Assembly (NCBI GenBank): GCA_028820845.1
Contig: JAPPII010000040.1
Coordinates: 7,647-50,088, forward strand
From: Candidatus Poribacteria bacterium
GTDB lineage: Bacteria; Poribacteria; WGA-4E; WGA-3G
DNA: 42,442 bases
Reading direction: 5' to 3'
The notes beneath the pieces were generated by a model. That model saw only the letters and a program-made list of their open reading frames with translations, searched no databases and was not told the DNA's origin. The translations under genes and the position numbers were made by a program. Positions 1 through 42,442 of the stretch are shown here, in pieces (within the stretch, counting starts at the first letter, position 1; each line of letters opens with the position of its first letter).

Positions 1-1189
1 CGCGATTATTGTAGAATTGTGCATCGTTCGGTTCTAATCGGATTGCTTCGTCAAAGTCCTCAAGTGCAGCCTCGTGATTGCCAGACTTCCTGTTTGCAAT
101 CCCCCGGCTATTATAGGCACCAGCATCATCTGGTTTCAACTCAATTGCCTTATTAAAATCCTCAAGTGCAGCCTCATAGTTGCCAGAATCTCCGTTTGTA
201 ATCCCGCGATTATTGTAGAATTGTGCATCGTTCGGTTCTAATCGGATTGCTTCGTCAAAATCTGCAATCGCATCTTGATAGTTCTTGAGGAGTAACTTTA
301 CAGTTCCGCGGGTATTGTAAGCTCGAGTAAAATCAGGTTTCAGTCGGATCGCCTCGTCACAGTCAGCAAGGGCATCTTGATACCTTTCAAGATCCTGTTT
401 TACCAGAGCACGAGTATTGTAAGTCTCGACATAATCAGGTTTCAGTCGGATCGCCTCGTCACAGTCAGCAAGCGCGTTATGATAATTCTTAAGCATGAGC
501 TTAGCCCCACCTCTACCATTGTAAATTTCAGCGGAATCCGGTTTCAAATTAAGTGCCTTGTCTAAGGCAGCGAGTGCCTCCTGTCCTATACCTTCATTAA
601 TATAGAGAAAACCTACTGATGCCCAGGCTCGAAATGCCCAGGCTTTATCGTGTCCTTCTGCTATGTTAGCAATGGAACGCCATTTCTCAATTGCCTCTTC
701 AATTTTTTCGCTCCGTTGCAATGCATAAGCGTCAGCAATAGCTTTTTCTACAAGAGTGGCTTTAGGATTCCGCTCAATTGCTTTAATGTACTCCTCGACC
801 TCACTGGCATTCTCTGGTTTGCTTACTTCTTCACTCGTCAATTCCGGAGGGGGTTTGGATCGCGTCTTACTACCGAAAACAAAAACAAGGACCGCAATAA
901 GGATACTGAGGGACATGTCCAATCTGATTATAGGATCGAAATGGATACCAAATATACGGATACCAGTAGATGGGCTTTCCCCTATTGTATCATTTGGAGT
1001 TTGTGTTTGCTGAGTAGCGGGATCACGCGGCGTTTGGGTTGATGCTTGTTCTTTTGATGTGTCATTTGGAGTTTGCGTTTGCTGGGTTGCAGATCCCGTT
1101 GAATCCTGCGCAGACAATATCATCAACTCTCCGGCACACATCACACCTAATACCAATACAACCGCCATAATCCCAATTTTCCTACACAT
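1..1189 (-). CDS. Membrane-anchored TPR-repeat protein (3' end beyond window)
   Basis: Read on the minus strand, the first 396 codons of a longer gene; the C-terminus runs off the left edge. The protein opens with MCRKIGIMAVV, an N-terminal hydrophobic segment, then a Thr/Gln-rich linker holding two copies of a TQQTQTPNDT block, a second membrane segment (about residues 90-105) and a PPPELTSEEVSKPEN linker. From about residue 150 it is tandem tetratricopeptide repeats with the usual 34-residue period (A..D.DEAI.LKPD..). The ATG (1187-1189) overlaps the stop codon of the upstream type ISP remnant as TAATG and is preceded by an AAGGAGG ribosome site inside that remnant. It is a clear paralogue of the TPR protein at 2040-3194. 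TPR proteins are protein-interaction scaffolds; the partner cannot be read here. Confidence 0.85.
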   Translation of the reverse strand, partial: MCRKIGIMAVVLVLGVMCAGELMILSAQDSTGSATQQTQTPNDTSKEQASTQTPRDPATQQTQTPNDTIGESPSTGIRIFGIHFDPIIRLDMSLSILIAVLVFVFGSKTRSKPPPELTSEEVSKPENASEVEEYIKAIERNPKATLVEKAIADAYALQRSEKIEEAIEKWRSIANIAEGHDKAWAFRAWASVGFLYINEGIGQEALAALDKALNLKPDSAEIYNGRGGAKLMLKNYHNALADCDEAIRLKPDYVETYNTRALVKQDLERYQDALADCDEAIRLKPDFTRAYNTRGTVKLLLKNYQDAIADFDEAIRLEPNDAQFYNNRGITNGDSGNYEAALEDFNKAIELKPDDAGAYNSRGIANRKSGNHEAALEDFDEAIRLEPNDAQFYNNR

Positions 1190-1925
1190 TATGATTCCTC
1201 CTTGTTAATGTCTAATCCCGACAACTTTTCAACAATCCCCACCGTCTCCAAACTCACACTGATAACCTTCCGAATCAAATCCACGATATACGTCTCATCA
1301 TCTGCGCGGTTCGGGTCGTTCACGATGCCACTCCGTCTATCTGTCTTCACACGATACTGATCTACCACCCACTCTAACGCTGCGCGGTTCCCTAACCGAT
1401 ACTGAAACGCCTCGGCAGGGATACCCGCCAAGGTCAAGAAATCGTTGTATTTTATCTGTGTTTTGTCTTTAGAGAATTTCATCTGCTCCACACGCCAATC
1501 CAGTGGCATATCCGGTGTTTCGCTCAGGTCTAACTTATACGGAGGCTGGTCTTCATAGTGGACATGGATATGTGCTAAGCGTTTCCCCGCCTCGACAAAC
1601 TTCCAGAAGTCTTTAGCAAACGGAATGTGGGGCAAGTCCCGCTTGAGGTTCATCTGATACCGTTCCCGATACGAAGGGTGATGCAGGGCGGTAAACCGAA
1701 GTCGTTATCCGTAAGCATACCATCGACGTAAATTGTAGTATGCTAAGGTGTTCGGAGGGGTTTTTCACAGATAAGCGTTAGATTGTTTTGACGAGCGTAG
1801 TGTTGGAGGAGCGTTGCGAAGGCGAGTCGGATTTCGGTTTCATTTGTTGCACCGAGATTTTCGTATTGTTTGAGTTCTGCGTAAAAGGTTTTGATCGGCT
1901 TATGCGTTGGTTTGATGTCTCGCAC
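1189..1925 (-). pseudogene. Type ISP restriction-modification enzyme, internally deleted remnant
   Basis: Two pieces of one family lie in order on the minus strand. The upstream piece (1743-1925, GTG start) reads IKTFYAELKQYENLGATNET and LLQHYARQNNLTL, the N-terminal nuclease-side start of LlaBIII-like type ISP enzymes. It meets a stop, after which the family-like stretch YVDGMLTDNDFGLP follows in another frame (around 1695-1735). The downstream piece, open from about 1701 and listed from its Met at 1653, reads HHPSYRERY, NLKRDLPHIPFAKDFW, LGNRAALEWVVDQY and SGIVNDPN, the C-terminal specificity end of the same family. The helicase and methyltransferase core, normally well over a thousand residues, is missing. 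The 154-residue C-terminal part is still open and could be translated, but as an enzyme the gene is dead. Family assignment rests on recalled motifs. Confidence 0.8.
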
Positions 1926-2039
1926 TCCTGTGTTGCCCTCCTAATGTATACATTTATGTGAAGTATTATAGACCCGTTCGCGGTAGATTTCAAGTGAAAT
2001 TAGCTGCATAGATGAAGGCAATTCAGTTTTCCGGCGATG

Positions 2040-3194
2040 TCACGATTGATCGGTTAGCAACCAGGGTTTCAAAGCTTCTATTTCGTGTTCGTCTGCTAAT
2101 TCCAACGCTGTTTCGCAATCCGTTTTTGCCTCATTGACCTGCCCCAGATCGCTTCTTAAGATTCCTCGGTTAGCGTAAGCGAGCGCGTAATCTGGCTTTA
2201 TCTGAATCGCCTCATTGTAGTCAGAGAGGGCTTCCTGAGCGTCGGTGTACTGTTCGTATTTTCTTTTTAAACTGCCTCTATCGTAATATGCTTCGGCGTA
2301 ATCAGGTTTGAGCCGAATTGCTTCAGTATAGTCGTTGATCGCTGCTTCCCCTTGACCGATTAAACTTCTGACACTGCCGCGACCGATGTACGCCTCAGTA
2401 TAATCAGGTTTCAGCCGAATTGCTTCGTCAAAGTCAGCAAGTGCGTCCTGATGTTCTCCAAGGGCACTTTTCGCCACACCGCGATTGTTATACGCTTCTG
2501 CATAGTTTGGGTTGAGTAGAATCGCTACATCAAAGTCGGCAAGTGCGCCCCGATGTTCTCCAAGGGCATTTTTCGCCATACCGCGATTGTTATACGCTTC
2601 CGCCAAATCGGGCTTCAACGCAATTGCCTTGTCTAAGGCTGAAAGTCCATCCTCTCCCTTACCTTCTGCGACATATAGATAACCCACCGAAACCAAGGCT
2701 TGGGCAGCGAGATTCTTATCGTTATCTTCCAGGACATTGGCGATAGAGTCCCATTTTTCAATTGCGCCAGCAATATCACCACTCCGTTGTAAAGCATAGG
2801 CATCAACTATAGCCCGATCTATGTGATGGGCATTCGGGTTTCGCTTGACTGCTTCTATGCTATCATTAACCTTATTGTCGTTTTCAGATTTACTTACGTC
2901 TTCGCTGGTGAGTTCTGGTGTCGTGTTAGATCGTGCTCTACGCGCGAAAATAAACGCAAGGATAGCAGCTAAAAGGAACAGGCATGTATCAAGACTAATC
3001 ACAGGCTTGACGGCAATGAAACCGAATAAGGAGATACCACTGGAGGCATCCGCATTATTTGTGTCATTGGATACTTGCGTTCTTTGGGTTGTAGATTCCG
3101 ATGGGGTTTTATTTGACAGTAGTACCAACGTCACCACAAACGTCAAACCCAACACCAGCAGGACAGTTACCATAATCCCAATTTTCATTTGCAT
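2040..3194 (-). CDS. Membrane-anchored TPR-repeat protein
   Basis: A 384-residue protein. Residues 1-27 form an N-terminal membrane segment, a Ser/Thr-rich linker follows, and a second hydrophobic stretch (about 63-86, ending in FARRAR) gives a likely hairpin or double anchor. About seven TPR units follow from residue 125 to the end, with repeated AEAYNNRG and DEAIRLKPDY signatures. The ATG at 3192-3194 has an AAGGAGG site 8-9 nt upstream. It shares the same domain order and many identical blocks (ELTSE.VSK.EN, DAYALQRS, SVGYLY..EG) with the gene at 1-1189, so the two arose by duplication, with the type ISP remnant now between them. Its function beyond scaffolding is unknown. Confidence 0.88.
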   Translation of the reverse strand: MQMKIGIMVTVLLVLGLTFVVTLVLLSNKTPSESTTQRTQVSNDTNNADASSGISLFGFIAVKPVISLDTCLFLLAAILAFIFARRARSNTTPELTSEDVSKSENDNKVNDSIEAVKRNPNAHHIDRAIVDAYALQRSGDIAGAIEKWDSIANVLEDNDKNLAAQALVSVGYLYVAEGKGEDGLSALDKAIALKPDLAEAYNNRGMAKNALGEHRGALADFDVAILLNPNYAEAYNNRGVAKSALGEHQDALADFDEAIRLKPDYTEAYIGRGSVRSLIGQGEAAINDYTEAIRLKPDYAEAYYDRGSLKRKYEQYTDAQEALSDYNEAIQIKPDYALAYANRGILRSDLGQVNEAKTDCETALELADEHEIEALKPWLLTDQS

Positions 3195-3276
3195 CCTAAT
3201 ACCTCCTTACCAATTTCGGATGCCGATAGACCCCTTAATTTCTGTAATTATTATTATTTATGTTTTTCCATGAAAA

Positions 3277-3305
3277 ATCGTATCATAATTTGCCTTGCAA
3301 GCCAA
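3277..3305 (-). promoter_or_regulatory. Possible sigma-70 promoter for the TPR gene
   Basis: On the minus strand TTGGCT and TACGAT are separated by 17 bp, about 80 nt before the ATG of the TPR gene. The match is moderate and only sequence-based. Confidence 0.35.
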
Positions 3306-3428
3306 ATTAAATCTGCAAGACTATTCAGTTTTCCAATAATTTCATTCTTTTGCGCAATCCTCCTTCTGTTGTAGAACGGTTCATAATCCCGATAAATGCG
3401 ATGTGCATTCAGACAACTGAAAATTAAA

Positions 3429-3455
3429 CGCCTCTGGTAGACAGGCGCATTTTTC
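3429..3455. terminator. Weak hairpin with T-run
   Basis: CGCCT and AGGCG pair around a 9-nt loop and are followed on the plus strand by CATTTTTCT, just ahead of the promoter at 3456. The stem is short, so it is only a candidate terminator. Confidence 0.3.
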
Positions 3456-3485
3456 TTGACAATTTTTACGGAACTTTGATATACT
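3456..3485 (+). promoter_or_regulatory. Sigma-70 promoter for the DUF368-nadK-recN run
   Basis: A perfect TTGACA -35 (3456-3461), 18 bp spacer and TATACT -10 (3480-3485) lie about 60 nt before the DUF368 start. It is one of the best housekeeping-type promoters in the window and is correctly oriented for the genes downstream. Confidence 0.7.
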
Positions 3486-3549
3486 TATGTGTATCACTTG
3501 AAAAGGTGCTGTAGGCAGGCTATTGATTCTAACTGGTAACTATAAAAAT

Positions 3550-4575
3550 ATGAATTCACTCCGGTTTTTTATTAACGGGTTTTTGATAGGCATCGCCAAC
3601 ATCATTCCCGGCATGAGCGGCGGAACGCTCGCACTTGTTTTAGGTATCTATGAGCGGCTCATTGGAGCCTTACGAAACATCGGACTTTCAACAGTAAAAA
3701 ACTTACTCGGCGTGGTAAGGTTAAAAAAGGATGCCTTCGCAGCAGCAGAAACAGAACTGCATCGTATTGACTTCGGTTTTCTCGCACTGTTAGGCACTGG
3801 CGCGATAGCGTCAATCCTGCTCACATCGAAGCTGATTGTCTATCTGCTGAACGACCATCATGATCCAACTTACGGCTTCTTTAGTGGACTCATTTTAACA
3901 TCTATTCTGGTCCCGGCACGAATGCTAAAACGATGTGGGGTGAGAGAATTACTTGTGTTACTGGTTGCTGTCGTGCTTGTGCTAAGTCTGTCTGTCGGTA
4001 CGAGTGAAAAGCAGTTAGAGCGGGTCGCCTATAAATCTGGAAGTGAGATTGCGGTGGATACCAATGTCCAGCGAACCGCTTTTCCGACCTATTGGGACTT
4101 TGGGATCTTTTTTGGAAGCGGGGCATTGGCTATTTCGGCGATGATTCTGCCCGGCATCAGCGGCTCCTTTCTGATGATTGCTCTCGGTGTCTACTTTCGG
4201 CTCTTAACCGCAATAAACACCTTAATAGAAGGCGTTCCGAAATTGCTCAACGGGGTTTTCGACGAGGTGATGTTAGCGAGTTTACTGATAATCGGAGTTA
4301 CCACAATCGGGTGTCTGTTCGGGCTGCTCGCTTTTACACGATTACTTAACTACCTCTTGGAACGCTATCGCAACTTGACAATTGCCTTTCTTATCGGATT
4401 AATGGTGGGATCGCTTTATGGATTATGGCCCTTTCGTAAGTTCGCAATGGCTGATGGGGAACGGATAGACACGGCTCATATTCTCCCTCAGCTGGATGTG
4501 AACCTGCTTATCACGACAGGGGCTTTTCTCGTCGGTTGTGGTGTGATTTTTCTCTTTACCCGTTTGGAGAATTAG
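3550..4575 (+). CDS. DUF368 membrane protein (PopT-like undecaprenyl-phosphate translocase family)
   Basis: A polytopic inner-membrane protein of about 340 residues. The opening FLIGIANIIPGMSGGTLALVLGIYERLI is the DUF368 hallmark, and a second, inverted-repeat-like copy occurs at AISAMILPGISGSFLMIALGVY, typical of the two-fold family fold. Established knowledge: DUF368 members (PopT) flip undecaprenyl phosphate back across the inner membrane for reuse in peptidoglycan and glycan synthesis. The frame can open at a TTG at 3523, but homologues begin with MN.. directly before the first helix, so I prefer the ATG at 3550; no strong ribosome site supports either. It is followed after 36 bp by NAD kinase. 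Confidence 0.85.
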   Translation: MNSLRFFINGFLIGIANIIPGMSGGTLALVLGIYERLIGALRNIGLSTVKNLLGVVRLKKDAFAAAETELHRIDFGFLALLGTGAIASILLTSKLIVYLLNDHHDPTYGFFSGLILTSILVPARMLKRCGVRELLVLLVAVVLVLSLSVGTSEKQLERVAYKSGSEIAVDTNVQRTAFPTYWDFGIFFGSGALAISAMILPGISGSFLMIALGVYFRLLTAINTLIEGVPKLLNGVFDEVMLASLLIIGVTTIGCLFGLLAFTRLLNYLLERYRNLTIAFLIGLMVGSLYGLWPFRKFAMADGERIDTAHILPQLDVNLLITTGAFLVGCGVIFLFTRLEN

Positions 4576-4611
4576 AGGAATAGCGAACCGCGAACCGCGA
4601 TTAGCCATTAA

Positions 4612-5496
4612 ATGAAAAAGATAAAAAGCGTCGGTTTTTTCGTCAATACAACCAAAGCGAATGCGGCAAGTGTCGTTGAAGGCGTATACACGTGGCTTGA
4701 GACGCGCGGGATTATACCCCTCCTGCCAGACGAACAGGCATCGGCGTTGGGGCGAACCAGCGATACACCAATCTCCAGAACCGAAGTCGTACAACAAGCC
4801 GATGTGATGCTCGTCCTTGGTGGAGATGGTACGCTCCTAAGCGCAGCACATACACCGAAGATTGAAAATGTTCCAATCCTTGCGATCAATATTGGAACGC
4901 TCGGGTTTCTGACGGATGCGTCGCTTGATGAACTCTATCCAACTTTGGAAAGTCTTTTGACCGGGGATTATCGTATAGAACATCGGATGATGTTGGAGGT
5001 TGTTGTCGACAGCCAAGGGTTTCCAGAACCATTTCGGGCTTTCGCGCTCAACGATGTTGTTATTCGGCATTACACGCGTCTCATCGAGTTGGATGCGTAT
5101 ATTGATGGTGAGCTCTTTATTCCGTATAATGCTGACGGCTTAATTATCGCAACGCCAAGTGGGTCAACGGGATATTCGCTCTCTTGCGCAGGCACTATTG
5201 TCGAGCCGCAATTGGAAGCAATCCTTTTGACACCTATCGCACCGCACAGTTTGACAGTGCGTCCGTTCATTGCCCATGGTGAGGCGGAGATCACCGTCAA
5301 AATGCGCGCTGCATATCAGAGCGTTGATGTTTTTGTCGATGGACAGCGTGAGACACACAGCCTCACTGCAGGGGCAGTCATAAAAGTAGAAAAAGCAGAA
5401 CGTACAATTCAACTCATCCGTTCTCAGCATCATAGTTATTACAAAGCCTTACGTGAAAAACTAATGTTAGGTGAAAGTGTCAGAAATGTTAGGTAA
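4612..5496 (+). CDS. nadK: NAD kinase
   Basis: 294 residues, the usual length. It phosphorylates NAD to NADP with ATP or polyphosphate in the cytoplasm. Diagnostic motifs are LVLGGDGTLLSAA (GGDGT at residues 70-74), INIGTLGFLTD, the NADG motif in YNADGLIIATPSGSTGYSLS, and the SLTVRPFI and FVDGQ blocks of the C-terminal beta domain. The start codon is not preceded by a Shine-Dalgarno sequence but by the short repeat AACCGCGAACCGCG at about 4582-4600. It lies between DUF368 and recN on the same strand and was probably transcribed from the promoter at 3456. Confidence 0.95.
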   Translation: MKKIKSVGFFVNTTKANAASVVEGVYTWLETRGIIPLLPDEQASALGRTSDTPISRTEVVQQADVMLVLGGDGTLLSAAHTPKIENVPILAINIGTLGFLTDASLDELYPTLESLLTGDYRIEHRMMLEVVVDSQGFPEPFRAFALNDVVIRHYTRLIELDAYIDGELFIPYNADGLIIATPSGSTGYSLSCAGTIVEPQLEAILLTPIAPHSLTVRPFIAHGEAEITVKMRAAYQSVDVFVDGQRETHSLTAGAVIKVEKAERTIQLIRSQHHSYYKALREKLMLGESVRNVR

Positions 5497-5562
5497 AGGG
5501 TCAGATGTCCTTAGAGGAATGGTTATCAGCGTTTAGTTAACCGATAACCGTATACCGTCGAA

Positions 5563-7281
5563 ATGATAGAAACACTCTCTATCCGCAACATTGCACTCAT
5601 AGACGAACTTGACTTGGAACTCGCACCTGGGCTAAATATTTTTACCGGTGAGACGGGTGCTGGTAAATCCGTTATTCTCAGATCAATTGGACTGGTCTTA
5701 GGTGAGAGGGTCTCTGCCGATATTGTACGCGAAGGTACCGATTTCGCAAAAGTAGAAGCAGGGGTCGCACCTCACGCGCAGCATCCAATGTGGCACACAG
5801 ATTTCGCTTTTAGCGATGTTTTGGACCCGTCAGATGCCACAATTCTCTCCAGAAGGATTAGTGCCGCCGGTAGAAGCCGTTGTCATGTTAATGGACGGTT
5901 GGTGAACTTGAGCCAGCTTCAAGCGATTGGGGCTTTGCTCGTTGATATCCACGGCCAACATGAACATCAATCCTTGTTTAGAACACAAACCCATCTCAGG
6001 CTTTTAGATGATTTCGGGGGATGTAGTGAGGCGAGACAGCATATTAGCAAGGTTCATGCCCACTTACAAGCCTTACAACAAGAAGCAGCCGACCTGACAC
6101 AAACTTTGCGGGCATCAGAACGGGAAAAAGACCTCCTTGAATTTGAGATTAAAGAACTCGACGCAGCGAGTCTTGAGGAGGGTGAAGACGAAGAATTGGC
6201 CGCTGAAGCCCGTATACTTAGCAATGCCGAAGAATTGGCTAACGCTGCCAGCCGCCTGTATGCCTTACTGGATAGTGATACTTCTAATAGCAGCAACGCA
6301 TCGGTGCTCGAACGACTCAAAGATGGCGCAAAGACGCTTGCGAAATTGTCCGAGTTAGATAACAGCCTCTCGGAAGTCCAAGAACGCTTGGAAACATCCC
6401 TCTACGAACTCGAAGATGTCGCCTTACACGTCCGCCAATATAGGGATACCGTGGAATACAATCCTATGCGCTTGGACGAGGTTACCGACCGTTTGGCACT
6501 GATCTCGAAACTCAAACGGCGTTACGGCAATACGATCGCTGAGATATTAGCCTACCACGCCGAAGCAGCGCAGAAATTGCAGACGTTAGAACTCGGTTCA
6601 GAAAAGCAAAAATCACTTCAGGTAGAAATCGACAAAACCGTTCAAGAGGCGCGACATCTGTGTCGTTCGCTTTCTGTGAAACGTCAGCACGTTGCCAAGC
6701 AGCTTTCAAAGCAGATTGAGAAGGAATTGCGAACGCTCGGCATGGACAAGGCAGAATTTCAAGCATCTGTCCAGCACATAGCCGACGAACGGGGGCCATT
6801 TCAGATAGACGGTAAGCACTACGCCTTCCGCTCTCACGGAATGGATGATGTCGAGTTCTTAATCGCACCGAATGTCGGTTCTGAGGCGCGTCCGATTTCC
6901 AAAATTGCATCAGGCGGCGAAATCTCACGCATTATGCTCGCTTTGAAGACGGTATTGGTGCAAGTAGATGAAATCCCAACGCTTCTTTTCGATGAAATTG
7001 ATAGCGGAATTGGTGGCAAAGTGGCGAACGTGGTCGGTAGGAAGTTGAAGGAGCTTTCTGAATTCGCACAGGTAATCTGTATTACCCACCTCCCTCAGAT
7101 TGCTCGTTTCGCAGACAGACATTTCCGCGTAGAAAAGAAGGTCGTTGATGGAGAACGCACACTGATTACAGCAAAATCCCTGACACCGGAGGAACAGATT
7201 AACGAAATTGCCCGAATGCATGGAGGTGAAGAGACTGAGATTGGACTTGCCCATGCACGTGAATTATTGTTTGAAAAATAG
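5563..7281 (+). CDS. recN: DNA repair protein RecN
   Basis: 572 residues, an SMC-like ATPase that acts on double-strand breaks. Walker A GETGAGKS is at residues 29-36, the DIHGQHEHQSLF block follows the N-terminal lobe, and a long coiled coil spans about 150-370. The ABC signature ASGGEISR is near 448 and Walker B LLFDEIDSGIGG near 470, followed by the CITHLPQIA block. All catalytic parts are present, so the gene looks intact. The nadK-recN order is common in bacteria. The ATG is preceded by degenerate repeats (5541-5561) rather than a clear ribosome site. Confidence 0.96.
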   Translation: MIETLSIRNIALIDELDLELAPGLNIFTGETGAGKSVILRSIGLVLGERVSADIVREGTDFAKVEAGVAPHAQHPMWHTDFAFSDVLDPSDATILSRRISAAGRSRCHVNGRLVNLSQLQAIGALLVDIHGQHEHQSLFRTQTHLRLLDDFGGCSEARQHISKVHAHLQALQQEAADLTQTLRASEREKDLLEFEIKELDAASLEEGEDEELAAEARILSNAEELANAASRLYALLDSDTSNSSNASVLERLKDGAKTLAKLSELDNSLSEVQERLETSLYELEDVALHVRQYRDTVEYNPMRLDEVTDRLALISKLKRRYGNTIAEILAYHAEAAQKLQTLELGSEKQKSLQVEIDKTVQEARHLCRSLSVKRQHVAKQLSKQIEKELRTLGMDKAEFQASVQHIADERGPFQIDGKHYAFRSHGMDDVEFLIAPNVGSEARPISKIASGGEISRIMLALKTVLVQVDEIPTLLFDEIDSGIGGKVANVVGRKLKELSEFAQVICITHLPQIARFADRHFRVEKKVVDGERTLITAKSLTPEEQINEIARMHGGEETEIGLAHARELLFEK

Positions 7282-7282
7282 G

Positions 7283-7410
7283 GGGGAGCCGTCAGCGGTC
7301 AGCACTGTCGCGCAAGTCCACACGCGACTTGCGTAGCGGTTAGCAAGAGGAGACGACTTCATCAGAGAACTCTATACTGAGGGCTGAAAGCCGACAGCCG
7401 ACAGCCGTAA
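7283..7410. repeat. Intergenic repeat block with a hairpin
   Basis: Arms made of short degenerate repeats (GCCGTCAGCGGTCAGC at the left, AGCCGACAGCCGACAGCCG at the right) flank a perfect 8-bp stem CGCAAGTC/GACTTGCG (7311-7318 and 7326-7333). It fills the gap between recN and the oxidoreductase gene. Similar arm-plus-repeat blocks occur at 17321-17430, 28083-28220 and 29565-29660. Confidence 0.6.
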
Positions 7411-7414
7411 AAAA

Positions 7415-10400
7415 ATGGATGAAAGGTTTACACAAGCCAGTGCTGCACATGTTTATACGGGTTGCGAATTGTTAGTCAAAGGGGCTTTGGAGAGCGGGGT
7501 TAGCCTCCTTACAGGCTATCCCGGTTCCCCACTTGCTGAAGTGTTTGACGTTATTGAGCGGAATGCTGAATTGTTGAAGACCAATGGCATTGTTGCCCAG
7601 ATAGCCAACAACGAGGCATTGAGTATCGCTCGACTCAACGGTTCGCAAATGGCAGACCTTCGCGCAATCACGTTTATGAAAAGCGTCGGTTTACATGTTG
7701 CTTCCGATGCGCTTGCAATTAGCAATCTCGCTGGCACAACCGGGGGGGCTGTCGTTGTTATCGGTGATGATACTTGGTCGCACAGTACCCAGGTCCCAGC
7801 GGATTCTCGGTTTTTGGTGCGGCATGTCTACACCCCCCTGCTTGAACCCGGCACATTTCAGGAACTTAAAGACTGGATTGATTGCGCCTTCCAAATTTCC
7901 GCTGCTGCAAATCTCTATGTCTGCTATCTAACAACTGAGAATCAAGCGAGTGGTGGCGGTAACGTTGAACTGCGTCCTAACATTTACCCCGATATTAGCG
8001 ATTTAAAGCGAATTAATCTTGATACGCAACTCATTGATGCTGATAAGCGGGTCGTCTTACCACCCCATACCGCTCGAATTGAGGTCGAAACGTTACGAGA
8101 AAGGTTGCCTGCCGCGCTTGAGACCGCACGCGCTTTAGAACTCAACAAGATCCAGTTTCTTGAGAAGGCTTCAACTACAAAGAGACACCCTCTCGGATTT
8201 GTCAGCGCAGGCTTGGCGTATAGCTGCCTCCTCCACGCACTTGAAGAGTTGAACCTGCATGGCGATATCCCAATCCTCAAGCTCGGTATGACCCACCCGA
8301 TTGATTCGGACATCGTCCGGGAATTTGCCGAGCAGGTAGACGAAATTTATGTTGTTGAAGAGAAACGTCCGCTCTTAGAAAACGAAATCAAAGCACTTCT
8401 CACGCAAATGTATCAAGGTGGCGACATCAAACGGTACGTAAATGTCTGGGGCAAGCAATTCCCTAACGGTTTGGCGGGTGTGCCGGTAGCCTCTGGCTTG
8501 GATGCCTCTATTCTCATTCAGAAACTTATTCCACTTCTTAGAGACCGTCTCGGTACAGCAGACACAACTATTGATACTGAGCACTTTGCACGTGAAGAAG
8601 CACTCCAAAAACAGGTCTCCGAACAACAGATTGATATTCCGCAACGCACGCCTACCTTCTGTCCAGGCTGTCCACATCGCGACTCTTCAAGCGTTTTTCT
8701 TGAAATCACAGATCAATTTATGGATCCCGATTACATGAAAAAATATCACGGTTCGGGACCGGTGGATCTTGTCTTTCACGGTGATATCGGTTGTTATTCT
8801 ATGCTCAAATATGAACCCTTTCCGAGGTTGATGCACAATCTCTCTGCGATGGCATTAGGGGGCGGTGCTGGTGCCGGGATTGATCCATTTATTCAAAACA
8901 AACAGATCGTTTTCATGGGGGATTCGACCTTTTTTCACGGCGGTATGTCAGCGATTTCGGATTCAATTAAAAACGACCAAGACATCGCCTACATCATTTT
9001 AGACAACCAGACAACGGCAATGACGGGGCATCAACCGACACCCGCTGATGAACGTGATCTGCTTGGTAATCCCACCTTCGCACAAGACATTGAGCAAGTC
9101 GCACAAGGACTCGCTGGCGACTCTGGGATAGAAATTGTCCGCACTAACCCTGAAGATCGGGTCAACTATAAAAAATACCTTGAAAAAACCATTCTCAAAT
9201 CCGGTGTCAAAATTGTCATTGCTGATAAGGAGTGCGCAATCACCTATCATCGCCGGGTACGCCGAGAGCAACGAAAAACTATAGTCAAGGACGGTTTCCT
9301 TAAATACGAAAAACATATCAATATTACCCCTGAAGTCTGCGAATTTTGTCGGGAATGCACAACTGCTACAGGGTGTCCGGGTTTGAAAATTATTGATACC
9401 GATTACGGTGAGAAAATTGCGATTGATCGCTCGAATTGTGTCTCCGATGGGGCATGCGCGCGGATTAAATATGCCTGTCCAGCCTTTGAAGAGGTTATCG
9501 TCACACGGAAACGTCCGCCTCAAGAGACGGATGTAGCATCTGGTTATCGCGGGCTTTTGAGTGATGACCCTTTACCTCCACCGCCTCCACTGAATTTTGA
9601 GAGAAATTGGAACATCTACGCCGCAGGGGTCGGTGGTATGGGTATTGGCACGATTTCTAAGGTCCTCGTCGTTGCGGGATATCTCCAAGGCTACGACGTG
9701 ACATTTTGCGACAGGAAAGGCTTAGCGATTCGCAATGGAGGTGTCTATACTCATATCGCGTATACGCGGTCCGACGTTCACGCCTCACCGATGATTCCGT
9801 ATGGCAAGGCGGATCTTCTATTAGGACTCGACATTTTGGAAGCCGTTCGTGGCATTACTGCCAATTCCCTTTTCCGTATCGCATCGCCATCACGCACCGC
9901 TGCCGTGGTAAATACAGCCAAAACTGAAACTATATCCACGCTTATCGGCAAGGACCATTTTGATCCAGAGACACTTGAAGATGACCTTCAGGCGTATACC
10001 AATACCGACGCGTATTTCGGCATAGATCTCTTTGCGGTTTCTGAACAATTGTTTGGGAGTAAATTATATGCTAACATGATGCTCCTCGGTACTGCCTTCC
10101 AACGCCAGTTGATACCCCTTGAATTGGGACCTTTGCAACTTGCACTCAAGCAAATGGTTCCGCATGCCGATTTGGATACTAACATGAGAGCGTTTACCGT
10201 CGGACGTCGTCTTGCCTTGGAATCATCTGAATCTTCTGTTAACGCACCGTCAATAAAGACGTTAGTAACTTATAATGAGATGCTTGAAGCAAAACAGCGG
10301 ATCTTGGCGCGGAAATGGCGCGGGAAGCGTTTAGCGCGGGAATACGTGACCCTCGTCGAGAATGTAGTGAAAACATTGGACATCAGCTCGGAGAGCGTCA

Positions 10401-10996
10401 ACCGAATGTTGGCACTCTATATCTACGACCTCGTTCAGTTTGCGGATATCGACTACGCACGTAGATATGTTGAGAAGATTAAGCAGGTTTACGCATACGA
10501 TACGGCTGATTACGACTATCGCGCCACAAAAGCCGCGATCAGGTACCTGCACAAAGTCATGCTGATTAAAGATGAAGTTTACGTCGCACACCTCTTGACG
10601 AGCGAAGAGAAATTGCAGCGTGACAAGGAATTGTATAAGGTTGATACCGCGAACGGTGATAGAATTCAGTATATTCATCTCAACCGGCCTCATTTCACTG
10701 TGATGGGACTTGACATCGAAGGAGATATTGATACACGAAATTGGCAATTAAACCTGATGAGACGTATGAAATTTCTCAGGCGATGGCTGCCGCAGTGGCA
10801 CGCAAAGGAGAAAGCGTTCCGGGAGTGGTATATCACCCGTGTGATTGACACTTTTGCACCCAACGGTGAAGAGGCTTATGAAAAGCATCTCCAAGCATTG
10901 GAATGTGCTGAAGAGGTCCGCGGTTATCGGGGGATCCGTTACCCCAAAATGGAAACGGCGAAACAGACAGTTGAGGACTTACTTGCACACAAATAG
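7415..10996 (+). CDS. Fused indolepyruvate:ferredoxin oxidoreductase (IorA-IorB type)
   Basis: 1193 residues joining all parts of a 2-oxoacid:ferredoxin oxidoreductase in one chain. The enzyme family decarboxylates indolepyruvate or related aryl pyruvates with thiamine pyrophosphate to an acyl-CoA and reduces ferredoxin. Order: N-terminal pyruvate-oxidoreductase domain (about 15-390), TPP-binding domain from FCPGCPHRDSS (about 413) through GDIGCYSM, GDSTFFHGG and LDNQTTAMTGHQ, a cysteine-rich ferredoxin segment (CEFCREC..GCPG to CARIKYACP, about 641-690), a gamma/beta-type domain starting GVGGMGIGT (about 737) with RKGLAIRNGGV, and a long C-terminal helical domain (about 930-1193) as in DUF6537-containing members. 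Likely role: amino acid catabolism or 2-oxoacid metabolism. The exact substrate cannot be set by sequence. The ATG lacks a clear ribosome site and follows the repeat block at 7283-7410. Confidence 0.9.
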   Translation: MDERFTQASAAHVYTGCELLVKGALESGVSLLTGYPGSPLAEVFDVIERNAELLKTNGIVAQIANNEALSIARLNGSQMADLRAITFMKSVGLHVASDALAISNLAGTTGGAVVVIGDDTWSHSTQVPADSRFLVRHVYTPLLEPGTFQELKDWIDCAFQISAAANLYVCYLTTENQASGGGNVELRPNIYPDISDLKRINLDTQLIDADKRVVLPPHTARIEVETLRERLPAALETARALELNKIQFLEKASTTKRHPLGFVSAGLAYSCLLHALEELNLHGDIPILKLGMTHPIDSDIVREFAEQVDEIYVVEEKRPLLENEIKALLTQMYQGGDIKRYVNVWGKQFPNGLAGVPVASGLDASILIQKLIPLLRDRLGTADTTIDTEHFAREEALQKQVSEQQIDIPQRTPTFCPGCPHRDSSSVFLEITDQFMDPDYMKKYHGSGPVDLVFHGDIGCYSMLKYEPFPRLMHNLSAMALGGGAGAGIDPFIQNKQIVFMGDSTFFHGGMSAISDSIKNDQDIAYIILDNQTTAMTGHQPTPADERDLLGNPTFAQDIEQVAQGLAGDSGIEIVRTNPEDRVNYKKYLEKTILKSGVKIVIADKECAITYHRRVRREQRKTIVKDGFLKYEKHINITPEVCEFCRECTTATGCPGLKIIDTDYGEKIAIDRSNCVSDGACARIKYACPAFEEVIVTRKRPPQETDVASGYRGLLSDDPLPPPPPLNFERNWNIYAAGVGGMGIGTISKVLVVAGYLQGYDVTFCDRKGLAIRNGGVYTHIAYTRSDVHASPMIPYGKADLLLGLDILEAVRGITANSLFRIASPSRTAAVVNTAKTETISTLIGKDHFDPETLEDDLQAYTNTDAYFGIDLFAVSEQLFGSKLYANMMLLGTAFQRQLIPLELGPLQLALKQMVPHADLDTNMRAFTVGRRLALESSESSVNAPSIKTLVTYNEMLEAKQRILARKWRGKRLAREYVTLVENVVKTLDISSESVNRMLALYIYDLVQFADIDYARRYVEKIKQVYAYDTADYDYRATKAAIRYLHKVMLIKDEVYVAHLLTSEEKLQRDKELYKVDTANGDRIQYIHLNRPHFTVMGLDIEGDIDTRNWQLNLMRRMKFLRRWLPQWHAKEKAFREWYITRVIDTFAPNGEEAYEKHLQALECAEEVRGYRGIRYPKMETAKQTVEDLLAHK

Positions 10997-11017
10997 TTTT
11001 CGGAGAAGCGCACTACA

Positions 11018-11884
11018 ATGCAGACACGATCCATGCTGACAGTGACAGGACACACTCGCGTTGTTGGCGTTATCGGTGATCCGATTGAACACAGCCGTTC
11101 ACCGCAAATGCAGAATGCCGCCTTTGCGAAAGCGGGTCTTGATTATGTCTATGTGCCCTTTCATGTCCGACCGGATGATTTGGCGCAGGCGATCGCAGGA
11201 TTCAAGGCACTTAACGTCGTTGGCATTAACGTGACACTCCCACATAAACAGGCTGTTATTCCATATCTTACATCGATTTCAAGGGAAGCCGAGCTTATCG
11301 GAGCTGTCAATACACTCACTTTTCTTGAGGATGGGATACACGGTGATAATACGGACGCACCGGGTGTTTTAAGAGCTTTAGAAGAGGACGGAAACCTGTC
11401 TATACCCGTCGGTGAAAATGTCGTCGTCTTGGGGGCAGGGGGCGCAGCAAGAGCCATTGTCGTTGCATTCGCCCTTGCAGGCGTTGCATCTATAACAATT
11501 GCCAATCGCACAACCGAGAAGGCTATCGCATTAGCAGAAGAAATGCAGCAAAAAACAGGTGTGTCGATGCATGGGATGGGACTTACAGATGCGCGGGTGG
11601 CGGATGCTGTTCGCCAAAGCACGCTTCTTGTCAATACTGCTACGGCGAGTATGGATCTGACACAACCACTGCTGATTTCTGTTGACTGGCTTCAACCGCA
11701 TGCTATCGTTTACGACATTGTCTATACACCGCCGGTGACGCCTCTCATGAGGGCAGCCGCTGAACACGGATGTCAAACGCTTGGTGGCATCGGAATGCTA
11801 ATTCATCAAGGGGCTATCGCTTTTGAAAAATGGACGGGTGTTCCCCCCTGTACCCAGACGATGCAACAAGCACTTTCTATATAG
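11018..11884 (+). CDS. aroE: Shikimate dehydrogenase
   Basis: 288 residues, NADP-dependent reduction of 3-dehydroshikimate in aromatic amino acid synthesis. It carries the substrate motif GDPIEHSRSPQMQNAAF, the catalytic-lysine motif NVTLPHK, NTDAPG, the nucleotide motif VLGAGGAARAI with ANRT after it, and the C-terminal GGIGMLIHQGAIAFEKWTG. A GGAG ribosome site lies 10-12 nt before the ATG. It starts 21 bp after the oxidoreductase stop, so the two are probably cotranscribed. Confidence 0.95.
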   Translation: MQTRSMLTVTGHTRVVGVIGDPIEHSRSPQMQNAAFAKAGLDYVYVPFHVRPDDLAQAIAGFKALNVVGINVTLPHKQAVIPYLTSISREAELIGAVNTLTFLEDGIHGDNTDAPGVLRALEEDGNLSIPVGENVVVLGAGGAARAIVVAFALAGVASITIANRTTEKAIALAEEMQQKTGVSMHGMGLTDARVADAVRQSTLLVNTATASMDLTQPLLISVDWLQPHAIVYDIVYTPPVTPLMRAAAEHGCQTLGGIGMLIHQGAIAFEKWTGVPPCTQTMQQALSI

Positions 11885-11953
11885 GTGTTGTAGCGCAATC
11901 TGAGAATCTCATACAGTTCACTAAGAAATACGAAAGGGGTCAATAACAACATA

Positions 11954-12247
11954 ATGCAAGAGCAAGAACACGACTTTAAGCCGATTCGATTTGTCATACT
12001 CGGAACGCCCTATACCATCAAGCCAACTGAAGACCTAACCTCCGACAATATCAACGAACTTGTTGAATATGTCAAAAGTTTGGTTGAATCTTATCTCAGA
12101 AAGGGCTTTGACGAACAAAGGGTTCCACTGCTTGTTGCGTTCCATATTGCTGATGAAAAACGTCGCCTTCAAGAAAAATATGAATTGCCATTGTACCGGA
12201 TAGTCGAAAGGCTACAGTTTGCAATTGAAAAGGAAGCACCACAGTAA
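11954..12247 (+). CDS. ZapA-like cell-division protein
   Basis: 97 residues. FVILGTPYTIKPTEDLTSDNINELVEYV resembles the N-terminal head of ZapA (VxILGxxYxI...), followed by a helix rich in charged residues (LLVAFHIADEKRRLQEKYE) like the ZapA dimer coiled coil. ZapA binds and bundles FtsZ filaments. A GAAAGGGG ribosome site precedes the ATG. Its presence suggests a canonical FtsZ elsewhere in the genome, in contrast to the truncated FtsZ domain at 39382-40593. The family call is from short motifs. Confidence 0.7.
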   Translation: MQEQEHDFKPIRFVILGTPYTIKPTEDLTSDNINELVEYVKSLVESYLRKGFDEQRVPLLVAFHIADEKRRLQEKYELPLYRIVERLQFAIEKEAPQ

Positions 12248-12317
12248 CTCTCCACAGAAGCTCTCGATTAAAGTGTTTGTTCAGGGCAGAAGGATGCTCT
12301 TAATTGGCATGCTTATC

Positions 12318-13802
12318 TTAGCGGAGCAATAGTACCGCAAGCACACAGAATATCGGGAGTAAGACAATCAGAATTTTAACTTCAATTAGGTAGTTTTTGT
12401 AACGTTGAATCTGCGAACTGCGGGCGATCCACTGATTGATGAAGCCAATTCGCCGATGGATGGATGGATGGGTGTTGAACATTTCAAATAACCGCCGAAT
12501 TGATTTCGGTGCTGAATTCAGTACTGCCAGTTTCATTAATGCCGTTTTGAAGGCTTCCGGTTTTTCTGTGAGCCTGACCGCATACAGATCCGCTTGATGT
12601 TCACAGCGTCTTGACAAATATCGGAATATTAACACGAAATAGGTAATCAGAAAAGTCATTGAGCAGAGCGTTGGCAAAATTTGTGATTCCCCAAAATGTA
12701 TCACCAGCGGTTCTTCAACAAGGACATAAAAGAACGGATAACTCAACAGGTAGAAGAGTGAAAAGAGCATATAAGTTTGAATGTGTTTGTAACGAATATG
12801 GCCAAGTTCGTGCGCGACAACGGTCTCAATTTCGTCATCTGTAAAGTATTCCAGGAGCGCATCTGTCAAAAAAATACGCCGATTCCACGGGAGGGTCCCC
12901 GCAACAGCTGCATTTGCTATCAACAGTGAACCCGTCTGCCAGACCATAATATCTTTATGTTTTGCCCCGCTCTGTTTTGTTAACTGTTCTAACCGGGTCT
13001 TTAGTCCTGAATTTGGAGCCAACGGTTCTGTTTTCCACAGAAACTGCATTAGTAACGGCACAAGGATATACGCCGAGACAATCACTGGTAGGATGAGTCC
13101 GATTAAAATGTATGGATGTTCAACGATGAACACCTTCGCCGAGTATGGGAGCCAATGAAGTGCGTCTATTGTTATGAGGTAAATGAACATCGGCAGCAGT
13201 GGGAAAAGTAGAAACTTAAATTGAAGACTCAGGACTTCTCGGTAGTGTCCCGGTTGGAGTTGATTTACTTGGTAAAACGCAAGCCGAATGCAAATTAACC
13301 CGACCAAAAGCGGAAACAATGCAAGCATCTGACGCAAATTTTCCATCGGAAAAAATGCGAAATATTTATCAATCAATACCGGCAGATTCAATAGATATAG
13401 GTTGCACAGATAACCCGCTAAGCTGAGGCATTCAAAGGCAATCATATAGCGGCGCAGCCGATGGAGTTTCGGTAGGTTTTCCTCTTTATGGGCAGGAAAA
13501 GTTCGCGCAACATACGCTGTCACGAAATACGCTATAAGAATAGGGTAGCCCGTCAACACAATTGTCCAAAGGACCACCTGCATATCACTGATGTTCATCC
13601 GTGTTTCCGGTGGTTCAAAGTGAAAAAGGGAGATGAGCCCGGCGATTAAAATGATACTTATCTGTCCCATTCTGTCAACGACCTTCCTTACTGTATTATG
13701 GGAAATAGACGCAGCGTGTTTACGAAGCGTAACTACCGAAGAGGGCTTCCAGACCAAGATTTTCTGTGCCCATAGGTGACAAAATTTTACTCTATCCTGC
13801 AT
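12318..13802 (-). CDS. M48-family membrane zinc metalloprotease
   Basis: About 494 residues. Several transmembrane helices occupy residues 45-260, then comes the M48 catalytic domain: HELGH near residue 332 (two zinc histidines and the catalytic Glu) and the third ligand Glu in RRCEHQAD near 402, with another membrane hairpin between them and a final C-terminal helix. The layout matches HtpX/Ste24-like proteases that cleave membrane or misfolded proteins. A TTG at 13805 can extend the frame by one residue; I take the ATG at 13802, which has a GAGG 11 nt upstream. Residues 1-45 precede the first helix and resemble no known part. It is convergent with zapA and divergent from the OmpA lipoprotein. 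Confidence 0.85.
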   Translation of the reverse strand: MQDRVKFCHLWAQKILVWKPSSVVTLRKHAASISHNTVRKVVDRMGQISIILIAGLISLFHFEPPETRMNISDMQVVLWTIVLTGYPILIAYFVTAYVARTFPAHKEENLPKLHRLRRYMIAFECLSLAGYLCNLYLLNLPVLIDKYFAFFPMENLRQMLALFPLLVGLICIRLAFYQVNQLQPGHYREVLSLQFKFLLFPLLPMFIYLITIDALHWLPYSAKVFIVEHPYILIGLILPVIVSAYILVPLLMQFLWKTEPLAPNSGLKTRLEQLTKQSGAKHKDIMVWQTGSLLIANAAVAGTLPWNRRIFLTDALLEYFTDDEIETVVAHELGHIRYKHIQTYMLFSLFYLLSYPFFYVLVEEPLVIHFGESQILPTLCSMTFLITYFVLIFRYLSRRCEHQADLYAVRLTEKPEAFKTALMKLAVLNSAPKSIRRLFEMFNTHPSIHRRIGFINQWIARSSQIQRYKNYLIEVKILIVLLPIFCVLAVLLLR

Positions 13803-13822
13803 CAAAAATCAAGCCTCTTTTT

Positions 13823-13851
13823 ACGCTTAACCTTGGCTTTCTGTTAAGCGT
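13823..13851. promoter_or_regulatory. Perfect 9-bp inverted repeat in the divergent promoter region
   Basis: ACGCTTAAC (13823-13831) and GTTAAGCGT (13843-13851) are exact complements around 11 nt. The element sits between the M48 gene and the -35 of the OmpA promoter and has no downstream T-run on either strand, so an operator is as likely as a terminator. Confidence 0.4.
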
Positions 13852-13861
13852 GAAAAAACTT

Positions 13862-13891
13862 TTGACTTTTTTTTAGAAAAGGTGGTATAAT
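13862..13891 (+). promoter_or_regulatory. Sigma-70 promoter of the OmpA-type lipoprotein gene
   Basis: TTGACT (13862-13867), an 18-bp spacer and a perfect TATAAT (13886-13891). The predicted start of transcription is near 13898, about 255 nt before the ATG at 14153, giving an unusually long leader. Confidence 0.75.
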
Positions 13892-13897
13892 TTATAT

Positions 13898-14152
13898 TAA
13901 AAGTGCCTGTCGGGGAGAATTGCTTGCGGGTGTCTTACATTGTGAGTTCGGAGTGCAGTTTCGGGCATTGAAAACTTTTGTCTGTGTAGGAAAGGGGATT
14001 GTCCTGTCCATATACGCACATTCAGGCGGAATTTGAGCAGAATTCCAAGATACTGTGAAAATTGATTTTTGGGCTTAACTTGAACGCCTGCTTCTTAGAT
14101 ATCAGCTGGCGAACAACGCTCTAAATTGTTGTAAATAACTTAGGAGGAATCC
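13898..14152 (+). other. Long 5' leader of the OmpA-type gene, no recognised RNA motif
   Basis: About 255 nt between the strong promoter and the start codon contain no open frame with a convincing ribosome site and no riboswitch class I can recognise. It ends in a very good ribosome site (TTAGGAGGAATCC then ATG). It may be a regulatory leader or hold a second start of transcription. Confidence 0.45.
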
Positions 14153-15037
14153 ATGATAAGTAGAACCGCTTTCACGATTATCGCTCTTTTGGGAGTTGCA
14201 CTTATTGTTAGTAGCTGCGGGAAGCTGGACCAAGAAGAGTTTGAAATGTGGAAGAATGAACATGTCTCACAGATGGAACAAGCTGATGCTGACATTACAA
14301 ACAAAGTCACTATGTTAGAGGCAAAAGTTGATCAGCAGGCGAAAGATACTGAGGATACAATCGCTGCCGCAAAGAATGAGGCGATTGCCGCATCTCAGCA
14401 AGGTGATGCCGACACTATCGCTGCTGCAAATCAAGCCTCAATGGAACAGGACGCACAACTCCGCGCCGACTTGACCAAGGCTATTGATATGCAAGGGCAA
14501 AAAGCGATGGAATTTGCCCAAGGTGAAGACGCAAAACTGCAACAGCGACTTGACGCACACGATACAGCTGATGCAGCCCAGGACGATGCGATTAAAAAGC
14601 TTGAATCCGAAGTAATGTCCTTGAAAGAAGGACTTGCTATGGTAGAAGCAGAGGTCGCCGCGAAACCTACGCTTGTGGCGACTGTCCGTTTTGGGAGTGG
14701 ACAAACCCGTTTATCCACGGAAGGCCAAGAAATGCTTAACGGTGTTGTTGAGCAACTCAAGGCAGATTCGGATGCAAAAATCATGGTCGTTGGACATGCG
14801 GATGGCACGCCGGTCTTACGGGGCAGCTATAGAAGCAATTGGGATCTCTCTCAAGCCCGCGCCAACTCAGCTGCAAAATACCTTGAATCCAAAGGAATTG
14901 ATACCAGCAGAATTGAGGCAATTGGTAAAGCACATACCGATCCCATCGCACCCCAGAACACTTCCGCTGGCAGAGCGATGAATCGCAGAGTCGAAGTCAT
15001 TCTGGTTCCAGCTGGTGCGCTTGACCAGCCATTCTAA
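14153..15037 (+). CDS. OmpA-family peptidoglycan-binding lipoprotein
   Basis: 294 residues. The N-terminus is a lipoprotein signal with lipobox IVSSC (Cys22). Residues 25-165 form an Ala/Asp/Gln-rich helical stalk, probably a coiled coil, and about 172-285 an OmpA C-terminal domain: VRFGSGQTRLSTEGQEML, VVGHADG, NWDLSQARANSAAKYL, AIGKAHTDPIA, NRRVEVIL. Such proteins tether the outer membrane to peptidoglycan. The 5-residue lead before the domain has GSGQTRLS where Pal has the pore-lining strand. A strong promoter, a long leader and a good ribosome site suggest high, possibly post-transcriptionally controlled expression. The stop is followed by a 15-nt direct repeat of the gene's 3' end. Confidence 0.9.
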   Translation: MISRTAFTIIALLGVALIVSSCGKLDQEEFEMWKNEHVSQMEQADADITNKVTMLEAKVDQQAKDTEDTIAAAKNEAIAASQQGDADTIAAANQASMEQDAQLRADLTKAIDMQGQKAMEFAQGEDAKLQQRLDAHDTADAAQDDAIKKLESEVMSLKEGLAMVEAEVAAKPTLVATVRFGSGQTRLSTEGQEMLNGVVEQLKADSDAKIMVVGHADGTPVLRGSYRSNWDLSQARANSAAKYLESKGIDTSRIEAIGKAHTDPIAPQNTSAGRAMNRRVEVILVPAGALDQPF

Positions 15038-15108
15038 ACTTTCTCCTTCGGTTGAAGTCATTCTGGTTGTTTGGAGCCAATGACGTAGCCTAATTTTTTC
15101 TTATCAAC

Positions 15109-15134
15109 GTGGGGCGGGGCCCGTGCCCGCCCAC
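15109..15134. repeat. GC-rich palindrome
   Basis: GTGGGGCGGG and CCCGCCCAC pair (one bulged G) around a 6-nt loop. It contrasts sharply with the AT-rich flanks. There is no T-run, so it looks like a dispersed repeat rather than a terminator. Confidence 0.5.
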
Positions 15135-15189
15135 CGTTTCTGTATCGCTTTCCTCTACTGATATACTTCAGATAAGGGCTTTGTCGTTT

Positions 15190-15873
15190 ATGCGTTTGGC
15201 ACTTGCTTGTCTTTTGCTATTCCTTTTGCTTCATTGCGTAACCCTCGCGGAGACTACTGATGTCACTCCATTACGACCGTCACCCGTCCGAGCGTTTTTA
15301 GCCGAATACCTCCAATCTCCATCGTTTCAACTCTCACTGTTCTCCTACAAGCCTCAATTGGGCGGACTCACGGACCTCCTCCAGAGCGTCGGCGTCGAAC
15401 AGGTTCCCAGTGCACTGCTCCCTATGTTTTCAGTCGTATTTGAACATACACCGGAGTTAAACTCACGTTTTGAGTTCGGTTATTGGCAGATGCAACTTGA
15501 CATTCCACCGCCAATCTCAGTGGAACTCTCCACTACTCTCATTCCGGCTTCCTACCAGTTTATCTATCGTCCAGTGCTTCTATCTGAATTTATTCCGATC
15601 TATGTCGGCGGCGGGGTCGGTTTCTTGGGAGCAAGTTTTAGTGGGAGCGCACTCGATCTACTTGAACAACAGGGCATTAGTTTTGATGACGGTTCTTCTG
15701 GTCCAACCGGATATGTTCTCATCGGAGCGGAACTGTTTCAATGGGAACAGAACTTCTCACTCAACTTTGAATTGAAACGGATACTGAAAACAATAGAGAC
15801 GACCGGCACTACACCGCTCAATCTAATTTTGGATGGCACCGCAATCGGTCTGGGCATTGAAATGCGGTTTTAG
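15190..15873 (+). CDS. Secreted outer-membrane-type protein of unknown function
   Basis: About 227 residues from the ATG at 15190, which opens directly into a signal peptide (MRLALACLLLFLLLHCVTLAE). An upstream GTG at 15109 would add 27 residues encoded across the GC-rich palindrome, so I reject it. The body alternates polar and hydrophobic residues (FEFGYWQMQLDI, YVGGGVGFLGASF, YVLIGAELFQWEQNFSLNFELKRI) and ends GLGIEMRF with a C-terminal Phe, as expected of a small beta-barrel. I do not recognise a named family. Confidence 0.75.
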   Translation: MRLALACLLLFLLLHCVTLAETTDVTPLRPSPVRAFLAEYLQSPSFQLSLFSYKPQLGGLTDLLQSVGVEQVPSALLPMFSVVFEHTPELNSRFEFGYWQMQLDIPPPISVELSTTLIPASYQFIYRPVLLSEFIPIYVGGGVGFLGASFSGSALDLLEQQGISFDDGSSGPTGYVLIGAELFQWEQNFSLNFELKRILKTIETTGTTPLNLILDGTAIGLGIEMRF

Positions 15874-15896
15874 TTGTCCGCGTTCAGTGGATATCC

Positions 15897-17321
15897 TTGA
15901 AGTATGGCAAACGAATTATCCCACTTGTTGTCTGTCTGGTATTCGGCGGTATTATTGGCGGCTACTCAGAGACCCCACTCCCGCTCCTGAGTTTATTGGC
16001 TGCAACGGCTGTCTTTATTTTTCTGGGCATGGAGATCGCCGTCTATTTGCTGCTAATTGCTCTACCCTTTTCGTTCCGCTATATTGTCCCGGGTAGTTTT
16101 GAGATTCAAACACCGACAGAGCCGCTGTTAGGCATGCTCGTTGCCGTTTATGGTGTTCAAAAGATAGTTAACCGCGCCCTTCAGAAGCCGAAGTCCGAAA
16201 ACAAGTTTCCTTTTTGCCGGCCGCTCTGCTGCTACATCCTCGTTACATTCCTTTCCGCAATCAATACACCAGATCTTTTTGTTACCCTTAAAGGCGCGTT
16301 CCGTGCGGTTGTTTACATGCTATTTAGTGTGATAGTGTATGCCGTTATCCAAAACAGAACTGCACTGAAACGGCTTTTTATTGCTATCTTTCCGTCTGCA
16401 GCCGTTGCCGTTATCTGGACAGTTGTTGTCCTCATCTACCATATTGATGCTTGGCAGTGGACGAGTGCATATCGGAGCGCACCCTTTACGAACTACTCCG
16501 TTTACGGCTCTTTCACCGCCATCTTTTTTCTCATCTGTCTCAGTCGCCTTCTCTTTGACGATGGTACCTACGATAAAGTGCTCTGGACGGCGTGGTTCGT
16601 CTGTTTTAGTGTTGGACTCCTTTTATGTTTTTCACGTGGTGTCTGGCTTTCCGTGGTCGTAGCAGTTGGATTTATGCTGATGCAACTCGGAAGAGGCGTT
16701 ACGCATAAAAAGATTCTGTTTATCGGTGCCGCATGTCTTATCTTATTCGTCTGTCTGAATCTACCGGGAGTCTATAACATTATTATTGAGAGAATTACAT
16801 CTGCAGTGGACATCTCTTATGCTTCAAACCGAGCACGGCTCTTGCGATGGGGACAGGCAGCAGTGATGTTCCTTGAAAACCCGATTTTGGGGAAGGGCTA
16901 TGGCGCGTTTGCGATGCTTTACGAGGAAGATGTCGCACTCGTTGGGAGTTACACGGCACAGTATCAACTCGGCGCACACAGTGAATATCTTCAAGTTCTG
17001 GCGGAATTAGGGATTGTCGGGTTAGGCGTGTGGATATGGCTTAATGTTGCGTTCTTACGCTACGGCTTTCGTGCCCTCCGAAGGTTAGAAGACGGCTTTT
17101 ACCGCGCTGTCGTTATTGGACTGATGGCCGCTGAACTGTCATTGATGGTGCATTTTACTGTGAACAATCTCCTGAACGGCGACGCTATTGGTGTGCCTTT
17201 TTGGGGAATTTATGGGCTATTACCGGCTGTCGTGCAAATGGCTGATCGCGAAAAGAGGCTTCATATTGACGCGCAAGGGGCAGCTAAATTGTCAACATTG
17301 GAAACCGAAAACACGCTATAA
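15897..17321 (+). CDS. O-antigen ligase/polymerase-like membrane protein (Wzy_C type)
   Basis: 474 residues with about twelve hydrophobic segments. The motifs fit the O-antigen ligase/polymerase superfamily: SRGVWLSVVVAVGF near residue 250, NRARLLRWGQAAVMFLENPILGKGYGAF and then AHSEYLQVLAELGIVGLGVWIWL in the large periplasmic loop, where the conserved His is expected. The likely role is transfer or polymerisation of an undecaprenyl-linked glycan at the outer face of the inner membrane. The frame opens at a TTG with no good ribosome site, so the true start is uncertain. It starts 23 bp after the barrel-like protein. Confidence 0.8.
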   Translation: MKYGKRIIPLVVCLVFGGIIGGYSETPLPLLSLLAATAVFIFLGMEIAVYLLLIALPFSFRYIVPGSFEIQTPTEPLLGMLVAVYGVQKIVNRALQKPKSENKFPFCRPLCCYILVTFLSAINTPDLFVTLKGAFRAVVYMLFSVIVYAVIQNRTALKRLFIAIFPSAAVAVIWTVVVLIYHIDAWQWTSAYRSAPFTNYSVYGSFTAIFFLICLSRLLFDDGTYDKVLWTAWFVCFSVGLLLCFSRGVWLSVVVAVGFMLMQLGRGVTHKKILFIGAACLILFVCLNLPGVYNIIIERITSAVDISYASNRARLLRWGQAAVMFLENPILGKGYGAFAMLYEEDVALVGSYTAQYQLGAHSEYLQVLAELGIVGLGVWIWLNVAFLRYGFRALRRLEDGFYRAVVIGLMAAELSLMVHFTVNNLLNGDAIGVPFWGIYGLLPAVVQMADREKRLHIDAQGAAKLSTLETENTL

Positions 17322-17430
17322 TTAGCAATTAGCAGTTAGTTAATGGTTAATGGTTAAGAGGGGTCGGTTGTTACGAGACTCCTCTTAACTAACAATCAAT
17401 AATCAATAACCAATAACCAATAGAGGCATA
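17321..17430. repeat. Intergenic inverted-repeat block with short tandem units
   Basis: The left arm holds ATTAGCAATTAGCAGTTAG and two copies of TTAATGG, the right arm two AATCAAT-type and two AACCAAT-type units. The centre has a perfect stem GTTAAGAGG/CCTCTTAAC (17353-17361 and 17381-17389). It fills the gap before the sulfatase gene. Confidence 0.6.
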
Positions 17431-17433
17431 AAT

Positions 17434-18792
17434 ATGAACATTATTCACATTATTTCAGACACATTTCGACGCGACAATCTTGCGATTTTTGGCGGTAAAG
17501 GATACACGCCATCCCTAAATGCCCTCGCGGAGAAATGTGTCGTTTTTGATAAAGCGTACGTTTGTGGCTTTCCGACTGTCCCGATACGAGGTGAACTCGT
17601 GACAGGGCAAGTCAGCATCTGTCGAAGAGGGTGGGAACCGCTCAAACGAGATGTTCCTGTCATCGCTGATGACTTAACGAAAGCTGGTATTGTGAGTATG
17701 ATGATTGCCGATACACCGCATCATATCAACAACGGCTTCTTTTACAATCGTGGGTTTACAGGATGGAAGTGGATTCGCGGGCAAGAAGGCGACTGTTTAG
17801 AGACACAGCCCTACGATTATGAATCGAAGGAAGCACTGCAGTATCGCACGTATACCCGAACACATCCAAATAGGTTACCTGGCGGTCTCGGCAATCATCT
17901 CAGGAATATCTCCTTTCGACAGACCGAAGCAGATACTTTCGTTGCGAAGACTATGCAAACGGCTTGCGACTGGTTGGAGCGTAATCACCAACATGAAAAC
18001 TTCTACCTCATGGTAGACACCTTCGATCCACACGAACCGTGGGATGCTCCAGAATGGTATCTGAGGCGTTTCGATTCAAGTGACTACGATGGACCAGAAC
18101 CGATCTATCCGCCTTACGGTCCCAATCCTATGAACGAACGTGAGACGGAACGTCTCAACGCTCTCTATCGCGCCGAAGCCTCGCTGGTTGACAATTGGAT
18201 TGGGCAGCTCCTACGAAAGATTGACTACATGGGTTTGATGGAAAATACAATGATAATTTTCATGGCAGACCACGGCTTCCTATTGGGTGAACACGGGCTG
18301 CTCGCAAAGAATCTGAGTATGTATGAAGAGGTCATCCATATCCCGCTTCTGGTTTATCACCCGGATGCAGCACCACGCCATACGGAGGCACTCACGAGTA
18401 TCGCCGATATTCCTGCGACTGTTGTTGACTTGTTCGGTGCAGCAGGCGGCGCGCAAGTGGAAGGCAATAGTCTCCTCCCTGCTATCATGGGCGACACCGA
18501 TACGGGGCGTGAATATGCAGTGACGCACGGTGCTTGGGTCGGCGGATGGAGTCCTGATGGGGGGAGTCCACATGGGAGCATTACTGATGGCACTTGGTCT
18601 CTGCTTTTAGAGAATCAGGGCGGCCCGAAGTCTTTGTTCCATTTGCCCTCTGATCCGGAACAGGAGCAGAATCGATTTGAATCGGATACAGGGGAAGCGC
18701 GTCGGCTCTACCAAGCGTTTTTGGAGTTCTTAGCACAACACGGCGCACCTGAAGCGATGGTAGCGGAATTTCAGAGTCGGTGGCTCGAATAA
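17434..18792 (+). CDS. Sulfatase-fold hydrolase with Thr at the formylglycine position
   Basis: 452 residues of the alkaline-phosphatase/sulfatase superfamily. N-terminal metal site around SDTFRRDN (Asp9), nucleophile region GFPTVPIRGELVTG, metal-binding DPHEPWDAP, MADHGFLLGEHG and a C-terminal SDPEQEQN typical of sulfatases. Canonical sulfatases have C/S-x-P-x-R, whose Cys or Ser is converted to formylglycine; here the aligned residue is Thr48 (T-V-P-I-R). A Thr cannot be oxidised by the known maturases, but Thr is the nucleophile in related phosphodiesterases and phosphomutases, so the substrate may be a phosphate ester. No signal peptide is seen. GAGG precedes the ATG. A strong terminator follows. 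Confidence 0.85.
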   Translation: MNIIHIISDTFRRDNLAIFGGKGYTPSLNALAEKCVVFDKAYVCGFPTVPIRGELVTGQVSICRRGWEPLKRDVPVIADDLTKAGIVSMMIADTPHHINNGFFYNRGFTGWKWIRGQEGDCLETQPYDYESKEALQYRTYTRTHPNRLPGGLGNHLRNISFRQTEADTFVAKTMQTACDWLERNHQHENFYLMVDTFDPHEPWDAPEWYLRRFDSSDYDGPEPIYPPYGPNPMNERETERLNALYRAEASLVDNWIGQLLRKIDYMGLMENTMIIFMADHGFLLGEHGLLAKNLSMYEEVIHIPLLVYHPDAAPRHTEALTSIADIPATVVDLFGAAGGAQVEGNSLLPAIMGDTDTGREYAVTHGAWVGGWSPDGGSPHGSITDGTWSLLLENQGGPKSLFHLPSDPEQEQNRFESDTGEARRLYQAFLEFLAQHGAPEAMVAEFQSRWLE

Positions 18793-18820
18793 TCGTTGTT
18801 AAAATACGCCACCCCTTGTA

Positions 18821-18848
18821 GGCGAGGTTTCTAACCTCGCCTTTTTCT
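18821..18848 (+). terminator. Rho-independent terminator after the sulfatase gene
   Basis: GGCGAGGTT and AACCTCGCC form a perfect 9-bp stem with a TCT loop followed by TTTTTC. Preceded by GTA, it also belongs to the GTAG-palindrome family seen at 39228-39252 and elsewhere, so it may be a mobile palindrome serving as terminator. Confidence 0.8.
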
Positions 18849-18898
18849 CTTCAAATCTCTGCCATGTAGTTGGGATCTCCGAAGCCCGACTTCTGATG

Positions 18899-19903
18899 CT
18901 ACGTCCAATCCATAATTACGCCTAAGTATTCATCTTTCCTATCTGTCAACCCATCGTAAGCAGACTGGGCATCTTCAGGGTCGATGACGTGTGTCAGTAA
19001 CTCTTCTACCTTGAATTTACCTTCACACATCAGTGAATACGCCAAGTGCGAGTTGCGTTCAAGCGAGTGTTTCGATTCGCCTGTGTGCATCGTCGGATAG
19101 ACCCACTCGTGCGCGCTTTTGAGCGTAATCGCTCCTAAACTGGCGCGATGACTGTAGTTCAAGATATCCGTAGCATTCGTTACATACTCGCCGCGCGGCG
19201 AACCGAGCAGTATAACTTCACCTTTTCTGCCAGTCAATTGGTAAGCCGTTTCGACGAGCCGTGGATTTCCGATCGCTTCAACCGTGACAGCCGTTTTTTC
19301 ACCGTTTGTCAGCGCAATGACGCGTTCCAGGGCATCTTCTTCATCAGGGTTAATCAGATGTTGAATGCCGCACTGTCGAGCGATTTCGAGGCGGCGTGGC
19401 ACGCGTTCAATACTGATAACCTTCATACCTGCCAAATTGAAGAGTTGGGATGCAGAGTTACCAACTAACCCCAAGCCAATAATCGCGACAGTATCCCCAA
19501 ATTCAGCAGATGATACCCGCAGAGAGGTCATCGCTACCGTTGCCATTCGGACAAAGGGAACCAATTTCTCATCTATATCCAGAGGTGATTTAAATGCCAG
19601 AAGCACTGACTCTGTTTTAGCAATGGAGGCGTGTGGACCGTAACAGAAGGCGAGATCCCCCTCAACACATTTTGTCACATTTTCACCGACTTTAAGGACT
19701 TCACCGATTGCCGTGTAACCAGAACCGTGTGGAAAACGCGTCCCCTCTTGAAGTCCAGTGTATCCTGCGCCTTCGGTGCCGGGGCTAATCAGGCTATAGT
19801 GCGTTTTCAGTAAGATTTGGTTCGGTGTAAGCGTCTCATCAAGTTCAAAATCCTCCAGCGTTGCCGAACGTTTCGCTGGCATCACAATCCGTTTGCCTTT
19901 CAT
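18899..19903 (-). CDS. Zinc-type medium-chain dehydrogenase/reductase
   Basis: About 334 residues from the ATG at 19903, chosen because AAGGAG lies 9 nt upstream; the frame extends a further 15 codons to 19948 without support. It has the MDR GroES-like domain (YSLISPGTEGAGYTG, HGSGYTAIGEVLKVG) and a Rossmann domain (AIIGLGLVGNSASQLFNLAG, then SIERVPRRLEIAR). The usual catalytic-zinc Cys-His pattern and the four-Cys structural zinc loop are not visible, so it may be a zinc-free reductase, close to BchC or threonine-dehydrogenase-like sets. It is divergent from the PhyH oxygenase, which suggests a shared catabolic role; the substrate is unknown. Confidence 0.8.
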   Translation of the reverse strand: MKGKRIVMPAKRSATLEDFELDETLTPNQILLKTHYSLISPGTEGAGYTGLQEGTRFPHGSGYTAIGEVLKVGENVTKCVEGDLAFCYGPHASIAKTESVLLAFKSPLDIDEKLVPFVRMATVAMTSLRVSSAEFGDTVAIIGLGLVGNSASQLFNLAGMKVISIERVPRRLEIARQCGIQHLINPDEEDALERVIALTNGEKTAVTVEAIGNPRLVETAYQLTGRKGEVILLGSPRGEYVTNATDILNYSHRASLGAITLKSAHEWVYPTMHTGESKHSLERNSHLAYSLMCEGKFKVEELLTHVIDPEDAQSAYDGLTDRKDEYLGVIMDWT

Positions 19904-19919
19904 TTCATAATACTCCTTA

Positions 19920-19948
19920 TTGATTTTCTTCAACATGCATGGTATCAT
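19920..19948 (+). promoter_or_regulatory. Possible promoter for the PhyH gene
   Basis: TTGATT (19920-19925), 17 bp and TATCAT (19943-19948), in the gap between the divergent dehydrogenase and PhyH genes, about 80 nt before the latter's ATG. Confidence 0.45.
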
Positions 19949-20032
19949 ATACGCACAACTTTTTATAGTGGATAATATGAAATAGAGACGAATTTAGTTT
20001 ACAAGTCTTATGAAAATGGAGATATTTTCCTT

Positions 20033-20914
20033 ATGAAACTCACGCCAGAGCAGTGTGAAACTTTTTGGACGCAAGGTGTCCTAATAGTCAAAAATGCGTT
20101 GACTGACGAAGACCTGCAACCCGTGATTGACGAGATTTCGGATTGGATTTCCGAACGCGCCCTCGCCTTGAAAGAAGAAGGCGAAATCGAAGACCTTTAT
20201 GGAGACGAACCCTTTGATCGCCGATTTGCAAAATTGTTGGCACAATCCGGTGAGATGGCCCACGGGATGGATATCATGCACTACCGCGGTAAGGCAATCT
20301 TTGAATTCTTGAGAAACGACAACTTATTGGATGTTATTGAAGGGATTGTTGGACCTGAGATTACCTGTAATCCAATTCAGCATGTACGGGCAAAACCACC
20401 CGTTATAGACGGAAATGCAAGTTGGGCAGGTGGGGTGCCGTGGCATCAGGATGCCGGGGTTATGATGCCGGAAGCTGAAGGGTCAAATATCGTCACATGC
20501 TGGCTTCCGTTAGGCGATAGTACCGTAGAGATGGGATGTCTACAGGCATTGCCCGGAATTACCGAGGAGAAAGGCTATCTCCGTCATCAGAAAGAGGGTG
20601 GGACGATGATTGTTCCAGACTTGATGCCGGATGTCGAACCGCTTATGCTGGAGTGTTATCGGGGCGACCTCATCTTGTTGAGCCGTTTCACACCGCATCG
20701 TTCTCAACCCAATACGTCTGATAGGTGCCGCTGGTCGTTAGATTTGCGCTATCAACCCACTGGCGTGCATACCGGACGCACAGCGCATCCCGATTTTATC
20801 GTCCGCAGCCGAGAGAACCCCGGATCTGTCCTTTCTGAACATCAAGCGTGGTGTGATCTATGGGTAGATGCTTTTGAGAATCCGCGTGGCTACGCAGGAC
20901 ATCGATCGGAATAA
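20033..20914 (+). CDS. Phytanoyl-CoA dioxygenase family (PhyH) Fe(II)/2-oxoglutarate oxygenase
   Basis: 293 residues of a double-stranded beta-helix oxygenase. The iron facial triad is visible as HQD (His138, Asp140) in VPWHQDAG and His222 in FTPHRSQPN. An Arg in LDLRYQP (about 239) can bind the 2-oxoglutarate carboxylate. The family hydroxylates diverse small molecules, and the substrate cannot be told from sequence. GGAG lies 11 nt before the ATG. It is next to, and divergent from, a dehydrogenase and near a sulfatase-fold enzyme, a set often seen together in heterotrophic degraders. Confidence 0.9.
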   Translation: MKLTPEQCETFWTQGVLIVKNALTDEDLQPVIDEISDWISERALALKEEGEIEDLYGDEPFDRRFAKLLAQSGEMAHGMDIMHYRGKAIFEFLRNDNLLDVIEGIVGPEITCNPIQHVRAKPPVIDGNASWAGGVPWHQDAGVMMPEAEGSNIVTCWLPLGDSTVEMGCLQALPGITEEKGYLRHQKEGGTMIVPDLMPDVEPLMLECYRGDLILLSRFTPHRSQPNTSDRCRWSLDLRYQPTGVHTGRTAHPDFIVRSRENPGSVLSEHQAWCDLWVDAFENPRGYAGHRSE

Positions 20915-20964
20915 CGGCTTTCTATACGCGACTCGCGACGGTAAAAATGTAACCGACACGAACT

Positions 20965-20994
20965 TTGACATGGGATTGTAATAACCGATAATAT
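20965..20994 (+). promoter_or_regulatory. Promoter for the DUF433 antitoxin gene
   Basis: A perfect TTGACA (20965-20970) followed at 16 or 18 bp by GATAAT or TAATAT, about 22 nt before the ATG. It implies the antitoxin is expressed from its own promoter. Confidence 0.55.
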
Positions 20995-21015
20995 AGGCAG
21001 GAAGAGAAGTGAGTT

Positions 21016-21231
21016 ATGGAGAAAGAACGAATTGTCTCCCAAGATCCACACGTGATGCACGGCACCTTAGTTTTTGCTGGCACTCGCGTGCCAGTTGAAA
21101 GCCTAATTCAGCACCTTGTTGCAGGCGACTCGCTTGATGTATTTCTTGACGATTTCCCGACAGTCTCACATGAGCAAGTTGTGGCTTACTTACAGATGAC
21201 TCTGGAGTTTGCTAATGCGCGTGTTGTTTGA
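21016..21231 (+). CDS. DUF433 antitoxin-like protein
   Basis: 71 residues, matching DUF433: VSQDPHVMHGTLVFAGTRVPVESLIQHL followed by a helix-turn-helix-like LDVFLDDFPTVSHEQVVAYL. DUF433 proteins are usually paired with a DUF5615 (PIN-like) toxin immediately downstream, as in the intact pair at 40733-41383. Here the toxin's first codons overlap the 3' end of this gene but the toxin stops after 11 residues. GGAAGAGAAG supplies the ribosome site. Probably an orphan antitoxin. Confidence 0.85.
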   Translation: MEKERIVSQDPHVMHGTLVFAGTRVPVESLIQHLVAGDSLDVFLDDFPTVSHEQVVAYLQMTLEFANARVV

Positions 21232-21250
21232 TGAACATCTATCTGTGTGA
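21215..21250 (+). pseudogene. DUF5615 toxin, truncated to its first 11 codons
   Basis: ATG at 21215 reads MRVLFDEHLSV and then stops. The opening matches the start of the intact DUF5615 protein at 40733-41059 (MRVLLDENLDWRL). The start overlaps the DUF433 gene, the normal arrangement for such pairs. The remaining ~100 codons are absent; the sequence changes to the tail of the AAA-PD-(D/E)XK gene, whose stop codon (21239-21241) lies inside this remnant. Confidence 0.75.
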
Positions 21251-22846
21251 AGGGACTTCTTGAATGACAGGGATGACATAACTCCGAATTGTTAAGTTGT
21301 CAAAGTAATCGGTTTCTACGCGGGGTTCCGGTTCTTTCCGGTGATCAAAAACGATATAGTATCCCTCTTGCACGTTTTCTATTTTGAGATACGCGGCGAG
21401 TTGCTTTTTCCCAGCCTGATACCGAGTATCGCCTCGCCAAATCTTGGTTTCGACGATGTATTTTCGCTGGTTGTGGGTGATAAGGAGATCCATCTTCCCG
21501 CGCCCAGTTGGTACTTCAAATGACATGATGCCGCCCACTGTCTGGACAAACGAATCCAAATACGTCAGGAGCAGGTGCCTTCCGACGTATTCTTGCGGGG
21601 TTTCAGGGACTTGCAGAATCCTAAAACCTGCGCGGGTAATAAAATCCCGGAAGTTATCTAAGAGCGGTTCCATCTCAATCTGTCCTGCAGGGGTGAGATA
21701 ATTGAGAAATCCGTTGATGTTTTCTTCTGCAAAGTAGTCTCGTTCCAAGCCGTTCACCGCGGGCGTAAATGCCTGCATGATATGATGCAGATAAATCGGA
21801 TTAAGAATTTCACACCTTCCGTCAGGTCCTTCTCCGATAACGCCATAGGTTGCGAGTTCGCTGATGAGTTCATCGTGTAAATTAAAGCGTATGCCTTCCT
21901 CATACGTCATAATCTCCATGAGTATTCTTTCAAAGTGTCGGTTTTTGCGGATGTTCGTTGTTAGATGATCAATGTTGGTGTTTCGTTCACGAAGGAGTCG
22001 GGCGTGTGCCGCTGCAAAATGCTCCATCGTTACCGGCTCGGTTTTGGGAATGTCTAATTCCTCTGTGAGTATCTGCGCGAATCGATTGACGAGGAAGGGT
22101 TGGCCCGCAGTTTGTTTATGGAGGCTTTCAATAACCTCTGGCGCGAAGGCTTGCCCGATTTCATCAGTGTACTGCACGAGAAGTTCTTGCACATGCGCCA
22201 GCGTGAAATTGGACAGATGGAACTCATCTTGGATATTGAAGGGCGAGATGGATCGGTCGTAACTCAGTTGTGTGATGCTTTTAACCCCGATGATACCGAT
22301 ACTGTGGGGACATCGGGGCTTACCCGGCAGGTAGATGTGGCGGAGTGAATGCAGAAAACCTTTTACTGCAGCTCCGGGAATGCCATCAAACTCATCTATG
22401 ACAAGGACAACCTTCTGATTGTCAAGAAAATCAGCGAGGCGTTCAAAGAACTCCCTCATTTCAACGTGATCGGTTATCCTTGCGTTCTCTAAAAATTGGT
22501 TTAGCGTCTCAGTCGGCGTACTTCCGCGTTTTCGGAAAACACCTTCAATTTCTTTGCGAATTTCTCTATAAAAGGAGGCATAAAAAGCAGAAGGAGCAAA
22601 GTCTTCATACTCTTCAAAATTCAGTCGGATTGGGAAGTAGGTGGGTTCTACAATTTCTGTAGTGGCGGTTGCGAGTGTGTCCAGGGCGCATTGAAAAAAG
22701 GTCGTTTTTCCCGACTGGCGAGGTGCAAAAAGAACGATATATCGTCCCTCTTTGACGCGGTTGCTGAAATCTGCAGTTTCTTCGGTACGGCTGACAATGT
22801 AATTCTCTTGTGCATTGACGGGGCCTCGGGTTCCAAAATTTCTCAT
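21239..22846 (-). CDS. AAA-like ATPase with C-terminal PD-(D/E)XK nuclease domain
   Basis: 535 residues. Walker A APRQSGKTT at 41-49 and Walker B KVVLVIDEFDG near 143 define an AAA/STAND-type ATPase module, followed by a winged-helix-like region (about 280-370). The C-terminal 430-510 segment GKMDLLITHNQRKYIVETKIWRG gives the D...ExK core of a PD-(D/E)XK nuclease. Such proteins are abundant, often mobile, and of uncertain role (defence, recombination or element maintenance). The gene abuts a broken toxin on one side and atpC on the other, on the same strand as the atp operon. The catalytic motifs appear intact. Confidence 0.85.
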   Translation of the reverse strand: MRNFGTRGPVNAQENYIVSRTEETADFSNRVKEGRYIVLFAPRQSGKTTFFQCALDTLATATTEIVEPTYFPIRLNFEEYEDFAPSAFYASFYREIRKEIEGVFRKRGSTPTETLNQFLENARITDHVEMREFFERLADFLDNQKVVLVIDEFDGIPGAAVKGFLHSLRHIYLPGKPRCPHSIGIIGVKSITQLSYDRSISPFNIQDEFHLSNFTLAHVQELLVQYTDEIGQAFAPEVIESLHKQTAGQPFLVNRFAQILTEELDIPKTEPVTMEHFAAAHARLLRERNTNIDHLTTNIRKNRHFERILMEIMTYEEGIRFNLHDELISELATYGVIGEGPDGRCEILNPIYLHHIMQAFTPAVNGLERDYFAEENINGFLNYLTPAGQIEMEPLLDNFRDFITRAGFRILQVPETPQEYVGRHLLLTYLDSFVQTVGGIMSFEVPTGRGKMDLLITHNQRKYIVETKIWRGDTRYQAGKKQLAAYLKIENVQEGYYIVFDHRKEPEPRVETDYFDNLTIRSYVIPVIQEVPSHR

Positions 22847-22976
22847 CTTTTCGCCCTCTTGTTCAGTACCTATGCAATTTTCTTATCAGTCAAGATGAAC
22901 CGCACGCCACTGGTGGTGTGTCAAACCTCGCCTACCCCCCTAAGAATTGAGACTACGAGATACCGTGAGTCAACAT

Positions 22977-23384
22977 CTACAAATTATTCGCCACCTTAAT
23001 GCGATTTTTCGCTCTCGCGAGTGCCGCCTCCGATTGTGGACGGTTCAGATCCGGCGCATTTGCCGCGAGTTCTGCTTGCGCACGCTCGCGGGCATTTTCG
23101 GCGCGCTCCACGTCAATCTCCGATGCCCACTCCGCCGTCTCTACCAGTGCTGTAACACCGGTACGCAGGACCTCAAAGACCCCTCCGCTTATTGCCATTA
23201 GCTGTGGCGTTTCCGATTCACGAATACGGATCTCGCCGATGTCTAATGCGGTCAGAAAAGGGAGATGACCCGCCAGAATCTCGAAATTACCCTCGACTCC
23301 CGGCGCACGAATACTCGTTACATCCCCTTCATAGATCAATTGCTCTGGTGTCCGTATCTCAATGTGAAAACTTCTATTTAGCAT
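22977..23384 (-). CDS. atpC: ATP synthase F1 epsilon subunit
   Basis: 135 residues. The N-terminal beta-sandwich (FHIEIRTPEQLIYEGDVTSIRAPGVEGNFEILAGHLPFLTALDIG) matches epsilon, and the C-terminal helices (RAENARERAQAEL, AEAALARAKNRIKVA) match its regulatory hairpin. It is the last atp gene, separated from atpD by 216 bp that hold a hairpin pair and a palindrome, so its ribosome site and coupling are unusual; no good Shine-Dalgarno sequence precedes the ATG. Confidence 0.93.
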   Translation of the reverse strand: MLNRSFHIEIRTPEQLIYEGDVTSIRAPGVEGNFEILAGHLPFLTALDIGEIRIRESETPQLMAISGGVFEVLRTGVTALVETAEWASEIDVERAENARERAQAELAANAPDLNRPQSEAALARAKNRIKVANNL

Positions 23385-23407
23385 ATTTTTAGTTATCTGC
23401 CTCTGAG

Positions 23408-23575
23408 CATCGTTCCACTTCGTTTCACGATGGTGTTTGGTGCATTCCAGCGCGACTGAAGAGATGTGCGATTCTGTAGAGGTAGGTTTTGGATCTACCT
23501 ATCTCTATTTTTTACCTTTTATAACCCAGAGGGGTTAGAATTAACCGAAAATCACCGCGAAACGTAGTGGAGCGG
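23408..23575. repeat. REPIN-like element A: two inverted hairpins in the atpD-atpC gap
   Basis: The left hairpin has stem CATCGT/ACGATG (23408-23413, 23427-23432) and 13-nt loop TCCACTTCGTTTC. The right hairpin has stem CCGC/GCGG (23555-23558, 23572-23575) and 13-nt loop GAAACGTAGTGGA, the reverse complement of the left loop with one change. The two face opposite ways and bound 168 bp. The segment after about 23520 is repeated at 28855-28935 (shared block GAATTAACCGAAAA and CCAGA.TTAATAGTT). Confidence 0.75.
23476..23507. repeat. GTAG-palindrome inside element A
   Basis: GTAG, then AGGTAG (23480-23485) pairing with CTACCT (23495-23500), followed by ATCTCT and a T-run on the plus strand. It belongs to the GTAG...GGTTT palindrome family of this window. 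Confidence 0.5.
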
Positions 23576-23600
23576 GGCCCCAGATTTAATAGTTTAAAAA

Positions 23601-25025
<1,425 letters not shown>

Positions 25026-25126
25026 CTAAGGTAGTTGACTGTTAATTGTTTCCAAATACTGGACGTATTCTTTAAATGCCTTTTGTTTCGTCGGAAATTT
25101 CCAAATCGTGTGTATCTCTATAGAGA

Positions 25127-25600
25127 TTATAGACTCGGACAGTTTTCCTCGAAACGGTCGAGTGCCGTTTCTTTATTTGTCAATCCATATTGGCGATTTC
25201 GAGTCGGCATCAGGAGGTTTACGCGTTGAATCTTCTTATTCAGATTTTCGAGTTTCTCGCTGTATCGCGTAAGACCGCGGGCACGCTCGTATTCAAAACT
25301 CCGGCTGACCGCTTCATGCCGGTGTGGATGCTGCGCTATAAAAGTAGCTAACCGCTCTCGACGGGCTTTCAGATTTCTGAGGAGTCTCTCAAGTTGTGCC
25401 TTTTCCTGTTTAATCTCTTTCTCTAATTCAATCCAACGCGGCGCGAACCCGTTCTCTTTCAAAAGCCGATTCGCCATTCGGGCTTGTGGGGTCAGGAACG
25501 GGTTTGTATCCAACTTCAGCGGTTCACCTTTACCCGGCAAATCCTTGAATTCACCGCGTTCCATTGCCTTTTCGATCTGTTCACTGACATTAATCGGCAT
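25127..25600 (-). CDS. DUF1992 (DnaJC28 conserved-domain) protein
   Basis: 157 residues. EKAMERGEFKDLPGKGEPLKLDTNPFLTPQARMANRLLKENGFAPRWIELEKEI is the DUF1992 domain found alone in bacteria and in DnaJC28 in animals. A long charged helix follows (about 65-135). AAGGAGG lies close before the ATG. It sits in the atp operon between atpG and atpD, same strand, with short gaps, so it is likely cotranscribed. Its function is not established; a role in complex assembly is only an inference from position. Confidence 0.85.
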   Translation of the reverse strand: MPINVSEQIEKAMERGEFKDLPGKGEPLKLDTNPFLTPQARMANRLLKENGFAPRWIELEKEIKQEKAQLERLLRNLKARRERLATFIAQHPHRHEAVSRSFEYERARGLTRYSEKLENLNKKIQRVNLLMPTRNRQYGLTNKETALDRFEENCPSL

Positions 25601-25641
25601 CTGGAACCTCCTTACAATAGCACGGCGTCTGCCTATTACCT

Positions 25642-26520
25642 TTAGCCTTCGAGTGCAGCTGCACCGCTTACAATCTCAGAAATTTCTGTCGTAATCTGAG
25701 TCTGACGCGCTCTGTTACGTTGAAGGATTAACTCGTCAATGAGTTCTTTTGCCTTTTGCGTAGCGTTTTCCATCGCTGCCATCCGTGCTGCTTGCTCCGC
25801 CGCATTCGAGTCCAGAAGCACTTTCCACATTTGCATGTTCAAATGTCTACTGAGCAACATTTCAAAGAGTTCCATTTGCCCCGGTTCATAAATATAATCT
25901 AAGAAAAGCGTGTCGCCTTCCGGGAACTCAGGAACTAACGGGAGAAGTTGTTCAACGAGCACTGTCTGAAGGATGGCGGATTTAAAGTTGTTGTAGATAA
26001 CTTCAACTTTGTCGATTTTTTTCTCAACATAAAGGTGTTCAAATTCGTGAACAACATCAACAGCCGTCTGAAATTCGAGTTGGCGGAAAATGTTGGTGTA
26101 CGCATCGGTGATATCATAACCGCGTCGGGCAAAATGTTCGTGTGTCCGTCTACCAATACAGATAAGCGTCACGTCTGCCCCACTCTCTTGGTAGTGCTGT
26201 GCCCGTTGTGTCGTTGTCCGAATGACGTTGCTATTGAAACTACCACATAACCCTCGGTCGCCAGAGACGGAAATAATACAGACCTGCTTCACTTCCCGTT
26301 CCTCCAGCAACGGATGCGTCAACGCTTCAGCCTCAGTGTCTACCCGTGATATCAGGTGTCCCAGAATCGTATCAAGTTTGTCTGCGTAAGGACGCGTCGC
26401 GTTAATGTTTTCTTGGGCACGACGCAGCCGTGCTGCAGCAACGACGCGCATCGCATCTGTGACTTGCTCAATATTCTGAATGCTCGCAATGCGTCGCCGA
26501 ATCTCTCGTAAGGTTGCCAT
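25642..26520 (-). CDS. atpG: ATP synthase F1 gamma subunit
   Basis: 292 residues. N-terminal helix LREIRRRIASIQNIEQVTDAMRVVAAARLRRAQ, the ISVSGDRGLCGSFNSNV core and the C-terminal helix AARMAAMENATQKAKELIDELILQRNRARQTQITTEISEIVSGAAAL make it unmistakable. It is the central rotor shaft. CGGAG lies just before the ATG and the gene follows atpA by 20 bp. Confidence 0.97.
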   Translation of the reverse strand: MATLREIRRRIASIQNIEQVTDAMRVVAAARLRRAQENINATRPYADKLDTILGHLISRVDTEAEALTHPLLEEREVKQVCIISVSGDRGLCGSFNSNVIRTTTQRAQHYQESGADVTLICIGRRTHEHFARRGYDITDAYTNIFRQLEFQTAVDVVHEFEHLYVEKKIDKVEVIYNNFKSAILQTVLVEQLLPLVPEFPEGDTLFLDYIYEPGQMELFEMLLSRHLNMQMWKVLLDSNAAEQAARMAAMENATQKAKELIDELILQRNRARQTQITTEISEIVSGAAALEG

Positions 26521-26540
26521 TTCTCCGTATTAACTCCAAA

Positions 26541-28064
26541 TTATGAAGTAGCCCAGTTTTCTTTGAACGCTTTCACTGCATTGTGTAAGGTTTCAAGCAA
26601 TTCATCACCCAACTCACCTGTTTCCGCAATTTCTGTGAGCAGGTCTGCGTGGTTCCTATCGAGATATTGCAGGAATTCGGATTCAAAGCGCGCGACTTCC
26701 TCTTCTGGAACATCGTCCAAGTAGCCGTTCGTCCCACAGAAAATAGCAGCGACTTCACGCTCCACAGGCATTGGTTCGTATTGCGGTTGCTTCAACACTT
26801 CAACGAGGCGCGCCCCGCGTAGCAGCAAAGATTGCGTTGAGGCATCTAAATCCGATCCAAATTGCGCAAAGGCTGCAACTTCGCGGTAACTCGCGAGACC
26901 TAATTTAAGAGTTCCTGCAACTTCGGCTGATTTCATGGCTGAGACTTGTGCATCTTTATCGACCCGTGAAACCGATGTACCGACATCAATTGCGGGTCTT
27001 ACACCTTGGTTAAACAGATCTGTTGTAAGATATATCTGCCCGTCAGTAATAGAGATAACGTTCGTCGGGATGTAGGTCGTCAAATCACCTTCAAAGATTT
27101 CGATGATTGGCAATGCCGTGAGAGACCCACCACCCAATTCGTCGCTGAGTTTCGCTGCGCGTTCTAACAGACGTGAGTGTAAATAAAACACATCACCCGG
27201 GTATGCCTCCCTGCCTGGTGGTCTGCGTGAGAGTAGGGACATCTGGCGGTATGCCCACGCGTGTTTCGTCAGGTCATCATATATAATCAGAGCATGTTTT
27301 CCGTTATCCCTGAAGTATTCGCCCATCGCAGTCCCCGTATAAGGCGCGATGTATTGCAGCGGGGACGGTTCACTCGCAGGTGCGGAAACGATAGTCGTAT
27401 ATTCCATCGCGTTGTGCTCGCGGAGTGTACTCGCAACCTGTGCCAAAGTCGAGCCTTTTTGCCCAATGGCAACATAGATACAATAGACATCTGTGTTTCT
27501 CTGGCTCAGAATCGTGTCAAGTGCAATAGCCGTCTTACCCGTTCGACGATCACCGATGATAAGTTCACGCTGTCCGCGACCAATCGGTGTTAAACTATCA
27601 ATGGCTTTTAAGCCTGTATAGAGCGGTTCACTGACCGGTTGGCGTTGAACGATACCGAGTCCTTTTTGCTCGACCGGCAGTCGATGTTCGGTTTCGATGG
27701 GACCCAAGCCGTCAATCGGTTGACCAAGCGCATCGACGATCCGTCCGAGAAGTGCTTCGCCGACAGGGACTTCCGGGAGCCGTCCGGTCCGTTTGGCAGT
27801 ATCGCCTTCGTGGATAAGTTGGTCTTCACCGAACAAGACGCAACCAACGTTGTCTTCTTCGAGATTAAAAGCGATGCCGTAAATGTCGTTCGGGAATTCA
27901 ATCATTTCACTTGCCATAGCGTTGGCAAGTCCATGCACCCGCGCGATGCCATCGCCTACCTCCAGAACTGTGCCGGAATCATAGACATCCACGTCCTGTT
28001 CAAACTGTTGCAATTGCTGTTTTAGGATATTTGATATTTCGTCCGGTCGGACTTCTCTTGCCAT
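26541..28064 (-). CDS. atpA: ATP synthase F1 alpha subunit
   Basis: 507 residues. It begins [17 protein letters not shown], has P-loop [11 protein letters not shown] near 172, VYVAIGQK-type block [16 protein letters not shown], the [29 protein letters not shown] segment and the arginine-finger region [10 protein letters not shown]...[13 protein letters not shown]. Non-catalytic nucleotide-binding subunit of the F1 head. AGAGG lies about 9 nt before the ATG. The 156-bp gap to atpH carries short tandem repeats. Confidence 0.97.
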
Positions 28065-28082
28065 ATTTTCAGTCCTCTGTGG

Positions 28083-28220
28083 GAGTCATAGTTGTCAATC
28101 TTCAGTTCTTGGTTTTCAGTTAAGAGGTTTCCTTGTAACAATCTATCTTCTCCTGAAGTACGCCAAGTAAATGTAAATTGTTGCGAACCCGTCTTTCAGC
28201 TGATAACTGACAACCGATAA
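28083..28220. repeat. Short-repeat block in the atpH-atpA gap
   Basis: The left arm GTTGTCAATCTTCAGTTCTT with GTTAAGAGG and the right arm CTGATAACTGACAACCGATAA are built from the same degenerate AACTGATA-type unit in opposite orientation. It resembles the blocks at 29565-29660 and 17321-17430. Confidence 0.55.
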
Positions 28221-28763
28221 CTATGAACCTTGTGCAAGTTGGTGTCTCAGGCGTTGAAGTTGGGTCGCAACACTGGCATCAAAAACAGTGTCGTCTAATT
28301 GCACAATAAATCCGCCCTGAATTTCTGCGTCTATTGTACTTTCCAAGCGCACCTGTTTTCCCGAATACGCCCCTAAGTGTTGTATGAGTTGTGCCTCTTG
28401 TTCGGGTGTTAGTGCCACGGCTGTCGTCACTTTCGCGACAAGCCTGCCAGCAGCTTCGTCAACGATTGCTGAAAAGACATCCATTATCGCCGAGAGATAG
28501 CGTTCACGTTGCTTCAGGGCAAGTAGTTTGAGAAAGTTGATTGTCAGCGGATGTATCGCGTCGGTAAAAATCTGGTCAAACGTCTCGCTTTTGAATTGCG
28601 GAGACAGAATGGGGCTTGAAATTAATTGCACGAACTCCTCAGAGCCTTCAATCAACGCTTGCAGGCGATCTATATCTGCGACAATATCTGCCAAAGCGTT
28701 CTGTTCTAATGCTGCATCGTATAGGGCGCGGGCATAAGGTTTTGCAACCCGAATGTCTCTCAT
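28221..28763 (-). CDS. atpH: ATP synthase F1 delta subunit
   Basis: 180 residues. VAKPYARALYDAALEQNAL at the start and the C-terminal STIDAEIQGGFIVQLDDTVFDASVATQLQRLRHQL are diagnostic for the stator delta (OSCP) subunit. The gap to atpF (165 bp) contains element B, an unusual interruption of tightly coupled genes. No clear ribosome site; GAGG is about 16 nt upstream. Confidence 0.95.
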   Translation of the reverse strand: MRDIRVAKPYARALYDAALEQNALADIVADIDRLQALIEGSEEFVQLISSPILSPQFKSETFDQIFTDAIHPLTINFLKLLALKQRERYLSAIMDVFSAIVDEAAGRLVAKVTTAVALTPEQEAQLIQHLGAYSGKQVRLESTIDAEIQGGFIVQLDDTVFDASVATQLQRLRHQLAQGS

Positions 28764-28786
28764 ATTTCTAATTATGTCCCTCTGGA

Positions 28787-28914
28787 CTGCCCTCCACTTC
28801 GTTTCGGGCAGGTTTCTGGTAAAGTTGCAGCTGGATTGAATTCGCTGAAGGCCTTGACAACCCAGGGACGGTTGGAATTAACCGAAAACCATCGTGAAAC
28901 GTAGTGGAACGATG
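28787..28914. repeat. REPIN-like element B: two inverted hairpins in the atpF-atpH gap
   Basis: The left hairpin has stem CTGCCC/GGGCAG (28787-28792, 28806-28811) and 13-nt loop TCCACTTCGTTTC, identical to that of element A. The right hairpin has stem CATCGT/ACGATG (28890-28895, 28909-28914) and loop GAAACGTAGTGGA, identical to the right loop of element A. Both stems differ from their counterparts but remain fully paired. Confidence 0.75.
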
Positions 28915-28928
28915 ACCAGACTTAATAG

Positions 28929-29537
28929 TTAAGAAATTGGCAGCCTACTGATTGATGCGTCAATGATATGCTGATGCCGCTCCGCGCTGAGTTCCGCGCT
29001 TATGATTTTGCCGGCAGCATCAATCGCGAGTTCAGCAACAACGCCTCGCAGTTCTGAGATAGCATCGTCTTTTTCACGCTGAATCTCTGCCCTGGCTCTT
29101 GCGACTTCCTCTTCTGCTTCTTGCCGTGCTTGTGTAAGAATTTCTTGACGCTCAGTGTTTCCTTGTTCAATTGCAGCTTGGATTTTCGTTTGTGCTTCAG
29201 TCTCAATTTCGGCTAAACGTTGGCGTGTCTCTGCAGTGAGCCTGTCCAACTCTTCGCGATCCGTCCGCAATTGTTCCAACTGCGTAACGATTCCGGTTCT
29301 GCGCTCGTCTAAGAGGCCACCGACCTTTCCAAATACGAACTTCCACAGTACCGCCAGCACAACCAAAAAACCAATGACTTGGATGATAATCGTCTTCGGG
29401 TCAATCCCGAGCAGACTCAACAATCCACCATCAGCAGGCACATCAGCAGCGAACGCACTGTTGACACAGATGCTCGTCAGAATAACCGAGCATGCATAGA
29501 GGACACGGTTTGCAGTTCCTTGTTTGGTGTTTCGCAT
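28929..29537 (-). CDS. atpF: ATP synthase F0 b subunit
   Basis: 202 residues. After an unusual N-terminal stretch that looks like a signal peptide (VLYACSVILTSICVNSAFA, about 14-30) comes the b-subunit membrane helix (IIIQVIGFLVVLAVLWKFVF) and LLDERR, then a long charged coiled coil (about 80-170) and a C-terminal AGKIISAELSAERHQHIID. It is the peripheral stalk. The extra leader is also present on AtpB and is discussed separately. Confidence 0.93.
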   Translation of the reverse strand: MRNTKQGTANRVLYACSVILTSICVNSAFAADVPADGGLLSLLGIDPKTIIIQVIGFLVVLAVLWKFVFGKVGGLLDERRTGIVTQLEQLRTDREELDRLTAETRQRLAEIETEAQTKIQAAIEQGNTERQEILTQARQEAEEEVARARAEIQREKDDAISELRGVVAELAIDAAGKIISAELSAERHQHIIDASISRLPIS

Positions 29538-29564
29538 AAGTTTACTGTACTCTGTTTTTGAAAT

Positions 29565-29660
29565 GATTATTAGTTGTCAGTTATCAGTTAAGGCGTGTGG
29601 ATATGAAAAGCGTTTTACCTGCCACAAGCGATCAACTGAAAACTAACAACTGATAACTGA
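29565..29660. repeat. Short-repeat block in the atpE-atpF gap
   Basis: TTAGTTGTCAGTTATCAGTT (29570-29589) and AACTAACAACTGATAACTGA (29641-29660) are inverted arms of AACTGATA-type units around a variable centre, directly after the atpE stop. Confidence 0.6.
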
Positions 29661-29668
29661 TGTATTAT

Positions 29669-29974
29669 TTAATTTTCGCCTCTGACATCTGTCGCGACTC
29701 GGTTCGCGTCTGCATCAATCATCTCTTTAAGCACTTCGCCTTCTGGGAGTTTTGCCTGCAAGATAAAGAACATTAAAAGCGCGTAGATAACGAGCGATTC
29801 GATGAGTGCCAAACCGATAATCATCGCAGTTTGAATTTGTGGCGCGGATTCGGGTTGACGTGCGATACCCTCAAGAGCCGTGCTGGTCGCACTTCCTTGT
29901 GCTCTTGAGGCGAAGATGACGGCGATCGGCAAGCCTAAAGTTACACCGAACGCCAACACTGCTAAATAAATCAT
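29669..29974 (-). CDS. atpE: ATP synthase F0 c subunit with Na+-type ligand residues
   Basis: 101 residues, two helices joined by the polar loop ARQPE. The outer-helix carboxylate is in GLALIESLVIYALL. Compared with the Na+-translocating Ilyobacter and Propionigenium c subunits, ARQPE aligns exactly, the inner-helix Gln is present (AQG, aligned with Gln32), and E-S and the Tyr five residues later match Glu65, Ser66 and Tyr70; the Thr67 water ligand is Leu. H+-type c subunits normally have EA or ET here. A 20-residue acidic/basic C-terminal tail is an extension. An AAGGAGG site lies close before the ATG. Confidence 0.95.
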   Translation of the reverse strand: MIYLAVLAFGVTLGLPIAVIFASRAQGSATSTALEGIARQPESAPQIQTAMIIGLALIESLVIYALLMFFILQAKLPEGEVLKEMIDADANRVATDVRGEN

Positions 29975-30025
29975 GAAATGTCCTCCTTGGACGGATACGG
30001 GACAGTCTACACTTGTCCCACAGAA

Positions 30026-30856
30026 TTAGTGATGCGCTTCATGCGCTTCGTCGCCGTGTTCTATGAACAGCACGATGTAGATAGATGTTAAAATGGTAAA
30101 AACGAATGCCTGCAGGAAGCCAGCAAACAACCCGAAGAACAGCATCGGCACTTGCACCGGAATAATCGGTATGGCATCTGCGATCAGCACAATCAGTCCG
30201 AGTTTTGTCAATTCAATAACGACTGCTTTTTCGCCAAAAATGTTTCCGAAAAGCCGGACAGCAAGTGAACCCGCACGCGATAACTGTGCAACAACTTCAA
30301 GTGGAAACATCAAGACCCCTAACCACGGCGGGTTACCCGCTAAATGTTTCAGATAACCGCCTATCCCGTTCTCTTTAATAGCGATAATTTGAACGCCTAA
30401 TACAGCCGTTATACCGAGGGCAAGCGTTGTATTCAAATCTGCTGTTGGCGGTTGAAGCCCCGGAATAACGCCGAGATAGTTTAGGAAGAGAATGAAGATG
30501 AAGAAGGAGCCAACGAAGGGAACGTACTTTTTGCCGTGATCGCCTAAAATACCCCCGAAGAAATCCATGATACCCCCGACAAACACCTCTAAGAGGGTTT
30601 GTCCTTTCCCTTCAGGGATCCGTTTCAACTTTCGGGTGGCGAAAATAAAAAATAGTACTAAGACGAGAACAGCAAAGTATGTATTGGGAATTAAATCGGG
30701 CTGATGCCACCGAGTCGGTTCAGGGATCATTTCATCCGGTAAAAGCCGCGAAATCGGATAGAGCAAACTGCGGTGACCGTTGTCGGCTGCGAAACTTCCA
30801 GCGACTCCTGCCAAACTGAGTCCCACAACCAAGCAGATAAACGATAGTTTTTTCAT
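30026..30856 (-). CDS. atpB: ATP synthase F0 a subunit
   Basis: 276 residues. The signature SRAGSLAVRLFGNIFGEKAV holds the essential stator Arg, and the C-terminal FAGFLQAFVFTILTSIYI is typical. It has five to six membrane helices. The N-terminus MKKLSFICLVVGLSLAGVAGSFA looks like a cleavable signal peptide. The gene lies between atpI and atpE, the standard place. Confidence 0.95.
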   Translation of the reverse strand: MKKLSFICLVVGLSLAGVAGSFAADNGHRSLLYPISRLLPDEMIPEPTRWHQPDLIPNTYFAVLVLVLFFIFATRKLKRIPEGKGQTLLEVFVGGIMDFFGGILGDHGKKYVPFVGSFFIFILFLNYLGVIPGLQPPTADLNTTLALGITAVLGVQIIAIKENGIGGYLKHLAGNPPWLGVLMFPLEVVAQLSRAGSLAVRLFGNIFGEKAVVIELTKLGLIVLIADAIPIIPVQVPMLFFGLFAGFLQAFVFTILTSIYIVLFIEHGDEAHEAHH

Positions 30857-30930
30857 GTTTTGTTGTTAGTATTTCTTAAATATAGCGGTCTTGGCACTTT
30901 TCAGTTCAAAGTCGATTTGTAAACGCTGCC

Positions 30931-31338
30931 TTACGACGGTTTGGAACCCTTATTGGAAAGAATAGACATCACCAAACCGATCGCCTTGATGATAATAGCA
31001 CCTTGTACCAAAGCAATACCGCCTGCAAGCGCGTAAATGTTCATCCACTCCGTTTTAAATAGGAAATAGAGTATGCCACCCAACACTGTATATTTACCGA
31101 ACGCAATGAAACCCAGTAAATACTTTGTGCGATTTGTTCTCCCAGGCTGGATAAGGCGTCGGACTACGAATTCGATTGACCAGAAGAGGCTAAGGCTGAT
31201 AATGCTGCCGATAAGAAAACTGGGGAGTGCGGGACGTTTGAATCCTAACAACACTGCTCCAACGACTATGGTGAGACAGATTGTTAAGATATAGACTTGG
31301 CGGATAAATCGGTCGCCAACTTCCAAAACGGGCCCCAT
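30931..31338 (-). CDS. atpI: AtpI-like F0 assembly protein
   Basis: 135 residues with four hydrophobic segments (about 12-30, 37-57, 75-93, 100-125), preceding atpB as AtpI does. AtpI helps c-ring assembly and divalent-ion handling in other bacteria. Identification is by position, size and topology, with weak sequence signature. The ATG has AAGGAG 8 nt upstream, and that site directly abuts the TnpB remnant. Confidence 0.75.
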   Translation of the reverse strand: MGPVLEVGDRFIRQVYILTICLTIVVGAVLLGFKRPALPSFLIGSIISLSLFWSIEFVVRRLIQPGRTNRTKYLLGFIAFGKYTVLGGILYFLFKTEWMNIYALAGGIALVQGAIIIKAIGLVMSILSNKGSKPS

Positions 31339-31355
31339 CTAAGTGACTCCTTTTT

Positions 31356-31508
31356 GACGCTCCCACAGCTAAAGCGGTGGGATTCTTGCTTCGTCGCAGT
31401 ATGCCCGCCTGCCATACCCACCGAAGTGTTTGGCGTGATTTCGGGTCTTACTTCTGCTCCACAAGCGTTTAGACTCTCGGTATGCCCGACCGCGAGGGTT
31501 CTTTCGAT
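31356..31508 (-). pseudogene. TnpB (IS200/IS605-family) C-terminal remnant with end hairpin
   Basis: Read on the minus strand, about 51 codons give TLAVGHTESLNACGAEVRP followed by ATKQESHRFSCGSV, the conserved extreme C-terminus of TnpB. The DNA that encodes SHRFSCG forms the typical element-end hairpin (CCCAC.GC loop GC.GTGGG, 31362-31381). Everything upstream of TLAVG is gone or out of frame. It occupies almost all of the atpZ-atpI gap. Confidence 0.8.
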
Positions 31509-31536
31509 TTACCTAAAGGATTGGGATTGTTAAGTA

Positions 31537-31827
31537 TTATCCTTCAGAATTTTGCGTCTCTTCTGAGGTAGAGTGATCCTGTTTCTTTTGACCGTAAAGT
31601 CGCCGGTTCCAGCGCGCAACCGAACGAAACATTTCCATGAATCCAGCAGCAACCCCTATTCCGAAACCGATGTATGATCCAATTGCTGCGTTGCCTAATT
31701 TGCCACCGATCCACTTACCGCCAAAATAGCCAATGCAAATAGCGAGCGCAAGTGTTATACCAATGGAAGCGAGGTCAAACATCCCCACATTTTCATGTTT
31801 GAATGGGTCTAATTGACGTTTAAACAT
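31537..31827 (-). CDS. atpZ: AtpZ/AtpI-family F0F1 accessory protein
   Basis: About 96 residues from the ATG at 31827 (AGGG 8 nt upstream); an ATG at 31842 adds five residues but lacks a ribosome site. Two membrane helices (LASIGITLALAICIGYFGGKWI and IGSYIGFGIGVAAGFMEMF) with the intervening Gly-rich turn match AtpZ (ATPase gene 1). It is the first gene of the atp operon, transcribed from the promoter at 31892-31920. Confidence 0.8.
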   Translation of the reverse strand: MFKRQLDPFKHENVGMFDLASIGITLALAICIGYFGGKWIGGKLGNAAIGSYIGFGIGVAAGFMEMFRSVARWNRRLYGQKKQDHSTSEETQNSEG

Positions 31828-31891
31828 GACGGTTGCCCTCATAAAATGAAAATACGGTCAGAACAGACTTTCTCGCGAAGCAACGCTATAT

Positions 31892-31920
31892 ATTATAACA
31901 CGCGAATTATGAGAATGCAA
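31892..31920 (-). promoter_or_regulatory. Sigma-70 promoter of the atp operon
   Basis: On the minus strand TTGCAT, a 17-bp spacer and a perfect TATAAT, ending about 65 nt before the atpZ start. It is the only strong promoter seen for the operon. Confidence 0.7.
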
Positions 31921-31940
31921 AAAAAAACACGAAAACAGTA

Positions 31941-31967
31941 AAAAGGCAAGAACGGTGTGTTCTTGCC
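31941..31967 (-). terminator. Rho-independent terminator after the LamG gene
   Basis: A perfect 9-bp stem GGCAAGAAC/GTTCTTGCC with a 5-nt loop, followed on the minus strand by a T-run. It separates the LamG gene from the atp promoter. Confidence 0.85.
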
Positions 31968-31995
31968 TTTAACAATGCGTTTACGTACAGCCCCG

Positions 31996-32796
31996 TTATC
32001 GCTTGATATGTGCCCATGTCGTGGCGAGTTTGTCGGCAGGAGAGACATCAAACGCCTCTTCCAATCCATCCTCCATAATCTGTGTAATCTCATCCTCACT
32101 GAGAACTACATTAAAGATAGCAACATCATCAATGATGCCCCTGAAGTGACCGGCATAACCGAAACCGATGAGCAAATTAAGGTTGCTGGGGCTGGAATCT
32201 CCACACGGGTGTGCCCCACATTTCGCCCATTTATCCTCGGCAGTAACTTCACCGTCTTTGTACATCTTGTATTCACGGTCGTCAACATTTCTCGTCTCGG
32301 CGACATGAATCCATTCGTCATCTACGAAAGTCCCAGCGACCGGTCTTCTAACCTCTACATACGGCTGACAATTCGCACCACAATCACCCCAATAAAAACT
32401 CAATCGACCGTCTGGTTCCAATGTCAAGCAACCTTCGCCGCCATAAGACTTGCAAACTAAGTTTTGGCGACCGGCACTGACGCTTTCAGGTTTAACCCAG
32501 AAAACGATTGTCACATTCCCATCGAATTGGAGCGATTCATCGTTTCCCATATCCACAAAAGATGAGCCGTCGAATTCAAGTGCCTTACCGAATTTGCCAT
32601 CTACCCATTTGGGTTTATTCTTGAGCTCGCCATCATTTCCGTTTTCTGAACTATCTTTGGTCGTATCTCCTTTACCTTCATCAAATTTCCATATACCCAC
32701 AATGGTATCAGGGTCTAATATCGCATAGCTTGAAACAGCTAACGTCCCTACAATAAATAGGACGAGCGCGCTGATTGATAACGCTCTGGTTTTCAT
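31996..32796 (-). CDS. Secreted LamG/concanavalin A-like lectin-domain protein
   Basis: 266 residues. A Sec signal peptide (about 1-26, ending SSYA) leads into a LamG-like jelly-roll domain: GIWKFDEGKGDTTKDSSENGNDG, ALEFDGSSFVDMGNDESLQF, TIVFWVKPES, WIHVAETRN, YKMYKDGE and the C-terminal GIIDDVAIFNVVLSEDEI. Six Cys in the middle suggest disulfides outside the cytoplasm. The domain binds carbohydrate or protein. A clear AAGGAGG site and its own promoter and terminator make it a single-gene unit. Confidence 0.88.
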   Translation of the reverse strand: MKTRALSISALVLFIVGTLAVSSYAILDPDTIVGIWKFDEGKGDTTKDSSENGNDGELKNKPKWVDGKFGKALEFDGSSFVDMGNDESLQFDGNVTIVFWVKPESVSAGRQNLVCKSYGGEGCLTLEPDGRLSFYWGDCGANCQPYVEVRRPVAGTFVDDEWIHVAETRNVDDREYKMYKDGEVTAEDKWAKCGAHPCGDSSPSNLNLLIGFGYAGHFRGIIDDVAIFNVVLSEDEITQIMEDGLEEAFDVSPADKLATTWAHIKR

Positions 32797-32829
32797 TTGG
32801 TTACTCCTCCTTAGTTAATAATTGTAGGG

Positions 32830-32858
32830 ATGATAGCAGATTTAGTAAAAGCGGTCAA
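32830..32858 (-). promoter_or_regulatory. Sigma-70 promoter of the LamG gene
   Basis: On the minus strand TTGACC, a 17-bp spacer and TATCAT, about 34 nt before the start codon. Confidence 0.7.
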
Positions 32859-32889
32859 GAAAAGATTTCTCCGTCTACCTTTATAAATA

Positions 32890-34155
32890 TTAATCTTCAG
32901 TTCGGAGTGCGTCAGTAGGTGAAAACCGTGCCGCACGCATTGCAGGATAGACCCCAAAACCTACACCCATGACGATTGAGAAGATAACAGAGGTGAGTAT
33001 CCACGGTAAGGATAACACGACGGGCCACGCATCCACAACTGGCACGATCCGCACCGCGAGCCGTGCCATCCCATGCGCCGCCACCCAACCACCTGCGATG
33101 CCCAGCACCCCGCCGCAGAGACAGAGACAAATGGATTCTGTCAAGAACTGATAGAAGATATCTACCCGTTTCGCACCGACCGATTTCCGCAAACCTATCT
33201 CCCGTGTCTTTTCGCCGACAGAAACGAGGCAGATATTCATGATGCCGACACCGCTGACGAACAGCGAGAAACCTGCAAGGCTCCCTAACGTGATTTTCAT
33301 CACTTTTTGAATGTGGAAAAGTCGTCGAGCCGTCAGTTTCGCTATCCAAACCCCGATAAACTCATCTTTCCCTCGGTGTCTTTTACGCAGCGTGTTTTTA
33401 ACCGAATCAATAATACTATCAATTTCTGCACCTTTTCTAAAAAAGACGAGCAGATAGTCAACATAACGAAAGCCTTTTACCCGTTGTTGATAGGTTGTCA
33501 ACGGCACAGAAATCGCATCATCTAAAGAATACGCGTCGCTGAGGCTCATGCCTTTTGTTGCCATCACTCCGATAACCCGTAACCTGATCTGCGATTGCCG
33601 CCAATGATACCGAAGTTTCACCTCTTGTCCGATGGGCGATGCCTCACCAAAAAGCTCTCTGGCAGTGTTAGCGCCGAGGACACAGACCTGCTTTGCGTTT
33701 TCGATATCGCTGTCGGAGAGGAATCTACCGGCGTGAACTTCCCAACCCATGCCGGGAGCGTAGTCTGCTGTAATACCTTCTAAACGTGCTTTCGCCTGAT
33801 ACCCGTTTCGGTTGCTAACAAAGGTGTTGAAGTCTTCTACTTTAGGCAAGACGTACAGTACATCGGGGCATTCTGCCTCAACTGCAGAGGCATCCTCAAG
33901 GGTATATCGTTCTGTAGTGCGCCGGACGAGCCGCGGTCCCTTCCAAATAGAAGTCCGTGTCCAAAATGCAATCTGATTGGCACCGCCCATCATTTCAAGG
34001 TTTTGAGCGATGATAAGTTTCCCGCCATCGCCGATAGCGATCATGCACAGTACACCTGCAATCCCGATGAAGATGCCGAGAATGGACAATCCTGCCCGGA
34101 GTCTATTTTGCACCAGGGGCTTTACACCCACCGTGATAGCATCACGAAAGTTCAT
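32890..34155 (-). CDS. MacB-like ABC transporter permease (FtsX domain)
   Basis: 421 residues from the ATG at 34155; a GTG at 34164 is less likely. N-terminal helix (LSILGIFIGIAGVLCMIAIG), a large periplasmic MacB-PCD domain (about 50-270), and three C-terminal helices with the FtsX-type EIGLRKSVGAKRVDIFYQFLTESI motif, ending PTDALRTE. It is the permease half only; no ATPase gene is visible in the window. It starts 25 bp after the sigma factor at 34181 on the same strand, so they are probably cotranscribed. Such permeases export or drive lipoproteins and signals across the envelope. Confidence 0.88.
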   Translation of the reverse strand: MNFRDAITVGVKPLVQNRLRAGLSILGIFIGIAGVLCMIAIGDGGKLIIAQNLEMMGGANQIAFWTRTSIWKGPRLVRRTTERYTLEDASAVEAECPDVLYVLPKVEDFNTFVSNRNGYQAKARLEGITADYAPGMGWEVHAGRFLSDSDIENAKQVCVLGANTARELFGEASPIGQEVKLRYHWRQSQIRLRVIGVMATKGMSLSDAYSLDDAISVPLTTYQQRVKGFRYVDYLLVFFRKGAEIDSIIDSVKNTLRKRHRGKDEFIGVWIAKLTARRLFHIQKVMKITLGSLAGFSLFVSGVGIMNICLVSVGEKTREIGLRKSVGAKRVDIFYQFLTESICLCLCGGVLGIAGGWVAAHGMARLAVRIVPVVDAWPVVLSLPWILTSVIFSIVMGVGFGVYPAMRAARFSPTDALRTED

Positions 34156-34180
34156 AAGGATCACCCGAATTAGTGTTGCC

Positions 34181-35878
34181 TTATTTCTGTCCCAGAGCCT
34201 TCAGAAACGCTTCATCATCCTTTACATCTGAAAATTCAGGGGTCTCAAGGAAAGTCGGATAGTATGTATCCCGATTATAGGGAGTTACCACATAATAGTC
34301 CTGAGCGATTTTTAAATGATGTAAAGTCTTCTCTCGATCCTTCTCAGAAGCCCAGGTACTCACAGCAAGTTGGAAGTGCCCGTAATGGTTGCTATCTTCC
34401 AAATCAATGGCGATCTGTAGGAACCGTTTCGCCTCGTCATACTTCTTCAACCACAACAGACAACAACCGACATCGTGAGCAAACCACCAAAGATGGTCAA
34501 GATTTACAGGTTGACCTGCATCCCGTTTCTTCAACTCTCCTTCCAGATACGCATTCACTTCCGTAAAGACTTGATCGAAACGATCCCAATCTTCCTGTCT
34601 ACCGTAGACGAGGAGTCGATTTTCTTTTGCGATCAACCAGAATTGAAAATAGTGCTCCGAACTGAGATCGTTGTTAGCACGTTCTAACTTTTCTATTTCA
34701 AGGAGTGCTTCATCAAACCGGTTGTTGCCCCGTAAGACATCTGCTCCGACTTGCAGGAACTCGCCACGACTGTAGTAACTCACTTCAGGGCTTTCCAAAC
34801 GTTCAGAGGCTTCATTATAAAGTTGAATCCAGTCATCAATACGACCTTCCGCCGTCCAACAATTATGCACACTCAGCTTAACAGCCTCCAACACATATTT
34901 ATCTGACAAGTGCCGGCACGTCCAACGGTAAAGCAGAGAGTGTTCTTCAGCGGTTTCTCGATTTCTCCCAAGAAAAGCGAGACTATCGATTAACTCATTA
35001 TGTGCCCAGAAACGCTCGGTATTATCCAGCGTATCATTCATATACCTACGGAGTAGAGATAGCCGTTTTTCCATGCCAAGTTTGCCCATATACGGGTATA
35101 TCTCATCGACGGCAAGATGCACCAATTCGGGCGTAATTTCACCCTTAAGCGCAGCTTCAATCTCGTTGCAGGCTTCTGTAAGAATGGCCGCTCTTGATGC
35201 AGGATCAGATTTCACATTTTCCATGAATGCATTGAACCTGCTGCGAATTTCTTCTAATTGACTCATGATGTTCTCCTTGATATTATCTGATAGTTCTAAA
35301 TGGCCAAAGAATTCTTGATTCAAGAATTCTGGATCTGTTTGCAGACGCTTTCGCGCTCGCTGGAGTCGACTCGTAATTGTGTTCACCGACACGCCCATGA
35401 ATCTGCCGATCTCCTTCGTTGACATTTCGTCAAGATAGAAGAGTGTTACAACGGCGCGTTCATTCTCAGGCAGTTTTTCCAAAAGTCTTTTCACAAGTTC
35501 ATGGTAACGCTCGGTTCTCTCTGTCATCCGCTGTTCCGATATGTGATGGGTGTAGGAGGATTTCTCGATTTCTTCAATAGGTGTGTCCTCCAGGGACTGC
35601 ATTCCAGACTTTTGGGTTCGCATCCAATCAATGCAAAGCCGATTTGCGATGACATGGAGCCATCCCGCAAATTGAGTGGGATTCTTGAGGGTCGAAAGTT
35701 TGTTATATGCCCTCAGGAAGGTATCTTGCATAATATCTTCCGCATAGTGAAAATCTTGGGTCTTCCGCCATGCCAGGGCATGCACACTCTTTTGGTACTT
35801 TTCGACCAAGATACCAAACGCAGTGTCATCGCCTGATAGGATTTTATGGATCAGCTGAACATCGTCTTCTCTTTCCAC
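34181..35878 (-). CDS. ECF sigma factor with a large helical C-terminal domain
   Basis: 565 residues, GTG start with AGGAGGAAG ahead. Region 2 (FGILVEKYQKSVHALAWRKTQDFHYAEDIMQDTFLRAY, about 21-58) and region 4 (LPENERAVVTLFYLDEMSTKEIGRFMGVSVNTITSRLQRARKRL, about 136-179) are complete. The remaining 360 residues are helical, with a few TPR-like pairs (YDEAKRFLQIAIDLED, DEALLEIEKLE), and contain no DNA-binding motif. Internal ATG at 35266 (Met205) has AAGGAG exactly 6 nt upstream, so a separate C-terminal protein could also be made. ECF factors of this type act on envelope or surface regulons. It lies between the STAS gene and a MacB-like permease. Confidence 0.88.
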   Translation of the reverse strand: MEREDDVQLIHKILSGDDTAFGILVEKYQKSVHALAWRKTQDFHYAEDIMQDTFLRAYNKLSTLKNPTQFAGWLHVIANRLCIDWMRTQKSGMQSLEDTPIEEIEKSSYTHHISEQRMTERTERYHELVKRLLEKLPENERAVVTLFYLDEMSTKEIGRFMGVSVNTITSRLQRARKRLQTDPEFLNQEFFGHLELSDNIKENIMSQLEEIRSRFNAFMENVKSDPASRAAILTEACNEIEAALKGEITPELVHLAVDEIYPYMGKLGMEKRLSLLRRYMNDTLDNTERFWAHNELIDSLAFLGRNRETAEEHSLLYRWTCRHLSDKYVLEAVKLSVHNCWTAEGRIDDWIQLYNEASERLESPEVSYYSRGEFLQVGADVLRGNNRFDEALLEIEKLERANNDLSSEHYFQFWLIAKENRLLVYGRQEDWDRFDQVFTEVNAYLEGELKKRDAGQPVNLDHLWWFAHDVGCCLLWLKKYDEAKRFLQIAIDLEDSNHYGHFQLAVSTWASEKDREKTLHHLKIAQDYYVVTPYNRDTYYPTFLETPEFSDVKDDEAFLKALGQK

Positions 35879-36083
35879 GAAACTTCCTCCTCACGAACAG
35901 ATTGAATCATATATGCCTTCGCCGAGAGATTTAATCAAACGCCGAGTGTTGTAAAATTAGGCCGTTCGGTTCGATTTACACACTCTATTATTAAAGACGA
36001 AAGTTTGATGAGAAAACGTGCATCATGGACAAAAAATTAAAAAACTGTATTTTTTAGAGGTTATTTTGTGAGTGTCAGGCAAC

Positions 36084-36115
36084 AAAAAAGGGAACCGGTA
36101 AAAAAACCAGTTCCC
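36084..36115 (-). terminator. Rho-independent terminator after the STAS gene
   Basis: On the minus strand GGGAACTGGT pairs with ACCGGTTCCC (one T-C mismatch) and is followed by TTTTTT. It separates the STAS gene from the sigma-TPR gene, so the two are not simply one transcript. Confidence 0.75.
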
Positions 36116-36142
36116 TGTGGATATTCTACTGGACTTCGGCAG

Positions 36143-36484
36143 CTAAGCTGACAATCCAGCAACAGCAGCGTCCTCACTGTCGAAATGTTCAAACACATTA
36201 ACCAAACGACTCAGAACAATGAGATTTTTGATATGTTTCCCGACATTGATGACCCCCACGCGTCCTTGTTTTCGTGACGCAGCAGCGTATGCCTCCATCA
36301 AGGTGCCAAGACCTGAACTATCGATCCGATTGACCTGCTCAAAATTGATGAGGATACGTGGGGTATCAGAAGCCTCTATTTGTGGCAAGATAACTTCCCG
36401 TAAGTCTGATACGGAACGTCCGCCCACCTTTCCAGTGGGTTTCAAAATCGAGATGCCATTTTGCTGGCGAATTTGCGTTTTCAT
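36143..36484 (-). CDS. STAS-domain anti-sigma factor antagonist
   Basis: 113 residues. The single domain carries the phosphorylatable-Ser motif INFEQVNRIDSSGLGTLMEAY, and GKVGGRSVSDLREVI, as in SpoIIAA/RsbV-type antagonists, where the unphosphorylated form binds an anti-sigma kinase and frees a sigma factor. No partner kinase is visible nearby. AAAGGAG stands close before the ATG. It may act on one of the two sigma factors here or on an unlinked one. Confidence 0.9.
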   Translation of the reverse strand: MKTQIRQQNGISILKPTGKVGGRSVSDLREVILPQIEASDTPRILINFEQVNRIDSSGLGTLMEAYAAASRKQGRVGVINVGKHIKNLIVLSRLVNVFEHFDSEDAAVAGLSA

Positions 36485-36575
36485 TTTTTTCTCCTTTTTT
36501 TATTTTGAAATTTGTCACTGTTAATTATTTTTAGGATGTGTTGACTTAACCCGAATTCTATTAAAAAACCTCTTT

Positions 36576-36770
36576 TTATCTCAAATCCAAGTCGGTGTCC
36601 GTTTTGAGGCGTTTGTAGGATGTTTCAAAAGACGCTCCCCAAGGTTTCTCCTCTGTGTGAGGGTCGCGCGGTTCAGCAGACACGACAGTCTCATCGTAGC
36701 CGAAAGCGAGGTAACCGATGCCGAAGAGCAACAAACAGACGAGGATTAGATTAATCATTAGGAAGCGCAT
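36576..36770 (-). CDS. Small single-pass membrane protein of unknown function
   Basis: 64 residues. One N-terminal helix (FLMINLILVCLLLFGIGYLAFGY) followed by a charged tail (EKPWGASFETSYKRLKTDTDLDL). AAGGAG is 7 nt before the ATG, which supports translation. It lies upstream of the STAS gene on the same strand. No family recognised. Confidence 0.6.
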   Translation of the reverse strand: MRFLMINLILVCLLLFGIGYLAFGYDETVVSAEPRDPHTEEKPWGASFETSYKRLKTDTDLDLR

Positions 36771-37203
36771 TTTTTTCTCCTTATTAGAATAGGACTTGCA
36801 TTTGAATTTGCAAGTGGCAATTTTGCTAAAATTTTACATCCGTTGATTTAAGTGACGCACCTTAGATGTCGAAAGGTTGCATTATTTTGAAAAAGGGTGT
36901 TGAAACCAAATGAACCCAATTTGAGAGAATGGAGAGATAGAAGATACATTCTCCGAACCTCTCAACCCTTGCGTTTTCCCTTTCGCTTATATAGAGTTCG
37001 TTCAGATAAAAAAGATAGTAAAAAATTTATCAAAGGCATTTATCTTTTTTTATGTTTCAACTCCGCTCTTTTGGCGCAGCTTGCAAACCAAAACTTGCTA
37101 TTAATAAAGTGAGGTTGTCGTTACTACAAATGAGTTCCAAAACAGTTGCATTTTTTTCATAAAATGCCCTATGGAAGATTAGGTGGTGGGAATATTAAAG
37201 AAT
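36771..37203. other. AT-rich gap with a possible promoter, no gene
   Basis: 433 bp between the DUF5916 gene and the small membrane protein. A short plus-strand open frame (36897-37112) has no ribosome site or recognised motif. On the minus strand TTGCAA, 16 bp and TATTCT (36786-36813) make a possible promoter for the small gene, overlapping the ACTTGCA/TGCAAGT inverted repeat. I see nothing else. Confidence 0.4.
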
Positions 37204-39174
37204 CTAAAATGCGCGGATTACCTTGGCAACGAAACGCTGTTTAAATTCCTGGGCGTTTGGGTCACCGAGGATGATGAAAAAGTCGGTGCCAGCATAACCC
37301 GAACGACGCAGTGCAAAGTAAATATTAACGCCCTCTGCCTGCCATATTAACCGGCTCCCAAGGCTAAGAGCCGGACTGAAGTCATAGGTGAGTGTTAAAA
37401 TCTGTTGATAGCGTGTCTCGAAATGCCATTGGATTTGCGAGGACAACCCCACAGTGAAGTTATAGGCACGGAGATTCAGATTTCCGCTGATGCGCTGAAT
37501 CGTTTCGCCTGCCTGTTCACCCCAATTGTAGGTAATACCGACATTATTGAATCTATCAGAAGCACGCGCACGTAATCCGATGCTGAAAACACTATCGCTG
37601 AATTCTTCAAATTGCCCACCCTTCCAGCCAGCGGCGAGCGCGTAGTCACTATGTGTTAGGATCAGTGAAGATATGGACAGATCACGCCGAAAGACCTCGC
37701 CTTCGTAAGTATTAGAAATCTCGCTTTGGATAGAAGCGAATACTCTACGGAAGAATCCTTCACGCCACTCGTTACGGAAATAACTCCCTAAACTTACACC
37801 GCGATAACCCGTAAATGGATGGTATCCGAGTCGATTGACGAAATCTGAATCCGCAAAAAATACGGATAAATATGGCTGAACGAGTTGCCCTTGGTGGATT
37901 ACATTGGTGTACCCGTTCCTTCCGGTCGATTCGTCTGCCCAGCTTTGGGCGAAGCCAGACCGTACTGAAAACTTGTCAAATCTTACATCGCCTGACAAGT
38001 AACCTACATTGTTCGCTGCGGTGTCACGGTGATGATTTGAAAGGAACGCTGCTCTGATATTGGATGTTGTTGTTAGCGATTGTGAAGCTTGCAGGATAAC
38101 GTTTTGATTGTTTCGGTGATATGTGCCAAGGGTGCCAACCGAAGTTTTTTTGCCAATCTTTCCAAAGACTTTAAGCCCGCCATCCATATCCATTATTCGC
38201 CGCGAATGGAAAAAACTGCCGAGGCGATAGACATTGCCGCCTTCCGAAAAGAAAGGTCTCCGATCCGCAACGAAGCGTTCACCATAAGAAAAATCAATAC
38301 CCTCCACGGCTTGTTCAATGTTGTCAAAATCAGGGTTTGCTGTGCCGATGAGTCGCAGTTGTGGCGTAACTTCATAGCGGAGGTCGGCTCCCGCGCGGGC
38401 GGTATACGCGCGTTCATCGGTTTCCGTTTCACTAATACCCCCAATTAGATAGGGTAATAACTTAAGTTCACGTTTCCGAGGCGGCGGAAGTACGTCAATC
38501 CAGTGTCCATCGTTTTCCCTAAACTCATTGACCCCCAAATTACACCACCATGAACGCTCCCCAGTGCGTTGTTGGAATCTATCGACATTGATACCCATCC
38601 GAACGGGTTGAGTTGTGTCTGGATAATCAAGCATCTGCCACGGGATCTCCATCTCCACGATCCAGCCATCTTCTACAATCTGTGCAGCGGCTTTCCACAA
38701 CCCGATCCATTCGCTTTTCTCCGCACGTCCAGTGGCAAGATGGGCGTATTTTGTGCCGAGCGGATTTACAATAAAGAAATTTCTGTCGGAAAACTGATGT
38801 GTATGAAACGGGTCGAGACTGAAGGAGACCCAGTCTTCTCCACGGATGCGCGTCTGGTCCTTCGTCTGGCGCGCCACAATTTTAGCGGGCATATCGTCGT
38901 AGAGATGAAGTCCGACATAGATGGCTGTGTCCGTATAAACGACCCGACCCACCGATTGGTTCCTTGCCGGTTTTTCGGTGCGTTCGTCGGTGAAACCGGT
39001 AGCTTGCGGTGCATCTTGCCAGCAAGTATCGTTGAGAACACCATCAAGGGTGGGTGGCTGCTCTGTTCTTAGGGCAGTGAGTTCTTTTTTTACCGTCATG
39101 TCGCTTAAGGCAATTCTTGGTTGAGAACCTATCGTGAATACCAAAACTGCAATCATTAACAAATTTATTTTCAT
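37204..39174 (-). CDS. CBM9-like and DUF5916 outer-membrane-type protein
   Basis: 656 residues. Signal peptide (about 1-24), then a family-9 carbohydrate-binding-like domain (PPTLDGVLNDTCWQDAP, VGRVVYTDTAIYVGLHLYD, EMEIPWQMLDYP), then the DUF5916 barrel-like region (PYLIGG, PDFDNIEQAVEGIDFSYGERFVADRRPFFSEGG, through an alternating-strand C-terminus ending in Phe). Members are thought to sit in the outer membrane and act in polymer or polysaccharide handling. AGAGG stands ahead of the ATG. The gene is 30-kb distant from any recognised carbohydrase, so the substrate is unknown. Confidence 0.85.
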   Translation of the reverse strand: MKINLLMIAVLVFTIGSQPRIALSDMTVKKELTALRTEQPPTLDGVLNDTCWQDAPQATGFTDERTEKPARNQSVGRVVYTDTAIYVGLHLYDDMPAKIVARQTKDQTRIRGEDWVSFSLDPFHTHQFSDRNFFIVNPLGTKYAHLATGRAEKSEWIGLWKAAAQIVEDGWIVEMEIPWQMLDYPDTTQPVRMGINVDRFQQRTGERSWWCNLGVNEFRENDGHWIDVLPPPRKRELKLLPYLIGGISETETDERAYTARAGADLRYEVTPQLRLIGTANPDFDNIEQAVEGIDFSYGERFVADRRPFFSEGGNVYRLGSFFHSRRIMDMDGGLKVFGKIGKKTSVGTLGTYHRNNQNVILQASQSLTTTSNIRAAFLSNHHRDTAANNVGYLSGDVRFDKFSVRSGFAQSWADESTGRNGYTNVIHQGQLVQPYLSVFFADSDFVNRLGYHPFTGYRGVSLGSYFRNEWREGFFRRVFASIQSEISNTYEGEVFRRDLSISSLILTHSDYALAAGWKGGQFEEFSDSVFSIGLRARASDRFNNVGITYNWGEQAGETIQRISGNLNLRAYNFTVGLSSQIQWHFETRYQQILTLTYDFSPALSLGSRLIWQAEGVNIYFALRRSGYAGTDFFIILGDPNAQEFKQRFVAKVIRAF

Positions 39175-39227
39175 GCGCTTCCTCTAAGGCTACTAATCTT
39201 TTTTCTCACGACTTACGCAATTCCGTG

Positions 39228-39252
39228 GTAGGTGCGGTTTCCCAACCGCACC
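39228..39252. repeat. GTAG-palindrome repeat
   Basis: GTAG leads into GGTGCGGTT (39231-39239), loop TCCC, and AACCGCACC (39244-39252), a perfect 9-bp stem. Same design as the terminator at 18821-18841. Confidence 0.6.
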
Positions 39253-39312
39253 GATCGCGTGATAAATAGCGGAATCTGCTATAAATCGAATCGCATTTTA
39301 TAAAAATTGATA

Positions 39313-39355
39313 GCGAAACCCAACTTCCGATAATTTTTGGCGTGTTGGGTTTCGC
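39313..39355. repeat. 12-bp perfect inverted repeat after the sigma-FtsZ gene
   Basis: GCGAAACCCAAC (39313-39324) and GTTGGGTTTCGC (39344-39355) are exact complements around 19 nt. It lies 27-69 nt downstream of the sigma-FtsZ stop and could be a dispersed palindrome or a processing/termination hairpin. Confidence 0.6.
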
Positions 39356-39381
39356 TCCCTGTATCTGCACCGATGTCAGTG

Positions 39382-40593
39382 TTAATGCCGCGCCGTGCTG
39401 GCATAAAATTCCGAGATGCTTTCAACGCCGCGAAGAAGTGCTTCATCACTCAAGCGAAACGCCTCGCGTATTTTCAGTTTTTGCTTGTTTTCTATCGAAT
39501 CAAGCAATCGTTGATTTAGTACGACATGGACGGTGTCCGCATTTTCTCGAAATTCCTGCAGTCCCTGTTCTGCTTTTTCGGCGCGACGTTCACCTTCAAA
39601 ATTGAAGGGACACGTCACAACGCCTACTGCTAAAGCCCCTTGGTTTCGAGCGAGCGAGGCAATCAGCGGCGCAGCCCCTGCACCCGTTCCCCCGCCCATA
39701 CCCGCTATAATAAAAACGAGGTCGGCATCTGCAACGATGGAATGAAGTTTCTCGCGATCCTCCTCAGCAGCCTTTTTACCCATCTCTGGATCCGCTCCGC
39801 AATATCCTGGCGTGCTGTTCATACCGATCCGCACAGGTGTTGCGTCATTGTGTTTGTCAAGTGCTTCCTTGACTACGTCCACAGCGTAAAAGTCAACATC
39901 TGTCAAACCTGCTTCAATCATCCATTTGACAGCGTTTCCGCCTGCACCGCCAACACCCACAACCTTGATTTTGTGTCGGAGACGCTTGGATTCTTCACGT
40001 CTATATGACATAGTTCTCCCTCTTTCAGATTCGACACCGAACTCCTTGCGCAGGAGTTCACGGGTCTGTCTTAATTTGGTCTTGATTGTCCCTATCGCCA
40101 ATCCAAGTTCAGCGTGGATCTCTTTGATATTCCACGATTCCAGATAGTATAGCACAGCAACACTGCGTACTTTATCTGGTAGGTGATGCACGACTTCTCT
40201 AACATCTTCGAGAAGTTCTGTTTCTCGGAAACGTGCAACCGCATTCTGATCAATATAATTAGTTAAGTCAGGGTGCGGAATTTCACTTCTCGAATGATGC
40301 CCGGAAGTGTAGTATCTCTTACAAGCGTTGTAAGCGATACGCTGCAACCAGCCACCAAAACTTTCGGTGCGCCGCAGTCCGCCGATATTTTCCCAGACGG
40401 CTCTCCAGATGTCCATGAGGATTTCTTCAGCGTCCCGGCGTTGTCTCGAATTCGCGATAATAACTTTCTCTATGCGCGGACTATAACGCGACATCAGTTC
40501 TGTAAACGCCAACTCATCACCGGCTTGTGTAAGCCGAATGAGGTCTTCATCTGTCAGATTGATGTATGTTAATAGATCGTATCGCATAGGCAT
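39382..40593 (-). CDS. ECF sigma factor fused to an FtsZ GTP-binding domain
   Basis: 403 residues in one open frame. Residues 15-185 are an ECF sigma factor: region 2 (ELMSRYSPRIEKVIIANSRQRRDAEEILMDIWRAVW) and region 4 (LPDKVRSVAVLYYLESWNIKEIHAELGLAIGTIKTKLRQTRELL). From about 208 the chain is FtsZ: T1 loop VVGVGGAGGNAVKWMIEAGL, T3-like YCGADPEMG, tubulin signature GMGGGTGAGAAP (GGGTGAG at 300-306), the PFNFEGERR block, and FRLSDEALLRGVESISEF with the T6-region Asp383. It stops before the T7 loop and lacks the whole FtsZ C-terminal domain. Internal ATG at 40011 (Met195) has GAGGGAG upstream. I know of no described sigma-FtsZ fusion. The start has only a weak GGGA. Confidence 0.85.
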   Translation of the reverse strand: MPMRYDLLTYINLTDEDLIRLTQAGDELAFTELMSRYSPRIEKVIIANSRQRRDAEEILMDIWRAVWENIGGLRRTESFGGWLQRIAYNACKRYYTSGHHSRSEIPHPDLTNYIDQNAVARFRETELLEDVREVVHHLPDKVRSVAVLYYLESWNIKEIHAELGLAIGTIKTKLRQTRELLRKEFGVESERGRTMSYRREESKRLRHKIKVVGVGGAGGNAVKWMIEAGLTDVDFYAVDVVKEALDKHNDATPVRIGMNSTPGYCGADPEMGKKAAEEDREKLHSIVADADLVFIIAGMGGGTGAGAAPLIASLARNQGALAVGVVTCPFNFEGERRAEKAEQGLQEFRENADTVHVVLNQRLLDSIENKQKLKIREAFRLSDEALLRGVESISEFYASTARH

Positions 40594-40595
40594 TT

Positions 40596-40605
40596 CCCAA
40601 TTGGG
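40596..40605. promoter_or_regulatory. 10-bp palindrome just upstream of the sigma-FtsZ start
   Basis: CCCAATTGGG, a perfect palindrome 2-3 nt before the start codon on the minus strand. It could be an operator or could sequester the weak ribosome site. Confidence 0.3.
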
Positions 40606-40670
40606 TTTTGAATTAAAGAGGGAGATTTTTCGGTAAGTGGTTTAAAAAAAGCAAGAAATTGCATTTTGAG

Positions 40671-40694
40671 GTAGAGCAGGTTTCTCAGAAACCT
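40671..40694. repeat. GTAG-palindrome repeat upstream of the sigma-FtsZ gene
   Basis: GTAG followed by AGGTTTCT (40678-40685), C, and AGAAACCT (40687-40694), a perfect 8-bp stem with a single-base centre. It resembles the palindromes at 18821 and 39231. Confidence 0.5.
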
Positions 40695-40732
40695 CTTGTG
40701 TAAGAAATGAGGGAACAAGCATCTGGGGAACT

Positions 40733-41059
40733 TTAACTGACTGTTACGTGAATGATGTTTCGGGGTTGGATTTTTCTTAACACTGCATTGACTTGCAACA
40801 TAGCAGGTTGGATGTCTTGAAGCCGATTGCTTCTGGCGGAGATGAGAATGACACCGATCGCGTATTTGCGGAAGTTCTGCTGATGTTCGATACCTTTGTC
40901 CATTGTCACCAGTGCGTCAAATGCTGCTGCGGCTTGCTCAAGGAGTTCGCCATTTCGCATCCCTTTCCACCCTTGCCGAGAAACCGTCGTAACTTGAAAA
41001 TCAGCATCAAAATATCGGACCAATCGCCAGTCTAAGTTTTCATCAAGTAGAACGCGCAT
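40733..41059 (-). CDS. DUF5615 PIN-like toxin
   Basis: 108 residues beginning MRVLLDENLDWRLVRYF and with DALVTMDKGIEHQQNF, the DUF5615/Mut7-C-like PIN fold with conserved acidic residues. Members are probable RNases. It stands 105 bp downstream of a DUF433 gene on the same strand, the usual pair. It is complete, in contrast to the 11-codon remnant at 21215. Confidence 0.85.
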   Translation of the reverse strand: MRVLLDENLDWRLVRYFDADFQVTTVSRQGWKGMRNGELLEQAAAAFDALVTMDKGIEHQQNFRKYAIGVILISARSNRLQDIQPAMLQVNAVLRKIQPRNIIHVTVS

Positions 41060-41164
41060 GTTATTTTGAATCTCTGAATGTTGTTGGCTCGTTGCGATCC
41101 TTATAGCATTGTGGGCTCACAAATGCGTAAACCTTGGAACAACACAGCACAACGCGAATCGATC

Positions 41165-41383
41165 TTATTGTGGGTGTGATCCAATTGCTTGGGTCAGCGC
41201 GAGTTCTAAAAAAGCGATTGCTTGTTCCCGAGAGACAGAAGGGAATCCTTCAAGAAAATAGTCGAGACTCTCACCAGCTTTTAGGTGATCAATGAGTGTC
41301 TTTACGGGAACACGGGTGCCGGTAAACACGGGCGTCCCTCCATGAATCTCAGGATCCTGATTTATCACTTGCTCTGGTTTCAT
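41165..41383 (-). CDS. DUF433 antitoxin-like protein
   Basis: 72 residues from the ATG at 41383, chosen because AAGGAGG lies 9 nt upstream; the frame runs further to 41482 without support. INQDPEIHGGTPVFTGTRVPVKTLIDHLKAG is the DUF433 core, followed by a helix-turn-helix-like end (LEGFPSVSREQAIAFLELAL). It is the paralogue of the protein at 21016. Confidence 0.88.
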   Translation of the reverse strand: MKPEQVINQDPEIHGGTPVFTGTRVPVKTLIDHLKAGESLDYFLEGFPSVSREQAIAFLELALTQAIGSHPQ

Positions 41384-41517
41384 TTTTAGGGTCCTCCTTG
41401 TTATTTTTTGCAGATAAATCTTTGATCTACCTGAGTTACTACCTTGTGGCGACCTATTAAGTTGTGCTTGCTTTAGTCTCAAGCGTCAGGGGCATCTTTA
41501 TCCAAAAACTTTGGTAA

Positions 41518-41526
41518 ATTATACCA
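41518..41526 (-). promoter_or_regulatory. Extended -10 promoter element for the DUF433/DUF5615 pair
   Basis: On the minus strand TGGTATAAT, an extended -10 (TGn plus perfect TATAAT); the -35 is weak. It gives a leader of about 130 nt before the antitoxin start. Confidence 0.5.
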
Positions 41527-41553
41527 TTTTCCGCAGCGAGGATGCCAATCAAA

Positions 41554-42366
41554 TCAATCTTCACGAACTTCATCCTCTGCCTTTAAGTACTTCAGAGGAC
41601 TTTCGACGATATAATCCCCCGACTCCTCAAGAAACTGCTGCACCAGATAGACATGTCCGACACCGATAATCAGTAGAATGCGATCATCGGTAGACTCCGT
41701 GATGCGCGTCAGATTCACAAAGATTTTGAGATTCCGGACATACCAAATATGGGCGAGCCAATTCACCCCTGGATATTCGTCTCCTAACCCAACACGTGCA
41801 TCATGTAAATATGCTCGCTGACTTGCCCGGCTCCATGCTGGCTGATTGAGACGTATAAGCATGTCAATTATTGGCTCATATTTCTCCGGTTCAATCCAGA
41901 CTGTTCCATCCTCATCCACTATAACTTTTCCTGGATCTCTGGGATGGGATCCGAAGAGGTGTTCCTGATTGTGTTTCTTTGCAAAGTCAATCGTGTTTAT
42001 CAAATTACTATCAATACCGCCTCTAAAGATTGGATTGTCTTTACTGCTTCGGAAATAATCCACGCAGTATATCTTTGAATGTCCCAGCTGTTTTGCTAAC
42101 CGAAAGCCAATCTGGTGCCCTTCGTTGCGTTTAAGTTGATATGTTCCATTCAGATAACCTTGGTAATCTGCATTGATTTCAGCATCCCGTGAGAAATCCA
42201 CTTCCATTGCTATCTTGGTAGGACTAAACGCCTTGAGTTGTTTGATTAATTGCTTAATCTCACGTTGACGTTTGGGCGCGAGGACATCATCCATTTTAGT
42301 ATTGATACCATCCATTCCCGGATTCGATAAGTGTGTAGTACCAAGAATCATAATTGTCGGTTTCAT
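41554..42366 (-). CDS. DUF5694 protein (TraB-like fold)
   Basis: 270 residues. MILGTTHLSNPGMD, DDVLAPKRQREI and the KIAMEV block are typical of DUF5694, a group related to TraB/ChaN-like proteins whose GTFHF-type start holds metal- or phosphate-binding residues. IIGVGHVYLVQQFLEESGDY is the conserved C-terminal GxGH block. AAGGAGG precedes the ATG. Cytosolic, function unknown. A perfect ACTACGTAGT palindrome lies 24-33 nt upstream of the start. Confidence 0.8.
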   Translation of the reverse strand: MKPTIMILGTTHLSNPGMDGINTKMDDVLAPKRQREIKQLIKQLKAFSPTKIAMEVDFSRDAEINADYQGYLNGTYQLKRNEGHQIGFRLAKQLGHSKIYCVDYFRSSKDNPIFRGGIDSNLINTIDFAKKHNQEHLFGSHPRDPGKVIVDEDGTVWIEPEKYEPIIDMLIRLNQPAWSRASQRAYLHDARVGLGDEYPGVNWLAHIWYVRNLKIFVNLTRITESTDDRILLIIGVGHVYLVQQFLEESGDYIVESPLKYLKAEDEVRED

Positions 42367-42442
42367 TCGAGTGTCTCCTCCTTAACAATACTACGTAGTG
42401 TTTACATTTTGTTAGCAGTGATCAATATAGCTGCGAAATAAA

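Follow-up and report, generated by a model that had tools for sequence, protein, structure and literature searches.

Formylglycine (FGly) is generally seen as the price of sulfatase chemistry. A Thr nucleophile is known from further members of the same superfamily, such as LtaS and PafA. NPP3 similarly attacks phosphoryl groups with a Thr (PMC6052110), and the Thr of MCR-1, which also acts on phosphoryl groups, is described as nucleophile and acceptor (PMC5216409). According to the 2016 classification, 30 of 59 PF00884 seed proteins carry a Thr, and those with a TXNXE motif were not called sulfatases (PMC5066984). The same SulfAtlas paper reports an Asp in place of the Lys in 87 of 4058 sequences, and states that a ketone would result from Thr, from which formation of FGly had never been shown (PMC5066984). 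Mutation of fGly to Ser is reported to cost ASs and phosphonate monoester hydrolases (PMHs) about tenfold on average (PMC5488252). The EfAS mutant C61S keeps 20–35% of its activity, which its authors credit to an oxidised Ser (PMC12421950), and choline sulfatase is described as dropping about 1000-fold in the C54S mutant and under detection in K102L (PMC5870055). From the K-x-H104 spacing, we infer that this K102 would be the Lys of the GK-x-H motif of FGly sulfatases. No description of a T-x-P-x-R family was found in the literature searched, which lay mostly outside subscription journals; thus, while Thr had been described before in the broad Pfam family, what appears to be new is a T-x-P-x-R family whose site otherwise resembles that of sulfatases and whose nucleophile was swapped at least twice.

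The window considered here is a stretch of 42,442 nucleotides from Candidatus Poribacteria, a sponge-symbiont bacterium. Its gene at 17434..18792 on the forward strand encodes a Thr-type protein of 452 residues, of which residues 2–336 match the PF00884 Sulfatase profile with 125 bits (E 4.5e-36, cut-off 25). This score above the curated cut-off and the fold both place it in the PF00884 superfamily, and it belongs to none of the named NCBIfam subgroups arylsulfatase, choline sulfatase and PehA, since it scores far under the cut-offs of these models. The AlphaFold2 model (mean pLDDT 72.3, pTM 0.82; weak at residues 361–395 and in several loops) retrieved sulfatases and PMHs, including 6hhm (Z 31.1, rmsd 3.3 over 365 residues) and 4uph (Z 29.3, rmsd 3.9 over 378 residues), among the 50 matches listed, which says nothing against families outside these 50. 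The best sequence match among solved structures is the PMH 4upk (E 2.5e-21), and the Cys-bearing family member L218 reaches E 1.4e-22 at best; judged by sequence, no solved structure is close to the T-x-P-x-R family. PADLOC gave no match that would indicate a defence role for the protein. Elsewhere in the window, an unusual ORF (39382–40593, reverse strand) joins sigma-70 regions 2 and 4 to a Tubulin/FtsZ GTPase domain in an apparent fusion, and an AAA ATPase-like protein (21239–22846, reverse strand) lies beside the atp operon, with a homologue in only L032 and L034 among the loci compared.

The initial annotation had pointed to a Thr instead of Cys/Ser at the formylglycine position, which was borne out by alignment to PDB entries as well as by conservation in related loci. 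T48 (codon ACT, 17575..17577; this and all following residues on the forward strand) aligns to Cys in 4upk and to Ser in 5g2v and 7oz8, and lies just ahead of helix 49–57 in the model. T48-V-P-I-R, which ends in R52 (17587..17589), thus stands where FGly sulfatases have C/S-x-P-x-R, and the SulfAtlas S1 nucleophile motif is absent. The protein shares with FGly sulfatases (SulfAtlas S1, PF00884) the fold, the N-terminal Asp metal ligand, the x-P-x-R and the positions of H200 in the D-P-H motif (18031..18033) and of K292 (18307..18309), which we take to be the sulfate/phosphate-contact Lys of the fold; it differs from them by its Thr, by the missing GK-x-H Lys and by an identity of 16–27% to the structural matches listed. 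The Asp/Asp/Asn-or-His metal set of FGly sulfatases is provided by D9 (17458..17460) and D279-H280 (18268..18273). In place of GK-x-H, the protein has D93-T-P-H96 (17710..17721), with D93 or T94 at the Lys in alignments that are one residue apart, and H96 on the motif's His in the alignment to 5g2v. Further downstream lies the family signature R115-G-Q-E118 (17776..17787), in which R115 and E118 are invariant in A1 and A2. The earlier statement that all neighbouring metal-site motifs are intact therefore stood for D9, D279, H280, R52, H200 and K292 and failed for the GK-x-H Lys.

Compared with the other described groups, the Asp/Asp/His ligands are those of PMHs and EfAS (PMC12421950), and the kept ligands would fit the one-metal PMH/sulfatase type. 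PMHs and related phosphodiesterases (S1_0: RlPMH, SpPMH), to which the best sequence match belongs, are reported to combine FGly with a Tyr at the Lys position, versus Thr48 and D93/T94 here (PMC5488252). A Thr at the nucleophile position is found in NPP-type phosphodiesterases, and a Thr nucleophile or acceptor at the metal is described for NPP as well as for MCR/EptA. However, NPP3 and MCR-1 are described as membrane-bound and NPP3 as holding two zincs, whereas the window protein has no signal peptide and carries the sulfatase-type T-x-P-x-R.

Of the 66 related loci compared, four gave no family match, and 61 of the remaining 62 keep the Thr, which indicates that its presence in the window protein is beyond chance. 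L031 is a 98% identical relative. The wider family comprised 190 non-identical proteins, with only identical segments merged and near copies counted separately: 157 have Thr, 33 Cys and none Ser. A clade of Thr-bearing relatives, as envisaged in the initial annotation, hence exists; the Cys in close relatives that would have spoken against it was encountered in a sister branch, the only one in the close set being that of the planctomycetal L085, which is 30% identical to the window protein. Columns 93 (D or S) and 115 (R or H) served as the family filter and are thus conserved by construction. Outside this filter stood the nucleophile and R52, H200, D279, H280 and K292, and these latter five are invariant in all 190 proteins (157/157 in the Thr type). 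D9 is Asp in 155 of the 157 Thr-type proteins, the other two being unaligned there, while H96 and E118 are each kept in 143 and vary in 14.

Such genes are widespread. A match at E 1e-30 or better was found in 83 of 84 Poribacteria genomes. At E 1e-70, profile A2 matched at least 53 of 64 genomes of Latescibacterota (the phylum of L092), at least 29 of 294 of Planctomycetota (that of L085) and at least 20 of 148 of Lokiarchaeota (that of L086), these tallies being lower bounds that include Cys-type members. The genome of the window itself has 45 PF00884 rows, two of which come from already counted genes and one of which, the weak row C18, did not align; the 41 other aligned ORFs divide into 33 with Cys and the following Arg, four with Thr, Arg and the family signature (L028, L113, L114 and L115) and four with Thr and no Arg. 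These last (L007, L023, L118 and L119) form with L257, L262 and L271 from elsewhere a second Thr-type Sulfatase-domain group lacking the following Arg, with motifs such as PTHPAH or ATRPSH and other residues at the Lys292 column. In total, 87 sulfatase-like ORFs lay outside the D/S93 and R/H115 signature (77 with Cys and Arg, nine with Thr and one with Ser, both without Arg). In four genomes of the Planctomycetota phylum (G210, G230, G264 and G325; L236, L237, L238 and L239), a Cys-type and a Thr-type family gene are adjacent on the same strand; the N-terminal part of the L239 Cys copy, including D9, is unreadable in the same frame.

Two trivial origins of the Thr were discarded. C44, four residues upstream, might have been a nucleophile displaced by a slip of frame or alignment, but residue 44 is not conserved among relatives (G 30, E 22, A 15, C 8, S 7 and others in 95 rows). 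A sequencing error was likewise dismissed, codon 48 being ACT, ACC or ACA in the window gene and its 10 orthologues, and a swap to Thr recurring in L215 and L217 from two genomes.

The initial annotation had left the choice between a different, Thr-based chemistry and an inactive sulfatase. The latter would be a non-catalytic relative with a role in ligand binding or in the regulation of a partner, as the loss of both the residue modified in classical sulfatases and the canonical Lys could suggest. We consider it quite improbable. The dN/dS ratio was 0.026–0.065 in six of 10 orthologue comparisons, dS being saturated in the other four, so that recent decay is rejected; the window gene is under strong purifying selection. 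Invariance of R52, H200, D279, H280 and K292 in the Thr type also argues against inactivity, and the retention of catalytic residues across phyla, with Thr-type members in records named Poribacteria, Aerophobetes, Calescamantes, Latescibacterota and Lokiarchaeota, disfavours a dead enzyme. So do the planctomycetal pairs, in which both copies keep the checked residues in three of the four genomes. An active Thr enzyme is thus favoured over an inactive one by conservation and low dN/dS, and also by two points described below, namely that the swap recurred and that no maturase was detected in five genomes.

The Cys-bearing sister branch, here named PCMPAR, comprises rhizobial, Enterococcus, Serratia and Planctomycetota sulfatases. 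It shares the D93/H96/R115/E118 signature and the N-terminal layout of the Thr type, and differs by its Cys nucleophile and by the FGE, anSME, sugar ABC or PTS genes that adjoin some of its members. A tree of 95 rows was computed without the motif columns (189 proteins and the window protein thinned to 87 at 72% identity, plus eight outgroup rows, R52 being required of D93-type rows), on which the nucleophile needs three changes, outgroup counted. The Cys branch (29 rows) falls inside Thr with a support of 100/95, and the Thr row L215 sits deep within the Cys branch; its near-identical counterpart L217 in a second genome reads S-P-T-I-P-M-R. In topology tests on a 39-row set, a single origin of all Thr was rejected (p-AU 1.9e-36), while the grouping of all Thr except L215 passed (p-AU 0.195); on these trees, the family is therefore shown to have swapped Cys and Thr at least twice. 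Because this second grouping was not rejected, no direction is claimed for the swap, despite the nesting of Cys inside Thr. FGE-family matches were obtained in the genomes of both L215 and L217, so loss of FGE does not explain their swap. FGly-type sulfatase-like enzymes presumably gave rise to the family or traded nucleophiles with it.

Maturases were searched in two lists of 30 genomes each. FGE was found in eight genomes of the first (G016, which lacks a family match, and 29 that have one), and anSME above cut-off in 18 of the second, in which G000 takes the place of G016; the window's own genome is among these 18. Among the 29 family-carrying genomes, G557 and G566 have a Cys-type member, the site residue being read in all but G101 and G507. 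The draft genomes G088, G461, G477, G485 and G504 yielded neither an FGE match nor an anSME above cut-off, and their PF00884 genes (2, 1, 1, 1 and 1, respectively) all have Thr at the site, five of the six belonging to the T-x-P-x-R family and one (L257 in G088) to the Arg-less group. In the last four of these genomes, which belong to Asgard phyla, the Thr gene (L246, L245, L244 and L302, respectively) is the only Sulfatase-domain gene found. Such absences are not fully reliable and may partly be draft gaps, since G209, G489, G539 and G557 encode Cys-type genes and equally lack FGE and anSME above cut-off. In the window genome, Thr copies coexist with maturases, since 19 FGE-family matches and one anSME over cut-off were obtained there.

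That Thr48 is oxidised by a radical SAM maturase to a ketone, an analogue of formylglycine, is most improbable. This could be read from the presence of an anSME beside these FGE-family matches in the window genome, and from two genes of the Lokiarchaeal phylum (L282:3930-6726 and L283:5531-8329) that are divergent from an adjoining anSME-class gene (407 and 400 bits, cut-off 349). The neighbours of these two are however alike, so that they may represent a single event; moreover, five Thr-bearing genomes have no detected maturase, and the SulfAtlas paper knew of no FGly made from Thr.

The neighbourhoods of Thr genes are mixed, with sugar oxidoreductases, kinases and corrinoid methyltransferases next to them. 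The commonest of 123 scanned neighbours were two Gfo/Idh/MocA oxidoreductase domains, with five occurrences each, and no phosphate-specific theme emerged from the 25 of 157 families listed and the chosen loci, a point against a phosphate-ester enzyme. A shared operon for the family was not found. A Wzy_C (O-antigen ligase) homologue is encoded upstream of the window gene and is kept in 44 of 51 Poribacteria-titled loci. Four of the seven others start at a contig end or close to it, and no such homologue was seen at L074, L081, L082 or L085–L093, the other loci of this comparison. In the Asgard loci L244 and L245, the Thr gene lies between two corrinoid proteins and next to a URO-D (MtaA/MtbA-like) methyltransferase, and in L246 and L302 it adjoins one corrinoid gene, which suggests a methyl-transfer pathway for these Asgard members. 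A URO-D gene is also found just upstream of the Aerophobetes member L081 and beside L141 of the Poribacteria phylum.

Neighbours also bear on a maturase-free sulfatase, in which Thr48 would take the sulfuryl group of an imported sulfated metabolite and the Thr-sulfate would undergo an unusual hydrolysis. The Cys sisters keep D93, H96, R115 and E118 and lie in some cases near maturase or sulfur genes, and the Thr branch could have retained their substrate class without FGly. Furthermore, Ser mutants of FGly enzymes are reported to keep activity (PMC5488252; EfAS C61S, PMC12421950), and the roughly tenfold loss in the former means that a plain hydroxyl at the site does not, by that account, exclude sulfatase activity; choline sulfatase C54S, about 1000-fold down, stands against this (PMC5870055). 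The missing canonical Lys also weighs against a sulfatase, though the Cys branch lacks it too. By similarity to one query gene per function, with the query-source loci L097, L102, L104 and L107 included and with flank lengths that differ between the groups, a sugar ABC binding protein and both permeases were near five of 33 Cys genes (four of 32 without L107) and none of 157 Thr genes, and FGE near one of 33 and none of 157. An anSME was near two of 157 Thr genes, the ABC ATPase alone near eight of 33 Cys and three of 157 Thr genes, and FGE, anSME or PTS near one or two Cys-branch genes, the only FGE and the only anSME match among Cys genes being the query sources themselves. In view of both sides, we judge it unlikely that the Thr branch is a sulfatase without formylglycine, acting on the same class of substrates as its Cys sisters, and equally unlikely that it works through such a Thr-sulfate. 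If it were a sulfatase, the PCMPAR enzymes may descend from a Thr ancestor, and the FGly state would have been gained or lost repeatedly in one family.

Only eight codons separate the ATG from a stop codon upstream, and the first beta strand begins with residue 2, so that no signal peptide fits. The initial annotation had rightly noted this absence and taken it to support a cytosolic, non-standard role, but the short N-terminus is not peculiar to the Thr form: 20 residues or fewer separate the upstream stop from the start of homology in 107 of 154 Thr-type and 20 of 32 Cys-type family members, and in 37 of 73 other Cys-type ORFs. By analogy with MCR/EptA, Thr48 might instead relay a phosphoryl group or phospho-headgroup to an acceptor other than water; such a transferase would find a parallel in MCR-1, whose Thr serves as nucleophile and acceptor. 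This role is also quite improbable, as the window protein consists throughout of a single sulfatase fold, without an extra membrane domain, according to Pfam and the model, no signal peptide fits, and the neighbourhoods inspected contain no recurring acceptor pathway.

On balance, we favour with slight confidence an active, cytosolic, single-metal hydrolase of the alkaline phosphatase superfamily with an unmodified Thr48 as nucleophile, most likely acting on a phosphodiester or phosphonate. Bound by D9, D279 and H280, the metal would activate the hydroxyl of Thr48, which would attack the phosphodiester or phosphonate ester; a phospho-threonine intermediate would form and would then be hydrolysed by water. 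With Thr48 unmodified, no FGly maturase (FGE or anSME) would be needed. Attack on a phosphoryl group is suggested by analogy with the superfamily Thr enzymes NPP3 and MCR-1, which makes a phosphoester substrate plausible for the window protein. Both branches have the D93/H96/R115/E118 site in common, so that the pocket by itself cannot tell phosphate from sulfate; the GK-x-H Lys is also missing in the Cys relatives. Given that the swap recurred and marks a widespread family, the protein is probably a functional enzyme for phosphate esters, with no need of a maturase, and not a defective sulfatase.

A family that moved at least twice between Cys (FGly) and Thr while the rest of its active site stayed conserved represents a natural experiment on what FGly buys, and the adjacent Cys and Thr copies of Planctomycetota make a direct comparison feasible. 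It may be that not every gene labelled as a sulfatase in sponge symbionts, Planctomycetota, Latescibacterota and Asgard archaea encodes a sulfate-releasing enzyme, and such mislabelled genes would inflate claims on the degradation of sulfated glycans.

Follow-up and report, generated by a model that had tools for sequence, protein, structure and literature searches.

A sigma factor is usually controlled by an anti-sigma factor or by a small sensor domain, and the locus described here raises the question of why, in a member of the Poribacteria, one is joined in a single reading frame to part of the cell division protein FtsZ, whether the joined protein is real, and what each half could do for the other. 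The window (the whole stretch of DNA analyzed, 42,442 nucleotides of a Candidatus Poribacteria genome) contains this frame at positions 39382 to 40593 on the minus strand, as are all features of the gene given below, with 403 codons and a stop. Read in order, it encodes sigma regions 2 and 4, a short linker, and an FtsZ GTPase domain, with the junction peptide FGVESERGRTMSYR. The initial annotation had proposed an ECF sigma factor fused in frame to FtsZ, and Pfam profiles agree, with matches to Sigma70_r2 at residues 33 to 97 (1.6e-6; 40303 to 40497, helical in the AF2 model), Sigma70_r4_2 at residues 129 to 180 (9.8e-7; 40054 to 40209, also present in the AF2 model), and the Tubulin/FtsZ GTPase domain at residues 208 to 367 (1.9e-38). 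The sigma half exceeds the cutoff of TIGR02937 (sigma70-ECF) and contains regions 2 and 4 only, with a short linker, as in ECF (group IV) sigma factors; the folded domain in frame behind region 4 places it among ECFs with C-terminal extensions. Orthologues begin at Met3 (40585 to 40587, by ortholog comparison), and the native product is thus probably 401 aa.

The FtsZ module, defined by profiles, AF2, and alignment, spans residues 208 to 401 (39391 to 39972) and ends with helix H7. It contains the nucleotide-binding loops T1 to T6 of FtsZ, including the T1 loop GVGGAGGNAV (39928 to 39957) and the T4 signature GMGGGTGAG (39676 to 39702), both located by translation and alignment, as well as T3 GADPEMG, FEG..R, the T6 NQ, and the H7 Asp, and most of these residues are invariant in 40/40 T7-less homologues. 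In these homologues, termed type A, the equivalents of T4 GGTG, E139, N166, and D187 are retained in all 40, and that of R143 in all 31 from the genus; the equivalent of the contact residue D46 is replaced in some of these 31 members (V in four, E in one, and N in one), and is V in the window's genome. The stop codon comes after H7 and, as first noted from the sequence, ahead of T7, and the T7 residues D210 and D213 are missing in 40/40 aligned T7-less homologues, such that the protein has neither the catalytic loop NxDxxD nor the FtsZ C-terminal domain. The TIGR00065 ftsZ model is matched at positions 10 to 206 of 353 with 215.6 bits, below the equivalog cutoff of 295.2. That the rest of FtsZ lies in another downstream frame was considered and rejected, a search downstream of the gene finding no C-terminal FtsZ remnant. 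Because type A keeps the GTP-side residues without T7, it would be expected to make one contact only and not to hydrolyze GTP; a GTP-binding, non-hydrolyzing module, which the initial annotation anticipated, is the right expectation from the conserved pocket.

Comparison with solved structures gives the same boundaries, with residues 12 to 185 matching ECF sigma factors such as SigW and SigE, and residues 209 to 397 matching FtsZ up to position 198 of the Mycobacterium tuberculosis chain, shortly ahead of the start of T7. The AF2 model of the full chain, a prediction that had been suggested at the outset, was built from 92 aligned sequences, replacing an earlier one from a shallow alignment (20 sequences, pLDDT of 56). 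It has a mean pLDDT of 86.7 and consists of two helical sigma domains (sigma2 and sigma4), a poorly ordered linker at about residues 186 to 205, and the FtsZ N-terminal domain, which is ended by helix H7 at residues 375 to 401. The best Foldseek match of the module is M. tuberculosis FtsZ-GTPgammaS (rmsd 1.2 over 188 columns). With a pTM of 0.54, the relative placement of the sigma and FtsZ halves is not fixed by the model; there is no confident sigma-FtsZ contact, and autoinhibition is therefore not visible in it.

A search of related genomes for sigma and FtsZ domains in one protein finds the T7-less fusion in 36 of the 38 genomes of the genus, with full-length homologues 72 to 83% identical, and in 8 of the 18 genomes of the sister genus g20, these counts resting on frame lengths and homology where loci were not read base by base. 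Most of the genomes compared are metagenome-assembled; four that carry the fusion are single contigs (G005, G010, G022, and G029), and G003 has two copies in tandem. Within a phylum sample of 85 Poribacteria genomes the fusions are confined to one family, occurring in the window's genus, g20, and the single-genome genus g19, and were not found in two genus g18 genomes or in any other family; among the matches listed, full-length fusion relatives in named genomes come only from Candidatus Poribacteria. The T7-less end is identical in all aligned copies, and pairwise dN/dS (simple count method) values of 0.14 (sigma half) and 0.18 (FtsZ half) show that purifying selection acts on both. The fusion is thus conserved across genera, and the concern raised in the initial annotation, that relatives would encode the parts as separate genes or that the frame would exist only here or through an assembly error, is not borne out. 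Sigma-FtsZ is almost certainly a real functional fusion. A phage-borne origin was rejected, as a search of viral contigs in IMG/VR with find_related_loci returned no relative, and a known anti-phage defense protein was rejected, as PADLOC models do not match the fusions (P0001, sigma-DnaN, and sigma-FtsZ-DnaE). In the open-access library searched, no published description was found of an ECF fused to an FtsZ domain, or of an ECF in Poribacteria.

The sigma/FtsZ junction contains an internal ATG (M195; 40009 to 40011) that is invariant in 31/31 genus orthologues. It has a purine-rich stretch before it (AAAGAGGGAGAACT-ATG), with a Shine-Dalgarno-like AGAGGGAG at 40016 to 40023 recognized by its sequence, conservation, and strength. 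Third-position conservation around this ATG is 0.94, among the highest in the gene, versus a gene mean of 0.75. The predicted pairing with the 16S tail has a median of -7.8 in type A and -8.1 in the full-length paralogue type B described below, compared to -2.2 for other internal ATGs (p = 2e-21) and -4.2 for the sigma start; the controls here are other starts, as canonical ftsZ starts, taken from mechanical ORF calls that may be misplaced, were of no use for this purpose. The ribosome-binding pattern is kept where the junction protein sequence has changed, and also in g20 and before WD40 partners. The strength and conservation of this Shine-Dalgarno/ATG make a second, sigma-free FtsZ product likely, and the module is probably also translated alone from M195.

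Upstream of the gene, a pattern search identifies an ECF-type promoter, TTTTTAAACC-N18-CTCTTTA, with zero mismatches (40614 to 40648), and the sequence between it and the start codon contains a palindrome, CCCAATTGGG (40596 to 40605), that is recognizable in many A, B, and DnaN members. The promoter is defined as a conserved sequence pattern and its census is by pattern searches; TTTTTTTAAACC-N18-CTCTTTA, with fixed spacing, is present upstream of clade sigma genes of every partner type, with few exceptions. There are 87 sites with the exact form TTTAAACC-N18-CTCTTTA among the 38 genomes, present in 37 of them, versus none for a reversed-pattern control in the same genomes. Of the 87, 63 lie ahead of a clade sigma gene at a distance of 260 bp or less, and inspection adds two more; counted by gene, an exact site is present at 62 of the 88 clade sigma genes. 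The remaining sites checked are mostly before MacB/FtsX-type permeases, an ABC-2 permease, and exported WD40 proteins, with one before an IS-like transposase and one before an unclassified gene; the simplest reading is that ABC exporters are further predicted targets in some species. In the window's genome, sites within two mismatches are present only ahead of sigma-FtsZ and sigma-DnaN, and the other ECF genes checked lack the promoter (at least four mismatches). A bipartite promoter upstream of its own gene is the sequence pattern of ECF autoregulation, and sigma-FtsZ is very likely autoregulated through it. A second promoter copy is located 164 to 530 bp upstream of the sigma gene at L368 (G022, near 1501) and L429 (G008, near 275); behind that of G022 lies what appears to be a decayed sigma start, which may mark where an earlier sigma gene was lost.

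In a tree of GTPase domains, the fused FtsZs form two sister clades, the T7-less type A and a full-length type B (support 98/87), which together are sister to the genus's own canonical FtsZ. This fits a single ftsZ duplication with fusion to the sigma gene before the A/B split, the depth of this event being provisional in a tree built without g20 sequences. The canonical ftsZ is still intact and, in many genomes, lies 37 to 65 kb away from the T7-less fusion. Type B is organized as sigma-full FtsZ-DnaE in most genomes, with the PHP, polymerase, and finger domains of DnaE and its C terminus cut off, and as sigma-FtsZ where DnaE was lost; the G066 frame stops within the first DnaE residues. The DnaE C-terminal end is variable, and the frame is broken in some genomes (G015 and G031). 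The type B locus is flanked by two conserved genes, coding for a 371-aa permease and a 445-aa protein, and a type B member of another Poribacterial genome shares 58% identity across 1341 residues. Single sigma-FtsZ-DnaE frames of about 1340 to 1745 aa (L045 3020 to 7072, L046 2967 to 7067, L049 3011 to 7282, and L246 5001 to 9026, all plus strand) are kept at one locus across genera, and the canonical DnaE (∼1180 aa) is a separate gene. The type B FtsZ module (for example L047 5214 to 6875, minus strand, from the alignment) retains T7 in most members and has Asp at the second T1 glycine in 25/28 and at the T3 glycine in 24/28. Types A and B are thus partial mirror images, with B keeping T7 and A keeping the pocket without T7. 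Because B keeps a full FtsZ together with DnaE, T7 loss is not general. The A and B modules might pair with each other, but genomes that have A and not B (e.g., G000, G012, and G022) indicate that such pairing is not a general rule.

FtsZ is one of several C-terminal partners. The type B position is occupied by sigma-DnaN in three genomes (G022, G025, and G035), and G023 has sigma-PurC there, ahead of sigma-FtsZ. In the sigma tree, the DnaN and PurC bearers nest within the B clade and the WD40 bearers group with A, indicating that C-terminal partners have been swapped within a single sigma lineage; as the same lineage carries DnaN, PurC, or WD40, the biology is not FtsZ specific. Same-lineage sigma-DnaN genes include L050 235 to 1965 (minus), L051 2004 to 3746 (plus), L054 1985 to 3736 (plus), L106, L107, and L125, some of which are at the sigma-FtsZ-DnaE locus of relatives; two further DnaN genes of the genus stand alone. 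Independently, another ECF lineage, unrelated to this one, has been fused to DnaN (L176 14096 to 15811, minus, in G010; also in G005 and G018), about 3 to 9 kb from the sigma-FtsZ gene. The G023 genome, which is 84% complete, yielded no PurC other than its sigma-PurC (L048 5356 to 6846, minus), whose identity to the stand-alone PurC in the window's genome is 94%. At L360 (6114 to 7040, plus), the same sigma has a second short domain with a weak HTH_16 match and lies downstream of a sigma-WD40 gene. Many other ECFs in G000 (loci L144 to L164) run in frame into an apparent transmembrane segment and a large domain, totaling 440 to 1000 aa. The window contains a further ECF whose long C-terminal half is unannotated (34181 to 35878, minus), with a MacB/FtsX-type permease gene (32890 to 34164, minus) 16 bp behind it; ECF and MacB genes recur together in the genus, and MacB genes adjoin sigma-DnaN.

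We tentatively favor a one-component, autoregulated, self-amplifying ECF switch in which sigma activity is set by the FtsZ-derived module, itself a binder of GTP and of native FtsZ. In FtsZ filaments, GTP of the lower subunit is hydrolyzed in an active site that the upper subunit completes with its T7 loop (PMC8936486). The module would bind GTP and could meet the T7 of native FtsZ only as the bottom subunit, the one that presents the nucleotide, and docking on native FtsZ or on filament ends would restrain the sigma half or keep it from RNA polymerase. A change in FtsZ assembly or in GTP would free the sigma half, which would bind RNA polymerase and read its own promoter, and ABC-exporter promoters in some species, in a positive feedback loop, and the separately translated module could buffer the switch or itself block FtsZ growth. 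That the module is the input domain is a plausible though far from secure assignment, and is preferred because of the analogy to ECFs with fused C-terminal regulatory domains, for which there is precedent (PMC8103513). The D46 equivalent is lost in several members, including that of the window's genome, which weakens the docking model there; the strong separate FtsZ start suggests that the module acts alone too, which a pure sensor would not need; and a PurC partner is at odds with a sensor of division or replication. It is conceivable, with similar reserve, that the sensory halves of this sigma family are interchangeable copies of core machines (FtsZ, FtsZ plus Pol III alpha, beta clamp, or PurC) and gate transcription. 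The gate could then perhaps be the state of, or an attack on, the copied machine, acting through a private self-amplifying promoter.

The module could instead be cargo, with the sigma half mainly driving its own gene, and T7-less FtsZ capping or poisoning native FtsZ and slowing division like SulA or MciZ; the DnaN, the DnaE fragment, and PurC would be other cargoes of the same self-amplifying driver. We consider a cargo role for the FtsZ module somewhat unlikely, but it accounts for the locus nearly as well as an input domain does, because the promoter seems to serve little else in the window's genome than sigma-FtsZ and sigma-DnaN and a free module is probable; the junction Shine-Dalgarno outdoes those of the sigma start and of other internal ATGs, so large amounts of free module are probably produced, and T7 loss leaves it one assembly face (PMC8936486). 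However, there are predicted ABC-exporter and WD40 targets too in other species, paralogue B keeps a full-length FtsZ with T7, and covalent fusion is not required of an effector, yet the junction frame stays open in the members read. A different role for the C-terminal halves is as integrated decoys that copy the targets of phage inhibitors or antibiotics (FtsZ, Pol III alpha, and beta clamp), such that binding by the attacker would free the sigma factor to turn on its own gene and efflux pumps. The immune protein CapRel, which is triggered by FtsZ bound to the phage inhibitor Gp0.4 (PMC13423816), is a precedent for such sensing, the partners do copy core machinery and are exchanged at one locus, and some promoters precede MacB/ABC-2 exporters, with MacB genes next to sigma-DnaN. 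Nonetheless, PurC and WD40 are not known attack targets, and the lack of PADLOC family matches and of relatives among the IMG/VR viral contigs also makes decoys improbable.

Two further explanations dispute the fusion itself. The sigma factor and the FtsZ-like protein could be separate products, with the fused chain arising incidentally by read-through once the sigma gene had lost its stop codon, and the junction Shine-Dalgarno and ATG are indeed kept despite differing residues (ERGRTM, LIREGIM, NIERGTTM, and EGVRTM) and also before other partners, and in one clade sigma that stands alone, the stop falls at this very position (GVEPE-stop). But the FtsZ-bearing members read, from at least two genera, have no stop at the junction, and a stop would be easily regained if separate products were preferred, so we regard this as slightly more improbable still than decoys. 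An assembly artifact or a decaying pseudogene has nothing in its favor for the sigma-FtsZ class, as only paralogue B has a variable DnaE end and broken frames, and it is extremely improbable given dozens of independent genomes, four of them single contigs, dN/dS values of 0.14 to 0.18, and a nearly fixed fusion length; conservation across genomes led us to reject an assembly or single-genome artifact for sigma-FtsZ.

In one lineage of the sponge-associated Poribacteria, sigma factors are welded to paralogues of division and replication proteins, with partners repeatedly swapped and one promoter kept, an arrangement that may couple transcription directly to the machinery of the cell cycle. If the module gates the sigma factor, it would provide a direct one-protein link from FtsZ state (or GTP) to transcription, and cell-cycle reading without a kinase becomes testable; if the module is the output, the protein would be a self-driving division regulator. 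Either reading provides a ready chassis for FtsZ- or clamp-responsive gene switches and a new use of a T7-less FtsZ.

The sigma-FtsZ module shares with canonical FtsZ the GTPase fold and the nucleotide residues of T1, T4, T5, T6, and H7, and appears derived from the lineage's own ftsZ by duplication, but it lacks T7, the C-terminal domain, and the C-terminal tail, and has gained an N-terminal sigma factor. MciZ is a short peptide that caps and inhibits FtsZ, and the Foldseek matches include 4u39, the FtsZ:MciZ structure. As with MciZ, one FtsZ assembly face is predicted to be occupied by the sigma-FtsZ module, although MciZ is an unrelated peptide and here a GTPase domain is tied to a sigma factor. 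In T4 late transcription, the sigma-type gp55 is coupled to the sliding clamp gp45 (PMC2988020, PMC7892883), a pairing of a promoter-specificity factor with a replication protein of which the sister sigma-DnaN is, in outline, a covalent version; the proteins are different, the T4 coupling is non-covalent, and the likeness concerns the DnaN siblings, not sigma-FtsZ. The closest parallel in organization is with ECFs with C-terminal extensions (ECF41, ECF42, ECF56 with SnoaL_2, and CorE; PMC8103513), in which, as in sigma-FtsZ, sigma2 and sigma4 are followed by a folded domain, no neighboring anti-sigma gene is recognized, and the promoter pattern is one of autoregulation. Sigma-FtsZ differs from these in that its extension is a paralogue of a core division protein, with DnaE, DnaN, and PurC in sister genes, in that the Poribacterial sigma lineage swaps its partners, and in the strong internal start ahead of the extension.
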